From assembly GCA_025055115.1 (NCBI GenBank), contig JANWYJ010000013.1, forward strand, positions 1-64,000: 64,000 bases of DNA. The letters are read 5' to 3'. Numbering within the stretch: position 1 is the stretch's first letter; the number at the start of each line of letters is the position of its first letter. A program made the translations under genes and the position numbers. Source of the DNA: Gemmata sp. (lineage in GTDB: Bacteria > Planctomycetota > Planctomycetia > Gemmatales > Gemmataceae). Under the pieces are notes generated by a model, which was not told where the DNA came from, did no database searches, and saw nothing but the letters and a program-made list of their open reading frames with translations. Of the stretch, positions 1-64,000 are shown piece by piece.

Positions 1-313
1 GCTCGCGCAGCTTATCTAACAAATTGGGCCGGTCTTGATAGCTGGTCGGACAAGCATAACTTGTAGAGGGTGCCGGACAGCAAGGCGGTGGCGGACAACC
101 ACAATCCTTGGCCTTTCGACCCAACCCACCGATCCGGGCGCGGACACGATCCAAAATCCCCACTCGTCCGCTGTCGCAGCAGCTGACTGGCGCACAATGG
201 CTGCACCCTGCGCCGCTGCTGACCACGATCGGAGCAGCGGAGGGGGGCGGCGGTGGAGCGGGGTCGGCCCCGGCCAACGCGGCCGATGACATGATCAGAA
301 TCGCGGCATTCAC
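1..313 (-). CDS. Small Cys-rich, Pro-rich secreted protein (3' end outside window)
   Basis: A reading frame open from a GTG at 313 to the left edge of the window, so its C-terminus is missing. GGAGGT lies 7 nt upstream of the GTG (321-326), which is what decides this start. The N-terminus has a hydrophobic stretch ending in a plausible signal-peptidase site (AALAGA), then a run of Pro, then Cys-rich motifs (GCSHCAP, SCCDSG, CGCPPPPCCP). I do not recognise the family. Short secreted proteins rich in Cys and Pro are common in Gemmata-like genomes, but no function is implied. It diverges from recJ across about 270 bp that presumably holds both promoters. An overlapping longer frame on the same strand, starting with TTG at 413, lacks these features. 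Confidence 0.55.
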   Translation of the reverse strand, partial: MNAAILIMSSAALAGADPAPPPPPSAAPIVVSSGAGCSHCAPVSCCDSGRVGILDRVRARIGGLGRKAKDCGCPPPPCCPAPSTSYACPTSYQDRPNLLDKLRE

Positions 314-582
314 AGCAGTTACCTCCGTTTCGACAGGTATTTCGAAACAAACGCCACTGTTCGCATCGACTCAACCCCGGAGAATTCGTGAACAACGTGA
401 ATGAAAATTCCAAAAACGCTCGACAATCCGCGCTCGGTTACACCACTTGTTTGGAACGTAGCAGCCATTCCATCCATGCCGTTGGCAGCAATACGGATGG
501 CGGCCTTCGCTCGGATTGGTATTGTCAGACCCGCTCGCAGCTGCTCTAAAAAATGACAGTTGTTCACAGAAGGGAAGGGCCT

Positions 583-2343
583 ATGCGCCGGCGTTATCAG
601 CGTTGGCACCTCTTGCCCCACGACGTTACTGCGATTGGACAGCTGGCAACAGGGGCGAAAATATCGCCTGTGCTAGCCCATTTGCTCATTAACCGCGGCA
701 TTCGCGATGTGGCCACGGCGCAACGGTTTCTGAGCGGCGATTTGTCGAAATTGTATCCACCAGAGTGCCTGCCAGGTGTCACTGAAGCCGCACAACGTAT
801 CGTTCGAGCCATCACCCAGAAACGCCGCCTCTGCATCTATGGCGATTACGACGTCGATGGGGTCACAGGCACCGCCATTCTGTGGCGGCTGCTGACTCTC
901 CTAGAAGCCAAGGTGGAATATCATGTGCCCGATCGGACCCTCGATGGTTACGGTCTCAACAGCGATCGACTGCGGGAATTGGCCGCCCGCGGCGTTTCTC
1001 TGGTCATCAGCGTGGATTGTGGCATCACCAGTGTCGCGGAAGCCGAAACCGCCCAGGAACTGGGACTCGAACTGATCATCACGGACCATCACGAAATGCG
1101 AATGGGCCTCGATGGTCCAGTGCTGCCACCCGCGGCAGCTGTGGTCCATCCTCGCTTGCCTCAGGAACCGTCTTATCCCTTCGAGGATTTGTCGGGGGCC
1201 GCGGTGGCTTTCAAATTGGCTTGGGCCATTGCTCAACACGCTTGCGGTTCCCGCAAAGTGACCCCGGATTTGCGCGAATTCCTTCTGGATGCGATTGGAT
1301 TGGCGACGTTAGGGATCATTGCCGATGTCGTTCCATTGATGGACGAAAATCGCATCCTTGTTCGCTATGGTTTGACGCGAATCGGTAAACAGCCCAGTAT
1401 CGGTCTGTCGGCCTTGTTGAAGGTCATTTTTGAAGACAACCCCCCAAGCCATCTCACGTCAGCAGATGTCGGCTACCGGTTGGCTCCCCATTTGAACGTG
1501 GCCGGGCGTCTGGGCTGTGCCCGGCTAGCCGTCGAGTTGTTGACAACCGCATCCGCTTCCCGGGCCGAAACGATTGCCCAACAACTCCGCCGGCTCAACC
1601 TAGAGCGACAAGCTCGGGAGCGAGCCTACACCAAGCAAGCACTGGAAATGATCGAGCGAGATCACGCTCAAGAGCCGGCGATTGTTGTTGCTTCGGAACA
1701 ATGGCATCAAGGTTTAGTCGGTATCATGGCGAACCGTTTGGTGGACCACTATGGCAAACCAGCGTTAGTTATCGCGATCAGTAATGATTCGGTGGCTCAA
1801 GGCTCGGGCCGAAGTATTCCGGGTATCGAACTGCATCGAGCACTCGTGGCCTGCAGCTGTTATCTCGAAGCGCACGGTGGCCATGCCTTGGCCGCAGGTT
1901 TCAAAATCCGCCCGGAACGGATTGCGGCTTTTCGCGAGTGCTTCAATCGCTATGTGGCACAGTACCAAAGCACCATTTCCGAAGGGCATACCCTGCAACT
2001 GGATGCGGAAGTGCCACTCTCCAGTTTGACCGTGAAATTGGTCCAGGAATTGAACCAACTGGAACCTTTCGGAGCAAAGAATCCGCCGCCTCGCTTGTTA
2101 GCGACGGATGTGAAGTTGGAATCGCCGCAGTTGATTGGCCAAAAGGAGCCGAAACGACATGTTGCGTTTCTCGTTCGGCAGGGGCAAACCGTCCTGCGTT
2201 GCGTCGGTTGGGACATGGCCGAACGGATCCATGATCTTTTGGACATCAAGAAGACTTATCGCATCGCCTTCACGCCACAGATCAACACATGGAATGGTTC
2301 GTCGCGTGTGGAGCTGAATCTTGTCGATTTGCGAGAGGACTAA
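583..2343 (+). CDS. recJ: Single-stranded-DNA-specific exonuclease RecJ
   Basis: RecJ is a 5'-to-3' exonuclease acting on single-stranded DNA in recombination and mismatch repair. The 586-residue product has the usual RecJ length. DHH-family metal motifs are present: DYDVDG (88-93), DCG (145-147), DHH (168-170) and HP (189-190). The C-terminal half carries the DHHA1 signature GGHALAAGF and the OB-fold region. An in-frame ATG at 553 would add ten residues. I chose 583 because AGGGAAGGG sits just upstream (571-579) and 553 has no ribosome binding site. It stands alone, convergent with the sigma-54 activator gene. Confidence 0.95.
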   Translation: MRRRYQRWHLLPHDVTAIGQLATGAKISPVLAHLLINRGIRDVATAQRFLSGDLSKLYPPECLPGVTEAAQRIVRAITQKRRLCIYGDYDVDGVTGTAILWRLLTLLEAKVEYHVPDRTLDGYGLNSDRLRELAARGVSLVISVDCGITSVAEAETAQELGLELIITDHHEMRMGLDGPVLPPAAAVVHPRLPQEPSYPFEDLSGAAVAFKLAWAIAQHACGSRKVTPDLREFLLDAIGLATLGIIADVVPLMDENRILVRYGLTRIGKQPSIGLSALLKVIFEDNPPSHLTSADVGYRLAPHLNVAGRLGCARLAVELLTTASASRAETIAQQLRRLNLERQARERAYTKQALEMIERDHAQEPAIVVASEQWHQGLVGIMANRLVDHYGKPALVIAISNDSVAQGSGRSIPGIELHRALVACSCYLEAHGGHALAAGFKIRPERIAAFRECFNRYVAQYQSTISEGHTLQLDAEVPLSSLTVKLVQELNQLEPFGAKNPPPRLLATDVKLESPQLIGQKEPKRHVAFLVRQGQTVLRCVGWDMAERIHDLLDIKKTYRIAFTPQINTWNGSSRVELNLVDLRED

Positions 2344-2441
2344 CCATTCCGCCGACAGCAGGCGGATACCGTGGAAATGGACATATGTTTTTCAGGGCAT
2401 TGCGCACCCGGTTAACACCTCCCTGGATCCCTCGCTTGCCT

Positions 2442-2463
2442 GCCGATCCTCAGCCGATCCTCA
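2442..2463. repeat. 11-bp perfect tandem duplication over a stop codon
   Basis: GCCGATCCTCA occurs at 2442-2452 and again at 2453-2463. The second copy contains the stop codon (TGA on the minus strand, 2461-2463) of the adjoining activator gene, so the first copy is an extra stop-region copy just downstream of that gene. Confidence 0.85.
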
Positions 2464-4419
2464 CTTGGATATTCCGTATCGCTCCATTTTCCTGTCGAGT
2501 GTGGATCGCTCGATACCGAGGATGGCCGCCGCGCGGGATTTGTTCCAATCTGTAAATTTCAGCGTCTGTTCGATGTGTCGTTTCTCCACAGTCTCGAGCG
2601 TTTCGGGCTGATATTCCCTCCCAATACTCTTGTCTTCTTGCGCAACTGGATTATTTTTCGCTGCGATTGGCTCTAATTCAAAGAGGACGATATCGGCCGC
2701 GTCGATCATCGGACCGTGACACAAGGCCACGGCTCGTTCCACCAGGTTCCGCAGTTCGCGAACGTTTCCTGGCCAATGATAATTCGTGATCTTTTTTAAA
2801 GCCGCTGGCGTGAATCCTTTGATCTTTCGACCAGTTTCCCGCACAAACCGTCGCAAAAAATGCTCCGCCAAGAGTGGCACGTCCTCCAGCCGTTCACGCA
2901 ACGGAGGCACCTCCAACTGCACCACCTGGAGTCGATAGAATAAATCCTTGCGGAAGCTCCCAGCGCGCACCGCCTCTTCGAGAGCACGGTTCGTGGCCGC
3001 AACCACGCGCACGTCGACGCGGATGGGGACATTGCCACCCACACGCTCAAACGGGTGGCCCTCCAAAACGCGTAAGAGCTTGGCTTGTGTTCCCAAAGCC
3101 ATCTCGCCAATCTCATCCAAGAAAATGGTTCCTTTGTCCGCCGCTTCAAACTTCCCGATCAGTCGTTCAGTGGCTCCGGTAAATGCTCCTTTTTCGTGTC
3201 CAAAAAGCTCACTTTCTAGAAGTGTTTCCGTTAAGGCGGCGCAGTTCAGGCAGATGAATGGCCCATCACGCCGGGGGCTGTGCATGTGGATAGCGCGTGC
3301 AATGAGTTCCTTGCCACTGCCACTTTCACCGCGAATCAACACCGTTGCTCGGGTCTCGGCGGCCCGTAACAATTGGCTCTCGACCTTGCGCAGTGCTTCA
3401 CTGCGGCCCACAATCTCGCTTTCGATCCGGAGTTGATCTTTCAAGCTGCGATTCTCAGCCCACAACACATTTTGTCGGGCTAAACGCTGCCAGACGGCAC
3501 CCAATTGGCGTGCCACCGCCAGCGTGAACTCCAAATCCTCACTATTGAGTGGTGTGTGTCCGGTTGTCCGGTACAAGTGCAGAAGACCTAACAATTGATC
3601 CCCCGCCAGAATGGGAGCGCAAATCAGACTGGCCACACGCAGTTCCGCGATACTGTCGCGGTTCTTGAGAGTGGCATGGGCCGCGACATTCTCGGCCAGC
3701 ACCGCTTGCTTGGTCGACAACACTTCATTGCTGACATATTGCGAAACTTTGTGATACGTAGCGGGACCGCTTGTTCGGTTGCGATTGACCAACAGCTCAA
3801 ATTCGCGCGGTTCTTTGAATCTCAGGATGGCGACAACCTCCGCTGGCGTGGCCCGAAAGACCGCATCCACCGCAAGTGTACACAATTCGCTCGTATCAGT
3901 CGCCGCCGCCATATCCAAGGCCAAGCGATACAGGATGCCGATGGCTTGTGGCGCGGGGATGCGGTGAATGGTCTGGCGATCGTCGCCGAGAGTCGCTTCG
4001 ATGGTCTGGGCGGTTTGCTGATAGCGGGTTTGGCTGAGACGCTGACGAATTTCCAAACCATCGGTTTTGGGCGGCGGTTGGACAACACTTTGGGGTGGAT
4101 CGGGTAATTGACTCATTTCCTCGACAAAAACCAGGCGTGTTCGCCCCAAACGCAGCTCATCGAGAGGCCGAAGCGCGCGCTCGGATCGGATCGCTTCGCC
4201 ATTCAACAATGTGCCGTTCAAACTCCCCAGATCACGGATGTACCATTCGTTATCAAGATGGAAAAGTTCGGCGTGTTCGCGACTGCACAAATCATCACGC
4301 AGAACAATCCGATTGGTGGGTGCCCGACCCACCGAATACCGGCTACCCGTTTCCAAAGGGTAGACATCGCCGAATCCTTCGTCGCGCCGGGCAACGAGAA
4401 AGGCACTGGGTGGTGTCAT
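2461..4419 (-). CDS. FHA-GAF-AAA+ sigma-54-dependent transcriptional activator with Fis-type HTH
   Basis: A 652-residue enhancer-binding protein. Domains in order: FHA (about 20-100; Gly31-Arg32, Ser47-x-x-His50 and the LNGT loop at 67-70), which binds phosphothreonine peptides; GAF (about 160-310); sigma-54 AAA+ ATPase (about 335-565) with Walker A GESGSGK (364-370), the sigma-54 contact loop GAFTGA (411-416), Walker B IFLDE (432-436) and GNVREL (551-556); and a C-terminal Fis-type helix-turn-helix (about 615-650). All motifs needed to open sigma-54 promoters are intact. FHA input suggests control by a Ser/Thr kinase, known for FHA-type activators in myxobacteria; no kinase gene is nearby. 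Single-gene unit, ATG start at 4419 with a weak ribosome binding site. Confidence 0.94.
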
Positions 4420-4501
4420 AGATGCTCACAACGTGTCCCGAACAACCTATTACCACCATAGATGGTCCGGACACGATGAGGCAAGCGGTATCGTGGATTC
4501 C

Positions 4502-4539
4502 GGCTAATACGCGTGCTTTTGGCTAATACGCGTGCTTTT
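4502..4539. repeat. 19-bp perfect tandem duplication over a stop codon
   Basis: GGCTAATACGCGTGCTTTT occurs at 4502-4520 and 4521-4539. The right copy holds the last codons and the stop (4523-4525, minus strand) of the glycosylphosphotransferase gene. The left copy lies directly beyond it and reproduces the same stop. Confidence 0.9.
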
Positions 4540-5923
4540 GTTTGGAGAATAACATCCGCCAAACGGTCAGGAAGAGAATGCGCAGATCAAATAGCGGATT
4601 CCAGTGACTGATGTAGTAGAGGTCGAACTGAATGCGCTTGCGCAGAGAGGAATTGCCGCGCCAACCGTTGACCTGGGCCCAGCCTGTGATGCCTGCTTTC
4701 ACAGCGTGGCGGGCGTTGTAGTTGGGGATCGATTTGGCAAACTTGTGGACAAAGACGGGGCGTTCGGGGCGAGGACCGACAAGGCTCATGTCACCCCACA
4801 AGACGTTGAAGAGTTGAGGGAGTTCATCGAGATTCGTGGCGCGGAGAAAAACGCCCAAGCGAGTACGTCGATTGTCATTACGCGCCGTCATTTGCGGACC
4901 GTGAGCTTCGGCATCGACCTTCATCGTGCGGAATTTCAGCATCCAAAACGGCTTGCCGTTGAGGCCGCAACGCTCTTGCCGGTAGAGAATTGGCCCTGGA
5001 CTGGTGACTTTCACAAGCACTGCGATGACCGCCATCAGCGGGGCCAATAGAACGATGGCCATCAGTGAGAGAACAACATCCATCAGCCGCTTGATGATAA
5101 TATTCAGTCCATAGTGCGGATTTTCTCGCAAACCAATCACGGTCAGACCGTGAATTTGGGTCGTTGTGAACGTCAAACCCGCCAAGGTTGGTATGTCGGC
5201 AATCAGACGTACATCAACCCATGTTTGCGACAAGGCACCGAAGACGCGTCGGGCATCGGCATAGCGATTGAGTGGTAACGCGACAAATACATGCTCGATC
5301 TGGTAGCGAGCGACCAGTTGCGGTAATTCCGCAATCGAACCCAAAACCGGTAGCGTTGTGGCGGCAGTGCAATACGGTGCATCTTCCACATACCCGATCG
5401 GTTGAATCCCGGACCAATTCAACGCCTGAAGGGTCCGCTCTGTTCGTCGGGCTAAGCGGCCGGTGCCCACAATCACCGCACGACTGGGATTGAGGCCCCG
5501 GGAACGCAGCGTGCGAACAGCGGTCCAACTGATGCGGCGAGCTGTGACGATACCAACCAGGCTGCTGGCCCCAAACAGGACCATCGCTGCTCGCGATTCA
5601 TAATGGGCATGGCGGGCGAAGCTAGTGGCTACCACAAAAAGGATCATCAAGGCCACCCCCTTCCCCACCGCGAGCACTTCTTCACGAAAGCGGCGAAGAC
5701 GGTGGACCTCGTACATGCCTGCCAGGCGAAAAGCAATCATGCCAAGCAATAACACGAGAGGCCACGAACGCAGATACAGTTCCCAAGCCGGCACTCCCCG
5801 CGGCGCGGCCAACCAACCGGTGTGAAAACGGAGGAAGTAACTCGCCAGCCACGCTGCCGACGTACAAGCGAGGTCACCCAGGAGAAACCATGCGACCAGT
5901 GTTTGATTGACACGCCGAACCAT
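4523..5923 (-). CDS. Exopolysaccharide polyprenyl glycosylphosphotransferase (WcaJ/WbaP type)
   Basis: An integral membrane enzyme that transfers a sugar-1-phosphate to undecaprenyl phosphate, starting a capsule, exopolysaccharide or O-antigen repeat unit. The 466 residues fit the long form: N-terminal membrane helices (about 10-130), a nucleotide-binding-like middle domain with GTGRLARR, then a membrane hairpin (KRLMDVVLSL) and the catalytic C-terminal domain. The catalytic domain has the characteristic KFRTM, DELPQL, DMSLVGPRPE and GITGWAQVNG motifs. Substrate specificity cannot be read from the sequence. No other polysaccharide genes adjoin it, so it is an isolated initiating transferase. 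ATG at 5923. Confidence 0.93.
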   Translation of the reverse strand: MVRRVNQTLVAWFLLGDLACTSAAWLASYFLRFHTGWLAAPRGVPAWELYLRSWPLVLLLGMIAFRLAGMYEVHRLRRFREEVLAVGKGVALMILFVVATSFARHAHYESRAAMVLFGASSLVGIVTARRISWTAVRTLRSRGLNPSRAVIVGTGRLARRTERTLQALNWSGIQPIGYVEDAPYCTAATTLPVLGSIAELPQLVARYQIEHVFVALPLNRYADARRVFGALSQTWVDVRLIADIPTLAGLTFTTTQIHGLTVIGLRENPHYGLNIIIKRLMDVVLSLMAIVLLAPLMAVIAVLVKVTSPGPILYRQERCGLNGKPFWMLKFRTMKVDAEAHGPQMTARNDNRRTRLGVFLRATNLDELPQLFNVLWGDMSLVGPRPERPVFVHKFAKSIPNYNARHAVKAGITGWAQVNGWRGNSSLRKRIQFDLYYISHWNPLFDLRILFLTVWRMLFSKQKHAY

Positions 5924-6033
5924 CGGACGCGACTCCCATCGAATCCTGGGCTATGGGATAGTCGCGGGAACTTAGCAATTCCGACCTGCGCCGTCAATCG
6001 CGGCTGTCGTCGCCATACGAGCTGCCTTACGAC

Positions 6034-6118
6034 ATGCTGAACCACCGCCCCCTGCCGAATGCTGAACCACCGCCCCTGCAGATGGCCCGGCATGGCCAGA
6101 CGATAGGGGCGGCGGTTC
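6034..6118. repeat. Tandem duplication plus 14-bp hairpin between genes
   Basis: ATGCTGAACCACCGCCCC is present at 6034 and again at 6059, a 25-bp period with one base gained or lost. The second copy forms the left arm (6064-6077) of a 14-bp inverted repeat whose right arm is 6105-6118, with one A/G mismatch that becomes a wobble pair on one RNA strand. The hairpin lies just past the stop of the small lipoprotein gene (minus strand) and could end its transcript. There is no T-run, so it is not a classic intrinsic terminator. Confidence 0.6.
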
Positions 6119-6134
6119 GTTGTCGACCCACCGA

Positions 6135-6317
6135 TCACTTTTCGGGAGGCTGAGGAATTCGCGATTTCTTGGGTGCGGTTTTGTCGGCTCCGGAGTTCTC
6201 CGGGGGCGGCGGCGTCACATTCGAGTTTTGACCCGGTGTTGATGAGGAGGAACAGCCCATCATACAACCGAGAATCATGCAGCTGAGGATCAGATATACC
6301 AAAGAGCGTGGCAACAT
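6135..6317 (-). CDS. Small Pro-rich lipoprotein
   Basis: A 60-residue product with an N-terminal hydrophobic segment and a lipobox-like MMGC near residue 22, then a Ser, Pro and Lys-rich tail. It is therefore probably an anchored lipoprotein with almost no folded domain. It lies 87 bp downstream of a DUF1559 gene on the same strand, and a second DUF1559 gene at 35595 also has a small lipoprotein downstream, so the pairing looks meaningful. Function unknown. The ribosome binding site is weak, which leaves some doubt about the exact start. Confidence 0.7.
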   Translation of the reverse strand: MLPRSLVYLILSCMILGCMMGCSSSSTPGQNSNVTPPPPENSGADKTAPKKSRIPQPPEK

Positions 6318-6404
6318 AGCACGATAAGATGGGTTAGGGTATTATTCTGACACATGATAAACAATCTCGCCACCAGTGCCGATGGCGAGATTCGGCGAAC
6401 CACG

Positions 6405-7370
6405 TCAGTTTAACGTGACAACTTCACCACCGGCACGCGTGGAGAGTGCCGGAAGAACACCATTGGCCGAGTAGGTGATCAGCCGAACGGAACCATCACA
6501 CATCAGGAACATGGACCCGTTGGGGTGGAAACTCCAATAGTGTGCGGCGTCACAGCCGACGTTGGGATTGCCAGGTTGCAATCCGATTTTGCGCGTCATG
6601 TCGGTCGTGTCGCAGCCGTAGTTGGCTGAAAAATAGTTGGCCAACGCCAGATCGTTCGACGTCATCACGCAGTCAGCATTGCCGCGTCCATCATAGCCAT
6701 AAGCCGCAAACCACCAGCCATACTCGAGGTTCGAATTCGGTGGACGTTCCCCAACCATGATCGTGTTTGAAGTTCCATCAGCGATTTCGACAAATTTCAC
6801 CTGGGAACCGGTAACAGGGCCTGAGACCCAGCCATAAAGGACGCCATCGAGCGAAGTTGAGGTGCGTCCCGAGTTCCCCAAATAGCAAGTCAACGCTTGC
6901 TCCACGACATAGGGAGGTTGGGCCGGATACCGTTGAACGCCACGGGTATCGGCAGGGCAAATGTAAATCTTGAGTATCTGGGAACAGGCTGGATTCGACC
7001 AAGCATACCATGAATACCACGGGTTGAGGCTGGCCGCATAAGCCTTCGCTTGATTGTACAGATTTCCCTGTTCGATGTAGGCCGTGATATAGGCCATCCA
7101 CGACCAGGACCCTTCGTAGGGTGCTGTCGATGTTCCTGGGTTGGCGTAGGGTCGATGCCCCTGCGGGAGCGTACCGTGCGTGTCGTGGTAATTATGCAGG
7201 GCCAGACCCATTTGTTTCAGATTATTGGAGCATTGCGTCCGGGCTGCGGCTTCACGAACTTTCTGAACTGCGGGCAGAAGCAAACCGATCAAGATCGCGA
7301 TGATCGCTATGACGACCAACAATTCGATCAACGTAAAACCCAACCGGAAATGCGCACAGCGACTTCTCAT
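6405..7370 (-). CDS. DUF1559 family pseudopilin-like protein
   Basis: A 321-residue protein with a type IV prepilin-like N-terminus: a short basic leader, then [17 protein letters not shown], the standard processing site and hydrophobic helix. The QCSNNLKQMGLALHNYHDTHG region and a C-terminal MFLMCDGSVRLITY segment are typical of DUF1559 (SBP_bac_10-like), a family greatly expanded in planctomycetes and thought to be exported through a type II secretion or pilin-like route. I placed the start at ATG 7370 because GGAGG lies 9 nt upstream; a GTG at 7394 would overlap that site. A small lipoprotein gene follows. Two small hairpins (7424-7447 and 7449-7466) lie upstream and may be part of a leader. 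Confidence 0.92.
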   Translation of the reverse strand: MRSRCAHFRLGFTLIELLVVIAIIAILIGLLLPAVQKVREAAARTQCSNNLKQMGLALHNYHDTHGTLPQGHRPYANPGTSTAPYEGSWSWMAYITAYIEQGNLYNQAKAYAASLNPWYSWYAWSNPACSQILKIYICPADTRGVQRYPAQPPYVVEQALTCYLGNSGRTSTSLDGVLYGWVSGPVTGSQVKFVEIADGTSNTIMVGERPPNSNLEYGWWFAAYGYDGRGNADCVMTSNDLALANYFSANYGCDTTDMTRKIGLQPGNPNVGCDAAHYWSFHPNGSMFLMCDGSVRLITYSANGVLPALSTRAGGEVVTLN

Positions 7371-8311
7371 CTCTGTCAACCTCCGTTCGTTCACGATGTG
7401 ATGAGATTCAAAGATGGATAAAGTGAGTTGGTTTTAGGAGCCAACTCAGGCGGAGGTGAATCCGCCACAGGAAGGTAATGGATAACTACCCAATGTGTCC
7501 TCCAAACCAAAAGACTTGGGCTTGTGGGAGAGACGATGGTGGTATTGGAGGTGAAACCATCGAGTCATCACAATTACCTGACCTGTCGGGAAAGATTATC
7601 CGAGACCGGTCGATGAATCAAGAAAAAAAGAGCAAAAGATGATGATTTGCTACAGTTTCTCCTATGACAGTTACTGTTTCTCCGATGACATTCGTGTAGC
7701 AGGGAACATAAGTTGGGTTATCAGACCTATCGACAAAACGCCTTTTTGCCCAGTCAGAAGGCGGCTGCGATATCTTTGTCTGATAATGTATATTATGTAA
7801 CGTTTCCGTGTCGCCATCCTTCTTGCGCCACTCAGCCACGTGATCTTTAACACCGATTTCCAATGGCGACGAGATGTCGGGCAACTGGCGACGAGATGTC
7901 GGGCAACGAGATGTCGGCGAACTGGATCTAACGACTTAGGGCCAGTGTGACGCTACGGCCTCAATCTGTCCTCCCAACTGTTTCACTGAATAACACCTGT
8001 GTTAATAGCTGTGCGTGCTATTGCTACCTGCATGCACCCCGATGCCGACGACTCAAGCCGGTGACTCCATCCTATCCTTTGCCATAAGGCCATCGACTCG
8101 TTTTCCTCCCCTCCCACTTTGACAACAATTCAAAAACTCGTGATACTCCGCCATCGCTGCTTGGGCCGCCCGCGACCTTCCATTGCTCGCACCTCGAAAC
8201 TCAATTTCTCATCGTGAAGTTCCACCCCTTCACTTTTCGTCCCTCAAGTCGCCGTCCCTGAAGTCCGCGTGTATAAGAAGATGCACACTTCACGGCTCCA
8301 GCTCGCGGGGT
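7371..8311. other. Long intergenic stretch without a supported gene
   Basis: About 940 bp between a DUF1559 gene (starting leftward) and a WD40 gene (ending here). It holds the DUF1559 promoter region, two small hairpins, an imperfect tandem pair around 7654-7700 (gtttctcc-type unit), a three-copy repeat at 7864-7922, and duplicated copies of the WD40 gene end near 8229-8270. An 88-codon frame at 7618-7884 (minus) starts inside the three-copy repeat and has no recognisable features. I do not call it a gene. Confidence 0.6.
7864..7922. repeat. 22-bp tandem repeat, two full copies and one partial
   Basis: TGGCGACGAGATGTCGGGCAAC at 7864-7885 is repeated exactly at 7886-7907. A shorter, altered third copy (GAGATGTCGG then CGAAC) follows to about 7922. 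It lies in non-coding DNA. Confidence 0.85.
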
Positions 8312-8323
8312 TCACTTTTCGTC
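8229..8323. repeat. Duplicated stop-codon region of the WD40 gene
   Basis: TTCACTTTTCGTC covers the last codons and stop of the WD40 gene at 8311-8323 and recurs exactly at 8229-8241, 82 bp downstream of the gene. Between them lies a further tandem pair, cgtccctcaagtcgc / cgtccctgaagtccgc, at about 8239-8269. Confidence 0.7.
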
Positions 8324-9277
8324 GAGGACTGTCCGTATGAGGGCCCCGTTGTTGTGCCCCGTATATACTGTCTTGCCCTCAGGGCCAAATGCGATGCTAT
8401 AAGCCGGATTTTTTAATTGCGCTGTGAACTTGGGCTTATCTGCATCCATTGCCCACGTTGTGATGGAGCCAGAGTAACCGCAAACCGCGATGCGTTTCGA
8501 TGTCGGTGACCACACAACAAAGTATGGATCATCGTTCGTCGGTCCCAACTTCTTGCTCTCTTGACCCTCTTTCACGTTCCAAATCCGAAGACTGCGGTCC
8601 ATGGACGTGCTCACAATTCGGTCGTTGTCGATAAAAACAACCGCTGTGACCGGTTGCTCATGACCTTTCAACTGTTTTACTTCCTTCAATTGTTTCATAT
8701 CCCAAATCTTGATAAGATTGTCCTTGCCCGACCCGGCTGAAGCGAGATATTGACCATCAGGACTGAATGCGAGAGAGTACACTGTGCCGTCGTGAGACCC
8801 AAGGTTTTTCAATTCCTTGCCCTCGCCGACGTTCCACAGCCTGACGGTCTTATCCGCCCCACAGCTAGCCAACCGGGTTCCATCGGGACTGAACGCCACG
8901 GCCTCGACGGTATCCGTATGTCCCTTCATCTCCAACTTCACCTGGCCGCTGCTGATATCCCACAGACGCACGGTTTTGTCCTGACCGCCCGTGGCCACAA
9001 CGTTTTCATCTTGGGGATTGAAGGCGACTGCACAAACCCCCGCGGTATGACCTTTAAGGATAATTTTCTCCTTCAAACTGCCATCTGGGTTGATGTCCCA
9101 CACTTTGGCCGTGTTATCGAAACTTGCTGTTGCCAATCGTTGACCATTTGCGGAAATGGCGACGCAGTGGATCAGCGCGGAATGCGCCGACGTCGCGCTC
9201 GCTGGGGTCTGGCCGGACGTTTCAGGAAGAACCATCGCCATAAGAAACAAAAAACATCCGTAGTGGAGAAGCTTCAT
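8312..9277 (-). CDS. Secreted WD40 repeat protein
   Basis: A 321-residue protein with a signal peptide (hydrophobic 3-18, likely cleavage after TSG) followed by WD40 repeats that fill the rest. Recurrent motifs such as LATASFDNTAKVWDI, VATGGQDKTVRLWDI, LASCGADKTVRLWNV and IVSTSMDRSLRIWNV mark at least six or seven blades, enough for one complete beta-propeller. It should act outside the cytoplasm as a binding scaffold; the partner is unknown. ATG at 9277 is preceded by GAGGA at a normal distance. It is transcribed alone; a tRNA gene on the same strand lies upstream behind its own terminator. Confidence 0.9.
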   Translation of the reverse strand: MKLLHYGCFLFLMAMVLPETSGQTPASATSAHSALIHCVAISANGQRLATASFDNTAKVWDINPDGSLKEKIILKGHTAGVCAVAFNPQDENVVATGGQDKTVRLWDISSGQVKLEMKGHTDTVEAVAFSPDGTRLASCGADKTVRLWNVGEGKELKNLGSHDGTVYSLAFSPDGQYLASAGSGKDNLIKIWDMKQLKEVKQLKGHEQPVTAVVFIDNDRIVSTSMDRSLRIWNVKEGQESKKLGPTNDDPYFVVWSPTSKRIAVCGYSGSITTWAMDADKPKFTAQLKNPAYSIAFGPEGKTVYTGHNNGALIRTVLDEK

Positions 9278-9429
9278 CGTTCAGTTCCTCACCATAAACG
9301 GGGCCACTTCAGGAAGAGTGTCGCGCCTCCGCGACTTCGGTTCATCCCTCCTTGTACTGGCAATGCGCCGAAACCACAAGAACCTCTGAACACGACAACA
9401 ACAGCTCTAGCGGCTTTCGCTGGATGCGA

Positions 9430-9486
9430 TCATAACAATAAAAAAAAATGAAAAACCGCTGCAAAGCACCCAGTCCTGCAGCGGTT
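9430..9486 (-). terminator. Intrinsic terminator of tRNA-Val
   Basis: A perfect 10-bp stem (9454-9463 with 9477-9486, AACCGCTGCA and its complement) around a 13-nt loop. On the minus strand it is followed by a long T-rich run (complement of the A-run at about 9440-9455). It begins 8 nt after the tRNA 3' end. Confidence 0.9.
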
Positions 9487-9493
9487 CGCCCAG

Positions 9494-9567
9494 TGCGCGT
9501 TGCTGGACTTGAACCAGCGACCCCCACAATGTCAATGTGGTACTCTAGCCAGCTGAGCTAAACGCGC
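9494..9567 (-). tRNA. tRNA-Val (anticodon GAC)
   Basis: A complete 74-nt cloverleaf: a 7-bp acceptor stem GCGCGTT/AACGCGC, D-arm GCTC/GAGT, anticodon arm CCACA-TTGACAT-TGTGG with anticodon GAC (reads GTC and GTT valine codons), and T-arm GCTGG-TTCAAGT-CCAGC. The discriminator base is A. The 3' CCA is not encoded (CTG follows), so it must be added after transcription. It is a single tRNA gene with its own promoter and terminator. Confidence 0.97.
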
Positions 9568-9577
9568 ATTTTTCTCT

Positions 9578-9605
9578 TTTGTAGCTGTTATGGCCAGTTC
9601 GTCAA
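9578..9605 (-). promoter_or_regulatory. Sigma-70-type promoter for tRNA-Val
   Basis: On the minus strand TTGACG (9600-9605) is separated by 16 bp from TACAAA (9578-9583), with the tRNA 5' end ten bases further on. The -35 matches the consensus at five of six bases; the -10 is weaker. The position relative to the mature tRNA fits a short 5' leader. Confidence 0.6.
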
Positions 9606-9765
9606 GACAAATCACCCCGTTCAGCCCTCGTCACGAAGTTAGATCAAGCTGCCGAGCTGAAGGTTCAGGGAGGTTTGATTTTTTCCTCGATTTCCCCGTG
9701 AATTCTGATAAAATGATAATGCCTACCTGATGAAATCCCACCGACTTGTATCCGAGGTTGTGTTA

Positions 9766-12456
9766 ATGCGGTGGCTCGTCACACTCAGCAATGTTCTTCT
9801 CGTTGCGCTATCGCCCACCCACGCTGCCGACTCACCCGCACAGTCTGAGCTAAGCGAGTTTTTCGAGAAGAAAATTCGCCCCCTTTTTGCGGAACATTGC
9901 TACTCCTGCCATGGCCCGCAGAAACAAAACGCGGGGCTGCGCCTTGACACGGCCGCGGGCATCAAAGCCGGTGCTGACGACGGTCCGGTGATTGTTCCCG
10001 GCGAACCCGCCAAAAGCCGCCTCATTCGATCGGTGCGGCGCGAAGGCGATTACGCCATGCCGCCGAAGAAACCGCTTCCCCCCGAAGCGATTGAACTCCT
10101 CACCACATGGGTGAAAAATGGGGCTGTGGTCCCGGCTGACACCCCCCCCCGCTCCACGACCGATCCTCGCCAACACTGGGCTTTTCAACCTCCTCGCGAA
10201 CCGATCATCCCCGCCACCGAGCAACGCCACCCGATCGATGCCTTGATTGTTGCCAAATTGAAGGACAAGGGGCTAACACCGGCCCCACGAGCCGACAAAC
10301 ACACTCTCATCCGCCGCGCCTACCTCGACCTCATCGGTTTACCGCCCACTTACGACGAGGTACAAGCCTTCGTTCATGATGAGTCCCCTCAGGCATGGGA
10401 AAAGCTCATTGATCGGTTGCTGGCTTCGCCACACTACGGCGAGCGTTGGGGTCGCTACTGGCTCGATGTAGCCCGCTATGCCGACACCAAAGGCTACGTT
10501 TTCCAAGAGGATCGCAATTTCATCTCCGCTTACACGTATCGTGATTATGTCATTCGCAGCTTCAACGAAGATACACCTTACAACCGCTTCATCATCGAAC
10601 AGCTCGCCGCCGATCTGTTGCCACTGGGCGACGACAAACGCCCCTTGGCCGCACTGGGTTTCCTCACCTTAGGGCGCCGCTTCCTCAATAACCAACACGA
10701 TATCATCGACGATCGGATTGATGTCGTCACGCGCGGGTTCATGGGTTTGACTGTCGCCTGTGCCCGGTGCCACGATCACAAATACGATCCGGTGCCCATC
10801 CAGGATTACTACTCCCTTTATGGTGTGTTTGCCAGTTGCCATGAACCGCGTGAGTTGCCCATCATTGAGAATCTCAAACCCACTCCAGAGGTCTTGGCTT
10901 ACCAAGACGAGCTACAGCGTCGGGAAAGAGAACTTCAGGCCGAAATCGCCAAACGGCACGCCGTCAACCTCCGGCAGCTCGCCGAGGCACACGTCGTGGC
11001 TCAATACATCCAAGCGGTGGTTCAACTCCGCGGCAAACCTGATAACGACGTGCAGAACACACTGCGGCAACTGGAACTGAACCGCTTTGTCTACGACCGC
11101 TGGAAGAACTTTCTCGAAGGCGAATGGAAGCGAAAATCCCCGGTCTACTCGCTCCTTCTGACTCTCTCCGACATACCCGAGAACGAATTCGCTGACAAAC
11201 TCCAGACCACAATACCCGCAGCGACGAACTCCGTCATTCGCCAAGCCCTGGAACACGATCGACCGGCGAACTTTTCGGCTGCGGTGCAGGTTATCGCCAA
11301 AGTTCTCACCACCGCAAGGTCATCCGACAATTCCCCGGATACTGACCATAACCCCCTTGTGGCGGTTTGGAAATCAGGAGGGCCGTTGGATATTCCGGAA
11401 GCCGAGGCGGAAAAGCTCTTCAATCGTGACGATCGCAATGTGGTGAATGCTCTGCGGAAGCGATTGGATGAATTCAAAGCCAAGAATCCCTACACCCCAC
11501 CGCGAGCGCATGTGTTGTATGACAACGCCCAGCCCATCCAGCCCGTGGTATTCCTTCGTGGCAATCCCGGCAATCGTGGGCCACAAGTTCCGCGTCAGGC
11601 ACCGGCCATCATCGCTCCGAACCGCAAACCCTTCACCCAGGGCAGTGGCCGTTTGGAGCTGGCCCACACCATTGCCAGCCCCGATAATCCTTTGACGGCG
11701 CGGGTCATCGTGAACCGAGTGTGGCTCGGGCACTTTGGCCACGGTTTGGTACGAACCCCCAGTGATTTCGGTGTTCGTTGCGAACCGCCCACGCATCCAG
11801 AACTGCTCGATTGGCTCGCCCTCCAGTTCATCCGAGATGGCTGGAGCCTAAAGAAACTCCACAAACGGATCATGCTATCGGAAACGTACCAGCAATCCTC
11901 CGTGACAACTGCTGAAGCCTTCCGCATCGACCCCGATAACCGCCTTCTTGCGCGGCAAAACCGACGTCGGCTCGACTTTGAAGCGCTGCGCGACTCGATT
12001 CTCGCGGTCGCTGGCCGTCTCGACACCACGTTGGGTGGTCAACCGGTCGACTTATTCAAAACGCCCTTCCCCACCCGGCGGACCGTCTACGGCCTGATTG
12101 ACCGTACCAACTTGCCAGGGATCTTTCGCGTTTTTGATGTGGCCAGTCCGGATACCCACAGCCCACAGCGCTTCCAAACCACGGTCCCACAACAAGCCCT
12201 GTTTTTGCTCAACAGCCCCTTCATTCTCGAACAGGCCAACGCTTTGGCCCAACGCAAGGAAGTCAGCACCGCGACAACCCCGGCGGACAAAGTGACCGCT
12301 CTTTATCGACTTGCCCTGAGCCGTAACCCGACCAACGAGGAACTCGCACTGGCGTTGGAATTCGTCCGCGATGACGATGGCAAAAACAAATTCGGACGTT
12401 GGCCGCAACTGGCCCAAGTGCTTCTACTGAGTAACGAATTCGCCTTTGCGGATTAA
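9766..12456 (+). CDS. PSCyt1 / DUF1549 / DUF1553 (PSD1) protein with haem-binding-type motif
   Basis: An 896-residue exported protein of the planctomycete cytochrome-like class. After a signal peptide (ending about THAAD) comes a PSCyt1 domain with CYSCH (45-49), the CxxCH haem c attachment motif. The DUF1549 and DUF1553 (PSD1) domains follow, ending in a segment with QALFLLNSPF. Members are widespread in planctomycetes, usually paired with a DUF1501 protein as here (next gene, 101 bp on). A role in degrading complex polysaccharides or in redox chemistry at the cell surface has been proposed, but no reaction is established. I chose ATG 9766 because GAGG lies 8 nt upstream; the earlier in-frame ATG at 9730 lacks a binding site. 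Confidence 0.93.
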   Translation: MRWLVTLSNVLLVALSPTHAADSPAQSELSEFFEKKIRPLFAEHCYSCHGPQKQNAGLRLDTAAGIKAGADDGPVIVPGEPAKSRLIRSVRREGDYAMPPKKPLPPEAIELLTTWVKNGAVVPADTPPRSTTDPRQHWAFQPPREPIIPATEQRHPIDALIVAKLKDKGLTPAPRADKHTLIRRAYLDLIGLPPTYDEVQAFVHDESPQAWEKLIDRLLASPHYGERWGRYWLDVARYADTKGYVFQEDRNFISAYTYRDYVIRSFNEDTPYNRFIIEQLAADLLPLGDDKRPLAALGFLTLGRRFLNNQHDIIDDRIDVVTRGFMGLTVACARCHDHKYDPVPIQDYYSLYGVFASCHEPRELPIIENLKPTPEVLAYQDELQRRERELQAEIAKRHAVNLRQLAEAHVVAQYIQAVVQLRGKPDNDVQNTLRQLELNRFVYDRWKNFLEGEWKRKSPVYSLLLTLSDIPENEFADKLQTTIPAATNSVIRQALEHDRPANFSAAVQVIAKVLTTARSSDNSPDTDHNPLVAVWKSGGPLDIPEAEAEKLFNRDDRNVVNALRKRLDEFKAKNPYTPPRAHVLYDNAQPIQPVVFLRGNPGNRGPQVPRQAPAIIAPNRKPFTQGSGRLELAHTIASPDNPLTARVIVNRVWLGHFGHGLVRTPSDFGVRCEPPTHPELLDWLALQFIRDGWSLKKLHKRIMLSETYQQSSVTTAEAFRIDPDNRLLARQNRRRLDFEALRDSILAVAGRLDTTLGGQPVDLFKTPFPTRRTVYGLIDRTNLPGIFRVFDVASPDTHSPQRFQTTVPQQALFLLNSPFILEQANALAQRKEVSTATTPADKVTALYRLALSRNPTNEELALALEFVRDDDGKNKFGRWPQLAQVLLLSNEFAFAD

Positions 12457-12487
12457 ACCCACCCCGCACCCCCGTGAAATTCCATCA

Positions 12488-12519
12488 GAAAGACTTTCAA
12501 CAGGAAAGACTTTCAACAG
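12488..12519. repeat. 16-bp perfect tandem duplication between paired genes
   Basis: GAAAGACTTTCAACAG at 12488-12503 is repeated exactly at 12504-12519, in the gap between the DUF1553 and DUF1501 genes. Confidence 0.88.
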
Positions 12520-12557
12520 GAATCATCGAGTGTCGACCAAACGATTGAGGCAAAATC

Positions 12558-13991
12558 ATGATCCCACCAGTGTTTTCGCGTCGCGAACTGTTAACCCGTG
12601 TCGGTGTCGGTATGGGATGGCTGGGACTGACACAAGTTCTCCGCGATGCGGGACTTCTGACGGCCCATGCCAAGGCGGCGGACGGCCTCAACCCATTGGC
12701 ACCCAAAAAGCCCCATTTCCCCGCAAAAGCCAAACGGGTGATTCACCTGTTTGCCAATGGAGGCCCCAGTCAAGTCGACACCTTCGACCCCAAACCGGCA
12801 CTGGCCCAGTATGCCGGTAAATCCCTCCCCACACCTAACCTGCAGACAGAACGGAAAACCGGTGCGGCCTTTCCGTCCCCATTCAAGTTCCACAAACATG
12901 GCCAAAGCGGTTTGGAAATCAGCGAAATTTTCCCCCACTTGGCCAAGCATGCCGACGATTTGTGCGTTATCCGCTCGATGCATGCCGACGTACCCAATCA
13001 TGAGCCGTCGTTTTTGCTCATGAACTGTGGTGAACCGCGGCAAATCCGCCCCAGTGTTGGCAGTTGGGTTGTCTATGGCTTGGGAACCGACAACCTCAAC
13101 CTGCCCGGCTTTGTGGCGATGTGCCCTGGCGGTTATCCCCTCCAAGAGAATCAAAACTGGCAGTCCGGCTTCTTGCCGGGGGTTTTTCAAGGCACTTATG
13201 TCGATTCGAAGCATACCGATGTCGAAAAGCTGGTCGAGTATGTGAAGAACAAGGCCGTTTCGAAAACGCACCAGCGTGAACAGCTCGACCTATTGGCCAA
13301 ACTCAACGCCCAGCATCAAGCGCAGCGTCCTCATGATCCGCAGTTGGAAGCTCGGATTCAGTCGTTTGAACTCGCCTTCCGTATGCAAACGGAAGCAAGT
13401 GAAGCCTTCGACATCAGCCGCGAACCGAAACACATTCTCGAAGCTTATGGGCCGGGTGACCAGGCCCGTAGTATTCTGCTAGCACGACGGCTGATTGAAC
13501 GCGGCGTGCGATTTGTTCAAGTCAGCCACGGCCCGGTTCAACCCTGGGACAGTCACGACGATCTGGAGATCAATCATAAACGCCTGGCCAGCCAGGTCGA
13601 TCGGGCTATCGCAGCGCTAATCTCCGATCTCAAACGGCTGGGGCTGTTTGAGGAAACCCTCATTCTCTGGGGTGGCGAATTTGGTCGAACTCCCGTGGTC
13701 GAACTCCCCACCGCGGGGGCCAATCAAGGCAAAGTCAATGGCCGCGATCACAACCACTGGGGCTTCTCGGTGTGGTTGGCCGGCGGTGGTGTTAAAGGTG
13801 GCCAGGCCATCGGGGCGACCGACGAGTTCGGCTTCAAAGCGGTGGAGAATCCGGTTCATGTTCACGATCTCCACGCCACCATGCTCTATCTGCTCGGTTT
13901 TGATCACGAAAAGTTCACCTACCGCTACGCGGGCCGCGATTTCCGCCTCACCGATGTTCATGGTCGCGTCGTCAAAGAAGTTTTGGCTTAG
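12558..13991 (+). CDS. DUF1501 protein with Tat signal
   Basis: A 477-residue protein that begins with a twin-arginine export signal (SRRELLTRVGVGMGWLG, residues 7-23), so it is probably folded in the cytoplasm before export. The body matches DUF1501, a family related to the alkaline phosphatase/sulfatase fold, with conserved segments such as HLFANGGPSQVDTFDPKP, GGEFGRTPVVE and NGRDHNHWGFSVWLAGGG, which are rich in possible metal ligands. It is probably co-transcribed with the upstream DUF1553 gene, the standard arrangement in planctomycetes. The exact substrate is unknown. Confidence 0.93.
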   Translation: MIPPVFSRRELLTRVGVGMGWLGLTQVLRDAGLLTAHAKAADGLNPLAPKKPHFPAKAKRVIHLFANGGPSQVDTFDPKPALAQYAGKSLPTPNLQTERKTGAAFPSPFKFHKHGQSGLEISEIFPHLAKHADDLCVIRSMHADVPNHEPSFLLMNCGEPRQIRPSVGSWVVYGLGTDNLNLPGFVAMCPGGYPLQENQNWQSGFLPGVFQGTYVDSKHTDVEKLVEYVKNKAVSKTHQREQLDLLAKLNAQHQAQRPHDPQLEARIQSFELAFRMQTEASEAFDISREPKHILEAYGPGDQARSILLARRLIERGVRFVQVSHGPVQPWDSHDDLEINHKRLASQVDRAIAALISDLKRLGLFEETLILWGGEFGRTPVVELPTAGANQGKVNGRDHNHWGFSVWLAGGGVKGGQAIGATDEFGFKAVENPVHVHDLHATMLYLLGFDHEKFTYRYAGRDFRLTDVHGRVVKEVLA

Positions 13992-14043
13992 GTGGGCGAC
14001 TCGATGTCACTTCGCGGAGTTTTTGAACGATTGCCGTGAACAG

Positions 14044-14598
14044 TTATTCGGCCATCGTGCGTACCACGCGGCAAGGATTGCCGTAAGCCAAGACTCCCGC
14101 GGGAATGTCGCGCATGACGACACTCCCAGCCCCAATGACTGTCCGATCACCGATCGTCACACCGGGGCCAATAATCGCCCCCGCGCCGATCCACACATCC
14201 GAACCAATCGAGATGGGCCGGGCATACTCCTTGTGACGGCGTAGCTCAGCGTTGAGAGGATGGGTGGCCGTCAATATCTGAACGTTGGGCGCAAAAAGCG
14301 TGAAGTCGCCCACCCGGACCTCGGCTACATCCAAGACAACGCAATTGAAGTTGAAAAAGACCTGCTGGCCCAAGTAGATATGCGAGCCGTAATCACAATA
14401 AAATGGCGGCTGTACCAGCGCCGTAGAACCACCGGAGGCGAATAATTCCTGAAGAATCCGCCGCCGCCGTTCTTTGTCATCGTCTCGGGTGGCGTTGAGT
14501 TCCCAACACAAGTTGCGCGCACGTGTTCGCGCTGTTACCAACTCCGCGTCAAGTGGATCATAGAGTTCGCCGGCCAGCATCTTTTCGCGCTCTGTCAT
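14044..14598 (-). CDS. Maltose O-acetyltransferase-like hexapeptide acyltransferase
   Basis: A 184-residue left-handed beta-helix acetyltransferase of the Maa/NodL/LacA group, using acetyl-CoA to acetylate a sugar hydroxyl. It has the N-terminal maltose-acetyltransferase segment (EKMLAGELYDPLDAEL), hexapeptide repeats and the catalytic histidine motif TATHPL. The C-terminal GDRTVIGAGSVVMRDIPAG coil is complete. The ATG at 14598 has AAAGGGG five bases upstream. That ribosome-binding segment is itself duplicated (see 14599-14632). A longer frame to 14649 would run through the duplication and is not favoured. The acceptor sugar cannot be deduced. Confidence 0.9.
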   Translation of the reverse strand: MTEREKMLAGELYDPLDAELVTARTRARNLCWELNATRDDDKERRRRILQELFASGGSTALVQPPFYCDYGSHIYLGQQVFFNFNCVVLDVAEVRVGDFTLFAPNVQILTATHPLNAELRRHKEYARPISIGSDVWIGAGAIIGPGVTIGDRTVIGAGSVVMRDIPAGVLAYGNPCRVVRTMAE

Positions 14599-14757
14599 AA
14601 CGACCCCTTTCTCGCAACGACCCCTTTCGCGCGTGGCTTGACGGTCCACGCTGTCGGGCCAAGGAACATCTTTCGCGTGGCTTGTCGGCCGCTCCTGATG
14701 ACGGGCGAAGGAACAACTTTCGCGGAGTTGTCGGCCCTCGCTGTCAGACGAGGGACG
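14599..14757. repeat. Duplicated ribosome-binding segment and three imperfect repeats
   Basis: AACGACCCCTTT at 14599-14610, which is the ribosome binding site of the acetyltransferase gene, recurs exactly at 14616-14627. The rest of the gap holds three diverged copies of a 46-47-bp unit starting tttcgcg at 14625, 14671 and 14718, each followed by a ttg[at]cgg segment. The whole gap appears to be made of duplicated material. Confidence 0.65.
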
Positions 14758-14758
14758 A

Positions 14759-15394
14759 TTACCTCAACATTCTGCGACTCGCGAATGTGTCGTTGGTAGA
14801 GGCCCGGCATTGACGCTGCCGGATCGCTGCCACAAGGTCTGGCATGGTACGAACGGCCGTGGCAAATTCGGTGTAACAACAGCCGACAGTCTCTGGTTCG
14901 TGGGAGTCGCTATTACCCAATTGGGCAAATTGTGGATACTTCCGCAGCAACTCTTGCGCTTGACGGCGCAGCTCGTCATCCATGTTTTTGGACATCACCT
15001 CGATACCATCCAATTCCGCGGCTTGCTCGTGAAGAATGTTTTCAAATGGTTGATTCCAACGGTGAGGATGAGCCGCAATACAAACTCCCCCTTGCCGGTG
15101 AACTTCCCGGGTCAGTAGGCCCCATTCCATACCACGCGGCAACGCCAACGGGTTCGTAACACCATAACAGAGGATGTCACCCCCCTTCCCTGTCACTTCG
15201 ATACCTGCCAAGATGACTAATCCTGGGGCAATGGTCCGGAGTTCATCCAGTTCACTTTCTGTCCACAGATAATCGTGTTCGGTGATGACGATACCATCCA
15301 GGCCCGCTTGAATGGCGGCTTGAACCAGTTCGTAAGGATCGCTCGTAGCGTCGGGCGAATGCCGGGCCGTATGCAGATGCAAATCGAACTTCAT
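14759..15394 (-). CDS. PHP-domain metal-dependent phosphoesterase
   Basis: A 211-residue PHP-superfamily protein, related to the N-terminal domain of DNA polymerase III alpha and to histidinol phosphatase. Metal ligands are visible: HLHT near the start, ITEHDYL, the Glu of GIEVT, AAHPHR, and NSDSHEP near the C-terminus. Such stand-alone enzymes hydrolyse phosphoesters; the substrate is unknown here. ATG at 15394 has GGAG five bases upstream. The frame stays open further upstream, but that part is antisense to the glycerate kinase gene and is not coding. It diverges from that gene across only 58 bp, so the two promoters must overlap. Confidence 0.88.
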   Translation of the reverse strand: MKFDLHLHTARHSPDATSDPYELVQAAIQAGLDGIVITEHDYLWTESELDELRTIAPGLVILAGIEVTGKGGDILCYGVTNPLALPRGMEWGLLTREVHRQGGVCIAAHPHRWNQPFENILHEQAAELDGIEVMSKNMDDELRRQAQELLRKYPQFAQLGNSDSHEPETVGCCYTEFATAVRTMPDLVAAIRQRQCRASTNDTFASRRMLR

Positions 15395-15452
15395 CACTTC
15401 TCCTTCATCCCCAGTCCTATTGTATTGTGGAACCGTATCTCTGAGGTGCAGC

Positions 15453-16760
15453 ATGTCGCGTGAACACGCCTGGCACATTTGGAACGCTGCCGTTGAGGCT
15501 GTGCGACCCGAACCGCTGGTGCGTGCCGTGGTCGAAGCCGACACGATGATTCGCGAAGCGCCACGAATCATCGTGGTTGGTGCTGGCAAAGCCGGTCCGG
15601 GAATGGCCGCAGGCTTCGAAGCAGCCTTGGCCGATCGCTTGGAGCGCGTCGAAGGTATCGTCAACGTTCCCGCGGGTACCAATCTCCAGCTGCAGCGCAT
15701 TCGGCTCCACACCGCCCGACCTGTGGGTCTCAATGAACCAACACCCGAAGGGGTTGTAGGTGCAGAGCAAATGTTGCGCTTGCTCAGCCACGCTGGCCCC
15801 GAGGATGTCGCGGTATGTTTGCTTTCCGGGGGCGGTTCGGCATTGCTGCCGGCGCCGGCCGAAGGTATCACGCTGGCCGACAAGCTTGTTGTTACGCAAT
15901 TACTGCATCGCCGCGGGGCGACCATCAACGAAATGAACTGTGTCCGCAAGCACCTGTCGCGTGTGAAAGGCGGGCGGTTGGCCGAAGCCTTTCGCGGACA
16001 GCGGCTCATTTCGCTTGTCATTTCCGATGTTGTTGGCGATCCACTGGATGTTATCGCTTCAGGTCCTACAGCCCCCGATCCCACGACTTACGCCCAGGCC
16101 CTCGACGTCCTGCGACGCTACCAATTGCTCGAATCGGTTCCACACAGTGTGCGACATCTTCTGGAAGCCGGAAGTCGTGGGGAGTTGCCCGAAACACCCA
16201 AGGCGCTTCCAAACTTCGTTGAAAACCGCATCATCGCCAACAACCGCCGTGCCCTTGATGCGGCCAAACACCACGCAGAACGGCTCGGCTACCGCGTACT
16301 GGACCTCGGTTCGTTCGTGGAAGGGGAAACCCGACAGGTCGCTACTGTGGTCGCCGGATTGGTTCGTAGTATTCAACGCGACCACATTCCGCTTCCTCCT
16401 CCTGTCTGCTTGCTACTGGGCGGCGAAACCACCGTCTCACTGGGCAGTCACCCCGGATTGGGTGGCCGCAATCAGGAGTTTGTTCTAGCTCTGCTGGCGA
16501 AACTGGGTGACGCAAGCCTGCGAGGCGTGACAATCCTCAGCGGCGGCACCGATGGCGAAGACGGCCCCACCGACGCCGCCGGCGCGATTGCCGATGAAGA
16601 CACCCTCCGCAGAGCCAAACAACTCCTACTCAATCCGGAATGGTTTCTGGCCAATCACGATTCTTACCATTTCTTCGACCAAACCGGAAGCTTGATGCGT
16701 ACCGGACTGACAGGAACCAATGTGATGGATGTCCGGCTGGTATTAATTACCACCGTATGA
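15453..16760 (+). CDS. Glycerate 2-kinase type (MOFRL/DUF4147) kinase
   Basis: A 435-residue glycerate kinase of the GckA/TtuD class, which phosphorylates D-glycerate with ATP (2-phosphoglycerate in the best-studied members). The N-terminal DUF4147 domain has VVGAGKAGPGMAAG and CLLSGGGSALLPAP. The C-terminal MOFRL domain has LLLGGETTVSL, GLGGRNQEF and ILSGGTDGEDGPTDAAGA. Length and motif order match the family. ATG 15453 follows GAGG; an upstream TTG at 15420 is less likely. It stands alone, so its pathway (photorespiratory-like or serine-type) cannot be told from context. Confidence 0.93.
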   Translation: MSREHAWHIWNAAVEAVRPEPLVRAVVEADTMIREAPRIIVVGAGKAGPGMAAGFEAALADRLERVEGIVNVPAGTNLQLQRIRLHTARPVGLNEPTPEGVVGAEQMLRLLSHAGPEDVAVCLLSGGGSALLPAPAEGITLADKLVVTQLLHRRGATINEMNCVRKHLSRVKGGRLAEAFRGQRLISLVISDVVGDPLDVIASGPTAPDPTTYAQALDVLRRYQLLESVPHSVRHLLEAGSRGELPETPKALPNFVENRIIANNRRALDAAKHHAERLGYRVLDLGSFVEGETRQVATVVAGLVRSIQRDHIPLPPPVCLLLGGETTVSLGSHPGLGGRNQEFVLALLAKLGDASLRGVTILSGGTDGEDGPTDAAGAIADEDTLRRAKQLLLNPEWFLANHDSYHFFDQTGSLMRTGLTGTNVMDVRLVLITTV

Positions 16761-17072
16761 AGTTTTTTCCTCGCGAACTGAAGACTTCTGTAATTCCTAC
16801 ACGCTGTTTTTCCCGGATTTTCCTATTGACGAAAACTGTGATTGTAGCAGGTCGACTCCCCAACGCCTCCATCGCGTCGCTTCTGATTTGGCACGCGATA
16901 TGCAGAGGTTACCATTGTTCCTTACCACACGACATGTTGGGGCTGGAACAGAAGAGGCATCCCCTCAGTGGCTGGAACCCCTGAGGGTCGAGTGACCGGT
17001 GGGATGACAAGCTCCAGAGGCGGTTGCAGGGGATCTGCTCCACTCGGGTGCTGTCAGTCCGACCGGTTACTG
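16761..17072. other. Gap with a sigma-54 promoter and structured DNA
   Basis: About 310 bp between the end of glycerate kinase and the end of the ceramidase-like gene. No coding frame is supported. It contains a near-consensus sigma-54 promoter (16888-16904, plus strand). Downstream lie a 7-bp inverted repeat (CCCTCAG with CTGAGGG, near 16964-16988) and a longer-range pairing CGAGTG/CACTCG (near 16990 and 17041). A small untranslated RNA is possible. Confidence 0.4.
16888..16904 (+). promoter_or_regulatory. Sigma-54-type promoter (-24/-12)
   Basis: TTGGCACG at 16888-16895, four bases, then ATGCA at 16900-16904. The invariant GG (16890-16891) and GC (16902-16903) are ten bases apart, as sigma-54 requires, and the -24 element is complete; the -12 element differs from TTGCA at one base. 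Transcription would start near 16914 and run rightward, toward no annotated gene on that strand. A sigma-54 activator gene lies at 2461-4419, but nothing links the two directly. Confidence 0.5.
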
Positions 17073-18485
17073 TCATTTCTCCTGGCGTAGTTCACGGATC
17101 AAATCCATCACCGCTCGCTCGATTTTGGTCGAGGCTTCAACTTCCAAAAAACTGGACCGGGCACGCCAAGTTTCATAGCCACCCAATTGGTGCTGTTGCG
17201 GTGTCGGCAGATAGCCATAGTAGCCATTGGCCAAGGAGACGACGCAAGTCGTCGCCAACGGACTCTTCTTTTTGAGGCTCAAGCCGATTTCCGCGAAGGT
17301 TTCACAGGGTATCGCGACAATAGCGGCCTCGCCCACTTGCAAGACCTGAAGCGGAACCCGCACTCGCTCTGGGTAATCTTGGAGTAGCACTGTTTCACGG
17401 GCGTAGACCTCCTCTGCGCCGCGGAGTTCCCGCCCTTGGGCTTTGGCGAGGATCGCCTTGGCGCGTTGAACGTCTTGGGCGTTGGGTTTGCGAACTCCCA
17501 ATTCGATTTCAGTCGTCGCACTTTTCAGGGTTGCTTGGTTCGTGTGTTCTTTTTTGTTGATTGCTTTCATCGCAGCGGTGGCGACGGCATCCGCAACCAC
17601 ACGGCTCCGTTCGCCAGGCTTGGCCTTCGGCGCTTCGGCCTTGAAATTGATATTGTTGACATCCCCGCTGGTGCCGTTGGAGAGCATGCCGACAAAGTCT
17701 TTCCCAGCTTGGAGTTTGGTGCCCATGAGGTCGGCAAAAACCCCAAAGTAGTCGGCCGATAGGGGCGGCATATCCCCCACATAGTGCAACGAATAATTCG
17801 CAAAAATCGCCAGCGGTTGATCGTCGGCTGTGCGGAGCGAAAGTACCGTGACAGTGGGATCAGTTGGGCCAGCGGGTTCGAGGAGATCAGGACTCATCCG
17901 TGGCGGGTTCATTTTCACCTGGTCGGTATCGCGACCAAATGGATCGAGGTTCTTGACACCGGGTTTCATCCGCCAACGCCGATTGAAGACCTGATTCGGT
18001 TCCTCAGCCACCCCCCATGCCAGCTTCGCTGGTGCGAGCCTCTTATTCGCTTTATCGATACCTTCAGCGATCTTGTTGGTGAGAAACTGCACATAGTCTT
18101 TATCCGGTTCACTTTGAAATACTGCGGCAACTGTGGGTGCCGAGTGCGTGTGGGTTGCGGAAATCAGAATGTTCCGCGCGGGTATCTGGGTGGTTTTCTC
18201 GGCCAAGGCCTTGGCGGCATCGAGGATGTCCCGAGGGATCATGCAGCTATCAACAACCACCAAGGCCACCTTCACGCCCTGCGATTCTATCACCAAACAA
18301 CGGGCATGAAGCGGGTCATGAGCACTGACGGCTTGACGATCGTTAAAGCCCCCATTGACCGAGATGGGGAACTTTTGGGGCGTGATGTCTTGAGCATACG
18401 CTCCAGCACGCAGCTGTGGCGGCTGGGCCGCTGCGGAGGCTAGGAACGATACTGTACAATTGATTATAAGCAATAATCGGAGCAT
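17073..18485 (-). CDS. Secreted neutral/alkaline ceramidase-like protein
   Basis: A 470-residue exported protein (signal peptide about 1-21, ending SAAAQ). It resembles the N-terminal catalytic domain of neutral/alkaline non-lysosomal ceramidases, zinc amidases that cut N-acyl sphingosine. Family-like features: GAYAQDITP near the start, ISATHTHSAP (zinc-histidine motif), FANYSLHYVGD, and LSNGTSGDVNNIN, whose Ser region corresponds to the catalytic GxSGD motif. It is shorter than complete ceramidases, which is usual for the many planctomycete paralogues of this family, and the true substrate may not be a ceramide. ATG at 18485. It diverges from the 18629 gene. Confidence 0.85.
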   Translation of the reverse strand: MLRLLLIINCTVSFLASAAAQPPQLRAGAYAQDITPQKFPISVNGGFNDRQAVSAHDPLHARCLVIESQGVKVALVVVDSCMIPRDILDAAKALAEKTTQIPARNILISATHTHSAPTVAAVFQSEPDKDYVQFLTNKIAEGIDKANKRLAPAKLAWGVAEEPNQVFNRRWRMKPGVKNLDPFGRDTDQVKMNPPRMSPDLLEPAGPTDPTVTVLSLRTADDQPLAIFANYSLHYVGDMPPLSADYFGVFADLMGTKLQAGKDFVGMLSNGTSGDVNNINFKAEAPKAKPGERSRVVADAVATAAMKAINKKEHTNQATLKSATTEIELGVRKPNAQDVQRAKAILAKAQGRELRGAEEVYARETVLLQDYPERVRVPLQVLQVGEAAIVAIPCETFAEIGLSLKKKSPLATTCVVSLANGYYGYLPTPQQHQLGGYETWRARSSFLEVEASTKIERAVMDLIRELRQEK

Positions 18486-18628
18486 GTCAAATCCTCCCGG
18501 GCAAAATTCTCCACAAACTGCAACTGCTGGTGAACGATCACGTTACACTTTTTGTGAAATTTTTGCACGAAAGAATGCAGGCCACAGCCACTATTGATGA
18601 TGAATCGATGGCTCGCTGAGGAATTCTC

Positions 18629-20809
18629 ATGCCGCGTCTGACGCTTCGCACCCTTTTGGCCTACATCGACGATACATTAAATGCCGCCGAAGCTCGTGAG
18701 CTCGGCCAACAGGTCGCCGAAAGCGAAGAGGCGCGGTTGTTGGTCGAGCGAATTAAGAAGGTGACCCGGCGACGGGGTTTGGCGACACCGGTGGCTTCAG
18801 ACCCTGACGATGAAACCGCCGACCCCAACACGGTGGCTGCGTATCTCGACAATACCTTGGAACCGGAGCGGGTCAAAGAGTTAGAAGAAACTTGCTTGAA
18901 ATCCGATGTTCACTTGGCTGAGGTCGCCGCCTGTCATCAAATTTTGACGTTACTTTTGACAGAACCGGTCCGAGTGCCTCCCCGCGCCCACAAGCGCATG
19001 TACCAAATCGTCAAACCGCCTGTGTCCATTCCCGACCGGTTACCGAACAAAAAGCTCCCTGTCGTTGGTCTGGCTCCCCAAGACGAGGGAGACGAAGCCG
19101 AAACGACCGACGCCGCCTTCCTCTTGGGAATGAAGCGCTATTCGTCATCAACCCCGTGGGCCGAGCGTGTGGTATTCGTTGCGACCATAGCGGTCTTGTT
19201 GCTGGTGTTGACGATCGGGGTGGTGATGTCCTTACCTCGAGCCGAGCCACGCCCCCCCTTCAGTACGCCGGGGTCGTCCTACGCCGTGCTTCAGCCCGTA
19301 GCACCGCCACAACTCGAACCGCCACCTAAAGATAAGGAAGCTCCCCTGCCGAAAGAAAAAGAGCCAACTGCGGTCGTCACCGCTCCGCCACCCCGTGCTA
19401 TCGAGGATGAAAAACCACCGGTCGAGCCAGGCCCAGGTTTAGGCCCACCGATCTTACCGGCAAGCAACGATCGCTCTCGCCCCATCGCGCAAGTCAAGTC
19501 GCGGCGGAGTCTGGTGGTTAGCCAACAACCCAACAGTGGTGTTTGGCAACGGATCGGGCTGAATCTTGAGGCTATCGATGCCGTGATGCCCACGGATCCT
19601 GTCATGGCCCTGCCCGGCTACAAAGCCGAACTCAGTGTGGATCGAAAGCTTCAGCTGACGCTGTGGGGTAATGTTCCGGAGCAAATCCCGTATCGTATCC
19701 TCGAATCCCGAGTGACACTGCACATTCCCCCCGAAGGATTCGCGGCCGACATCACATTGCTAGCCGGGCGGATTTACTTGAAAAGTGAACAAGCCGCCGG
19801 TGCGAAAGTGCGTGTCCGCCTGGCCAGTGAGGTCTGGGATATAACCCTGCCCGATGACAAATCGAGTGTCTTGGTCGAACTGATCTCGTGGTTTCAGCCC
19901 GGCACCCCTTACAACCGCCAGGGAGGGTCGCAGCCCAAGCGCGAAGGCCGTGTCGCGGTTGCCTTTGGCAGCGCCCAACTCGAAACCACCGGCAATCGCT
20001 TCGTCAAATTTGAAAAAATGGCCATCGGCGAGCAAGTGACATGGGACTCGGTGAAAAACACCCTCCAGGGACCCACCGTCATTGCCCGCGATGATTACGA
20101 AAGCCTCTTGGAGATCAATCCCACCAACCCGGTCAAAGGCGAACTCCTCCGCGAAGTGACCCGCCTGCTGACATTCATGGCCGATGAGGTCAAGACTCGG
20201 GAGGCGGTGGGACCGGTGGTGAAAAATTTTGTCGGCCCGCAGCTTCCATCGAATATTCCGGTTTTGGATCGGGATTTGTTGTCGCGCTTGGCCATCTATG
20301 CCCACGCGGCGATGTGTGACAACACCGAGGAGGGTTCGCGGGGGTTGCGCGTGTTGGTCGATGTGTTGCGTTCGGAATCTCCGTGGTTGGCCCGGCAAGC
20401 CGTGGTGACGGCCTTGGTCCAGTGGGTGGCCCGTGCGGTCGGCAACACCGCCTTGCTTTATAATGTCTTGCTGGAGAAGGGTTTAAGTGAACGTGAGGCC
20501 GACCGATTGCTCATGTTGTTGCGAGCCTACATCGCACCCACCCAACCTGATCCTGACAAACTCGATGAATTGGTCAACGAAGGCCCAAACCGCGAACCTC
20601 CCTTGCTCGGCGACCCTGAGGTCGCCATTCGGGAAGCGGCTTTGTGGAACATCATGGTGGCCCGGTTGCAGTCGTGGGTGCCGCTTCCGCTGACAGTCAA
20701 TGTTGGTGCCGTGGGTGCCAAGGTGGGCAGTGAGGAGTACCGTCGTTTCCTTGCCGAAAGCAAAAAATGGATTGAGGAAATCAAGCGCCGCAATGTGAAG
20801 ATGCCGTAA
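18629..20809 (+). CDS. Large membrane-anchored protein with duplicated anti-sigma-like N-terminus
   Basis: A 726-residue protein not assigned to a family. The cytoplasmic N-terminus carries two copies of a roughly 45-residue helical module: residues 5-48 (LLAYIDDTLNAAEARELGQQ) and 67-112 (VAAYLDNTLEPERVKELEET). They resemble the helical ZAS domain of anti-sigma factors but lack its Cys/His zinc ligands. A single membrane helix follows at about 180-201, then a Pro- and charge-rich linker (205-290) and a long extracytoplasmic domain without recognisable catalytic motifs. ATG with GAGGAA upstream. A membrane sensor or regulator is plausible, but no sigma factor gene adjoins it, so this is inference. 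Confidence 0.8.
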   Translation: MPRLTLRTLLAYIDDTLNAAEARELGQQVAESEEARLLVERIKKVTRRRGLATPVASDPDDETADPNTVAAYLDNTLEPERVKELEETCLKSDVHLAEVAACHQILTLLLTEPVRVPPRAHKRMYQIVKPPVSIPDRLPNKKLPVVGLAPQDEGDEAETTDAAFLLGMKRYSSSTPWAERVVFVATIAVLLLVLTIGVVMSLPRAEPRPPFSTPGSSYAVLQPVAPPQLEPPPKDKEAPLPKEKEPTAVVTAPPPRAIEDEKPPVEPGPGLGPPILPASNDRSRPIAQVKSRRSLVVSQQPNSGVWQRIGLNLEAIDAVMPTDPVMALPGYKAELSVDRKLQLTLWGNVPEQIPYRILESRVTLHIPPEGFAADITLLAGRIYLKSEQAAGAKVRVRLASEVWDITLPDDKSSVLVELISWFQPGTPYNRQGGSQPKREGRVAVAFGSAQLETTGNRFVKFEKMAIGEQVTWDSVKNTLQGPTVIARDDYESLLEINPTNPVKGELLREVTRLLTFMADEVKTREAVGPVVKNFVGPQLPSNIPVLDRDLLSRLAIYAHAAMCDNTEEGSRGLRVLVDVLRSESPWLARQAVVTALVQWVARAVGNTALLYNVLLEKGLSEREADRLLMLLRAYIAPTQPDPDKLDELVNEGPNREPPLLGDPEVAIREAALWNIMVARLQSWVPLPLTVNVGAVGAKVGSEEYRRFLAESKKWIEEIKRRNVKMP

Positions 20810-20853
20810 GTTCTGAGCCCGAAGAGCCTTCGCGTCATCTGTCGCCGCAGGCG

Positions 20854-21180
20854 CTAGCCGGGGGTGTCCCAACTTTCGGGTACGGTGAGCAACACGCTAT
20901 CCCCATGAATTGTCACGGGGTAGCTTCCAATCCGGACTTTGGGATTATCGGCCCAAGCACCATCGGTTAGGCGGAAGCGCCAATAATGCCACGGGCAGGT
21001 CACGCAGCCATCTTCGACAAATCCACCCGAAAGCGAAGCCCCCATATGCGGGCACAGGTCGTCGATGGCAAACCATTGGCCATCGACATTGAAGATCGCT
21101 ATGTCGCGCCCACGAACGTGGACCACGCGACTGCTATTGACAGGAATTTCTGAAATTCGCGCAACGGTCACTTGACTCAT
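20854..21180 (-). CDS. Rieske-type [2Fe-2S] ferredoxin (NirD-like)
   Basis: A 108-residue single-domain Rieske protein. The cluster ligands are clear: CPH (with DDLCPHMGASL) and, 16 residues on, CPWH. The fold ends in the usual YPV...V segment. Such small proteins shuttle electrons to oxygenases or nitrite reductase, or act alone; there is no partner gene here. ATG 21180 is chosen because AGGAAG lies eight bases upstream; the frame extends to a possible start at 21210 but adds only a polar tail. Convergent with the gene ending at 20809. Confidence 0.9.
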   Translation of the reverse strand: MSQVTVARISEIPVNSSRVVHVRGRDIAIFNVDGQWFAIDDLCPHMGASLSGGFVEDGCVTCPWHYWRFRLTDGAWADNPKVRIGSYPVTIHGDSVLLTVPESWDTPG

Positions 21181-21344
21181 AGAAAATTCTTCCTCGGAAG
21201 TATTACCCATGGCCTGGCCATGTGCCTATCTTACTACAAACTCGCGTGTGGATGGCCCCTCGGCGGTTTCTCGCCGCAACCGCCGGGTGAACAATTCCTG
21301 AACACCCCCTCACACTTCGTTCGCCCAGGGAGGACACCCAGTCT

Positions 21345-21905
21345 ATGCTTGAGGTGGAAGTGAAGTATCGGAACGCTGATCGGGCCGCAACAGTAGCCAG
21401 ACTGCAAAAGTGGGGAGCTCAGCTCGTACAAGATCGTACTGATGTCGATATTTACTTCCAAGCCCCCGACCGTGATCTCAAGGCGACCGACGAAGCCTTC
21501 CGGTTACGCCGCATCGGTCCCAAAAATTACCTCACTTATAAAGGACCCAAGCAAGACACGGCAACCAAAACCCGCAATGAAATCGAGGTAACGTTGGCCG
21601 ATGGCGAAAACACGGCTCACGATGCCCAAATGCTGTTGGCGGCGTTGGGATACCAATCCGTCGCCACGGTACGGAAGAAACGGCACGTCTACCGCTGGCG
21701 GCGGGATCGTTTTGAGATCGAAGCCAATTTCGACACCGTCGAGGATGTTGGGGAGTTTGTGGAGTTGGAGATTCTCACCCATGATGAGGATTATGAGGTG
21801 GCCAAGGCGACGCTACTATCTGTCGCAGCAGAGTTAGGGTTAACGCAGAAGGAGTTGCGGTCGTACCTGGAGTTGGTGTTGGCGAACCGGAAGGAATATT
21901 GCTAG
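21345..21905 (+). CDS. CYTH-domain protein (class IV adenylate cyclase / CyaB-like)
   Basis: A 186-residue CYTH domain filling the whole protein. The signature ExExK is at the start (EVEVKY, residues 3-8). Further basic and acidic tunnel residues follow (RLRRIG, YLTYKGP, RNEIEV, KKRHVYRW, FEIEANFDTV, FVELEI). CYTH enzymes bind triphosphates at a metal-lined tunnel and act as adenylate cyclases, thiamine triphosphatases or inorganic triphosphatases. The sequence is closest in layout to the CyaB group, but which reaction it carries out cannot be decided. ATG 21345 has GGAGG upstream. panC follows, 95 bp on. Confidence 0.9.
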   Translation: MLEVEVKYRNADRAATVARLQKWGAQLVQDRTDVDIYFQAPDRDLKATDEAFRLRRIGPKNYLTYKGPKQDTATKTRNEIEVTLADGENTAHDAQMLLAALGYQSVATVRKKRHVYRWRRDRFEIEANFDTVEDVGEFVELEILTHDEDYEVAKATLLSVAAELGLTQKELRSYLELVLANRKEYC

Positions 21906-22000
21906 AGCCTAGGGATTGTCGCGGGGTCGACTGTCGCTGCCCAAAGCGTGTCGTCGTTTCCAAAGGTAGCGTCATTGCGTCAGAGGTTGGGGAGGCACGC

Positions 22001-22864
22001 ATGGTTCCGCCGATTGTAATGACGATCCCCGAAATCCGGGCTGTGACCGATGCGGTGCGTCAGCAGGGTCAAACCATCGGTTTTGTCCCCACGATGGGAG
22101 CCTTGCACGAAGGACACGCGTCGCTGATTCGTGCCGCTCGAGCGGCGAGTGATTATGTGGTGGTGTCGATTTTTGTCAATCCGACGCAGTTTGGACCCCA
22201 CGAAGATTATGCCAAGTACCCACGCACACTTGAAGCCGACCAGCTTGTGTGTGCTCAAGCCGGGGCCGATGTGATTTTCGCGCCCCGGGTTGAGGACATG
22301 TATCCGGCGAATTCGTTCAGTTACGTTGAAGTGGCGAAATTGGGGGATCACCTGTGTGGGAGAAGCCGTCCGGGCCACTTTCGGGGCGTGTGTACAGTGG
22401 TGATGAAGCTTTTCAATATCATTCGCCCCGATGTTGCCTATTTTGGGGCCAAAGATTACCAGCAAGCTCGTATCATCACTCAGATGGTGCGTGATCTGAA
22501 CGTGCCGGTACGTATTGCCATCGAGCCAACGGTTCGCGAAGCCGATGGCTTGGCCCTCAGTTCGCGGAATCGTTACTTAAGTCCCGCTGAACGCGCGGTG
22601 GCTCCGCGTATACAGCAAGCCTTACAGACCATCGCCCAACGTGTGGCAGCTGGCGAGGTGGACACAGCACGGCTCGAATCGGCCTTGGAAGCCGAGTTGA
22701 TGGCTATTCCGGGAACCCGAGTGGATTATGCCAAGATCGTCGATGCGGAGTTTCTCCAACCCCTGACGCGCATCGACCGTCCCGCGGTCATCGCCGTGGC
22801 CGTATTTCTGGGTACGACCCGGTTGATTGACAATTTGCTCATTGGCGAACCTGTTGGTCGGTAG
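22001..22864 (+). CDS. panC: Pantothenate synthetase
   Basis: A 287-residue pantoate-beta-alanine ligase, which joins pantoate and beta-alanine with ATP in coenzyme A synthesis. The family motifs are all present: PTMGALHEGH (30-39, the HxGH nucleotide site), FVNPTQFGPHEDYAKYPR, KLFNIIRPDVAYFGAKDYQQ, and READGLALSSRN with the KMSKS-like loop. The start is the ATG at 22001, preceded by GGGAGG at a six-base spacing; the frame is open further upstream but that would exceed family length. No panB or panD gene is nearby. mgtE follows in the same direction. Confidence 0.97.
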   Translation: MVPPIVMTIPEIRAVTDAVRQQGQTIGFVPTMGALHEGHASLIRAARAASDYVVVSIFVNPTQFGPHEDYAKYPRTLEADQLVCAQAGADVIFAPRVEDMYPANSFSYVEVAKLGDHLCGRSRPGHFRGVCTVVMKLFNIIRPDVAYFGAKDYQQARIITQMVRDLNVPVRIAIEPTVREADGLALSSRNRYLSPAERAVAPRIQQALQTIAQRVAAGEVDTARLESALEAELMAIPGTRVDYAKIVDAEFLQPLTRIDRPAVIAVAVFLGTTRLIDNLLIGEPVGR

Positions 22865-22945
22865 TGGCCATTCGCTGGGGCGGTGGTGGGTGTTGTGCCT
22901 TCTCGCTTGCATTCCCCACACTCTCAACCCACCGGACTGCAGCCT

Positions 22946-24349
22946 ATGCCCCATCCATTGTTCACTCCAGAAATCAAGTTGATGCTGGCCGAGGGTAATA
23001 CGGCCGGTTTGCGGGAGTTCTGTGAACAACTCCACCCCGCTACCGTGGCCGAGGCCCTCGATCAAGAATTCACGCCGGAGCAAATCTGGGAAGTGATCAG
23101 CAACGCGAGCATTCGCACCCAGGCTTCGGTCTTTGAATATCTCCCCTTGCCCACGCAAGTGCAGATGGTCGAGAAAGCCCGGCCGCAATTAGGGCAATTG
23201 CTCTCGAAAATGTCGCACGACGACCGGGCCGATCTGCTACGCCGCTTGCCGCCACGGGTCGCCGAAGCCATCATGCGCTTGGTGGATGAGGCCGATCGCC
23301 AAGACATCGCCAAGCTCGTGCAGTACGGCGAAAACACCGTCGGCGCGATCATGACGACGGATTATGCCTGGCTCCCTGGCACACTCACCGCGGCGGAAGC
23401 CATCGACCAACTGCGGCAACAAGCCCCCGATCGTGAGACTATCTACTACATTTACGTTCTCGATGATCCCACGCGGCGACCGGATGGTTCGTTGGCGCCG
23501 CGACGGCTCTTGGGCGTGTTGTCCCTGCGCGATTTGATTCTTGCACCACGCCATGCGCTGGTTCGCGAACTGATGGAGACCGACATCGTGGCCATCCGCT
23601 ACGACGAAGACCAAGAAGCGGTGGCCCAACTCTTTGCCCGTTATGACTTTCTGGCGGTCCCGGTTGTGGATGAACAATTTGGGTTGTTGGGGATTGTCAC
23701 GCACGACGATGTTCTCGATGTTGTGCGCGAAGAAGCGACCGAAGACTTGCAGCGGCAAGCGGGGGTCGGCCGCATCGAGGGGAACTATTTGGAGGCCCCC
23801 CTCGTCAGTATCTGGTATAGCCGCGTGCAGTGGTTGGCCCTGTTATTCATCTTGCAGATGTTCACAATCAACGCTATGGCCTCATTCGAATCGGAGTTGA
23901 ATCGGGTCGCGTTTCTGTTGGCGTTTATCCCGTTGTGTCTGTCGGTCGGCGGCAATGCTGGTTCGCAAGCGGCCACGTTGGTGATTCGTGCCATTGCCCT
24001 CGATCATATTCGCGCTCGGGATTGGTTGCGTGTGATGCGGCGCGAACTGTTGGTTGCAGCGGCTTTGGCCGCAGGGCTGGGCGTTCTCTCCATCATCCGT
24101 ACCTACTTCCTAACTCCCGAAAATATCCTCAAAGATGTTCCTCTGGGTCAGTTTTGGAACATGAACTGGGTGGTTACTTTGGCCGTCATGGGCATCTGTA
24201 TTACGGGCGCAACGGTCGGAGCGTTACTTCCCTTGGTCATCAAGTCGATTGGCAAGGATCCGGCGTTGATGTCGGCCCCTCTGATTGCGACTCTCTCGGA
24301 TGTGTTGGGAATTGTCATTTTTTTCAATATCGTCCGTATTTTTTTCTGA
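22946..24349 (+). CDS. mgtE: Magnesium transporter MgtE
   Basis: A 467-residue Mg2+ channel/transporter of the MgtE/SLC41 family. Domains in order: the MgtE N-domain (about 10-115), two CBS domains (about 120-265, including GVLSLRDLILA and LGIVTHDDVLDVV) that sense magnesium, a connecting helix, then five membrane helices with the selectivity motif GGNAGSQA. The protein ends just after the last helix. The start is uncertain: ATG 22946 gives normal family length but has a weak ribosome binding site; an in-frame start at 22883 would add 21 residues. Follows panC by about 80 bp and may share its transcript. Confidence 0.95.
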   Translation: MPHPLFTPEIKLMLAEGNTAGLREFCEQLHPATVAEALDQEFTPEQIWEVISNASIRTQASVFEYLPLPTQVQMVEKARPQLGQLLSKMSHDDRADLLRRLPPRVAEAIMRLVDEADRQDIAKLVQYGENTVGAIMTTDYAWLPGTLTAAEAIDQLRQQAPDRETIYYIYVLDDPTRRPDGSLAPRRLLGVLSLRDLILAPRHALVRELMETDIVAIRYDEDQEAVAQLFARYDFLAVPVVDEQFGLLGIVTHDDVLDVVREEATEDLQRQAGVGRIEGNYLEAPLVSIWYSRVQWLALLFILQMFTINAMASFESELNRVAFLLAFIPLCLSVGGNAGSQAATLVIRAIALDHIRARDWLRVMRRELLVAAALAAGLGVLSIIRTYFLTPENILKDVPLGQFWNMNWVVTLAVMGICITGATVGALLPLVIKSIGKDPALMSAPLIATLSDVLGIVIFFNIVRIFF

Positions 24350-24436
24350 TTTTCTCTTCCTCCAGAACCTCGGCTGGTGACCCTCTGAGCGAATAATAAG
24401 TCAGTACTTCCCGAATCCTCACGGACGATTGCTCAT

Positions 24437-25330
24437 ATGTTTGGTTCTCTCAAGATTGGCAAAATTTTCGGCATTGATTTATACCTCCACGGAACCTTTT
24501 GGTTGCTGCCGCTGTTTGTGATTTTCGCCGGTTTAGGGCGACCACCGGCCGAAATTGCCACTGACCTGTTGTTTGTGTTTACGATTTTTGGCTGTGTGGC
24601 CTTGCATGAAGTGGGGCATGCTCTGGCGGCCGCCTACTATGGCATCCGCACCCGCGACATTACGCTTTACCCGATTGGTGGGGTCGCGGCGTTGGAGCGG
24701 ATGCCGGAGAAGCCCCGGCATGAAATTGTGGTGGCTTTGGCCGGCCCGGCTGTGAATGTGGCCATCGCCGGCGGCTTATTCGTGGGCCTGGTCGCGGGTC
24801 AAATGCTTCCGGCGATGCCGGATTTCGAAAGCCCGGATGCCTTGAGTGAATTTGTCTTCCGGGTGTTTGCGGCGAATGTCATCTTGTGTCTTTTCAACCT
24901 GTTACCAGCGTTTCCGATGGATGGCGGGCGGGTTTTGCGTGCGGTTCTGGCAATATGGATGCCGCGACTGCGGGCCACGGAAATTGCCGTCGCCGTCGGA
25001 ACCTTTGTGGCCTTGGGCTTTCTGTTGGCCGGTTTGTATTTCGGAATCCTGGGGCTAATGATCGTTGCCCTGGTCGTGTGGTTGCTGGGCCAAGCCGAAT
25101 TGGGAGCGATGCGGCTGCGGCAAGCGCATGCGGAGTATGAACGCCGTGTGCGAGAGTGGTTTCACTTGCCCCCCGAACCGCCCGAACAGGTCGATACCTT
25201 GGTCGGTCTGCCGCCAGATGATCCCGCGGTGTTAGCAGCCCGGCGCTTTACCGGGTTGGTGTGGGACGAGGAGCGACGGGTGTGGGTCCAGTGGGTCAAC
25301 GGTGTGCCCGTGCGCGACATCCCAGCGTGA
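24437..25330 (+). CDS. Site-2 protease family (M50) membrane metalloprotease
   Basis: A 297-residue integral membrane zinc protease of the M50/S2P family with the catalytic HEVGH in the second hydrophobic segment (ALHEVGHALAAAYYG) and the third zinc ligand in NLLPAFPMDGGR. Members cut transmembrane segments of regulators such as anti-sigma factors. The substrate is not evident; the anti-sigma-like gene at 18629 is too far away to be a real hint. A soluble tail of about 70 residues follows the last helix. ATG 24437. The final codons and the stop are duplicated (25316-25353). Confidence 0.93.
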   Translation: MFGSLKIGKIFGIDLYLHGTFWLLPLFVIFAGLGRPPAEIATDLLFVFTIFGCVALHEVGHALAAAYYGIRTRDITLYPIGGVAALERMPEKPRHEIVVALAGPAVNVAIAGGLFVGLVAGQMLPAMPDFESPDALSEFVFRVFAANVILCLFNLLPAFPMDGGRVLRAVLAIWMPRLRATEIAVAVGTFVALGFLLAGLYFGILGLMIVALVVWLLGQAELGAMRLRQAHAEYERRVREWFHLPPEPPEQVDTLVGLPPDDPAVLAARRFTGLVWDEERRVWVQWVNGVPVRDIPA

Positions 25331-25353
25331 CGAAGACATCCCAGCGTGACGAA
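25316..25353. repeat. 19-bp perfect tandem duplication over a stop codon
   Basis: GACATCCCAGCGTGACGAA at 25316-25334 holds the last codons and TGA stop (25328-25330) of the M50 protease gene. An identical copy follows at 25335-25353. Confidence 0.92.
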
Positions 25354-25768
25354 ATCCCGTGATGCGCAAAGCCATTGATGACCACGACGGGTCGTGAATC
25401 CGTGCGCGAGTTGGGTGGACCATCCGGGTCAACCATCACGTTATTCCACAATTGATGATCTCGACGGGTCGTGAATCCGTGTGTGAGTGCTGCTGAGTAA
25501 GCCGCTCACAGGAAACCATTGGCGGACACTGTGCCCCGTGGCCAGCGGCCGCAGTCCGGCCCATCGGGCCAGCCATCAAGTTTGCACCACCCGCAGGAAC
25601 ATTTATCAACTCACGGCTGTCTTGTGAGGGGAGTAGCCACGGCTGTCTTGTGAGGGGAGTAGCACTCATCATCTCTCTCACCACCCCCCAATCTCACCAC
25701 CTCCCAAAGTCATCCGCTTTAAGAGGATTGCTCTGCCCTTTTTCGTAGCAACGTGCTACAACCGCGGC
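25331..25768. other. Repeat-filled gap without a supported gene
   Basis: About 440 bp. Besides the stop-codon duplication, it holds an imperfect 38-bp direct repeat (25374-25411 and 25451-25488, sharing cgacgggtcgtgaatccgtg) and a perfect 26-bp tandem duplication (25612-25637 and 25638-25663). The C-rich stretch 25668-25710 also looks self-similar. No coding frame is convincing. Confidence 0.6.
25612..25663. repeat. 26-bp perfect tandem duplication
   Basis: The unit begins cacggctgtcttgtgagggg; copies at 25612-25637 and 25638-25663 are identical. It lies in non-coding DNA 105 bp before the MlaE-like gene. Confidence 0.92.
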
Positions 25769-26599
25769 ATGTCATCAGTTCTACCCCCCTCATCGCGAGG
25801 AACTGTTCTGACTGCGGCCGCGGATATCGTGGTCGCCTTCGGGGATTGGTGGCTGTTCACTTTTCGTACAGCCTCCGGCATACTTGCAGGCACTTTCACG
25901 CGGATGGAGCTACTGCGTGTGATGGTGGAGGTGGGGGCCAACAGCGTGGGCGTGATTGCCATTACCGGGCTTTTCATTGGCATGGTACTGGCGGTTCAGG
26001 CGTATGGGCAGTTCCATACGATTGGGCTGGAGACATCGCTGGGGGCTGTCATTCACATGTCGGTGGTGCGGGAACTTGGCCCGGTGTTGGCGGCGGTTAT
26101 GTTGTCGGGTCGTGTCGGTTCGGCGATGGCCGCCCAATTAGCTACCATGCGCGTGACCGAACAGATTGATGCGCTAGCGTGTTTGGGGGTCGATCCGGTG
26201 AAGTATCTCGCCGGTCCGCGTTTATTGGCGTGTCTGATTTTATTACCGCTTTTGACCGTTTTGGCGGATGTGATGGGCTTAATGGGGAGTTCGCTCATTT
26301 GTCTGCACGTCTACAACATTGATAGCTATCACTACTGGCGGCACACCCGCGAATTTGTGAAAACGTGGGACGTGATGACGGGTTTGGTCAAGTCGGTCGT
26401 CTTCGGTGGGGTTTTGTCGCTGATCGCATGTCACCGGGGCTTTCAGAGCAAGCCGGGGGCGGAAGGTGTCGGCCGGGCGGCGACCGAAGCCTTTGTGATT
26501 TCCTTCGTTGCCATCTTGATCATCGACTTTGTCTTCGCCATGTTGGCTAATACGTTGTACGCCATGATCTGGCCGGGAGTGCCCCCCCGGGTGGCCTGA
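25769..26599 (+). CDS. MlaE-family ABC transporter permease
   Basis: A 276-residue inner-membrane permease of the MlaE/TTG2B/YrbE family, which moves phospholipids or other lipids between membranes. Typical features: an amphipathic N-terminus, five or so membrane helices, and the conserved core VVRELGPVLAAVMLSGRVGSAMAAQL followed by a MRVTEQIDAL-like cytoplasmic segment. Normally the ATPase (MlaF) and the MCE-domain protein (MlaD) are next door; here citrate synthase follows instead, so the partners must be encoded elsewhere. ATG 25769 has no clear ribosome binding site. Confidence 0.92.
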   Translation: MSSVLPPSSRGTVLTAAADIVVAFGDWWLFTFRTASGILAGTFTRMELLRVMVEVGANSVGVIAITGLFIGMVLAVQAYGQFHTIGLETSLGAVIHMSVVRELGPVLAAVMLSGRVGSAMAAQLATMRVTEQIDALACLGVDPVKYLAGPRLLACLILLPLLTVLADVMGLMGSSLICLHVYNIDSYHYWRHTREFVKTWDVMTGLVKSVVFGGVLSLIACHRGFQSKPGAEGVGRAATEAFVISFVAILIIDFVFAMLANTLYAMIWPGVPPRVA

Positions 26600-26640
26600 T
26601 CGCTGCCACAGAACAGGGCCTAGCTCGTTGAGGAGCCGCG

Positions 26641-27762
26641 ATGACCACGCCAACTTATTCGCCGGGTTTAGAGGGTGTGATTGCGGGAGAAACCGCGATT
26701 TGTACTGTCGAAGGCGGCCTGAGCTATCGCGGGTATCATGTGGGGGAATTGGCCGAACATTGTTCTTTTGATGAAGTGGCCTACCTGCTTTTGCATGGCG
26801 AGCTGCCGACCGCAGCCCAGTTTCAAGACTTCCAACAACGGGTGGCCGCGGCCCGTCGATTACCCCCGCTCCTCAAAGACATCTTCACGGCCCTTCCCAA
26901 ATGGACAACCCCGCTGGATGCCTTACGCACGGCGGTGAGTGTCTTGGGGCACTTCGACCAAGATGCAGCCGATAACTCGCACGACGCCAATCTCCGCAAG
27001 GCGGAACGGTTACTGGCGCAAATTCCGGTCGCGATTGCCGATCATTATCGACTGTCGAGAGGATTGCCAGAGATCGCCGCACGCCAAGATTTGTCGCATG
27101 CTGCCAACTTCCTTTACATGCTTCGGGGGCAAGAAGCCTCGCCCCCGGAGGTCAAAGCCCTCGACGTTTCGTTGATTCTCTACGCGGAACATGAGTTCAA
27201 TGCCAGTACTTTTGCGGCCCGGGTCATCGTGTCCACTCTTTCGGATTTGCACAGTGGCATCACTGGAGCGATCGGCGCCCTCAAAGGCTCCCTCCACGGC
27301 GGAGCCAACGAGAAAGTGATGGATATTTTGCGCGCTGCGGGCGGACCTGACACTGCGGAAGCCTGGACCAAAGCGGCCTTGGCCCGCAAGGAACGCATCA
27401 TGGGCTTTGGGCACCGCGTCTACAAAACGGGGGATGTCAGGGCGGGTATCCTCAAAACGTATGCCCGAGCCGCGGCGAAAGCGGCCGGGGAATGGCACTG
27501 GGAAGAGACCGCGGACATTATCGAACGGGTCATGGCCACGGAGAAAAACATGTACCCGAATCTCGATTGGCCCGCCGGCCGCTTGTATCACGCGATGAAG
27601 TTAGAAATTCCGCTTTATACACCCATTTTTGCGATGTCGCGTATCACCGGCTGGGCCGCCCATATCATCGAACAGCTCGACAACAACCGGTTGATCCGTC
27701 CCCGGGCGATTTACGTCGGCCCACCCCATCGCCCGGTCAAACCCCTGGCTGAACGCCAATGA
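26641..27762 (+). CDS. Citrate synthase (citrate/2-methylcitrate synthase family)
   Basis: A 373-residue type II-like short citrate synthase, condensing acetyl-CoA (or propionyl-CoA) with oxaloacetate. Catalytic regions are intact: GSLHGGANEKVM, MGFGHRVYKTGD (catalytic His) and the later Asp region NLDWPAGRLYHAM, then the Arg-rich C-terminus IYVGPPHRPV. The short form resembles bacterial citrate/2-methylcitrate synthases, so either reaction is possible; no propionate genes adjoin it. ATG 26641 has GAGGAG a few bases upstream. It lies 41 bp after the permease gene. Confidence 0.95.
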   Translation: MTTPTYSPGLEGVIAGETAICTVEGGLSYRGYHVGELAEHCSFDEVAYLLLHGELPTAAQFQDFQQRVAAARRLPPLLKDIFTALPKWTTPLDALRTAVSVLGHFDQDAADNSHDANLRKAERLLAQIPVAIADHYRLSRGLPEIAARQDLSHAANFLYMLRGQEASPPEVKALDVSLILYAEHEFNASTFAARVIVSTLSDLHSGITGAIGALKGSLHGGANEKVMDILRAAGGPDTAEAWTKAALARKERIMGFGHRVYKTGDVRAGILKTYARAAAKAAGEWHWEETADIIERVMATEKNMYPNLDWPAGRLYHAMKLEIPLYTPIFAMSRITGWAAHIIEQLDNNRLIRPRAIYVGPPHRPVKPLAERQ

Positions 27763-28066
27763 CAACGTAACTACTGGTCAAATAAGAGCTTGTGAATCAA
27801 CGGCATCATACCGACCCGGACGGAAGCCGACAGCTTTCGAACGGCGAGAAAAGACCAGCTCACAGAGTTCGAATGGTAAGAAAAGACCCCGGAAACGCCC
27901 ACGGATCGCTAGCTAGCCCATGCAGGGGGCTACCGAGGCATCCAGCGAGGCATCCAGAAGGCGAGAAAAGACCCCGGAAACGCCCACGGACTGGTAGTCG
28001 AGACACTGCGTTCGCTCTACACTACTAATTTACGCAATGAAACACACTGAAGTGTTGGGAGCAGCG
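27763..28066. repeat. Gap built of direct repeats before rplU
   Basis: About 300 bp with no supported gene. A perfect 27-bp repeat beginning agaaaagaccccggaaacgc is at 27879-27905 and 27964-27990, and its first part recurs near 27845-27855. Between these, cgaggcatccag is repeated in tandem (27934-27945, 27946-27957). The rplU promoter must lie at the right end of this stretch. Confidence 0.75.
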
Positions 28067-28390
28067 ATGTACGCAATTATAGAAGACGGTTCTCGGCAAT
28101 ACCGCGTGGAAGAGGGATCGACTCTAACGCTCGATTATCGGGAAGCGGCAATTGGCCAGCGTTTGGAGTTGAACAAGGTCCTGCTGCTTTCGTCCGGGGC
28201 GAATTTGCAGATTGGTCAACCGTTGGTTCACGGGGCACGGGTGTTAGCCGAAGTGATTGACTTTCCCAAAACGAAAACGGTCATCCAGAAGTTCCGACGG
28301 CGGAAGAACTACCGACGGCTCAAAGGACACACCCAGCCGTTTGTGCGTGTCAAGGTCACCCGCATCCTTCAAGCCGGCGAGACGGCCTAG
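28067..28390 (+). CDS. rplU: 50S ribosomal protein L21
   Basis: A 107-residue bL21, a 23S rRNA-binding protein of the large subunit. The start MYAIIEDGSRQYRVEEG, the middle DFPKTKTVIQKFRRRKNYRR and the C-terminal GHTQPFVRVKVTRI are typical. I chose ATG 28067 because GGGAG is six bases upstream and the family begins here; an earlier in-frame ATG at 28037 would add ten residues. In most bacteria rpmA (L27) follows directly; here it does not. Confidence 0.97.
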   Translation: MYAIIEDGSRQYRVEEGSTLTLDYREAAIGQRLELNKVLLLSSGANLQIGQPLVHGARVLAEVIDFPKTKTVIQKFRRRKNYRRLKGHTQPFVRVKVTRILQAGETA

Positions 28391-28490
28391 GCGCTCACAA
28401 TTTTCTAATGAACGTTGAAATGAATCTGAATACGCTATTACACCGTTACGAGAGCTGCCCACAAATTTGGTAGCACTAGTGCGGACTCAT

Positions 28491-28529
28491 GAGCCGGGGT
28501 GTGTCCCGGCTCTGTTCATTTTCTGAACA
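28491..28529 (+). terminator. Double hairpin after rplU
   Basis: A perfect 8-bp GC-rich stem (GAGCCGGG 28491-28498, CCCGGCTC 28505-28512, 6-nt loop) is followed at once by a second stem (TGTTCA/TGAACA, 28513-28529) with a T-rich loop. It lies about 100 bp beyond rplU and is the best candidate terminator for it. Confidence 0.6.
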
Positions 28530-28615
28530 GCCCTCCTCTTCCGCTTCCCATTGCATTTTCCCAGTGAAGTTGGGTACATTTCGTACCCAAAGATGCCGCT
28601 GAGGGAGGTTCGAGC

Positions 28616-29998
28616 ATGCGCTGGGCGGTCGTGCTGAGTGGTCTTGTTATTCTTTTCACAATCACCATGATGTTGGCCGCACAACAGCCCCCGGCGACGG
28701 CCCCACCAGCGACCCATCCACGGACTCCCCCCCCCCAAGCGGTCCCGCCTGCGTCGCCACAGGGACTACCGCCTTCCTCCCCTGCTCCGCTGCCGGCTGC
28801 TTTGGCCGGGGGGCAAGCTCCCGTCCCGCCGGCCCATACTCCGGATACGCCACTCAGTCGGTTTGAACCGTTAGCCGCATATCCAGCGACGACGCAGTTC
28901 TCGGTTCGCGGAGTGTTGTTGGGTTCGGCGTGGATGGGCAAAATGCACCAACCGCATGGTCGTTTCTTGGCTGGATACAACCCCGCCTTGCGGCAACCGC
29001 TCGCGGGGGAACACGATCTCAAGCAAGCCCGTTGCGCCTTAGCGATGGCTCAAGCCGCGCAATTCACCGGCAAGAGCGAATACAAAGCCATCGCCAGTCA
29101 AACCATCCTGACCTTGCTCGCCGCGACGAAACCCGACCCAGCCGATCCGAACTGTCGGGTCCCAGTTCACTCTTCGTTAGTTTGCAATCGGGTTGGTTTT
29201 GCGGCCCTTGTAGCTTTGGCAATTTACGAATTGCCTAACCCCAACGAGAAGGAGCTTGAGGCGGCTGAACAGCTGTGTCAGTTCCTGCGGAGTCGCTTGA
29301 AAACCGATGGCTCAGTTCACTACACAGATGGACCCCAGGACATTCCGACACAAATCGACCCCGCGGGCGTTCATGAATACCCAGGCTATGCCCTCCGAGC
29401 TTTGGCGATAAGTCAACGTCTCCGCCCGGCTCCGTGGAAGAAGGAAGCTGTCTGTCGCGGTTTGGCATATTATCACAAATTGTTCCAAAGTCAGCCCCAG
29501 CCACGACTTGCGGCAAATCTCGTTCCAGCAGCCACGGAACTGCACCGGCAGACCCCAGCCGCGGAGTTGGCAGTTATGGTCCAGGAATGGGTCGATTGGC
29601 TCTGTGAGTTGCAAATCGGCCTGACAGATAGCCGAACGCCGCAGTGGGCAGGGGGGTTCCGGTGGACGGGGGCTGGTGCTCCATCCACGGAAGTACTGGA
29701 GACGGCCACCAATGCCATGATCGTTGAAGCCATCGCCGGTGGGTTCCAACTGACGCAAACCACCGGTGATCTGTCCCGGGGGCGGAAATACCAAGCAGCT
29801 GCGGCAGCCGGAGCGGAATTCCTGTGCCGACAAGAATTCTTGGAAGCCAACACGCGGCATTTTGAAGATACCTTCCGGGCCAACTACGTTATCGGTGCGT
29901 TTTATCGCACTCCTTGGGATGGGAATCTGGAAACCGATGTGACGGCCGCGTGCGTGACGGCCTTGGTGCGCTTTCTACTTTCCGGGGCCGGTTCTTAG
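28616..29998 (+). CDS. Secreted protein with Pro-rich linker and probable alpha/alpha-toroid domain
   Basis: A 460-residue exported protein. A signal peptide (1-22) leads into a Pro/Ala-rich linker of some 50 residues, then a globular, helix-rich domain with many Ala and evenly spaced helical blocks (LKQARCALAMAQAAQFTG, ALRALAISQRLRPAPWKKEA, EVLETATNAMIVEAIAGGF). That layout is what one sees in alpha/alpha-toroid folds (terpenoid-cyclase-like or six-hairpin glycosidase-like), but I see no catalytic signature and do not assign an activity. ATG with GGGAGG upstream. Single gene; the FabH-like gene follows after 180 bp. Confidence 0.75.
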   Translation: MRWAVVLSGLVILFTITMMLAAQQPPATAPPATHPRTPPPQAVPPASPQGLPPSSPAPLPAALAGGQAPVPPAHTPDTPLSRFEPLAAYPATTQFSVRGVLLGSAWMGKMHQPHGRFLAGYNPALRQPLAGEHDLKQARCALAMAQAAQFTGKSEYKAIASQTILTLLAATKPDPADPNCRVPVHSSLVCNRVGFAALVALAIYELPNPNEKELEAAEQLCQFLRSRLKTDGSVHYTDGPQDIPTQIDPAGVHEYPGYALRALAISQRLRPAPWKKEAVCRGLAYYHKLFQSQPQPRLAANLVPAATELHRQTPAAELAVMVQEWVDWLCELQIGLTDSRTPQWAGGFRWTGAGAPSTEVLETATNAMIVEAIAGGFQLTQTTGDLSRGRKYQAAAAAGAEFLCRQEFLEANTRHFEDTFRANYVIGAFYRTPWDGNLETDVTAACVTALVRFLLSGAGS

Positions 29999-30178
29999 GG
30001 ACTTCAGGGGGGCTTCGAGCTACAAAAAATGCGGCCTGCAGCGTGAAAAACGACTGGACTATCCCCGGGGAATTTTCATTCCGGGGGGGGTCCGTCGGAG
30101 AGATGCGAGTTCCTATAATCCCTGCTCACGGCCAACACGGGCGACACGGCCGGACACTACCGCGCGGGTGTTGAACCG

Positions 30179-31198
30179 ATGACGACTGAACGAACCTCGT
30201 TCCGGCCTCCGTGCCGATCCCTGTTGGGTATTCGCGTGGTGGGAACAGGGAAATACGTTCCCGATATGGTAGTTGACAACCATCACCTGCAGGCCCGCTT
30301 CGGGTTCGACTCGGAATGGATTGTCAAACGTACGGGGATTCTCGAACGCCGCCACGCTGCCCCCAATCAAGCGACCTCCGATCTGTGCGTGGAAGCAGTT
30401 TATGACCTGTTTGCCAAAACTGGCCGGACCGCGAAGGATTGCGACCTGCTGGTACTCGGGACCTTCACTCCCGATATGTCCTTTCCCTCCACAGCCTGTT
30501 TGATTCAAGACCGCATCGGCATGATCGGTCCGGCGATTGAGGTGGAAGCAGCCTGCGCCGGTTTCATGTATGCCCTGATCACGGCCGCAGCCTATGTCAA
30601 GGCCGGCCTTAGCCAGCGAGCCTTGGTGATCGGAGGGGATACCAATAGCCGCGTCCTCAATCCGACCGACATTAAGACCTATCCTCTCTTCGGCGATGGT
30701 GCTGGTGCGGTCTTTGTTGAGCCGGGGTGTCCTGATCAGGGGATTCTCGCGTACAGTATGGGTTCGGAGGGATGGGGAGGGCCTCTTCTGCAACGGCAAG
30801 CGTGTGGAAGCCGCATGCCCATCACCCCCGAGTTGATCGCCGCCGGCAAGCACTACATGCACATGGATGGCCATGCGGTCTTCAAATGGGCCGTCAACAT
30901 TCTGTGCGACACGATCCGGGATGTGCTCGATTATGCACAGCTGACGGTGAACGATGTGGACCTCTTTGTGGCTCACCAAGCGAATATTCGCATTATCAAC
31001 GCCGCCATCGATGCCTTAAATATCCCTCGTTCCAAAGTCTATAACAACTTGGAACGTTATGGTAACACCTCTGCGGGCAGTATCCCGATTGCTCTGGATG
31101 AAGCCGCCGCTGAGGGCCGCTTCCGGGAGGGCGATCTGCTTGTGCTGAGCGGCTTCGGCGCGGGTTTGACGTGGGGTACCGCCCTGCTCCGTTGGTGA
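30179..31198 (+). CDS. 3-oxoacyl-ACP synthase III (FabH-like ketosynthase)
   Basis: A 339-residue thiolase-fold condensing enzyme of the FabH group, which starts fatty acid synthesis by joining acyl-CoA and malonyl-ACP. The Cys-His-Asn triad is complete: Cys126 in AACAGFMYA, His266 in FVAHQANIR and Asn296 in RYGNTSAGSIP. GDGAGAVFVE and the C-terminal SGFGAGLTWG loop also match. An insertion of about 20 residues (SEGWGGPLLQRQACGSRMP) replaces the usual short loop, so a role in a specialised lipid is possible. No acyl carrier protein gene adjoins it. The next gene starts 66 bp on. Confidence 0.93.
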   Translation: MTTERTSFRPPCRSLLGIRVVGTGKYVPDMVVDNHHLQARFGFDSEWIVKRTGILERRHAAPNQATSDLCVEAVYDLFAKTGRTAKDCDLLVLGTFTPDMSFPSTACLIQDRIGMIGPAIEVEAACAGFMYALITAAAYVKAGLSQRALVIGGDTNSRVLNPTDIKTYPLFGDGAGAVFVEPGCPDQGILAYSMGSEGWGGPLLQRQACGSRMPITPELIAAGKHYMHMDGHAVFKWAVNILCDTIRDVLDYAQLTVNDVDLFVAHQANIRIINAAIDALNIPRSKVYNNLERYGNTSAGSIPIALDEAAAEGRFREGDLLVLSGFGAGLTWGTALLRW

Positions 31199-31263
31199 CC
31201 GTCCGGTCCGGGCGCGGTACACTGAAGGGGACGCGATCCGACCCCACCATCGAACTCGTGCTT

Positions 31264-32313
31264 ATGTCATTCGGCTCGCACGGCGAAACTCATCAGCAGG
31301 CGTGCGCTTTTCTGCGGAAGTATTTAGCGCAGCCCACCAATGCCGCGGCGCGGCTGGTCTTTGCTGATTGGCTGGAGGAAACCGGTCAACCCCAGAACAT
31401 CGCCTGGGCCGCCTATATTCGCCGACGGCACGAGGCCGATCAACTTCCCGCTGGCTCGGCCGCCCGCGCCGACGCCGACCAGCAAGCGGCCCAAGCGGCG
31501 GACGCCATCCGCGCTCGATTGACGATTCCGGCTCAGCTGTTTGTCAGTTATCCCAAGTCCCTGTTGCAGTTGCTTCCACCGGCTCAAATCACGGTGCAAT
31601 TGGCGGACTTTACCGTGGCCGATCACGTCTGTGCGTGCCTAACGGGCCACCAGACCCATCACTATCAGATCATGCCTTTAGATCGCCAAGAAACGACACT
31701 TCTGATCGCTGCCGCCCGTCCCCGCTGTGAGTGGACGCGCCAGCAGCTCGAACATCGCACGCCCTGGAACATCGTCATGGTCGCCGCCGATGCCGAGGAA
31801 TTGCGCGACGCTATTGCACGGCATTATCCGCGTCACGATGCCGCTGCCGAAGATGAGGCCAACGTGGCCGCTGTTTTTCCTGGGCCATGGGAGTATCAGG
31901 AGCCGGCTCCGGCGGTGGAGCACGAGCTATCCATAAGTCGGGTTGTGCCACGCTCCATCGGTGAGCTATTGCAACAGCTCTGGCATACAGCGATTGATGC
32001 CAACGCCGATCGCATTCTCTTTTTTCCCGACACCCACCGAGTCATTGTCCGTTTTCGTATCGACGACCAGTGGATTCCGGCCGAGCCACTGGAACCACGT
32101 TGGTTGATGCCGTTGGCGCGTGAATTGGCTCGCCGGGCCAGAATACCCGCCGTCGCCATCCGCAGCCGCACGTTAACGCTGGAACCCTTTACCGGGCAAT
32201 TTTCCATCGTCATCGACGGCGCACGCGTTCGCGTGCGCGTGACCATTCAGCCCTCGCCCGATGGACCGACGATGCAAGTCGATCTGATCCGCGGCCGAAC
32301 CCCAGCGGGGTGA
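31264..32313 (+). CDS. TIGR02996 (repeat-companion) domain fused to a GspE-N-like domain
   Basis: A 349-residue protein. The N-terminus (about 8-60, AFLRKYLAQPTNAAARLVFADWLEETGQPQ) is the TIGR02996 domain known from Gemmata and related planctomycetes. The C-terminal third (about 230-345) resembles the first subdomain of GspE/PilB secretion ATPases (IGELLQQLWHTAIDANADRILFFPD, then a beta-rich segment), but the Walker A, Walker B and Asp-box parts are absent, so it should not hydrolyse ATP. The middle is unassigned. Start ATG 31264 follows the fabH-like stop; the frame is open earlier, overlapping that gene. A scaffold or regulator of a secretion or pilus motor is a guess. Confidence 0.75.
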   Translation: MSFGSHGETHQQACAFLRKYLAQPTNAAARLVFADWLEETGQPQNIAWAAYIRRRHEADQLPAGSAARADADQQAAQAADAIRARLTIPAQLFVSYPKSLLQLLPPAQITVQLADFTVADHVCACLTGHQTHHYQIMPLDRQETTLLIAAARPRCEWTRQQLEHRTPWNIVMVAADAEELRDAIARHYPRHDAAAEDEANVAAVFPGPWEYQEPAPAVEHELSISRVVPRSIGELLQQLWHTAIDANADRILFFPDTHRVIVRFRIDDQWIPAEPLEPRWLMPLARELARRARIPAVAIRSRTLTLEPFTGQFSIVIDGARVRVRVTIQPSPDGPTMQVDLIRGRTPAG

Positions 32314-32349
32314 ACCTCTGGCCTTGCCTGTGTGTCTGAGGTGGTAGTG

Positions 32350-32760
32350 ATGCACGAGTTGTTTGAACACACAGCCGATTTGGGATTGCGGGCCGTCGCT
32401 CCCGACGTGAACACCTTGTTTGCCGAGATGGCCGCGTGTTTGATGAGCGCGATCGTAGAAGACCCTGCCAGCATCCAACCGCTCCACGAATCTGCCCTCC
32501 AACTTGCTGGCACCGAGAAGGACTACCTGCTGGTCGATTGGTTAAAAGAGCTTCTCTTGCGGTTTGAGGAAGATCACATGCTGTTTGCCACGTTCGACGT
32601 GCAGGTGTCGGATACCGGGTTGACTGCGACCTTACGTGGAGAACCGGTTGATCCGCAACGGCATGCCCTCGCTCATGAGGTCAAAGCGATCACCTATCAT
32701 GAACTGAAAGTGATTCAAACGCCGCAGGGTTGGTTAGCCGAAGTGATTGTGGATATTTGA
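32350..32760 (+). CDS. Archease, RtcB activator
   Basis: A 136-residue archease. The conserved start HELFEHTADLGLRA, with its metal-binding Asp, and the segments LLVDWLKELLLRFEED and VKAITYHELKV are diagnostic. Archease speeds up guanylylation and turnover of the RNA ligase RtcB. The rtcB gene begins 7 bp after this stop, so they form an operon. ATG 32350 is chosen because GAGGTGG lies directly upstream; the frame has an earlier non-ATG start at 32332. Confidence 0.95.
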   Translation: MHELFEHTADLGLRAVAPDVNTLFAEMAACLMSAIVEDPASIQPLHESALQLAGTEKDYLLVDWLKELLLRFEEDHMLFATFDVQVSDTGLTATLRGEPVDPQRHALAHEVKAITYHELKVIQTPQGWLAEVIVDI

Positions 32761-32767
32761 GGGAACT

Positions 32768-34231
32768 ATGTCCAAAGCCGAATACACCGGGCCGTTGGAA
32801 CCCATGGGTTGCCACTGTTACCGTATTCCCAAAACCTACAAACCGGGAATGCGCGTCGACGGGCACATTTACGCTAACGAAAAACTTCTCGAAGCCATTC
32901 GTAAAGATCAAGCGCCCGAGCAAGTCGCCAATGTGGCAACGTTGCCAGGGATTCAAGTGGCCAGTATCGCCATGCCCGACATTCACTGGGGCTACGGTTT
33001 CTGCATTGGCGGTGTTTGTGCTACCGACCCCAACGAAGGAGGCGTCATCTCTCCGGGTGGGGTCGGCTACGACATCAACTGTGGCGTGCGCTTGGTGAAA
33101 ACGAATCTCTTTCTCCACGATGTCCAACCGCGGTTGAAGGAGTTGGTCAAGCAGCTGTTTCATACTATTCCCAGTGGTGTTGGCCGAACGGGCAAGTACA
33201 AGTTTGATCCGGCAGAAACACGACGTTTGATGGGTGAAGGGCCGAAATTCGTCATCCAGCGGGGTTTGGGGGTTCCGCGGGATTTGGACCATACCGAAGC
33301 GTACGGTTTTATTGAGGGCGGCGATCCCGAGCTGGTGAGTGATCACGCGGTCAAACGAGGTTCCGAACAATGTGGCACGCTCGGTAGTGGCAACCACTTT
33401 CTCGAAGTCCAGGTCGTGGACCGGATTGATGATGACCAGGTGGCCAAGGCCTTTGGTCTTGAGCTGAATCAGGTGTGCGTGATGATCCATTCGGGCAGCC
33501 GCGGCTTGGGCTACCAAGTTTGTGATGATGCTTTGGCCAGTTTCCGCAACTGTGCCCAAAAGTACGGCTTCCATCTGCCGGATCGGCAGTTGGCGTGCGC
33601 CCCCGTCGATTCTCCCGAAGGGCGGAAATATATCGCCCAAATGCGGGCTGCCGCCAATTTCGGCTTCTGCAACCGTCAGCTGTTGATGCAGCAGGCCCGC
33701 GAGGTCTTCGCGGCGGTATTTGGCCGTTCGTGGGAAGACTTGGGCATGGAGTTGCTCTACGATGTTGCCCACAACATCGCCAAACTGGAGGAACACACGA
33801 TCAACGGCCAGAAAAAGAAAGTGTGGGTTCACCGCAAAGGAGCCACGCGAGCCTTCCCGGCGGGTCATCCCGAAGTTCCGGAAGCGTATCGGGCAGTCGG
33901 TCAGCCGGTGATCATTCCGGGTGATATGGGGCGGGCATCGTGGGTTCTGGTTGGCGCGCCGGGGGCTATGGAGAAGACATTCGGCACCACCTGCCACGGG
34001 GCGGGGCGAGCCATGAGCCGCACGGCAGCCAAAGCCGATGCTGCGGGTCGCAAGATCGATCGCGAACTGGAACATCGCGGTGTGATCGCTATGGCCAGTA
34101 GCCGCTTCGGGTTGGCCGAAGAACAACCCAAAGCCTACAAGAACGTCGATGATGTGGTGGAAGTGGTCCACGACGCGAACTTGTCGCGCCGCGTGGCCCG
34201 GATGCGACCGTTGGGAGTTATTAAAGGATGA
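32768..34231 (+). CDS. rtcB: RNA ligase RtcB
   Basis: A 487-residue RtcB, which joins RNA 2',3'-cyclic phosphate (or 3'-phosphate) ends to 5'-OH ends using GTP and Mn2+, in tRNA splicing or RNA repair. Metal and guanylate residues are in place: GGVGYDINCGVR, GTLGSGNHFLEV, HSGSRGLG, VAHNIAKLEEH and CHGAGRAMSRT (guanylated His). Length is normal for the family. ATG 32768 has GAGGGA upstream. It sits in an operon with archease. No RtcR-type sigma-54 activator or RtcA is next to it. Confidence 0.97.
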   Translation: MSKAEYTGPLEPMGCHCYRIPKTYKPGMRVDGHIYANEKLLEAIRKDQAPEQVANVATLPGIQVASIAMPDIHWGYGFCIGGVCATDPNEGGVISPGGVGYDINCGVRLVKTNLFLHDVQPRLKELVKQLFHTIPSGVGRTGKYKFDPAETRRLMGEGPKFVIQRGLGVPRDLDHTEAYGFIEGGDPELVSDHAVKRGSEQCGTLGSGNHFLEVQVVDRIDDDQVAKAFGLELNQVCVMIHSGSRGLGYQVCDDALASFRNCAQKYGFHLPDRQLACAPVDSPEGRKYIAQMRAAANFGFCNRQLLMQQAREVFAAVFGRSWEDLGMELLYDVAHNIAKLEEHTINGQKKKVWVHRKGATRAFPAGHPEVPEAYRAVGQPVIIPGDMGRASWVLVGAPGAMEKTFGTTCHGAGRAMSRTAAKADAAGRKIDRELEHRGVIAMASSRFGLAEEQPKAYKNVDDVVEVVHDANLSRRVARMRPLGVIKG

Positions 34232-34551
34232 TGAGAATCGTGAGGCCCTGAGAGGCTACATGCCCTGACAGGCCAGGGGCCGATGCCGCTTCTCCCGTGG
34301 GTAACGGCCTTCCGCGTGAGATTCAAGGCATCAGCGATGAGAAACTGAGAACCACTGCTGCCTCACCCACGGGGGATGGCCCCATGGGAGAGGTGGCAGT
34401 TCGCTTTGAGCAATTGCCTGTTCGGTCAATCGATTTCATTCTTCTGCCCGAATGAAGTGAAGCCGCTTGGCCTTCTGCTTCCCTTCAGCCAGTCTGTACG
34501 CGAGTTCCATGATGTTTTGCCATATGAAGTGCAGTCGCCTGGCCTTTTCGG
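34232..34551. other. Gap with repeats and an inverted repeat
   Basis: 320 bp between two convergent genes with no supported gene. It includes an imperfect direct repeat (ggccctgagaggct near 34243 and tgccctgacaggcc at 34261), a 9-bp inverted repeat (CCCGTGGGT 34294-34302, ACCCACGGG 34365-34373), and a diverged 25-bp repeat containing atgaagtg...ggcctt (34451 and 34522). None of these resembles a standard terminator. Confidence 0.5.
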
Positions 34552-35190
34552 TCATTTCTCGGGAATTTCCACTTCGGTGACTTCGATCGTTGTAACTTCT
34601 TGCACAGCTTGAACTTCAGCAATTGATTGGACCAAACCGCCTGGCATCTCGGGGGATGTCCAGGTGGTGGTGATCATCTCCCCCGCATCGGTGCTGCTAC
34701 GCGTTTTCTTCTTGAGGCATTTGTAGGTTTTCCCCAACACGGTGATTTCTTCCTCAGCCGATTCTTGGCCTGGGGGGGCTTTTCCCCAATCCTCTTTCTT
34801 CATGTCCGGAGGCAACGCGATCAGGCGTTGTGTTCGGACCGACGTGGGGGGATTCTTTTCTACGCGACCGCCGTGATAGAGAGTTGTGGCTTGCGATTCG
34901 ACGACGATGTGATCATCGGTCTTTTCGCGCAAGGTATACACAATGGTCGTGACAGTTTGGCCGGGGGTGAGCCGACTATCGGTGGTGGTTTTCAACGCAA
35001 CCCGCGTACCCACCGGAAAGTGACCCCACAGCTTATAGGTGGGATGCTCCACCATTTCTCGTGGTGGAGGCGATGGCAGAGTGTTACTTTGCGGGTCGGC
35101 GTCACGATGGGCTGCTGGAGATTCAATCGTTCTCTCACAACTGGCCAAACTCGCACAAATGAAGACCAAAAGTATGGCTCGACGAATCAT
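34552..35190 (-). CDS. Lipoprotein of unknown function
   Basis: A 212-residue predicted lipoprotein: hydrophobic N-terminus with lipobox LASC (Cys about residue 18), a Pro-rich spacer, then a beta-rich domain. No known family is evident. The repeated T-V-x-V pattern near the end (VTTIEVTEVEIPEK) and the GLVQSIAEVQ segment suggest a small beta sandwich. ATG 35190 has AGGAG eleven bases upstream. A smaller lipoprotein gene lies upstream on the same strand, and the second DUF1559 gene lies beyond it. Confidence 0.8.
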   Translation of the reverse strand: MIRRAILLVFICASLASCERTIESPAAHRDADPQSNTLPSPPPREMVEHPTYKLWGHFPVGTRVALKTTTDSRLTPGQTVTTIVYTLREKTDDHIVVESQATTLYHGGRVEKNPPTSVRTQRLIALPPDMKKEDWGKAPPGQESAEEEITVLGKTYKCLKKKTRSSTDAGEMITTTWTSPEMPGGLVQSIAEVQAVQEVTTIEVTEVEIPEK

Positions 35191-35295
35191 GGGTAAGAAA
35201 TCTCCTGACGCGCGCGTAGCATCAATGATTGATGACTGTGCCGGTGGCGCTGGGAGTCGCCCCGGTGAGATGGATGCGCCGCTGTGAATATAGAG

Positions 35296-35493
35296 TTAAT
35301 ACCGTTTTGTTTTGGATTGTCGGGTTTTGTTGTTGGGGCTTTCCTCTTCATCAATCCGTTGATCTTCCTCAATGACTTTCTTTTGTTGTTCTGGGGTGAG
35401 GGGAGCGGTGACCAGCGGGGGGTCTTTGCTACCGCAACCGGCAACGAAAAGGACCAGTAGCAGACAAGTAGTGAGGAGAAGGCGCAGGGACAT
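35296..35493 (-). CDS. Small lipoprotein downstream of DUF1559
   Basis: A 65-residue predicted lipoprotein with an N-terminal hydrophobic helix and lipobox VAGC (Cys about residue 20), then a highly charged tail rich in Glu, Lys and Arg. No domain is recognisable. It follows the DUF1559 gene at 35595-36713 by about 100 bp on the same strand, the same arrangement as 6135-6317 after the other DUF1559 gene. Confidence 0.75.
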   Translation of the reverse strand: MSLRLLLTTCLLLVLFVAGCGSKDPPLVTAPLTPEQQKKVIEEDQRIDEEESPNNKTRQSKTKRY

Positions 35494-35594
35494 TCACAGA
35501 CCTCGATTATGAGACTATTGCAGGGGGATATTTCCACGGGAGAAAATAGAACGAAGTGGATCACAAGGCGACGTGATCCACTTCGTGGAGGTAA

Positions 35595-36713
35595 CTAGAA
35601 ATCACCGCTGATGATCATACCATCATCGACACCGCAAGCGGCCATCCATGTCAGTGGGTTGACGTTGAAGCGGACGAAGCGGACGCTACCATCGGCGAAG
35701 CAGACGTTGAGTCCGCCGGTATGAGCCGAGCCGAAGTAGCGGCGCCACAGATTCCGGTTGCTGAACTGCGGGTCGTTGGTGGCGGGAGCTAGAATCAGGA
35801 AGTTACTGTCCGTTTGCGCGCGATACAGGTAATTTGTCGGGTCCAAATCGTGTTTCGGGGGGAAGTGCCAGCGGACGCTGTCTTCATCCCAGCCGTTGTT
35901 GTTCCAGCGTTCGTTATCGCCACCATCCAGACCTTGGCGAATCGGTGGTAACGCTTTTTCGGCGACCATCACGGTGTTCGAGGTGCCATCCAGAATGCTG
36001 CCGTGGGTGCGGCGTGCACCACGGCCCGGCCAGACGACCATCCCTCCGCGACCTGGAAAACTACCAAAGTTTTCTGGGGTGCGTTCGTTGCGACTGGGGG
36101 TGAAGCCCAAGGGCGGACCGGGGTTATCGCCCGTCAGCTCGTGGATATCGCCTTGGAATAAGCCTGCGCAGCCAGCGTAGTCACAACGACCGAACCCTGC
36201 CGTGCCATAGGCCGTGGGGGCACGTCGGGTGGGGCAGTAGTAGATACGGATGATTTGCCGCGCGACATCATCTTCGCCGCCGTTGTTAGCGCGATTGGGC
36301 CAGAAGGGCGGATCATCGCGGCCGAGGTTATAGACGTTGTTTTGCTCGATGTAAGGCAGAATGCGATAGAAATGGTTCCATCCACTGCGCGTGGCAGCCC
36401 GGCAGCAGGTGGTGGTTTCATACCCGCCGGGGTCTTCATCATACTTGAAGCCCGCCGGGTTGGGAGTGCCGTCGGTGTTGATGGCTTGCGGATCGCCATC
36501 CAAACCGCCTTGCGGGAAAAAGCCGTAGGAACTTTCGTAATTGTGGAAAGCCAAACCGATTTGCTTCAAGTGGTTGCTGCATTGCATGCGGGCTGCCGCT
36601 TCGCGGACTTTTTGTACCGCCGGCAGGAGCAGACCGATCAGAATGGCAATAATCGCAATCACCACCAACAGCTCAATCAACGTGAATGCTTGCGTTCGGC
36701 GCTGTCGCGTCAT
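35595..36713 (-). CDS. DUF1559 family pseudopilin-like protein (second copy)
   Basis: A 372-residue DUF1559 protein. The N-terminus has the prepilin-type leader and [20 protein letters not shown], and [19 protein letters not shown] follows. The C-terminus has the family's [14 protein letters not shown] motif. It shares the leader and the first 60 or so residues closely with the protein at 6405-7370 but diverges after that. Start at ATG 36713 with GGAGGT seven bases upstream; a GTG at 36722 would overlap that site. A small lipoprotein gene follows. Confidence 0.93.
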
Positions 36714-36959
36714 CCGAACCACCTCCCATGAGTGAAAAAACGGTGCATCGGCGTAGCGAGTCGATTCACCGTAGTGATGTTAGCCGCCGATCGGAAGGGG
36801 TCGGACGCTTCACAGAACACTCATCGAAGTTTCTTCCAAGCAGAAGGCTCCATCGCCACAAGCACCTGTGATTATTAATTTTGCGGCAATTATTAAAGAA
36901 TGTGTAATATCCAGATGTGGAAAACTCGCCTGTGAAGAAGCCATGTATGGGCGGTTGTT

Positions 36960-38849
36960 TCACGGTCGTAGCGGGGCCAGGTTCTCTATCCAACCGCTGA
37001 CGCTGGGGTCCAGCCAACCGAACACCAGAACTCCCGGAAGCACCCCCAACAGAATCGCGAAAACGACGAAGGGCAACAGACAAATCGCTTCCCGCGGCGT
37101 CAGATCGGGGAAGTCCTTGGTTGCGGGATTGGTCCCCAGGTAGACGCGCTGCCACGTCCACAGCAAATACCCAGCTGTCAGGATGACACTCACGACTGCG
37201 AGGCTGGCCAACAGTGGCGAGAAGTTCCACGCGGCTAGAAAAACACAGAATTCGCCAACAAAGCCACACAACCCCGGCAGCCCCATCGACGCGAAAAACA
37301 GAATCACGCTCATTCCCGAGTACAGCGGCATAGGCTCTTTCAAACCGCCGAGTCGATTGAGATCGCGGTGGTGGGCACGATCGTAAATAACCCCGACAAC
37401 AAAGAATAGCGCTGAGGCCGTGATTCCGTGGGAGATCATCTGGAAGATCGCCCCGTTGACACCCCACTGCCAGTAGCGCGCGCTGGCTGCTGATCCCCAA
37501 CTCGCTAAACCCAACAGCACAAAACCCATGTGGCTGACCGAAGAGTAGGCCAGGAGTTTCTTGAAGTCGGTCTGGCCCATCGCCACCAAGGCCCCATAAA
37601 GAATGCCGAGGACACCAATTCCTGCGATCCACCACGCCAATTCTGCAGCTGGCCAAGGGCAGATGGGCACGGCGACACGGACTAGACCGTAACCACCGAG
37701 CTTGAGCAAAATCCCGGCCAGGATCATACTGATAGGCGTTGGGGCTTCGACGTGGGCATCCGGCAACCACGAGTGCAAAGGAACGATGGGAACCTTCACC
37801 GCGAAGCCCACGAACAGGAGAGCGAAGATGAGATACTGAAACTGTTCACTACAAACGGGTTGTGTTTTGAGTCGCTCGAGAGCGGCCATCCGGTCAACGC
37901 CAGGGGAAAACAAACCGACACGATCGGTGTGCGGTGCGTTTTTGTCATTTTTGACATCTTTGACATCGAGGCGATGCTCTTGGCCACTGAGCACCAACGC
38001 TACGGCCCGGCCCACTTTCGAGAGTGTGACAAAATCGAAGGTGTGAATTTCGACGCGGTCGAGTGCTTCACGGATTTCGGCCGGGCTGGGAGTGGTTGTG
38101 CGATAGGTCGTTTTGGCCCATTCCACCGCGCGGCGTTGAACTTCGTTTTGATCAACAAAATCGCGAACGTTCACTGAGTAGAGGGCGATCATCGCCACGA
38201 GCAAACACACCCCGCCTAAGAGTGTATAGATGACAAACTTCAACGCGGCGTAGCGGCGACGTTGCCCGCCCCACAAGCCGATTAGAACATACATCGGCAA
38301 TAGCATCAGCTCATAAGCCACATAGAACAGGAAGAAATCAAGGGCCAGAAAGGCCCCCAGCACACCCGTTTCAAGCAATAACAGAAGGGCCAAATACCCC
38401 CGCACTGATTCCTCGATCCGCCAGCTTGCAACAACGGCCAGCAACATCACCATTGTTGTCAGAAGGACAAGCGCCAGGCTGATGCCATCCACGCCAAGGG
38501 CAAATTCGATATCGAATCGGGGTATCCAGGGGCGACGGGCGACCCAATCCTCGTGCTGCGGAGAACGCGGGACGGGTTGGGCCGCGTCGCTGGCCGATTG
38601 TTCAGCGCGAACATCGAGCCGCGTCTTCACTCCGTATCCCGGGCGGCCATTCATGTCGAGATAACTTTGAATATGCGTGTAATAACCAACAAAAACGCAC
38701 AGCGCCAACGACAGCGTACCCGCGGTGCCAAAAACCGCCCACCAACGCATCGCTTCGGTCCAGCGCGCAGGAAAGACCATCAGCCCCACAGCAAAAAACG
38801 TGGGGAGAAAGACCAACAGCGCAAGAAGGGTCAGGTCGAGTTCTGCCAT
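36960..38849 (-). CDS. nuoM: NADH-quinone oxidoreductase subunit M
   Basis: A 629-residue antiporter-like membrane subunit of complex I, longer than the usual 500 or so. Proton-path residues are intact: the helix-5 Glu180 (FYVAYELMLLPMYVLIG) and Lys352 (GFAVKVPIVPLHSWLPDAH). Extra length comes from a hydrophilic stretch at about 62-110 and an insertion of some 110 residues (226-335, with DVKDVKNDKNAPHTDR) between membrane helices. Starts ATG 38849 with AAGGA upstream, 22 bp after nuoL. It is the last gene of the nuoJKLM operon; nuoN does not follow. Confidence 0.95.
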   Translation of the reverse strand: MAELDLTLLALLVFLPTFFAVGLMVFPARWTEAMRWWAVFGTAGTLSLALCVFVGYYTHIQSYLDMNGRPGYGVKTRLDVRAEQSASDAAQPVPRSPQHEDWVARRPWIPRFDIEFALGVDGISLALVLLTTMVMLLAVVASWRIEESVRGYLALLLLLETGVLGAFLALDFFLFYVAYELMLLPMYVLIGLWGGQRRRYAALKFVIYTLLGGVCLLVAMIALYSVNVRDFVDQNEVQRRAVEWAKTTYRTTTPSPAEIREALDRVEIHTFDFVTLSKVGRAVALVLSGQEHRLDVKDVKNDKNAPHTDRVGLFSPGVDRMAALERLKTQPVCSEQFQYLIFALLFVGFAVKVPIVPLHSWLPDAHVEAPTPISMILAGILLKLGGYGLVRVAVPICPWPAAELAWWIAGIGVLGILYGALVAMGQTDFKKLLAYSSVSHMGFVLLGLASWGSAASARYWQWGVNGAIFQMISHGITASALFFVVGVIYDRAHHRDLNRLGGLKEPMPLYSGMSVILFFASMGLPGLCGFVGEFCVFLAAWNFSPLLASLAVVSVILTAGYLLWTWQRVYLGTNPATKDFPDLTPREAICLLPFVVFAILLGVLPGVLVFGWLDPSVSGWIENLAPLRP

Positions 38850-38871
38850 TCCTTAGCCTTGCCTCGAAAAG

Positions 38872-41424
38872 CTAACGCGTCAGGACTGCGAGCATCGCCA
38901 ACAGCACGGTCGCCGTCAAGGCCAGCGCTGTGACGTAGAAACGCAGTAAGCCGGTTTGCACGGCACGCAGTCGGGCACCCAATGACGACATCAGTTGGCC
39001 CACGGCACTCAAAAGACCATCGAGGGTTGACCAATCATAACGGGGGGGGGCTATTGCAGCGGTTTCTACTGACGCAGCTTCTTCAACATCTCGCTTATCC
39101 ACCGCAGCACTGATACGCGCCAGTTGTATCGTGGGTTGAACCACGGTTGCGTCGTAAACTTCGTCGCAATACCATTTGCGGACGAGGAAGGTATACCAGG
39201 CCGGGCCGGGTGCTGTCAGTTCGGCCAGCGTCGGCGAACGACGATAAAAGAAGTGGAACGCCACAGCGGTCCCAATGACGGCCGCCCCCAAAGCGATGCC
39301 ACCAGCCAGCCGATGCACTTCGTGTTCCTTCACCTTCACCGCATAGAAGGCCACGGACACGCTGGCGGGTTCCGCTTTCTCCAGGACGTGCGCCAACGCA
39401 CTGGCTTCTACCTCCCACACAGGCCACCCCCACGCGACAGCCACGCTGAAAAGCGCAAGCACAACCAGCGGAAGTGTCATCACGGTGGGGGATTCGTGGG
39501 CCTGTTCACAGACGTGGGCATCGCGGGGTTGGCCCGTGAAGGCCAAAAACCATAACCGGAACATGTAATAAGCGGTCATCGCCGCTGTCACGGCAGGCAG
39601 CGCGAACAAGAGAAGATGCTCGGGATGAAGCCAGACATAGGCCAGCGCCACCGAAAGGATCATATCCTTGCTGTACCAGCCACTCAAAAGCGGTGCTCCA
39701 CATATGGCCAATACACCGATCAGCATGGTGAAAGCCGTGATCGGCATTTTCCGGCCCAAGCCACCCATCGGGCGGAGGTCTTGTTCATGGTGGCAACTGT
39801 GGATGACACTGCCGGAGCAAAGAAAGAGCAACGCTTTGAAAAAGGCATGGGTGATCAGGTGCAAGAGACCCGCGACCCACCCCCCCATTCCCAGAGCCAA
39901 CATCATGAAGCCAAGCTGGCTGCAGGTGGAATATGCCAGGACCCGCTTGATGTCGGTTTGGACAAGAGCAATCGTGGCGCTCATAAAGAGCGTCACAGCG
40001 CCAATATACGCAATCACCAATAGCACTTCTGGGGCTAGTAGCGCATAGCTGCGCCCGACCAAATACACGCCCGCGGCGACCATCGTGGCGGCATGGATGA
40101 GTGCCGAAACCGGTGTCGGACCTTCCATCGCATCCGGAAGCCACGTGTGCAATGGAACTTGGGCGCTTTTCCCGATACAACCGAGGAAAATCCCCAGCCC
40201 CATCACCACAAACAGCCAATATGGCATGGCCCCAAAGTCGTTGATCGTGGCGTTGACGGGTGCCAGGAATTCTTGTTCTTGGGAACGCTTGTAGCCCAAC
40301 CCGTGGTAGTGGTCGGGGGTTTCCCAAGCCAGGGGGAAGAGAGCCAAGTGGGTTCCAGCAGTCGGATCATCCTTCGGCGGCAGTCGGAATTTCGTGATCG
40401 ACTCACTTTTCGTCGTGTCTGCATCCGCGACTTGGACGCGCACCAATTGATTCGCGAAGGCCAAAGGTCCATGGGAATCTTCGACGGGCGAGCGAACCCG
40501 CCGATTCATCTCCTCAAAGTTCAATGTGCCCAAGTACGTCCAAGCAATCACGATCCCTAGTAAAAATCCGGCATCCCCCACGCGGTTGACAATGAACGCT
40601 TTATTGGCGGCCCAGGCGGCACTTTTCCGCTCGTAGTAAAAGCCAATCAGAAAGAAGGAACAGACCCCCACCAACTCCCAACTGACGAACACCTGAAACA
40701 GATTGTCCGCGATCACCAAATTGAGCATGGAGAAGCAGAACAACGACAAATAGAGGAAAAATCGACCGAAACGCCCTCGGCGCCGGAAGTGCTGGCCATG
40801 GGGCGATGACGGGGAACCGTGGGCCGCGGCGTTGGTTTCATCGTAATGCTGATCAACTTGGTGATCTTCTACCTGCGCTTGAGTCTCCTCACGCATATAA
40901 CCTAACGAGAAGACAAAAATGAGCGTCCCGACCACCGTGACCATCGCGAAGACCACCGCGGTCAGATGATCGATGCGGTAGCCGAGTTCGAGAGCCACCG
41001 CGGTGGGCGGTGCGGGTGGCGGCTCGTGGTGTGTTCCCTGCTTTTGCCAGTCGTAATAGCGTTCTTCCCAAATGTGCGGCGGTGTGGAATCGAACGCACC
41101 CAAGCGGATCCAATCCACCCGTTCGCTCCATCGGGCGGCGTGGTCTTTACCCGTGGTCGTGTCTTGGAGGAATAGCACGAGTCCGGCCAGGCCCAAAGCT
41201 GCCGCAAGAGCCATACACGCGGTGGCGAGATAGGCTCCCCCCTTCACCGGCTGATCGCCGCCCAAAGCCCAGTACACGGTGGCGAGAAATTTGCCCTCCT
41301 GACGGAATGGCCGACACAATCCCCGTATGGCCCCGGCGACGAGCATGCCGACAAACGCGACCAATGGCAGCAAGGTGCCAACCACATACAACCGACCGGG
41401 TGTAGCGAAAAACCAGTCGAACAC
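38872..41424 (-). CDS. nuoL: NADH-quinone oxidoreductase subunit L
   Basis: An 850-residue complex I subunit carrying the long lateral helix, well above the common 600-650. Key residues are present: the helix-5 Glu in FVSWELVGVCSFFLIGFYY and the Lys in GKSAQVPLHTWLPDAMEGPTPVSALIHAATMV. Large hydrophilic insertions lie at about 85-150, 180-225 (His- and Asp-rich, then Arg-rich) and 295-405. The likely start is GTG at 41424, four bases after the nuoK stop, with AGGG upstream. It belongs to the nuoJKLM operon. Confidence 0.95.
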   Translation of the reverse strand: MFDWFFATPGRLYVVGTLLPLVAFVGMLVAGAIRGLCRPFRQEGKFLATVYWALGGDQPVKGGAYLATACMALAAALGLAGLVLFLQDTTTGKDHAARWSERVDWIRLGAFDSTPPHIWEERYYDWQKQGTHHEPPPAPPTAVALELGYRIDHLTAVVFAMVTVVGTLIFVFSLGYMREETQAQVEDHQVDQHYDETNAAAHGSPSSPHGQHFRRRGRFGRFFLYLSLFCFSMLNLVIADNLFQVFVSWELVGVCSFFLIGFYYERKSAAWAANKAFIVNRVGDAGFLLGIVIAWTYLGTLNFEEMNRRVRSPVEDSHGPLAFANQLVRVQVADADTTKSESITKFRLPPKDDPTAGTHLALFPLAWETPDHYHGLGYKRSQEQEFLAPVNATINDFGAMPYWLFVVMGLGIFLGCIGKSAQVPLHTWLPDAMEGPTPVSALIHAATMVAAGVYLVGRSYALLAPEVLLVIAYIGAVTLFMSATIALVQTDIKRVLAYSTCSQLGFMMLALGMGGWVAGLLHLITHAFFKALLFLCSGSVIHSCHHEQDLRPMGGLGRKMPITAFTMLIGVLAICGAPLLSGWYSKDMILSVALAYVWLHPEHLLLFALPAVTAAMTAYYMFRLWFLAFTGQPRDAHVCEQAHESPTVMTLPLVVLALFSVAVAWGWPVWEVEASALAHVLEKAEPASVSVAFYAVKVKEHEVHRLAGGIALGAAVIGTAVAFHFFYRRSPTLAELTAPGPAWYTFLVRKWYCDEVYDATVVQPTIQLARISAAVDKRDVEEAASVETAAIAPPRYDWSTLDGLLSAVGQLMSSLGARLRAVQTGLLRFYVTALALTATVLLAMLAVLTR

Positions 41425-41428
41425 AGGA

Positions 41429-41743
41429 CTAACCCTTCAAATCGGTGGCCTCATCAACATCCACGGTGGCGTGATTATTGTAAAAGTTCAAAATGATGGC
41501 CAAAGCAATAGCGGCCTCGGCTGCTGCCAAGACAATCACCATGAGCGTGAATACTTGACCTTCCAGCCGGAACGCCGGCGTGAAGCGAGCGAACGCAACC
41601 AAGTTCAGATTCGCCGAGTTCAGAATCAGCTCGACACCCATCAAGACGGCCACAGCGTTGCGTTTGACCGCCACGCACGTCACACCGCAGGCGAACAAAA
41701 AGCCACTCAGCATCAGAAACGGCGTCAGCCCGATATCATTCAT
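41429..41743 (-). CDS. nuoK: NADH-quinone oxidoreductase subunit K
   Basis: A 104-residue, three-helix complex I subunit. The signature LMGVELILNSANLNLVAF, with its membrane-buried Glu, and the second buried Glu in LAAAEAAIALAIIL are in place; the length is normal. The ATG at 41743 overlaps the nuoJ stop by four bases (ATGA), a sign of coupled translation. The nuoL start lies just past its stop. Confidence 0.97.
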   Translation of the reverse strand: MNDIGLTPFLMLSGFLFACGVTCVAVKRNAVAVLMGVELILNSANLNLVAFARFTPAFRLEGQVFTLMVIVLAAAEAAIALAIILNFYNNHATVDVDEATDLKG

Positions 41744-42324
41744 GGCTTCACCCGTCGCTTGGCTCGGGCCAGATAGGCCGCCCCGATGAGGACGACCAAT
41801 AAATGAACCGAGACGATTTCAAACGGCAGTAAATACGCCACCGGCGAACGCCTCATCGGCGCATCCGCAGGCACACCCGCGAGATTTTCCGGCGGCGTGG
41901 TTTCGCTGACTCCCAGAAAACTCAAACCCAAAGGGCCAACTCCCGGGAGTACATCATCCGGGCTTGTTGGGGTACTGAATTGCCAAGCGTTCACAGCCAG
42001 AAGAACAAACAAGGCACCACCCAGAGCACCAGCCACGATCCACTCGATCCGGCGAGTGCGCAACTCCCGCATCGGCCCCTGGGCGGTCAACATCACCCCA
42101 AAAACGACCAACACCAACGTGCCGCCAACGTAAACAATCATTTGCGCGGCACCAATAAATTCCGCTCCTAGCAAAAAATACAGTAACGCAACCCCGATGA
42201 GCGTGAATAGCAGCCAAATCGCCATTCGCACGACATTGCGTTCGACGACGAGAGCCACGGCGGAAACGGCCGTCGCGGTGGCAATGATCACGAACAACAC
42301 AACCGGAAGCGTCAGAGATGTCAT
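41740..42324 (-). CDS. nuoJ: NADH-quinone oxidoreductase subunit J
   Basis: A 194-residue membrane subunit of complex I and the first gene of the nuoJKLM block. It has the usual helices with the characteristic LLGAEFIGAAQMIVYVGG segment, the conserved helix of NuoJ. It ends in a short basic tail. ATG 42324. The rest of the nuo set (A-I, N) is not beside it, so complex I genes are split in this genome or an alternative input module is used. The region upstream is filled by repeats and must hold the operon promoter. Confidence 0.95.
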   Translation of the reverse strand: MTSLTLPVVLFVIIATATAVSAVALVVERNVVRMAIWLLFTLIGVALLYFLLGAEFIGAAQMIVYVGGTLVLVVFGVMLTAQGPMRELRTRRIEWIVAGALGGALFVLLAVNAWQFSTPTSPDDVLPGVGPLGLSFLGVSETTPPENLAGVPADAPMRRSPVAYLLPFEIVSVHLLVVLIGAAYLARAKRRVKP

Positions 42325-42436
42325 GGCTGCTCAACCTGGCCGAGGAGAGCCTCACAGAACTAATAGGGATAAGCGGGACATTGTCCGCTTGCAAGGAGAA
42401 AACTCCCAGGTATTGAGCCACTCAGGCTCCGCCGCC

Positions 42437-42489
42437 GGTTTATTGGCCCCCATTGGAGTTCTGGTTTATTGGCCCCCCATAGGAGTTCT
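42437..42489. repeat. 26/27-bp tandem duplication upstream of the nuo operon
   Basis: GGTTTATTGGCCCCCATTGG and the following bases occupy 42437-42462; a second copy, differing by one extra C and one base, is at 42463-42489. It lies about 110 bp upstream of the nuoJ start, in or near the operon promoter region. Confidence 0.88.
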
Positions 42490-42562
42490 GGGACGCCCAT
42501 GGCCCGATCATTGAGCCACCACGATCATCCGGGCTATGTGCTTCTGCGCTTCCAATCTCCTT

Positions 42563-43591
42563 TTAGCGGCGCTGCGATGGGAATTCCGTGATGCGGATGT
42601 TGCGGAACAGAATATCGGTGGTGGGGTCGTGGCCTTGCAGGGAAATAGGCCCTTTTGCGGCTCGGTAGCCTTGTCGCGGGTTGTCGTGATCGTTGCGCTC
42701 GTCGGTCCAATCCACCGTGGGATAACCGTTGACCCAGGTGGCGATGTGCCGGTCGTGGGCAACAACTGTCATCGTGAACCACTCGTTGTCGTTACTGACC
42801 ACCTTGCGGGCGGGCACGCGGCGATAGATGGCTCCCGTGCCAAAATCGGCCGGCTGGCTGCGGTCGTTATTCTTATAGGCATTTTGAATTTGCGCTTCGT
42901 AACCATTTTGGTATTGCCCAGGAATGCAGCGGAAAAAAACACCGCTATTGAGCGCCGGACCGCTGGTTTTGCACTCCAATTGGAGAAGAAAGTTGGCGAA
43001 CTGCTGCTCACTGACCAAATCACCCGGACCGTTTTGTACCCGCAATTCCCCTGCCTGTGTGACGGTCCATTTCGAAGCCATGCGTTTGGGGTCGGCCGCA
43101 TTGATCGTCCAACCGTCGAGATTTTTTCCATTGAACAACGCCGTCGCCAAATGCGGCTCGACGTGAACATCGCCCATTTTCACCACCGTGCCAGCCGGCA
43201 CGACTAACTGTATGCGAGTTAACAGTTGAGGATCGGTGGTGATGGTTTTCCGCCCACGTTGGGGAATTTGGTTGCGAAACTGTTCGTTCAGGGTCAGTCG
43301 TGGTTGTTGCCCCTCAGGGAGGGACTGATCCCATTCCAACTCCAGTATCAGCTGCTTGGCCGGCAAGGCTGTGGTACTCGTGATGGTGGTCTGTTGCTTT
43401 CCGCCCACGATCATCCACCCATCCCGAATCGCCACCGGACCGGTCGTTTTCCATCCGAAGGTGGTCACTCCATCGAACATCATGAGCGTTCCGGCAGCGG
43501 CCGCGGCGGGGGCGAGCGTTCGCGGTTTGTCTTGGGCGGACAGAGGCCAAGCAACTGTCAGAAAAGCCGACACCAGTAGCCAACGCACCAT
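42563..43591 (-). CDS. Secreted DUF1080 (3-keto-disaccharide hydrolase-type) protein
   Basis: A 342-residue exported protein with a signal peptide (about 1-19, ending LSAQ). The C-terminal half is a DUF1080 domain, a concanavalin-like jelly roll related to 3-keto-glycoside hydrolases: ALFNGKNLDGW, ELRVQNG, FLLQLECK, NSGVFFRC, YEAQIQN and FRNIRITEF are the standard landmarks. The N-terminal 130 residues have the look of a second, diverged copy of the same fold (MMFDGVTTFGWK...LILELEWD). Very common in planctomycetes and probably active on carbohydrates at the cell surface. ATG 43591 with GAGG upstream. Confidence 0.9.
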   Translation of the reverse strand: MVRWLLVSAFLTVAWPLSAQDKPRTLAPAAAAAGTLMMFDGVTTFGWKTTGPVAIRDGWMIVGGKQQTTITSTTALPAKQLILELEWDQSLPEGQQPRLTLNEQFRNQIPQRGRKTITTDPQLLTRIQLVVPAGTVVKMGDVHVEPHLATALFNGKNLDGWTINAADPKRMASKWTVTQAGELRVQNGPGDLVSEQQFANFLLQLECKTSGPALNSGVFFRCIPGQYQNGYEAQIQNAYKNNDRSQPADFGTGAIYRRVPARKVVSNDNEWFTMTVVAHDRHIATWVNGYPTVDWTDERNDHDNPRQGYRAAKGPISLQGHDPTTDILFRNIRITEFPSQRR

Positions 43592-43616
43592 GGGGAACCT
43601 CGTTTTCGGGTACGAA

Positions 43617-44453
43617 TCACGATACTTGAGACTCGGCTACCGCCTGAACCAAGCCCTCACGGTAACTGGGGTATCTGGGCTGCCAGCCCAACGCACGCAG
43701 CCGCGTGGTGTCGATCCGCCGGTTGGCGGTGCCCGGCTCAGGATGGTCTTCGAACCGTGCCGGACTATGTAGAAGCAAGCCCAAGTAGGTATAGAACTCG
43801 CGCCGGGTCACAGGGGTGCCATCCGCAACATTGAAGAATTGACCAGGCTGGGCGTTTTGTTCTGCCACCAGAACCGCCTGCACCGCATCGTCGACGTGGA
43901 TGAGGTTCAACCACTTTTCAGCATCGCCCACCAGAGGTTCGCTGCGCACAATCGCTTGCTGCCGTAAAAGCCGATGCGGTCCATAAATCCCAGCCAGCCG
44001 TAGAATGATCGCATCGGGGTGTTGGCAGCGCACCAGTTGCTCGGCTTCTAGGACCACTTGGCCCGAAGATTCACGAGGTTCTGTGGGGCTGGTTTCATCC
44101 ACCCATGAACCATCAGTTTGTCCGTAAACACTGGTGCTCGAAATATAAATGAATCTCTCGGGCTTTGGCAGCGTCTCGAGAACGTGAGCTAAGCCGCGAA
44201 CGTAAACATCACGCATACTGTGTCCGGCGCTGCGATCGAGTCCCACGGCATAAAGAACGGTCGACGCCCGCGGGAGCTTTTGCAGGCTGGGTGGATCAAG
44301 AACATCCCCACAGATAGGTTCGATATCGAGTTGGTGGAGCGTTTCGGCATTGCCCCGGGTGAGGGCTACCACAGGATGGCCCTGAGCCTGCCACGCCTTA
44401 GCCACACGGCGGCCCAGATAGCCACAGCCGAAGATCAAACGCGGCCATCTCAT
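43617..44453 (-). CDS. NAD(P)-dependent epimerase/dehydratase (YeeZ-like SDR)
   Basis: A 278-residue extended short-chain dehydrogenase. The N-terminal dinucleotide motif is FGCGYLGRR. The catalytic-type YISSTSVYG with a following Tyr region, RLAGIYGP and LIHVDDAV are present, as in YeeZ-type proteins. The substrate is unknown. ATG at 44453. The beginning of the gene has been copied three times into the DNA just upstream (see 44418-44574). Upstream of the DUF1080 gene on the same strand, 25 bp away, so they are probably co-transcribed. Confidence 0.9.
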   Translation of the reverse strand: MRWPRLIFGCGYLGRRVAKAWQAQGHPVVALTRGNAETLHQLDIEPICGDVLDPPSLQKLPRASTVLYAVGLDRSAGHSMRDVYVRGLAHVLETLPKPERFIYISSTSVYGQTDGSWVDETSPTEPRESSGQVVLEAEQLVRCQHPDAIILRLAGIYGPHRLLRQQAIVRSEPLVGDAEKWLNLIHVDDAVQAVLVAEQNAQPGQFFNVADGTPVTRREFYTYLGLLLHSPARFEDHPEPGTANRRIDTTRLRALGWQPRYPSYREGLVQAVAESQVS

Positions 44454-44574
44454 GCACCCGTTTTATCTCCAGAACATGGATTGGTATAGGGGAGCCACAG
44501 CCGCGGATCAAACGGGGAGCCACAGCCGCGGATCAAACGGAAAGCCACAGCCGCGGATCAAACGCGGCTATCCT
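44418..44574. repeat. Gene start of the epimerase copied in tandem upstream
   Basis: A 25-bp unit (core GCCACAGCCGCGGATCAAAC) occurs three times in tandem at 44491-44515, 44516-44540 and 44541-44565. It matches codons 4-12 of the epimerase gene itself (44418-44442, gccacagccgaagatcaaac). The third copy resembles the gene over about 34 bp, to 44574, with a few differences. The copies lie outside the coding region, which begins at 44453 and runs leftward. Confidence 0.9.
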
Positions 44575-44690
44575 GGAGAATCCCGACGGGACATTCGGCA
44601 CCTATTGCCCTAAGTAATCGGATGAACCCAAGAAATCAACGACGGCTCCAGGATTAACCCGTCGTTGCCTGATCGAGGCAATCCACTGGC

Positions 44691-47213
44691 ATGTCCGCAC
44701 CCGTGACCAACGTACCTCCGGTGAATTCCCCGCTTGTCGCTGGTGATTCGAGTACCGCGATCCCGGCAGCGGTCATGGTCACTCCCACTGCCCTTTCTCC
44801 CTGCCCTCAGGAAGCGTCAACGCTGCCGGTTTCGCGGATGGAACGTTGCGCATGGTATTGCGGAGCGATGTTGGTCGCTTGCATTTTGGTCACTTGTGGA
44901 ATGCAATTGTGGGACCGCGACCTCACAGCGCCGTTTTACTATGATCTCGACGCCATGTTGTATATCCCTCTCACACGAACCATAGTGGAGAAGGGTTTCT
45001 GGAATCCGTGGTATACCGATCGGTTAGGTGCCCCTTTCGGCCAAGACCTCCGGGATTTCCCGATCATTGACTTTGCTCATTTCTTTTTCTTATGGCTGTG
45101 GGGCCAGGTATTCTCCGATTTTCTGGTGGTCTACAACGCCTACAGTCTGATGAACTACCCACTGACGGTGCTTACCGCGATGTGGGTGCTGCGTTGGCTG
45201 AATGTCTCCTTGCCAGCGGCAGCTGTGGGAGGTTTGTTATACACTTTTTTACCCTATCACCAAGAACGTTACCATTACCACTATTTTCTCGCAGCGTATT
45301 GGTGGGTTCCCGTGTCGTTGGTACCGGCGTTTGCACTGCTCAAGGGTGATCTTCCGTACTTCCGACGCCAAGCTGATGGCGAGTACTACCCTCTGAGGAT
45401 CGATTGGGCACGGATCGCTTCAACCAGCTGGGGACTGGTGCGTTGGCAACAAGCGGCCTGGCGGGAGCTGTTTCGGGGGATGAAGCAGGGGGTTGCATGG
45501 TTGGGCCGCAAACTGCGTACACGCGAAGCCGCGGTCCCTATGGCCTTGGGCTTTATGACCGCCTCCACGGGGGCTTACTATGCCTTTTTTGCATGTGCCG
45601 CGTATGCTTTCGCCGGGGTTTACGCCTGGATCGCCTATCGAACGTGGCGAGGAGCGGTTTCCGCCGCGTTGGTGATAGCGCCGGTGGTGGTCGTGGGGAT
45701 CGCGTATCACCTACCCACCTTCTTGTACCACTATCATTATGGTAAACATACGATCACTCAGCGTCAACCCCATGAGGCCGATCATTATGGATTGAAGGTA
45801 GCCCATCTGCTGCTGCCGGCCAACGACCACAATCTACGGTTTTTTGCCCGAATCCGTGCGCAATTTTCGCATCCGCTGCGGCCTTCGGAAGGGGAAAGTG
45901 CCGGGTCTCTGGGTATAATTGGGGGTGCTGGGCTGGTGGGTTTGGTGTCGATTTGTCTTTTTCCTGTGACGCGGAAGTGGCCGTTGGGGCCAATGTCCGC
46001 ACTGGCGTTGTTTTTCATTCTGTTGGGAAGTATTGGTGCCTTAGGTTCCCTTTTCAATCATCTGATCATGCCCAATGTGCGGGCGTATAACCGCATCAGC
46101 ATCTTTATTGCCTTTCTGGCCATCTTTGCCGCGGTGCGGTGGATGGATCAGTTTCTCAGTTCGCGGACCCACCCCTGGGCGCGGCGACTGCGCTATCCGG
46201 CCTTGGTTGCGATCTTGATAGGGGGGTATTTCGACCAAACCCCCTGGGGCTGGAACCCCTTCAATGAGAAGGCGATGGCCGAAATCGACACATTCGCCCA
46301 ACGTTACCGCGACGACAAAGCCTTTTTTCAACGGATTGAGGACATGATGCCGGCCGGCACTCGGGTGTTCTGCTTGCCATACGCGGGCTATCCCGAATGG
46401 GGAAGCATGAACGGGGTATCGTGTTACGAACATGCCCGTGGCTATGTCATGACCGATACTTTGTTTTGGAATTATGGGGGAATTCGTAACCGGGAAGCCG
46501 ACGAGTGGTACAAAGATGTGGTGGTATCACCCCCGGAACGGATGCTCAAACGGATTGTCGCCCGTGGTTTCGACGGGTTATTCATCGACGGACGGGGATT
46601 TAGTCCTGGCCCGCATGGGGAAAATCGTGCGGCGGTATTAATAGCACGCCTCAACGACGTCTACCGCGCCGAAGCCGCCCCGATCCCGCCCCATAAACCA
46701 CCCCTATTGCCGCAAATTCAGCACGATTCCCAAACGCAATTCTTCCTCGATTTGCGGCCGTTCCGGGAAGCCTGGCAAACGGCTCACCCAGCCGAATATG
46801 CCGCCATGGAAACGGCCGAACGGGAATGGGTCACCCCCTTGTGGCTGGCCGGTTTCGACTATTACGCTCCCCCCATGGTCCCGGAACGGGAAATCTGGGG
46901 CACTCCCGATGCCACCGCATGGCTCGTCAACCCCACGGAACGCCCGCGAACGTTCCTGATCGCCTTTAGTGTGTACATCGATACGCCGGGCCCATTCGAA
47001 TTTCGCTTCAGCGGATTGATGGACGAAGAATTCACTCTCGAACGAACCGATCCGCACCTACCGCTGGCCCGTTACGACGTGCAACGAACGATCGTCGTGC
47101 CCCCTGGGCATTCTCCCCTTCGTATCCGCTGCATTCCCCCCCCTCATCTTCACGCCCGCAGTAGCACCCTGTGCTACGTCATCAAGGATTTCCGGTTGGT
47201 GGAGCAGAAATAA
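44691..47213 (+). CDS. GT-C-like integral membrane glycosyltransferase, candidate
   Basis: An 840-residue protein: a disordered Pro/Thr-rich N-terminus (1-48), about a dozen membrane helices (50-560), then a soluble domain of some 250 residues. After the first helix comes YYDLDAMLYIP, an acidic motif in the first extracytoplasmic loop as in GT-C glycosyltransferases that use lipid-linked sugars. The helix 2-3 region (PYHQERYHYHYFLAAYWW) is His/Tyr-rich. I cannot name the sugar or acceptor. The ribosome binding site is distant from ATG 44691, so the start may be slightly later. Glutamate dehydrogenase follows. Confidence 0.75.
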   Translation: MSAPVTNVPPVNSPLVAGDSSTAIPAAVMVTPTALSPCPQEASTLPVSRMERCAWYCGAMLVACILVTCGMQLWDRDLTAPFYYDLDAMLYIPLTRTIVEKGFWNPWYTDRLGAPFGQDLRDFPIIDFAHFFFLWLWGQVFSDFLVVYNAYSLMNYPLTVLTAMWVLRWLNVSLPAAAVGGLLYTFLPYHQERYHYHYFLAAYWWVPVSLVPAFALLKGDLPYFRRQADGEYYPLRIDWARIASTSWGLVRWQQAAWRELFRGMKQGVAWLGRKLRTREAAVPMALGFMTASTGAYYAFFACAAYAFAGVYAWIAYRTWRGAVSAALVIAPVVVVGIAYHLPTFLYHYHYGKHTITQRQPHEADHYGLKVAHLLLPANDHNLRFFARIRAQFSHPLRPSEGESAGSLGIIGGAGLVGLVSICLFPVTRKWPLGPMSALALFFILLGSIGALGSLFNHLIMPNVRAYNRISIFIAFLAIFAAVRWMDQFLSSRTHPWARRLRYPALVAILIGGYFDQTPWGWNPFNEKAMAEIDTFAQRYRDDKAFFQRIEDMMPAGTRVFCLPYAGYPEWGSMNGVSCYEHARGYVMTDTLFWNYGGIRNREADEWYKDVVVSPPERMLKRIVARGFDGLFIDGRGFSPGPHGENRAAVLIARLNDVYRAEAAPIPPHKPPLLPQIQHDSQTQFFLDLRPFREAWQTAHPAEYAAMETAEREWVTPLWLAGFDYYAPPMVPEREIWGTPDATAWLVNPTERPRTFLIAFSVYIDTPGPFEFRFSGLMDEEFTLERTDPHLPLARYDVQRTIVVPPGHSPLRIRCIPPPHLHARSSTLCYVIKDFRLVEQK

Positions 47214-47322
47214 CCTGTCGGAGAGGTATTCTTGGCTGATTCGACTGAGCTGAGCGACAATCCCTCATATAATCCCGGAGTGCAAACCTACGGTTCCTCT
47301 CCCCCGTTGGAGGTGCAACAGG

Positions 47323-48615
47323 ATGTCGACAATGCCACCGGAATATCCCGGTTCCAATCCGTTCAGTAATTCCCCAACCTATTTGATGGCCTGCCAACAA
47401 TTGCGGAACGTCGCCCGCGCGATTGATCTGGACCCAGGGATTGCAGAACGGCTCATGCTGCCAAAGCGCTCGCAGGTGGTTTCTGTTCCCGTTCGGATGG
47501 AAGATGGTCGCACGGAAGTGTTTGTGGGTTATCGCGTGCAGCATTCCCTCACCAGCGGCCCGAGCAAAGGCGGGCTGCGTTATGCCAAAAATGTTGATTT
47601 GGGCGAAGTGGCGGCGTTGGCGATGTGGATGAGCTGGAAGTGCGGAATCATGAACCTTCCCTTCGGCGGTGCCAAAGGCGGTATCGCCGTTGATCCAGCG
47701 GAACTCAAAGGCGGTGAAAAAGAGCGACTGACCCGACGATTCACCGACGAAATTCAGAATATCATCGGTCCACGGATCGACGTGATGGCTCCCGATATGG
47801 GTACCGATGAGCAAACCATGGCTTGGATTTACGACACCTACTCGATGAAAGTGGGCTACGCCTGCCCCGAGATCGTGACCGGCAAGCCGGTGGAATTGGG
47901 CGGTTGTATCGGGCGCAAAGAAGCTACCGGTCGCGGGGTAACGTATTGCATTCTTCAGGCCCTGGAAGAACTGGGCATCCGTCCCGAGACCGCGACCGCG
48001 GTGGTTCAAGGTTTCGGTAACGTCGGTTCGGTTACTTGTGAAGAATTGGTCAAACTGGGTGTCAAAATCATCGCCATTGGCGACCGTTACGGCAGCATCC
48101 GCAACGATCGCGGTATCAATATTGCCAAACTGCTCGAATATCAGAGCCAAAATGAGCGGAAAACAGTGGCGGGGTTTCCCGAAGCCGAAGCCATTGCTGA
48201 TTCCGAACTGCTGACGATACCCTGCACCATCCTGGTGCCGGCGGCGATGGAACGTGTGATCACAGAAGCGAATGCAGGTCAATTGCGTTGCCGCATCCTC
48301 GCGGAGGGGGCGAATGGACCAACGACACCGGAAGCCGACGCCATCCTGGCAAATTCCGACATTTTCATCATTCCCGACATCTTGTGCAACGCGGGGGGGG
48401 TGACCGTGTCGTACTTCGAGTGGGTGCAAGACCTGGCCCAATTCATGTGGGATGAAGAACAAGTGAAAGCCCAACTCAAGAAGCTCATGCTCGGCGCCTA
48501 CCACCGCGTGCGCAACGAAGCGAAGCGGCGAAATATCTCCAACCGCTTAGCTGCTTTGAGTTTAGGTGTCCAAAAAGTGGCTCGGGAGAAGCAAAAACGC
48601 GGCCTTTACCCCTAA
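47323..48615 (+). CDS. Glutamate dehydrogenase (Glu/Leu/Phe/Val family)
   Basis: A 430-residue glutamate dehydrogenase, interconverting glutamate and 2-oxoglutarate plus ammonia with NAD(P). Motifs: GYRVQHSLTSGPSKGGLRY, the catalytic-Lys segment PFGGAKGGI, and the NAD-binding VVQGFGNVG. The N- and C-terminal parts match the hexameric small-subunit type. ATG 47323 has GGAGG nine bases upstream. It sits between two GT-C-like membrane protein genes on the same strand, but with no sign of a functional link. Confidence 0.96.
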   Translation: MSTMPPEYPGSNPFSNSPTYLMACQQLRNVARAIDLDPGIAERLMLPKRSQVVSVPVRMEDGRTEVFVGYRVQHSLTSGPSKGGLRYAKNVDLGEVAALAMWMSWKCGIMNLPFGGAKGGIAVDPAELKGGEKERLTRRFTDEIQNIIGPRIDVMAPDMGTDEQTMAWIYDTYSMKVGYACPEIVTGKPVELGGCIGRKEATGRGVTYCILQALEELGIRPETATAVVQGFGNVGSVTCEELVKLGVKIIAIGDRYGSIRNDRGINIAKLLEYQSQNERKTVAGFPEAEAIADSELLTIPCTILVPAAMERVITEANAGQLRCRILAEGANGPTTPEADAILANSDIFIIPDILCNAGGVTVSYFEWVQDLAQFMWDEEQVKAQLKKLMLGAYHRVRNEAKRRNISNRLAALSLGVQKVAREKQKRGLYP

Positions 48616-48671
48616 AAAGCCCTCAAAAAAGTCCTTAGACCCATGCCCTTCTCCAAACAGTACCCCTCTTG

Positions 48672-48708
48672 CCGTTCTTCCGCCTACTGCATGCAGGTGG
48701 AAGAACGG
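48672..48708. terminator. Long hairpin between glutamate dehydrogenase and the next gene
   Basis: A perfect 10-bp inverted repeat (CCGTTCTTCC 48672-48681, GGAAGAACGG 48699-48708), extended inward by CCT/AGG pairs and a self-complementary CTGCATGCAG at the tip. It is a likely rho-independent-style stop or mRNA-protecting hairpin for the gdh transcript, though no T-run follows. Confidence 0.5.
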
Positions 48709-48752
48709 CTCGCCGATGTCGTCAGGGGCTTGCCAAGTGACGGAGCTGCCGC

Positions 48753-50249
48753 ATGTCGAAAGAAAATATTGTCGATTCAGAACTTGCGACAAAACCCAGC
48801 GTGTTGGTGCTGCGCTGGCTGACGGTGGTTCTGTTTGTGGGGGGGGCCGCGGGATCGCTGTACTACTTCGTTCACCATCCAACGATCATCCGCGGCGATG
48901 GTTGGGAATATCTCTGCCAACTCGAATCACTTTACCAGCATCGTTCCCCTGAGCTTCGCGCTAGCGATGTCGACGCGGTCAATGCCCTCACCGTAGCGCG
49001 CGGATTGGGTACGGTTCCCCAACCCCCGATCGCGATTGGTTATCACGAAGCCCCCAACGGGGAGTTTTATGGGATTCACTTTTGGGGTTATGCCCTGACG
49101 GCGATTCCGGCCAAAGCCTGGCTGCAAGCCACCGGCCGAAATGAATTAGCCGCATTCCAATTGACCAACACCCTCTGCTTTCTCGTGGCCTTGGCCGTGG
49201 TGTTGTTTGTTTGGGATGCACCTGATGGCAAGCGTTGGCTCTATGCAGGCTTGATCACTGTCGGACCGGTGCTGTGGTATTTGGAGTTCACGGGTTCCGA
49301 AATCTTCAGTTGGGCTTTCATCACCATGGCGATTGTCGCCTACGATTCCAACCGCTTTGCCCTATGCTCTGCCGCAGCGGCGCTGGCAGCGCTTCAGAAC
49401 CCGACGCTTATCTTTTTTTGCGGCGCTGGCATCGCCTTAGCGATCTGGGAATGTCGCTGGCGAGAAGCCGTTGCAGCCGGAATGGCCAGCGGGCTAGCGT
49501 TTCTGCCGATGGCCTTCAGCCAGTACCTGTTTGGCCGCCCCAGTCTGATTGCCGATGGCTTTGTGAGCGCCAGTTACATTTCGTGGGCCAAAACCTGGGG
49601 TTACGCCTTCGATTTCAATCAGGGTCTGATTTCGTACACTCCACTTTTCGTCTTTGGGGCGTTCGCTGGTGCCTTGGGCTTGATCATCCGGAATTCCGTG
49701 AAAGGTCTTGTGATGCTTTTGACCATCGCCGCCGTCGCGGTGGCGACCGAAATGCAAGTGAATTGGAACTCGGGTTGTTTGGGAATTCAGCGTTATTTGG
49801 TGTGGCAAATACCCGCTCTCGCATGGGTGATGCTCGAGGGACTCGGCTCCAGTTGGGCCGCACGCGCCGTTACGAGCTTGACCATTCTCAGTAGCGGCAT
49901 CATCGCCCTCATCGGTCTACCCTCCACTAGCTATGTGGAACATCATCCGGTCGCGAAATGGGTGTTGACGCATTACCCACGGTTGTACCATCCCGAACCG
50001 GAAGTGTTTATCGAGCGGCAGATTCAAACGGAGTTGCCCTGGCCGCGCGTCTACCCAGTTCCCGTGGGTTTTGCGGATGCCGAAGGCAACATCACCAAGG
50101 TTCTGGTAGATGGGGAAGACTTGGAGGCGGTTGCGGAAGTTTTCTGGGCCACTCCGGAGTATTTGGTCACACTCCGCGATGAAGCTACGCGGCACAAACG
50201 CTTCTTCTACTCTCACCCGCCCCGCGGCAGTCTGCGTGTGCGTCGCTAG
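48753..50249 (+). CDS. GT-C-like integral membrane protein
   Basis: A 498-residue protein with about 10-11 membrane helices from residue 19 to 385 and a C-terminal soluble tail of some 90 residues. The first external loop contains IIRGDGWEYL and the HEAPNGEFYGIHFWG region, a layout seen in GT-C glycosyltransferases such as the dolichol-phosphate-mannose-type or ArnT-like families. No specific family can be assigned. It starts at ATG 48753, after a hairpin that separates it from glutamate dehydrogenase. Confidence 0.72.
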   Translation: MSKENIVDSELATKPSVLVLRWLTVVLFVGGAAGSLYYFVHHPTIIRGDGWEYLCQLESLYQHRSPELRASDVDAVNALTVARGLGTVPQPPIAIGYHEAPNGEFYGIHFWGYALTAIPAKAWLQATGRNELAAFQLTNTLCFLVALAVVLFVWDAPDGKRWLYAGLITVGPVLWYLEFTGSEIFSWAFITMAIVAYDSNRFALCSAAAALAALQNPTLIFFCGAGIALAIWECRWREAVAAGMASGLAFLPMAFSQYLFGRPSLIADGFVSASYISWAKTWGYAFDFNQGLISYTPLFVFGAFAGALGLIIRNSVKGLVMLLTIAAVAVATEMQVNWNSGCLGIQRYLVWQIPALAWVMLEGLGSSWAARAVTSLTILSSGIIALIGLPSTSYVEHHPVAKWVLTHYPRLYHPEPEVFIERQIQTELPWPRVYPVPVGFADAEGNITKVLVDGEDLEAVAEVFWATPEYLVTLRDEATRHKRFFYSHPPRGSLRVRR

Positions 50250-50824
50250 TTTGGTTTTGTCTCTTTCAACACGCGGGCGCCTGATCGAGCGTAAACCCTA
50301 CCCGTCTGACAAGGACACGGCGGAAGTTGTGTCAGTCGCGAAGTTGTGTCGGTCCCGAAGTTGTGTCAGTCCCATTGTCATGGGATCGGCTCACCAAACC
50401 CAAGCCCAGGCATCACACCCTCGGATCGCATGGCGTCGATGGCCATTGCCTCGAAGTCATCGGGCCAAAAGTCATTCATGCCTCAATGTGGGCGTCAGTC
50501 ACGGCATTGACAGCAACCAGCGACCGGGTTATTTCGTCAAAAAAAACGCGAGTCAACCCAAGCGGTGGCGATGAACAAGCCCGTCCGGAGTGGTTTCGAT
50601 CAGGATAACCATTCGGGGTGTAGTGATGATGGCGCGAAAAAAGCGCCAAAACCGGGGAATATCCGCTCAGCGGCAACTTGTTTTTCTCGAACCTCGCGTT
50701 ACGATTCGTTTTTAAAGCGTTCTCGTTGCAACAGCTGTTGCCCCCCAAACGAGACGTTCCTCTGCAACCGCTGCGTCATCGGATGGCGGTTGCCACTCGC
50801 GGACCGGTGGAGGTCGTGCGGCGT
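50250..50824. other. Gap before kamA with a three-copy repeat
   Basis: About 575 bp without a supported gene. It holds a three-copy tandem repeat (50323-50373) and a 6-bp hairpin (TGGCGC/GCGCCA, 50631-50649). The kamA frame stays open upstream to 50678, but that part lacks a family match and a ribosome binding site. Confidence 0.5.
50323..50373. repeat. 17-bp tandem repeat, three copies
   Basis: GAAGTTGTGTCAGTCGC, then ...GGTCCC, then ...AGTCCC, at 50323-50339, 50340-50356 and 50357-50373. The first eleven bases are identical in all three copies. Confidence 0.9.
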
Positions 50825-52291
50825 ATGTTTGAGTCTGACACTCGACGTTCGGCAGCCCCTTACCAACCGGCGGCCCCGACGTTCGAGGATGAAGAACCCC
50901 CGAGTTCCTCCCGACGGCACCCTGTCTGGCGGGATGTACCCGATGAACAATGGGACGATTGGCGGTGGCAGACCCACCACTCCATACGCTCTGTCCGCCA
51001 ATTACGGAATTTGCTTCCATTCTCGGCCGAAGAGCTGGAAATTCTCGGTCAATTGGAAGGCGATTACAAGGTTGCGATTCCGCCCTATTATTTCTCTCTT
51101 ATCGACCCGCAAAATCCTCACGACCCCATCCGGCTGCAATCAGTACCCTCGCCCCTCGAAGCTGAGAATCTCTCCGGTTACGAACTCGACGACCCCCTTG
51201 AAGAGGATAAAGACTCCCCAGTGCCCGGGTTGACCCATCGCTATCCCGACCGGGCCTTGCTCATCACCACTCCTAACTGCTCGATGTATTGCCGCTACTG
51301 TACCCGGAAGCGCGCAACTCTCACGCGCGGCGGTTGGGAGAGTATCAGCGCCGACGATGAGCGGATGATCGAATATGTCCGGGACCACCCGGAGATCCGT
51401 GATGTTATCATTTCGGGAGGCGATCCGCTCACACTCCCCCTGAATAAGCTACGCTATTACCTGGAAAACCTCAAAGCGATTGAGCATGTCGATGTCATTC
51501 GGATTGGGACGCGGGTCCCCGTCACTCTGCCGCAACGGCTTTACGACAACGAACTGATCGAGTTACTTGCCTCGGCGGAAAAAGTCTACATTCAAACCCA
51601 CTTCAACCACCCGCGCGAACTAACTCCTGAGGCAATCAGGGTTTGCAAAGCACTGTTGCGTGCTGGCATGCCCATCAACAACCATTCGGTGCTTCTCAAA
51701 GGGGTGAACGATAATCTCGCGACCATGCGGGCGCTACTGCGCGGCTTGTTGAAGGCCAAAATCCGCCCCTACTACCTGTTCCACTGCGACCCCGTGACCG
51801 GCGCTGGCCACTTCCGAACCAGCATCTGGAAAGGTATGGAAATCATGGAAGGCCTTCGCGGTCATATGTCGGGGATCGGTATCCCAACGTATGTGGTCGA
51901 TAGTCCGCATGGGGGCGGAAAAATCCCTCTGATGCCCAATTATTTAGTCTCAATGTCCGATGATGCCGTCATTTTGCGGAACTACGAAGGCTTGCTGATC
52001 CGTTATCAAGCCGAGGATAAGCCAACAACGATCGAAGCAACCACCACACAGGGAGTCAGCGGGCTTTTACAAGGTGATAAAACCGTTCTGATTCCCCACG
52101 ACAACGAACGGATGGCCCGGCGCAAACCCCGAGTGATCCGCGAATGCGGTACTGCCGCAGCGGAGCGGAACCATCATGGCAGTTCGCACAACGCCGAGGT
52201 TCCCATCCGACCGATCATTCCCCTTCCTCTGATCAATTGTTCAAATAATGGACATCCCACCAACAATGGCCATGCGGCCTCGAATGGATAA
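50825..52291 (+). CDS. kamA: Lysine 2,3-aminomutase (KamA-family radical SAM)
   Basis: A 488-residue radical SAM and PLP enzyme that moves the alpha amino group of L-lysine to the beta position. The 4Fe-4S ligands are Cys152, Cys156 and Cys159 (CSMYCRYC), the GGD of the SAM site is 198-200, and the PLP lysine is in SPHGGGK (Lys366). The two aspartates that hold lysine in clostridial aminomutase are both present (Asp322 in HCDPVTGAGH, Asp359 in VVDSPHG), which favours true beta-lysine formation over the shorter EF-P-modifying EpmB. The Asn-rich C-terminus is unusual. ATG 50825 is chosen for GGAGGT ten bases upstream; an in-frame ATG at 50783 is an alternative. Confidence 0.9.
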   Translation: MFESDTRRSAAPYQPAAPTFEDEEPPSSSRRHPVWRDVPDEQWDDWRWQTHHSIRSVRQLRNLLPFSAEELEILGQLEGDYKVAIPPYYFSLIDPQNPHDPIRLQSVPSPLEAENLSGYELDDPLEEDKDSPVPGLTHRYPDRALLITTPNCSMYCRYCTRKRATLTRGGWESISADDERMIEYVRDHPEIRDVIISGGDPLTLPLNKLRYYLENLKAIEHVDVIRIGTRVPVTLPQRLYDNELIELLASAEKVYIQTHFNHPRELTPEAIRVCKALLRAGMPINNHSVLLKGVNDNLATMRALLRGLLKAKIRPYYLFHCDPVTGAGHFRTSIWKGMEIMEGLRGHMSGIGIPTYVVDSPHGGGKIPLMPNYLVSMSDDAVILRNYEGLLIRYQAEDKPTTIEATTTQGVSGLLQGDKTVLIPHDNERMARRKPRVIRECGTAAAERNHHGSSHNAEVPIRPIIPLPLINCSNNGHPTNNGHAASNG

Positions 52292-52386
52292 ACTGTTGAC
52301 ATCATCATGGCGATAACGACCCCGGAGAACCTCCTGGGTTGTGGCTAGTTTCCCTGGCCCCCTGTCTTCGCGCACGAGGGCAACCC

Positions 52387-52629
52387 ATGTCCCATCCCGC
52401 CTCGGACGATGGCCCGAATCGCGGCTCGTCAGACCGGACGACGGCCGTTGTTTGGACTGTCCTGGCTCTCGGCGTTGCTATCTTTATGTTTTGGTATGCC
52501 GATCGTGTCGAGCCGGAGAAGAGAAACTTCTATCTCATCGGAGCCGCTATTGCCGCGATTATCACCGTGATGAATGGCTGGAGCGCGTACTCGTTGTTTC
52601 AAAAGTCCAAGTCCCCCCCGAAGTCATAA
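52387..52629 (+). CDS. Small two-helix membrane protein
   Basis: An 80-residue protein with two membrane helices (about 20-38 and 49-68) and a short basic C-terminus. No family is recognised. ATG 52387 has GAGGG upstream; the frame is open from 52339 but that part is not expected to be translated. It lies between kamA and a Ddl-like gene, all on the same strand, and is probably co-transcribed with them. Confidence 0.75.
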   Translation: MSHPASDDGPNRGSSDRTTAVVWTVLALGVAIFMFWYADRVEPEKRNFYLIGAAIAAIITVMNGWSAYSLFQKSKSPPKS

Positions 52630-52677
52630 GAATGCCGCGAGTGATCGAACGCGGATGTGTTGTGGGAGCCGCCGGCG

Positions 52678-53700
52678 ATGCGAATCGGAATCGCTTGTAC
52701 CCTCAAACCGACCGGCCCACTGCCGGCGGGGGCACCCGACGATTTGTATGAGGAATTCGACTCCCCCGCCACCGTCCAGGCGATTGCCGACGTCTTTCGG
52801 TCGTTGGGTCATCAAGTCGTCGAATTGGGGGATGGTCGCGATTTTCTCCAGGCTGTTTTACACGATCCGCCCGACTTGGTTTTTAACTTTGCCGAGGGTA
52901 CCGGGGTCAGTCGCTCCCGTGAAGCACGAGTTCCGGCGGTCTGTGAAATGTTAGGGATTCCCTACAGCGGCTCCGATCCGCTGGCCTTGGCGGTGGCGCT
53001 GGATAAAGACATGACGCGGCGGGTAGTGGAATCACACGGACTGACAGTACCCCGGGGAGTCACCCTCACCCCACCCTCCGAGCGTTACGATGGGGATTTT
53101 GCCGAATTCCCCCCCATTCTTGACGAAGCCGGACTGTCGCTTCCCGTGTTGGCGAAACCCACCTGTGAAGGCTCCAGCCGCGGCATTCGCAACCGCTGCC
53201 TGATCAAAACGGCCGAGGACTTGGGGCCGACCATCGTCGAGCTATGGAACAATTACCATCAACCGGTGTTGGTTGAGGAATACATTGCCGGCGATGAAGT
53301 CACCATCGGGCTAGTTGGCAACGATCCCCCCCAACCCATTGGTATCATGCAGTTGATACCCAAACAGTCGCCGGGCGATTTCGTCTATAGCTTGGAAGTC
53401 AAACGCCATTGGCATGATGTGGTGGATTACGTGGCTCCAGCCCCTCTGCCACCGGAAGTGAGCCGCGCCGTGGAAGCCGACGCGATGACGGCCTTTATGG
53501 GCCTCGGCTGCCGCGATCTGGCCCGCGTCGATTTTCGCATTCGGGATGGCATTCCTTATTTTCTGGAAATCAACCCCCTGCCCGGCCTGAATCCCGAATC
53601 GAGCGATTTGCTCTACCTCGCTTACCGGATGGGGTTCACCTACCACCAGCTCCTCAGCATGATCTTGGACGCAACACTGTCCCGTTATGGAATGAAATGA
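52678..53700 (+). CDS. D-alanine-D-alanine ligase-like ATP-grasp enzyme
   Basis: A 340-residue ATP-grasp ligase of the Ddl type. It has the N-terminal Rossmann-like domain (IGIACTLK; LVFNFAEGTGVSRSREARVP), KDMTRRVVESHGLTVPRG, the ATP-grasp core VLAKPTCEGSSRGI and VEEYIAGDEVTIG, and the metal-binding YFLEINPLPGLNPESSD. The substrate-contact segments differ from canonical Ddl, so the acceptor may not be D-alanine. ATG 52678 has GGGAG upstream; a GTG at 52657 is in frame. It lies 49 bp after the small membrane protein and downstream of kamA, which suggests a shared pathway (inference). The stop-codon region is duplicated. Confidence 0.85.
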   Translation: MRIGIACTLKPTGPLPAGAPDDLYEEFDSPATVQAIADVFRSLGHQVVELGDGRDFLQAVLHDPPDLVFNFAEGTGVSRSREARVPAVCEMLGIPYSGSDPLALAVALDKDMTRRVVESHGLTVPRGVTLTPPSERYDGDFAEFPPILDEAGLSLPVLAKPTCEGSSRGIRNRCLIKTAEDLGPTIVELWNNYHQPVLVEEYIAGDEVTIGLVGNDPPQPIGIMQLIPKQSPGDFVYSLEVKRHWHDVVDYVAPAPLPPEVSRAVEADAMTAFMGLGCRDLARVDFRIRDGIPYFLEINPLPGLNPESSDLLYLAYRMGFTYHQLLSMILDATLSRYGMK

Positions 53701-53725
53701 CCCATGGTGGGATGAAATGACTCAT
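53688..53725. repeat. 18-bp tandem duplication over the stop codon of the ATP-grasp gene
   Basis: TGGAATGAAATGACCCAT at 53688-53705 includes the TGA stop (53698-53700). TGGGATGAAATGACTCAT at 53708-53725 repeats it with two differences, at a period of 20 bp. Confidence 0.85.
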
Positions 53726-53795
53726 TGGGCACCCGCGCATGATAGCGCGGGCGACGGACCTGGGAGTGTCCCTCGCCGGTGCTGCAACGAAGAGA

Positions 53796-53920
53796 TTACT
53801 GCGGCGCAGGCTCTTCAGCGGGCAGGCTCTTCATATGGCGTCGTTCTCCCCCATCCCCCATCCCAGCCATAGTGCCGGGGTTTCCTACTGCGGCGAAGAC
53901 TCTTCAGATGGCGTCGTCCT
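53796..53920. repeat. Duplicated 3' end of the acyltransferase gene
   Basis: The end of the acyltransferase gene with its stop codon (ctactgcggcgaagactctt and onward, 53885-53920) reappears beyond the gene at 53796-53847 as ttactgcggcgcaggctctt with an internal 16-bp duplication (caggctcttca at 53807 and 53823) before the shared atggcgtcgt segment. Confidence 0.75.
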
Positions 53921-54679
53921 CACTGTCGGGTTGGACAGGAGTTCTAATTCTTTGACGATGTCCGAACAGAGAATCTGTTCCAATTCCGCCAACGCCCGAG
54001 CTACGGGCATTCCGTCTACAACCCGATGATCAAAATGAATCCGAACATCCACAGAACCATCGTCGTCAAAAATGCCCGTATTGATGGCAAAGGAAAGCGG
54101 TCCGATCAGGTTACGGGCGGTGGCCCCCGCGGCTCCGGTGAGGCTGATACCAAAAGTGCCGAAATTCCGGGCTTTGATTTGGCCAGACCAAGACGTGGCG
54201 TAGGTCCACAGGAACCGACGCACCACAGTGGGATAGCCCGCGTATTTCAACTGCCGTCGGAACGGATGGATCGTTTCCACCGGTTGGGTTTTCCACCGTT
54301 CAAGGATCGCCATAAGTTCTTGGATACTATAAACTTCCGGAGACTTGATGAATCCGAAGAAGACCGCCATTTCCCCCCGGTACTCGCGTTCGACGGCGAT
54401 CGAAGCGATACTCTCATCGGCTTGCCACAGATGCGGCCACGGCCAGGGCAGATAGGCGCGTCGAAACTCGGGCCGACGCGCTGCTAAAGTGGCAAAGGCT
54501 TTCACCAGCAGAATAGTCCAAGCTGGCGGTTGCGCAACCCTCTGTCGGGCCTCAACCAATGCCGTCAGCTTCATGCGTCGCTCCAGAGTGATGATGGGTA
54601 CCTGACGCGAAGCGTAGAGCAAGTCGCAAACCATCCGACGTGGAATGGAGAGGGGGAGTCGATGGCCGGAGGCTTGCAT
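53885..54679 (-). CDS. 2-oxoacid dehydrogenase E2-like acyltransferase domain, stand-alone
   Basis: A 264-residue protein that matches the catalytic domain of dihydrolipoamide acyltransferases (chloramphenicol-acetyltransferase fold), with the catalytic-type HxxxDG motif in HFDHRVVDGMPVARAL near the C-terminus. It lacks the lipoyl and E1/E3-binding domains, and no E1 or E3 genes adjoin it. It is therefore unlikely to belong to a canonical complex and probably transfers another acyl group. ATG 54679. It lies downstream of purK on the same strand, but the gap is 125 bp. Confidence 0.75.
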   Translation of the reverse strand: MQASGHRLPLSIPRRMVCDLLYASRQVPIITLERRMKLTALVEARQRVAQPPAWTILLVKAFATLAARRPEFRRAYLPWPWPHLWQADESIASIAVEREYRGEMAVFFGFIKSPEVYSIQELMAILERWKTQPVETIHPFRRQLKYAGYPTVVRRFLWTYATSWSGQIKARNFGTFGISLTGAAGATARNLIGPLSFAINTGIFDDDGSVDVRIHFDHRVVDGMPVARALAELEQILCSDIVKELELLSNPTVRTTPSEESSPQ

Positions 54680-54780
54680 GATCGGGCACCGCGGAGAGTT
54701 TTTACTTGTGGGGAAGCTGGTAGGGATGGTGAGAATTCTGGCTTTTCGTTCTTAAATTCTTGGTATGAGGGAACTTATGC

Positions 54781-54828
54781 CTAAGATCGCTGAAAGTATG
54801 TATCCTAAGGCCGCTGAAAGTATGTATC
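54781..54828. repeat. 24-bp tandem duplication over the stop codon of purK
   Basis: The last codons and stop of purK (54805-54828) are repeated directly downstream at 54781-54804 with two differences. The copy still encodes DTYFQ-Arg-Ser and a stop in the same frame. Confidence 0.92.
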
Positions 54829-55899
54829 CCACTCGGCGACGTGTGCGGCCAACTCGTCGCGGTCGCTGACGCGAAGGGTTACATGCCCCACTTTTCGCCC
54901 CGGGCGTGGGGCTTTTCCGTAGAGGTGCAGGTGCGCTTCCCGATGGGCCAAGACCTTCAAGGGGTCTGGGAGGGTACCGATGAAGTTGTACATCACTGAA
55001 GAGCCAATCGCCTCGGTGCGGCCCAAGGGCCAGCCACAGACAGCTCGGATGTGGTTTTCAAATTGGCTGGTGTACGCGCCCTCGATGGTCCAATGCCCGG
55101 AATTGTGAACCCGTGGGGCCATTTCGTTCGCCAACAACCGCGGCCCTTCTTGGAAGAACTCGATACACAGCACCCCCACATAATCGAGTTCCGTCAGCAC
55201 TCGGGCGGCGAAATCCATCGCCCGTTCCGTCAACTCTTCGCCCGTATCGGCCGCGGGTGCTATCGAGCGGTGCAAAATCCCGTTGCGGTGGGTATTCTCG
55301 ATCAGCGGATAGCAGGCGATCTGCCCATCGCGGCTACGAACTGCAAGCAGCGATAATTCCCGATCAAACGGCACATAACCTTCCAGAATCAGTGGGCGGC
55401 CCCCGAGCCGTTGCCAGGCCGTTTCGGCGTCTGCCGGCGTTTGGATCACGGCTTGCCCTTTGCCGTCGTACCCATAACGCCGCGTTTTGAGGACGGCAGG
55501 CAAACCGATATCCCGCAAGGCTTTGCGGAAATCCTCAGCCGTCTCAACGACAGCATACGGCGGTGTCGGGATACCAAGCGATGTGAAGAATTCTTTCTCC
55601 GCCAGGCGTTCCTGGGACACCTCCAAGGCCCGCGGAGGAGGAAAGACCGGGACACGCTCCGCCAACCACTGCGCAGCATGGACCGGCACATTCTCGAACT
55701 CGAAAGTGATGATGTCACTGACTTTGGCGAGTTCGTAAAGGGCCTGATAGTCCTCGAATTCTCCGGGAATGTGCCGGCAAACCTGCGCCGCGGAACAATC
55801 GGCGGCTGGTTCGAGAACGGTGGTTGTCAGGCCCAGCGGATAACCAGCCAAGGCGAGCATTCGCCCCAACTGCCCTCCCCCTAAAATCCCCAGTTTCAT
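54805..55899 (-). CDS. purK: N5-carboxyaminoimidazole ribonucleotide synthase
   Basis: A 364-residue ATP-grasp enzyme that makes N5-CAIR from AIR, bicarbonate and ATP in purine synthesis. Family motifs: LGILGGGQLGRMLALAG at the start, DIITFEFENVP, LKTRRYGYDGKGQ (ATP-grasp) and ANEMAPRVHNSGHWTIEGA. The start is ATG 55899 with AGGA upstream; the frame is open to 55938 but that would add residues before the conserved start. It follows purE at a distance of nearly 200 bp. The stop region is duplicated. Confidence 0.97.
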   Translation of the reverse strand: MKLGILGGGQLGRMLALAGYPLGLTTTVLEPAADCSAAQVCRHIPGEFEDYQALYELAKVSDIITFEFENVPVHAAQWLAERVPVFPPPRALEVSQERLAEKEFFTSLGIPTPPYAVVETAEDFRKALRDIGLPAVLKTRRYGYDGKGQAVIQTPADAETAWQRLGGRPLILEGYVPFDRELSLLAVRSRDGQIACYPLIENTHRNGILHRSIAPAADTGEELTERAMDFAARVLTELDYVGVLCIEFFQEGPRLLANEMAPRVHNSGHWTIEGAYTSQFENHIRAVCGWPLGRTEAIGSSVMYNFIGTLPDPLKVLAHREAHLHLYGKAPRPGRKVGHVTLRVSDRDELAAHVAEWDTYFQRP

Positions 55900-56093
55900 G
55901 TCACGTCCTGCGCTCAGTTCCGAATTCTTCCCAAACAACTATCAGCGTGCACAAGAGTCCGGGGTGAGGAGTTTTTTCTCGCCACCGGATTGATGAGTTC
56001 GTTCATTCATGAAGTCGTCTTCCTCAACCCCAGTGCTGTCGCTCGCTGTGAAAATTCAGGCGTGTTTGGCCCGGAGCGAAGATAGCCTGGGAG

Positions 56094-56633
56094 TTACGAA
56101 TTGGCGCGTGGGTCCGGATGATCAAGAACTTCTTGCGTTCGCGAATGACGGAAATTCTTCAGAGCTTCCCGGATGCTGGGCGTTTTGAGGGCCAATATCG
56201 CAGCCGCCAAAAGCGCTGCGTTCATGGCCCCGGAAGTACCGATCGCCAAGGTACCCACCGGAATTCCCGCGGGCATTTGCACAATGCTCAATAACGAATC
56301 CACCCCCCGCAAAACTGCGGATTCAATCGGTACTCCTAAGACGGGGAGAAGTGTCTTAGCAGCACACATCCCTGGAAGATGAGCGGCTCCCCCGGCTCCG
56401 GCAATAATGACTTCCAATCCACGACCTTCCGCTGACTCTGCATAGTCAAACAGCAGATCGGGCGTGCGGTGAGCCGACACCACTTTCACTTCGTACGGAA
56501 TGCCCAATTTCGCCAAGACTTCGGCCGCATGTTGCATCGTGCCCCAATCGGATCGCGACCCCATGATGACCCCAACACGCGGTTTGAGTTCACCCGTCTC
56601 AGCACTTGGCATTGTGACATGGGGATGGGTCAT
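56094..56633 (-). CDS. purE: N5-carboxyaminoimidazole ribonucleotide mutase
   Basis: A 179-residue class I PurE, which converts N5-CAIR to CAIR using the product of Pur[11 protein letters not shown], the catalytic-His SAHRTPD, and [11 protein letters not shown] are all present, and the partner gene purK lies downstream on the same strand, as expected for the class I route. ATG 56633 is the simplest start; the first 18 residues are a poorly conserved extension. It diverges from a lipoprotein gene. Confidence 0.97.
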
Positions 56634-56752
56634 GATTGCGAGTCCATGCCTTTACCGGGCGAGTCAATCACTACTGCGACCAGTACACAGCCTGCTCTTG
56701 TATCTGTCGCAACGGTCGTTATACCGGCTGACCATCTAGTGGGAATAGGTCT

Positions 56753-57223
56753 ATGGTGATGTACCGAACGCGATGGTGGGCATGGTTGCCTGTGTGTGTG
56801 TTCCTGTCGTGCGGCTGCCTCCCTTTTCGGGGGGAAATTGACTCCGCCGCGGCTCCCCCCACTGCAACCCATGCCTATTGGCGTGAAGTCAACCAGATTT
56901 TGTCGCAAAAACCAGCTGGCAACGACATGAAAAGCATGGTCCAACTCCTCGAAACTCAGGTGGCGTCACTGCGGGAGTTGCCGACCGAGGGTGTTGATGG
57001 CGAATTGGTGACAGCGGTTCAGCAACTGATCCAAGCGGAAGAAGAGGTTCTTTGGCAGGCCAACACGGTGGATCGGAACCCGGAGTTTTTGCGGCAATCC
57101 CGGCAGTTGTCCGAGCTGTACGCCGACGCGAATCGTCAAGCCGCGCAAGCGAAGAAGAAGTTGAAGGAACTTCGCAGCGTTCTCAACAAACGCTATGGTG
57201 GCGGATTTGGGGCCGATTGGTGA
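56753..57223 (+). CDS. Helical lipoprotein of unknown function
   Basis: A 156-residue predicted lipoprotein: hydrophobic N-terminus with lipobox LSCGC (about 18-22), then a mostly helical charged domain (VQLLETQVASLRELP; AKKKLKELRSVLNK) that could form a coiled coil. No family is recognised. There are three closely spaced possible starts (ATG 56753, GTG 56756, ATG 56759) and a weak ribosome binding site. Confidence 0.75.
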   Translation: MVMYRTRWWAWLPVCVFLSCGCLPFRGEIDSAAAPPTATHAYWREVNQILSQKPAGNDMKSMVQLLETQVASLRELPTEGVDGELVTAVQQLIQAEEEVLWQANTVDRNPEFLRQSRQLSELYADANRQAAQAKKKLKELRSVLNKRYGGGFGADW

Positions 57224-57227
57224 GTTA

Positions 57228-57247
57228 GGGGGCTTTCCTTCGCCCCC
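57228..57247. terminator. Short hairpin between convergent genes
   Basis: A 6-bp GC stem (GGGGGC 57228-57233, GCCCCC 57242-57247) sits in the gap between two convergent genes and could stop transcripts from both sides. No clear T-run. Confidence 0.4.
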
Positions 57248-57295
57248 CGCCATTCAGGATGCGATGACGTAAATACTTCAATTTTCAGTACTTAT

Positions 57296-58321
57296 CTACT
57301 TTGGTAGAACAGCAATCGAACCGGTTTCGCTGATAAACAACAAGTTGCCGGTGCGATTGTCTTCAAAAACTTCGATACCATACTTCTTCGCAGTATCGAA
57401 TTTGGTTTCTCCACCCTTACGCGCACGTAGAGCCATCGCGCTGCGCCAAGTTACCCCGCTAGCGCCGGGTGTGAACTCACCCTTCTGCGGAGCCACAGTG
57501 ATGTAGCCGGCTTCGGAGAGATAAAACTGGGTTCCAGCGTTAGGGTCCAAAAACACCTCGACGCCCCAACGTTTGGTCTTTTCGGTGAAGTTGGGTTCCT
57601 CAGCTCCTCGTACGCGCAAGTCCAGGCCGTACACCGCCTTGGGCGCTGCGATCTTCTTGGGATCAGGGACCGGAACGCTGCTAGATGCCGTGGCAATGGC
57701 GCCCGTTTCGGTGATGTAGATCAGCCCGTTGGTGTTTTCATCCTTAAAAACTTCCAGGCCGAATTTTTTGGCGTTGGTGAACTCAACCATCTCGGGTGCC
57801 CGGACTTTGGGTTCGAGCGCATGATGCCACTTCGGCCCGCGATCGGTGACTAGCCCCCCCGGCACCGGGGCCAAGGCGATGCCCATCGACTCGCAGACAT
57901 ACAGCAATCGGTTGGTGCCGCGATCGTAGAACATCTCGACACCCCATTTTTTGGTCGATTGTGTGAACTCCGCTTCCCCGGCTTTGCGGCAGTGTAGGTC
58001 GTGAGCGGTTTTCCATTCACATTTCTTATCGTCCCCAAATTTGGCGAGAGGAGCTTTGGCGACAGCAATCGCGCCGCTTTCGCTGATGGCGATAATGGCT
58101 TGAGTCGTTAGATCGTGGAAGAACTCCACCCCCACGCGCGGGGTGTTCTGATCGAAATCGCGGACACCGCCTTTCCGGACGCGTAAATCGTGCCCGTAGA
58201 GGTGTTTCGGGGGGGCGATTTTCGATTTATCCTGTGCGGCCACCGGTAAGTCCGCACTGCCCCCAAGAATACTCAAACCGGCCGTAACCACGACCAAACC
58301 GGTCGCGATGCGCTTCCGCAT
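57296..58321 (-). CDS. Secreted protein made of five roughly 50-residue repeats
   Basis: A 341-residue exported protein (signal peptide about 1-29) that consists of five tandem copies of one module, at about 39-88, 103-152, 165-212, 229-278 and 292-340. Shared pattern: a start such as HDLRVRKGG, then F, then a TKKWGVEVF-like strand, an acidic turn (D-x-N-T), and I-Y-I-S-E-T-G-A-I-A-V. The second to fifth units are joined by linkers of 13-17 residues. I know of no named domain with this pattern. Five units might close into a propeller or solenoid. It is monocistronic; ATG 58321 with GAGG seven bases upstream. Confidence 0.8.
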   Translation of the reverse strand: MRKRIATGLVVVTAGLSILGGSADLPVAAQDKSKIAPPKHLYGHDLRVRKGGVRDFDQNTPRVGVEFFHDLTTQAIIAISESGAIAVAKAPLAKFGDDKKCEWKTAHDLHCRKAGEAEFTQSTKKWGVEMFYDRGTNRLLYVCESMGIALAPVPGGLVTDRGPKWHHALEPKVRAPEMVEFTNAKKFGLEVFKDENTNGLIYITETGAIATASSSVPVPDPKKIAAPKAVYGLDLRVRGAEEPNFTEKTKRWGVEVFLDPNAGTQFYLSEAGYITVAPQKGEFTPGASGVTWRSAMALRARKGGETKFDTAKKYGIEVFEDNRTGNLLFISETGSIAVLPK

Positions 58322-58508
58322 GGTGGTGCCTCATGGAGTGTATCCGACGGCCCAGGCCGTCTTCTGATCGAGTAAATGCGACGAACGAGCGATTCTCTGT
58401 TAACAACATAGTGTCGATTTCGCCCCCCGGCGAATGGGATACCCTGGTGTCGCAACGTGTTCGATTCGAAGCGACACCCTGGCTGCCCGTTAACAGTCAC
58501 GCAGCCAG

Positions 58509-58537
58509 TGAACGGAAGCTGCTTGAACGGAGCTGCT
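58509..58537. repeat. 15-bp tandem duplication downstream of hslU
   Basis: TGAACGGAAGCTGCT at 58509-58523 is followed by TGAACGGAGCTGCT at 58524-58537, the same unit with one base lost. Confidence 0.75.
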
Positions 58538-58583
58538 AGCGGAAACGAGAAAACCCTTCTCATTGGCATAATCCCGACAATCG

Positions 58584-59930
58584 CTACAGGATGAAGCGAC
58601 TTAAATCCTCATGTTCGACGATGTGGCCAAGTCGGTCGCGGACAAACCGCCCATCGATAACAACATGCTTGTTCGGCAAATCCGGCCCCTCAAAGCTGAT
58701 TTCTTCGACCACTTTCTCCATGACTGTATGCAGCCGGCGGGCCCCGATGTTTTGGGTGCTGCGGTTAACCTCATAAGCAATGTCGGCGATCGCTTCCAAG
58801 CCATCTTCGGTGAATTCCACTTCGACGCCCTCGGTCCGTAGTAACTCCGCATACTGTTTGGGCAGAGCGTGCTTGGGTTCACGCAAAACACGGAGGAAAT
58901 CCGCTTTGGTCAGGTCGGTAAGTTCCACACGGATGGGAAATCGCCCCTGCAATTCGGGCATCAGGTCGGAGGGTTTGGCAACATGAAAAGCCCCCGCGGC
59001 GATGAACAGAATGTGGTCCGTCCGCACGGGGCCGTGCTTGGTGTTGACCGTGGTTCCTTCAACGACCGGGAGAAGATCGCGTTGAACGCCTTGACGCGAC
59101 ACGTCGGGTCCGTGGCTGGAGGCTGGCCCACAGACTTTGTCGATCTCATCCAGGAAAACGATGCCGTGGTTCTCGACGCGTTCAATGGCTTGTTCGACAA
59201 CAGCTGTCCGGTCGATGAGGGCATCGGTTTCCTGTTCAAAGAGTATGCGCCGGGCTTCTTTGACCGGGAGTTGCCGGGGTTGCGTGTTCTTGGGTAGCAT
59301 GCGTTCGAACATTCCCTGCAAATCCACGTCCATGTTCTCCATGCCTAAATTGGAGAAGATTTGCACGGGCACGGCTTTCTGCTCGATGGTCAGTTCGACG
59401 ATGCGATCTTCCAATTCCCCGGCCACAAGCTTGGCGCGCATTTTTTCGCGGGTGCGTTGGCGGCGTTCGGCGTCTTCGCGTTCTTGCTCAGGTTCCCACG
59501 GCGTGTTCTTGGGTGCAGGAACCAACAGGTCCAAAAGCCGCTCGGTGACTCGTTCCTGGGCTTTTTCCTGCACCTGCAGCCGCATTTCGTTGCGGACCAG
59601 GCCGATTCCAGCTTCGGTTAAATCCCGGATGATGCTTTCCACATCACGGCCGACATAGCCGACCTCGGTGAACTTGGTAGCTTCGACTTTGATGAAGGGA
59701 GCCTTCACCAGTGCCGCCAGCCGCCGAGCGATTTCGGTTTTCCCCACCCCCGTGGGGCCGATGAGGATGATGTTTTTGGGGGTCACGTCGCGACGCAACT
59801 CTGGCGGTAACTGCTGACGCCGCCAACGGTTACGAATAGCAACAGCCACGGCTTTCTTGGCTGCCGCCTGACCAACAATGTATTTGTCAAGCTCGGAGAC
59901 AATCTGACGCGGAGTCATCGAATCAGCCAC
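58584..59930 (-). CDS. hslU: HslU, ATPase subunit of the HslVU protease
   Basis: A 448-residue AAA+ unfoldase that feeds substrates to HslV. Walker A GPTGVGKTEIA, Walker B GIVFLDEIDKV, an intermediate (I) domain and the C-terminal ...SRFIL that docks into HslV are present. The likely start is GTG 59930, with GAGGTG six bases upstream; an ATG 12 bp further on is the alternative. It lies 141 bp after hslV on the same strand. Confidence 0.97.
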   Translation of the reverse strand: MADSMTPRQIVSELDKYIVGQAAAKKAVAVAIRNRWRRQQLPPELRRDVTPKNIILIGPTGVGKTEIARRLAALVKAPFIKVEATKFTEVGYVGRDVESIIRDLTEAGIGLVRNEMRLQVQEKAQERVTERLLDLLVPAPKNTPWEPEQEREDAERRQRTREKMRAKLVAGELEDRIVELTIEQKAVPVQIFSNLGMENMDVDLQGMFERMLPKNTQPRQLPVKEARRILFEQETDALIDRTAVVEQAIERVENHGIVFLDEIDKVCGPASSHGPDVSRQGVQRDLLPVVEGTTVNTKHGPVRTDHILFIAAGAFHVAKPSDLMPELQGRFPIRVELTDLTKADFLRVLREPKHALPKQYAELLRTEGVEVEFTEDGLEAIADIAYEVNRSTQNIGARRLHTVMEKVVEEISFEGPDLPNKHVVIDGRFVRDRLGHIVEHEDLSRFIL

Positions 59931-60071
59931 GTTATCACCTCAATTCCTTCAGGCCCGAGGAACCCTTCTCCTCGAAGAATCCACTTGGATGCCCAGGCCA
60001 AAGCCAACCATTCAGCCAGAAAGTTCAAAGAGAAATCCTTTTCCCCTGCGGGTACCTTTCCCGTGCCGTAC

Positions 60072-60608
60072 TCATGCCAGTTCGTGAACTTCAATATTGC
60101 GGTTAGTGTAGATGCACAAGTCACCCGCAATTTCCAAACCAGCTCGGACGATTTGGGCCGGGGGCAGGGACGTATGGGCCAACAACGCCCGCGCGGCGGC
60201 CAAAGCGTAGGCCCCACCGGATCCAATCGCCAGCACATTATCGCTGGGAGCGATGACATCCCCTGTTCCGCTGACCAGTAGCAAGTTGTCGCGATCAAGG
60301 GCTATCAGCATCGCTTCCAGCCGGCGTAAGATGCGATCCGTCCGCCACTCTTTGGCCAATTCCGTGGCAGCTTTGGGAACCGAACCTTGAAAGTCGCGGA
60401 GTTTCTGCTCAAACCGTTCCAATAAGCTGAAGGCATCGGCGGCAGCCCCCGCAAAGCCTGCCAACACGCGGCCATCGTAAAGTTTGCGAATCTTGCGGGC
60501 ATCGGCCTTCATCACAATGTGGCCCAAGGTAACTTGCCCATCACCACCAATGGCCCCGCCGCTGGGCGTGCGGACCGCCAGAATCGTTGTCGCGTGGAGT
60601 TTTTGCAC
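60072..60608 (-). CDS. hslV: HslV, peptidase subunit of the HslVU protease
   Basis: A 178-residue proteasome-type threonine peptidase. After removal of six residues, the catalytic Thr (TTILAVR) becomes N-terminal; [20 protein letters not shown] and [16 protein letters not shown] are the other family landmarks. The start is GTG 60608 (GGGAGAA upstream). It precedes hslU, as is usual. Confidence 0.97.
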
Positions 60609-60872
60609 AGCTGCGTTTTCTCCCGATTTCTTCAGGGTCGCTTTTAAGATTTTGCCCCGCTGAGCGTATACATTGAAGGCACGCTCGCAGGGAGCGAACC
60701 GAACCCTCGATGGTTATGATAGCCAGCGTCCCTCCGGTCGCTGGAAATCAACGACCCAGAAACTACAGGAGATAGGACAGCAAGGCGTTAAATTCCCGGC
60801 ACGCTGACGGGATAAAATGGAAACGATACGGCCCAGGATTCAACCTTCCGCGTTTTTCAGAACGGAGGAGCT

Positions 60873-61874
60873 ATGAAGATACTCACACCACTTGGAACCG
60901 TGGCCGCAGCGTTGGTTTTCGCCCTATTCGCCGGGGCTAACACGGCGTTGGCCGCCCCCAAAGCCGGCAACCTGATTGTTTACGACGAAGGCAAATTGTT
61001 CAGCGACACCGGGATCAAGGAAGCTCAATCGAAACTTCAGGCGATCGCTTTCGAGGGTGGCTTGACCGTAACCATCGACACCTACCCATCCATTCCGGCC
61101 GATCGCAAAGCCAGTTACAACGAAACCCAAAAAGAGAAGTTTTTCCGCGACTGGGCCGTTGCCGCGGCGACCGGCGATAAAGCGAAGGGGATTTATGTGC
61201 TGATTTGTCGCGAACCGGGTTATGTGCAAGTCGTTACCGACAAAACGACCCGGGACCGCGGTTTCACCCGCGAGGATGAACAAAAATTGGCCACCATCTT
61301 CCTGAATGGATTCAAGAAAGCCGTTGAGGCGAAAAAGAACAATGCCCCCGAAGCCGAACAGTTCTCCCTTCGCAACAACGCACTGGTGGCCGCGGTGCAG
61401 TTTGTCATTGAGGATTTGAAAGATACAAAACCGTCCGCCGCTACCACATCCGCCAACACCACAACCGCCTCAGGCGACAAAACCGAAGGGGCACTCCCCG
61501 GCGCAGGTGGCAGTGGCATTGCCGGTTGGCTGTGTTTGGGTCTGTGCGTGCTGTTGGGCGTTTGGCTCATCATCGGCCTGATTCGAGCCTTCACCGGGGG
61601 CGGAATGGGACCAGGGGCCGCCGGTGGCGGTTTCTTCTCGTCGCTGCTTGGCGGGCTTTTCGGAGCTATGGCCGGGATGTGGCTCTACAACAACCTCTTC
61701 GGCGGCGGAAGCCTCTTGGGCGGTTCTGAAGCCTACGCGGCCGACGGCACCGCCGATGCCGGAACCACGGGAGATGGTGACTTCAGCGGCGATACCGGCG
61801 CTGGTGGTAGCTTCGACACCGGCGGCGGTGGCGGCGATTGGGGCGGTGGCGGGGATTTTGGAGGCGATTTCTGA
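60873..61874 (+). CDS. TPM-domain (YgcG/TLP18.3) secreted membrane protein
   Basis: A 333-residue protein with a signal peptide (1-27), an extracytoplasmic TPM domain (about 36-180) and one or two membrane helices (about 214-236 and a Gly-rich hydrophobic region 250-275). It ends in a Gly/Asp-rich tail with GGGGDWGGGGDFGGDF, as in other TPM proteins whose tails are low-complexity. Some relatives are linked to photosystem repair or phosphatase activity; the role here is unknown. ATG 60873 has GGAGGAG just upstream. Confidence 0.9.
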   Translation: MKILTPLGTVAAALVFALFAGANTALAAPKAGNLIVYDEGKLFSDTGIKEAQSKLQAIAFEGGLTVTIDTYPSIPADRKASYNETQKEKFFRDWAVAAATGDKAKGIYVLICREPGYVQVVTDKTTRDRGFTREDEQKLATIFLNGFKKAVEAKKNNAPEAEQFSLRNNALVAAVQFVIEDLKDTKPSAATTSANTTTASGDKTEGALPGAGGSGIAGWLCLGLCVLLGVWLIIGLIRAFTGGGMGPGAAGGGFFSSLLGGLFGAMAGMWLYNNLFGGGSLLGGSEAYAADGTADAGTTGDGDFSGDTGAGGSFDTGGGGGDWGGGGDFGGDF

Positions 61875-62222
61875 TTCTCCGCACCGTCTTGTCCTGTCGC
61901 GGTAGGCCGGAAGAGCCAATTCTGGCCTACCGCTGGCGTTTGAGTGCCAACCGCGGCACCGCTCTGCTTTGAGTTGCAGTTGGAACAGCCTATGAGTCGC
62001 AGCTGGAACAGCCAATTCTGGCCTACCGCCAGCGTTTCCCCGTCCGGATTGCCTCACGACGGTTCCAAAACCTCGTACAACATCCGTAAAAACAAGGTGG
62101 ATGCGAGCGACACCGTCCTTGGCGTTGCGAAACCACCTCTACGATGAGCCGTATGATGAGAGGCTGAGCAAGAGGCAACGCAGACAACAGGCACTGCTTG
62201 GCGTTGTGCAACCACCTCTACG
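61875..62222. other. Gap with hairpin and repeats before the HIT gene
   Basis: About 350 bp. It starts with a perfect 9-bp inverted repeat (61900-61908/61924-61932), a likely terminator for the TPM gene. The segment ccaattctggcctaccg recurs at about 61916 and 62014, and gcagttggaacagcc at about 61976 recurs in changed form at about 61998. The right end contains a copy of the HIT start region. No gene is supported. Confidence 0.6.
61900..61932 (+). terminator. 9-bp perfect hairpin after the TPM gene
   Basis: CGGTAGGCC (61900-61908) pairs with GGCCTACCG (61924-61932) around a 15-nt loop, 26 bp past the TPM stop codon. No T-run follows, so it may be an RNA-stability hairpin instead. Confidence 0.5.
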
Positions 62223-62237
62223 ATGAGCCGTATGATG
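62118..62237. repeat. Duplicated start region of the HIT gene
   Basis: A 41-bp segment ending ...ACGATGAGCCGTATGATG lies at 62118-62158 and again at 62197-62237, 39 of 41 bases identical and 79 bp apart. The right copy contains the ATG (62223) and first codons of the HIT gene. The left copy contains the same ATG but reaches a stop after seven codons. Confidence 0.92.
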
Positions 62238-62711
62238 GACGATCCCGACTGCCCGATGTGCCGCACGGTGGCGGAGTTGACGCAACCCAATGCGCCCCAT
62301 CTCGTTTGGCATTTCCCCCACTCGGTAGCCTTCGTCGGGCCGTGGCAGTTCTATACGGGTTATTGCCTGCTGGCATCGCGACAACACGCCACCGAACTGA
62401 GCCAGCTTGGCCCCCTGCGTCCGGCCTTTCTCGGCGAGATGGCTCTTTTGGCGGAGGCCATCGAGGCCTGCTTCCGCCCTCAGAAACTGAATTACGAATT
62501 ATTAGGAAATGTGGTGCCGCATCTGCATTGGCACATCTTCCCGCGCTATGCCAGTGATCAGGAGCGGCTTCAACCCGTCTGGATCGCTTTGGAACGTGCC
62601 AAAACCGATGCCGCGGAAAAGCAACGTCTGGAGACGGGGCCGATCCCCGCGGCAGAGATCGCCCGACAATTACAAGCCTGGCTGAACGCCCATCATGCCC
62701 CGCAATTATGA
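62223..62711 (+). CDS. HIT-family nucleotide hydrolase/transferase
   Basis: A 162-residue histidine-triad protein with the catalytic HxHxH in VVPHLHWHIFPRY (about 97-109) and an N-terminal CPMC pair (10-13) that could bind zinc. HIT enzymes hydrolyse nucleotide phosphoramidates or dinucleoside polyphosphates. The start is ATG 62223; its surroundings are duplicated upstream. The stop overlaps the hemC start by four bases (ATGA), so the two are translated together. Confidence 0.93.
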   Translation: MSRMMDDPDCPMCRTVAELTQPNAPHLVWHFPHSVAFVGPWQFYTGYCLLASRQHATELSQLGPLRPAFLGEMALLAEAIEACFRPQKLNYELLGNVVPHLHWHIFPRYASDQERLQPVWIALERAKTDAAEKQRLETGPIPAAEIARQLQAWLNAHHAPQL

Positions 62712-63625
62712 AACCACTGCGACTCGGAACGCGTTCTAGCCCATTGGCCTTGTGGCAAGCCAACTTCGTGGCCGATTTGCTCCGCCCGATTGTGGCCCCA
62801 AGTTCCGTGGAGCTTGTTCTCATCGAAACCCACGGTGACCGCGACCAAGCCTCCGCGCTGTCCGCGATGGGCGGCTTTGGCGTCTTTACGAAAGCCATCC
62901 AAATGTCGTTATTGGAAGGCCGTGTGGATGTTGCCGTCCACAGTCTCAAGGACCTGCCGACCATACCCCAGCCGGGTATCGAATTGTGCGCGGTACCGCC
63001 ACGGGGTCCGACGGGCGACGCCTTCCTTTCTGTACAGCACAGGCGCTTCGACGATCTGCCCCCCGGCGCTACCGTAGGCACCAGCAGCCTTCGCCGCCGG
63101 GCACAAGTCCTCAACCGCCGCCCCGATCTGCGCCTCGTCGATCTGCGCGGCAATGTCGATACCCGGCTCCGCAAGTTGTACGACCAAGGCTGGGATGGCA
63201 TCATCCTCGCCGAAGCGGGGCTACAACGACTGGGGCTACAGCATCACATCACCGAAACGCTGGACCCCCGTTGGATGCTACCCGCAGTAGGTCAGGGAGC
63301 CATCGGGTTGGAATGCCGCAGTCATGATGATGAAACCCGCGCCATCCTGCAAGCGATCAACTGCTCGATCACAATGGCCCAAGTTGCTGCAGAACGGGCG
63401 ATGCTGGCGGCGCTGGGTGGCGGATGTCTGGTGCCCATCGGTGCGACGAGCGCCACTCTCGATGGTATTCTGACGGTTCGCGGAACGGTGCTTTCGCCCG
63501 ATGGTCGCCGCCGCGTGGTCGCCACCCACAGCGGGCCGATAGAAACCCCCTTGGCCATCGGCCAGGAATTGGCCGCCATGCTCCTCGCGGAAGGAGCCGA
63601 CGAATTGCTTGCAGCGGATTTCTGA
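62708..63625 (+). CDS. hemC: Hydroxymethylbilane synthase
   Basis: A 305-residue porphobilinogen deaminase that builds the linear tetrapyrrole for haem and related cofactors. RLGTRSSPLALWQAN, KDLPTIPQPG, GTSSLRRRAQVL, LRGNVDTRL, LPAVGQGAIGLECR and the cofactor-binding Cys in LGGGCLVPIGA are all present, so it should be active. It overlaps the HIT gene (ATGA) and forms an operon with it. The region around its stop is repeated downstream. Confidence 0.97.
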   Translation: MKPLRLGTRSSPLALWQANFVADLLRPIVAPSSVELVLIETHGDRDQASALSAMGGFGVFTKAIQMSLLEGRVDVAVHSLKDLPTIPQPGIELCAVPPRGPTGDAFLSVQHRRFDDLPPGATVGTSSLRRRAQVLNRRPDLRLVDLRGNVDTRLRKLYDQGWDGIILAEAGLQRLGLQHHITETLDPRWMLPAVGQGAIGLECRSHDDETRAILQAINCSITMAQVAAERAMLAALGGGCLVPIGATSATLDGILTVRGTVLSPDGRRRVVATHSGPIETPLAIGQELAAMLLAEGADELLAADF

Positions 63626-63720
63626 GGGACATTTTCGCCGGTGTCGTCAGCCCAGAGGCCAGCGCACCGCCAAACGAATGGCCTCCCCCAGATTTCTGAA
63701 CCGGATTTGTGATGGACATT
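63615..63720. repeat. Copies of the hemC stop-codon region
   Basis: CGGATTTCTGAGGGACATT (63615-63633), covering the hemC TGA, recurs at 63702-63720 with two changes. GATTTCTGA also appears at 63691-63699, giving three stop-bearing copies within about 100 bp. Confidence 0.8.
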
Positions 63721-63761
63721 GCCCCTCAGATCGCGTAGCGTGTTCTGACGCTGTGATTGGG

Positions 63762-63800
63762 GAGAATTCGCTTCCCATCAAAGAATCCGCTTCCCATCAA
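63762..63800. repeat. 19-bp tandem duplication before the last gene
   Basis: GAGAATTCGCTTCCCATCAA at 63762-63781 is followed by AAGAATCCGCTTCCCATCAA at 63781-63800 (period 19 bp), directly upstream of the ribosome binding site of the next gene. Confidence 0.85.
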
Positions 63801-63818
63801 CTGGAGGAGAAAACGGCC

Positions 63819-64000
63819 ATGTGTCGCTGGGTCGCGTTGGTGTTGCTCATAGGGGCCATTTGGACAATTATTGAACAGCCTTTGGTGGCAGCGGAAGAAA
63901 GCCCGGTGGTCAAACTGGTGAAATCGAAGGTTCAAGACCCCAACAAGCCATTCGCCCTGATCGTTACCTTCACAGTGAAAAAGGGCCAAGAAAAAGCCTT
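63819..64000 (+). CDS. Secreted monooxygenase-like (ABM-type) protein, 5' part only
   Basis: ATG 63819 with GGAGGAG eight bases upstream opens a frame that runs off the window's end. The product starts with a signal peptide (about 1-25, ending VAAEE) and continues ...PFALIVTFTVKKGQEKA, which resembles the first strand and following helix of antibiotic-biosynthesis-monooxygenase-type dimeric beta-barrel proteins. Too little is visible to be sure of the family. Confidence 0.6.
   Translation, partial: MCRWVALVLLIGAIWTIIEQPLVAAEESPVVKLVKSKVQDPNKPFALIVTFTVKKGQEKA

Follow-up and report, generated by a model that had tools for sequence, protein, structure and literature searches.

The window analyzed here is a stretch of 64,000 nucleotides of Gemmata sp. 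(contig JANWYJ010000013.1 of assembly GCA_025055115.1, positions 1 to 64,000). Three genes on its forward strand, separated by intergenic gaps of 95 and 27 bp, confirm the run that was reported in an initial annotation of this DNA, in which kamA is followed by a gene for a small membrane protein and by one for a Ddl-like ligase:

50825..52291 (ATG to stop), + strand: kamA, encoding a lysine 2,3-aminomutase-type radical SAM/PLP enzyme of 488 aa
52387..52629 (ATG to stop), + strand: small membrane-protein gene, 80 aa, a lineage-restricted accessory
52657..53700 (GTG start), + strand: LigA, a Ddl-fold ATP-grasp ligase, with a probable start at ATG 52678

The start of LigA at ATG 52678 was favored by comparison with relatives. 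Two further genes of interest were found on different contigs of the same genome (G000):

G000:C30:37559-38437: LigB, a second diverged Ddl-like ligase
G000:C55:57799-58266: GNAT homologue, cassette membership unproven

The 80-aa protein has two hydrophobic stretches, as judged by eye, and no Pfam family scored over its cut-off. Its ORF is a real gene, since homologues with the same start occupy the same slot in close relatives (loci L088 and L089). A homologue was found in 6 of 20 Gemmatales neighborhoods (one of them, L178, being the contig of L089), and among 80 LigA loci a match was present in 2 and absent from the other 78. The small membrane protein is restricted to close relatives; because of this restriction a core export or anchoring role, which had been proposed earlier, was rejected.

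The aminomutase and the ligases

KamA carries the Radical_SAM (PF04055) and LAM_C (PF12544) domains in the Pfam scan, the latter at residues 341-435 with 97.3 bits, and is the sole match of its kind in the genome at E<=0.01. It aligns with the solved lysine 2,3-aminomutase 2a5h at E=1.2e-125, although its score against the equivalog model TIGR03820 (459.5 bits) is under the cut-off of 525.4. Residues D322 and D359 of the window protein align to residues 293 and 330 of 2a5h, the lysine-binding Asp pair; the earlier observation that both aspartates are retained therefore holds. Both the CxxxCxxC motif and the Asp pair are present here and are kept in all 97 KamA matches that reach those positions in a set of 120 loci (L041-L080 plus L088-L167, with a few contigs in both).

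KamA-family enzymes also act in the beta-lysylation of EF-P, and KamA could in principle fill the role of EpmB, the ligase being unrelated. Both EF-P modification genes are reported to occur in scattered Planctomycetes (PMC2821294). Of 17 genomes examined here, 7 have an EpmA over cut-off. In the present genome, however, the best match to the EpmA model (TIGR00462) reached only 242.5 bits against a cut-off of 286.9, and KamA scored 229.1 bits against 369.3 for the EpmB model (TIGR03821). KamA possesses LAM_C, a contrast with the account of YjeK/EpmB in the same paper as an aminomutase that is truncated, and the linkage of kamA to LigA (see below) is also at odds with this role. On the EpmB score and the lack of EpmA over cut-off, EF-P modification was rejected for this genome, and as an explanation of the locus we regard it as very improbable.

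LigA matches Dala_Dala_lig_C (PF07478, 98.4 bits) and was placed in the LigA clade of the ligase tree. The closest solved folds to its AF2 model (pLDDT 96.2) are Ddl enzymes, with DdlA at Z 33.2 and 27% identity. In 58 of 58 LigA proteins the ATP/Mg site keeps the Lys, Glu, Asp, Asn and Arg of Ddl. The substrate side differs. With residue numbers and roles as in E. coli DdlB, the position of Tyr216 is R in 54/58 LigA and W in 25/25 LigB. The NT.PG motif is replaced by NPLPG in LigA (N, P, L and G in 58/58, the second P in 56/58) and by NPNP in LigB (positions kept in 25, 23, 25, and 25 of 25). In the N-terminal stretch, where Ddl has a Glu motif, LigA has the acids D24, E28 and D30 (58/58) and E27 (54/58), numbered from codon 52672. 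In NCBIfam each of the two ligases matches models of D-alanine--D-alanine ligase best, every one under its cut-off; for TIGR01205, LigA reached 120.3 bits and its C30 paralogue 120.2 against 245.65.

It is very doubtful that LigA is the ordinary cell-wall D-alanine:D-alanine ligase with kamA as an accidental neighbor, despite its Ddl-like fold, its best NCBIfam matches and the lack of any other canonical Ddl in this 98% complete genome. A search for Mur ligases likewise gave none: the only PF08245 match at E<=0.001 was a FolC-like ORF on C97, named FolC by eye. This absence of the partners expected of a D-Ala ligase is stated for this genome alone, and peptidoglycan has been reported in Gemmata obscuriglobus (Jeske 2015, PMC4432640). 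Of 17 other LigA-bearing genomes examined, 16 own a separate full-length Ddl (at least 239 bits). LigA is not a D-Ala-D-Ala ligase, because it scores 120 bits against 245.65 and is without the Ddl substrate signature; the missing Mur ligases likewise count against that role. Neither a sole ddl together with a full mur cluster nor a loss of gene order was seen: gene order is conserved, and although the genome yielded no other true ddl, it yielded no mur ligase either. A cell-wall peptide as the product, suggested in the initial annotation, is disfavored by the lack of Mur ligases here, the separate Ddl in 16/17 genomes and the occurrence of the cassette in many phyla.

Conservation of the kamA-ligase cassette

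For two random genes in a 5 Mb genome, the chance of lying within 3 kb of each other on one strand is about 0.0006. The kamA-LigA run exceeds chance, since kamA adjoins LigA in 31 of the 37 Gemmatales genomes with LigA; the other six have LigA and no adjoining kamA. In a phylum sample, kamA was located within 2 kb of a LigA/LigB-type ligase on the same strand in 34 of 246 genomes, 30 of which have a second ligase and 28 a GNAT. When 80 loci were retrieved by LigA alone, kamA was present in 64, on the same strand and within 2 kb in 62 and within 300 bp in 56. The kamA-LigA pair is conserved (31/37 Gemmatales, 62/80 LigA loci). LigB was present in 59 and a GNAT in 39 of these 80 loci. Sixteen lack kamA beside LigA, and in five of them the contig stops less than 1.5 kb upstream; in genomes G087 and G105 the LigA-LigB pair is separate from kamA. 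Across 64 loci the identity of KamA is correlated with that of LigA (r 0.77, 0/1000 permutations), which shared descent could suffice to explain.

Among the 80 LigA loci, kamA-LigA proximity spans ten named phyla plus Riflebacteria; carriers include Planctomycetota, Chloroflexota, Acidobacteriota, Omnitrophota, and Riflebacteria. Six of the named phyla are represented by one contig each (L128, L142, L144, L150, L164, and L165), and binning errors are possible because five of these, all except L165, come from MAGs. Carriers among named strains are Zavarzinella formosa DSM 19928 (L092) and Caproicibacter fermentans EA1 (L165).

The fuller conserved cassette is kamA-LigA-LigB-GNAT. LigB and the GNAT were missing from the initial annotation, which lacked a view of other genomes. 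Proteins of the C30 type come after LigA in relatives. The C55 GNAT may be part of the pathway in this genome. A single clade takes in 13 of the 15 unlinked GNATs. Genomes in which neither KamA nor LigA had a match (G048 and G293) also contribute proteins to this Gemmatales clade, and G275 carries a GNAT of this clade beside a linked one; because of these occurrences the unlinked GNATs may belong elsewhere, which weakens the case for the C55 protein as a certain fourth member. Two linked GNATs, the only ones scanned, matched rimI and other GNAT models, all under cut-off, with no AblB model among the matches at E 0.01.

Other neighbors were seen at some loci. A peptidase of the S58 family, to which beta-peptidyl aminopeptidases belong, adjoins LigA in L166 and L167, where the available sequence has no kamA. 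A histone-deacetylase-domain protein was found in L132, the one member scanned of a cluster also present in L120, L123, and L127. Both are hints to the product. YkgJ/DUF3109-like proteins (clearly in 7 of the 34 phylum loci, in L077 at 45 bits, and in 6/80 LigA loci) and TetR regulators (5/34 phylum loci) are confined to some lineages. Protein component 16 occurs in L134, L144, and L150, the L144 member being without a Pfam match, and a PmbA/TldD-type gene lies upstream in the Omnitrophota locus L154, with the same cluster in L139 and L157.

A putative pathway to beta-lysine peptides

The run is probably this genome's part of a kamA-LigA-LigB-GNAT cassette for the synthesis of a small N-acetylated beta-lysine peptide. 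The earlier proposal, that beta-lysine is made and then coupled to another compound, is supported by the conserved gene order, the lysine-type aminomutase and the non-Ddl ligase. The gene linkage, the folds, the retained catalytic residues and the lack of a Mur ligase or canonical Ddl among the matches in this genome are observations; the substrates, step order, product and role are inferred as follows. KamA would convert L-lysine to beta-lysine. LigA would use ATP to turn a carboxylate into an acyl phosphate and then link beta-lysine to an amino acid by an amide bond; beta-lysine as the donor is the favored reading, but another acid could be the donor and beta-lysine the acceptor. A further residue would be added by LigB and, in lineages with a GNAT, an amine would be acetylated to give a small, soluble N-acetylated beta-lysine peptide. 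By analogy, the product perhaps protects the cell from within, most plausibly as a compatible solute or in a similar way.

The same linkage would also fit a pathway in which the ligases first make a lysine peptide (or use another acceptor) and KamA then isomerizes the lysine within the product. Two Myxococcales loci (L149 and L158) have LigA-LigB-GNAT and no kamA in the available sequence, which for L149 stops 0.9 kb upstream; this would fit ligases that can act in the absence of KamA. Known lysine aminomutases use free lysine, and the Asp pair is as in the free-lysine enzyme in 97/97 proteins, making this order of events unlikely. Still less probable is that KamA starts beta-lysine catabolism or N-epsilon-acetyl-beta-lysine synthesis while the ligases form a separate, co-travelling module. 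A GNAT is often linked to the cassette, other organisms use N-epsilon-acetyl-beta-lysine as a compatible solute (PMC12776343), and ablA genes cluster with ablB, which encodes the beta-lysine acetyltransferase (PMC2821294); against this, kamA lies within 300 bp of LigA in 56/80 loci and no AblB model was among the matches of the two scanned GNATs.

The proposed beta-lysine peptide pathway resembles several known systems. AblA-AblB likewise combines a lysine 2,3-aminomutase-type enzyme with a linked GNAT; the cassette differs in its one or two Ddl-fold ligases between them and in that its two scanned GNATs had no AblB model among their matches. The Ddl/Van ligases (forming D-Ala-D-Ala, D-Ala-D-Lac or D-Ala-D-Ser) have the fold and ATP/Mg residues in common with LigA, which in contrast is far under the family cut-offs, has Tyr216 and NT.PG replaced and occurs in a genome with no Mur ligase found. 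EpmA-EpmB also pairs a KamA-family enzyme with joining of beta-lysine to an amine, but EpmA is LysRS-like rather than ATP-grasp. NAGGN, an N-acetylated dipeptide osmolyte, is similarly small and made without ribosome or NRPS, with different ligase types and amino acids. MysD of mycosporine biosynthesis resembles Ddl. It too is an ATP-grasp ligase of small-molecule biosynthesis (PMC11983340), whereas the cassette ligase is partnered by KamA.

No description of the cassette was found among the matches listed from full-text, mostly non-subscription literature, as judged from titles and the starts of abstracts, with the exact term '2,3-aminomutase' outside the scope; by title, neither of the two papers with both 'aminomutase' and 'ATP-grasp' was on the cassette. 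It is plausible, if still tentative, that the cassette represents a widespread, undescribed ribosome- and NRPS-independent pathway to N-acetylated beta-lysine peptides, possibly compatible solutes, via paired Ddl-fold ligases. Because LigA and LigB both come closest, below cut-off, to D-alanine--D-alanine ligase models in NCBIfam, a pathway spanning ten named phyla could be mistaken for cell-wall synthesis, even where no Mur ligase is found. If the proposal is correct, it would tie the making of beta-amino-acid peptides to a defined set of genes whose enzymes can be assayed in vitro, Zavarzinella formosa DSM 19928 and Caproicibacter fermentans EA1 would be strains for a metabolite search, and the product would belong to a new class of metabolites, small beta-peptides that are possibly compatible solutes of uncultured bacteria.

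Gene run and its conservation

Three genes follow one another in the window:

50825-52291, + strand: kamA
52387-52629, + strand: small protein of 80 aa with two hydrophobic stretches
52657-53700, + strand: LigA, an ATP-grasp ligase of the D-alanine--D-alanine ligase (Ddl) fold

Upstream of kamA are a gene named by eye as a Glu/Leu-type dehydrogenase (47323-48615), with homologues upstream of kamA in 9/20 Gemmatales neighbourhoods, and a 498-aa protein with no Pfam match (48753-50249), which is retained between the dehydrogenase and kamA in loci L173 and L177.

Of 59 near relatives, 37 have a LigA match (E<=1e-60) and 44 a KamA match (E<=1e-100). The two genes are adjacent in 31 of the 37 LigA-bearing relatives, all of the order Gemmatales, with gaps below 400 bp except in G252 (798 bp, KamA match partial). 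They are 2.7 Mb apart in G264 and on separate contigs in G250, G269, G276, G284, and G287. Across 246 genomes of the phylum, LigA-like proteins occur in 110 (E<=1e-20; the count takes in canonical Ddl and LigB, a second diverged Ddl-like ligase) and KamA in 60 (E<=1e-60). In at least 34 of the 246, kamA and LigA/LigB-type ligases share a strand and are no more than 2 kb apart, namely in 33 of the 60 KamA genomes and G004, where a kamA fragment meets a contig edge; 34 is a lower bound because 38 genomes were inspected as fetched stretches and the others by listed coordinates. Of these 34 genomes, 30 also have a second ligase there and 28 a GNAT acetyltransferase. The kamA-LigA order is conserved across planctomycetes, a check that the initial annotation had proposed for all three genes.

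The small membrane protein, previously suggested to serve in export or anchoring, is a real gene but lies outside the cassette core (kamA-LigA-LigB-GNAT). Its homologues occupy the kamA-LigA interval in two of the best 80 LigA loci (L088, L089) and in 6/20 Gemmatales loci; among the latter, none was found in genus members L175, L177, L180, L181, and L182.

A LigA-alignment scan of 84,980 species genomes gave at least 579 confirmed stretches, of which the best 80 were analysed; on some contigs they overlap the phylum loci (e.g., L143/L045, L151/L047, L160/L050). These 80 loci include kamA in 64, LigB in 59 (C30 type counted), GNAT in 39, kamA and LigB together in 48, and all four members in 33. 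The kamA-LigA distance is <=300 bp in 56 and <=2 kb in 62. No kamA was found in the fetched stretch of the other 16 (L093, L095, L102, L103, L105, L121, L131, L146, L149, L151, L156, L158, L161, L162, L166, L167), five of which meet a contig end less than 1.5 kb upstream. Of the 62 linked loci, 26 belong to Chloroflexota, 21 to Planctomycetota, 4 to Omnitrophota, and 2 to Acidobacteriota. Caldifarciminota, Lindowiibacteriota, Margulisiibacteriota, Thermodesulfobacteriota, Pseudomonadota, and Bacillota have one each, and the rest come from Riflebacteria, Candidatus Ozemobacter, and one further bacterium with no phylum entry. KamA and LigA identities co-vary (r 0.77, 64 loci, 0/1000 permutations).

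Aminomutase and ligases

The window KamA matches the solved lysine 2,3-aminomutase 2a5h (E=1.2e-125) and contains the LAM_C domain. Its score against the TIGR03820 equivalog (459.5 bits) is below the 525.4 cut-off; the model of EpmB, the EF-P beta-lysylation aminomutase, fits far more poorly (229.1 vs 369.3 bits). The lysine-binding aspartates reported initially were confirmed: D322 and D359 align with Asp 293 and 330 of 2a5h, and the pair and the CxxxCxxC motif are conserved in 97/97 KamA matches reaching those positions in 120 loci.

A tree of 76 ligases separates into LigA and LigB halves, with the window protein in the former. The LigA half has two canonical Ddl at its base, on a long branch. 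The AF2 models have pLDDT values of 96.2 (LigA) and 94.1 (LigB), and the structures nearest to LigA are Ddl (Z 33.2, 27% identity). In an alignment of 58 LigA, 25 LigB, and two planctomycete Ddl, the ATP/Mg residues are conserved. Tyr216 of Ddl (residue numbers and roles after the E. coli enzyme) is replaced by R in 54/58 LigA and W in 25/25 LigB, and NT.PG is replaced by NPLPG (LigA) or NPNP (LigB). At the N-terminal Glu motif of Ddl, where the alignment is weak, LigA carries D24, E28, and D30 (58/58) and E27 (54/58); such an acid-rich pocket would suit a two-amine donor such as beta-lysine, as far as that weakly aligned region can indicate.

LigA was rejected as a Ddl on its TIGR01205 score (120.3 bits, cut-off 245.65), the changed signature, and the presence of a separate full-length Ddl (>=239 bits, 12 above the cut-off) in 16 of 17 other LigA-bearing genomes checked, G167 having none. 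The search for another true ddl found none in the host genome (G000; 4.93 Mb, 100 contigs, completeness 98.11%), where no protein passes the cut-off. Five LigA-less genomes were also checked: a Ddl exceeds the cut-off in G024 and G048 and scores 221 bits in G002, and neither G121 nor G205 has a match. In the 98% complete planctomycete genome G000, the searches found no canonical Ddl and, apart from a sole Mur_ligase_M match in an ORF reading by eye as FolC, no Mur ligase (PF08245). The suggested joining of beta-lysine to a cell-wall peptide consequently fails for G000.

Candidate members outside the run

KamA is single-copy in G000. One more LigA-like protein is encoded on contig C30 (TIGR01205, 120.2 bits) and forms a long branch next to LigB in the ligase tree. 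It is most likely a relocated LigB, since C30-type proteins follow LigA in relatives (10/20 Gemmatales loci; e.g., L089, L091, L096).

A GNAT homologue (E=1.4e-42) on contig C55 neighbours an ORF resembling, by eye, homogentisate dioxygenase. GNATs of this profile occur in 45/59 relatives (E<=1e-25), some with no KamA or LigA match. Thirteen of 15 unlinked GNATs, including the C55 protein, form a single clade (SH-aLRT 89); the other two (G087, G167) are placed among linked GNATs. The C55 protein may be a pathway member or may belong elsewhere, since its clade and profile also occur in genomes lacking a KamA or LigA match.

Proposed pathway

The proposal that beta-lysine is made and joined to something stands, given the conserved kamA-LigA linkage, the lysine-type KamA, and a LigA that is not a Ddl. 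The scheme is probably KamA, LigA, LigB, GNAT: KamA would produce beta-lysine, LigA and LigB would form a first and a second amide bond, and GNAT would acetylate an amine. The S58 peptidase family is connected with beta-peptides; its members adjoin LigA in L166 and L167, two of the loci lacking kamA in the fetched stretch, and provide side evidence. So does a protein of Dehalococcoidia whose histone-deacetylase domain was identified in L132 and whose cluster also has members in L120, L123, and L127.

Other neighbours were observed. A PmbA/TldD-type metallopeptidase cluster lies upstream of kamA-LigA in Omnitrophota L139, L154, and L157 (L154 member scanned). Component 16, whose proteins range from 320 to 387 aa, stands beside kamA/LigA in L134, L144, and L150; the L144 member, followed by an S66 peptidase, has no Pfam match and by eye is possibly another ATP-grasp enzyme. 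A YkgJ/DUF3109-like Cys-cluster protein (Pfam scanned for L147) follows GNAT or LigB in L046, L049-L054, L096, L097, L099, L145, L147, and L160.

No description of the cassette was found in the full-text literature searched; it is a novel combination of known enzyme kinds. N-acetylated beta-lysine is described as an osmolyte (PMC12776343), and on that account a tentative first guess is that the cassette product may serve as a solute.
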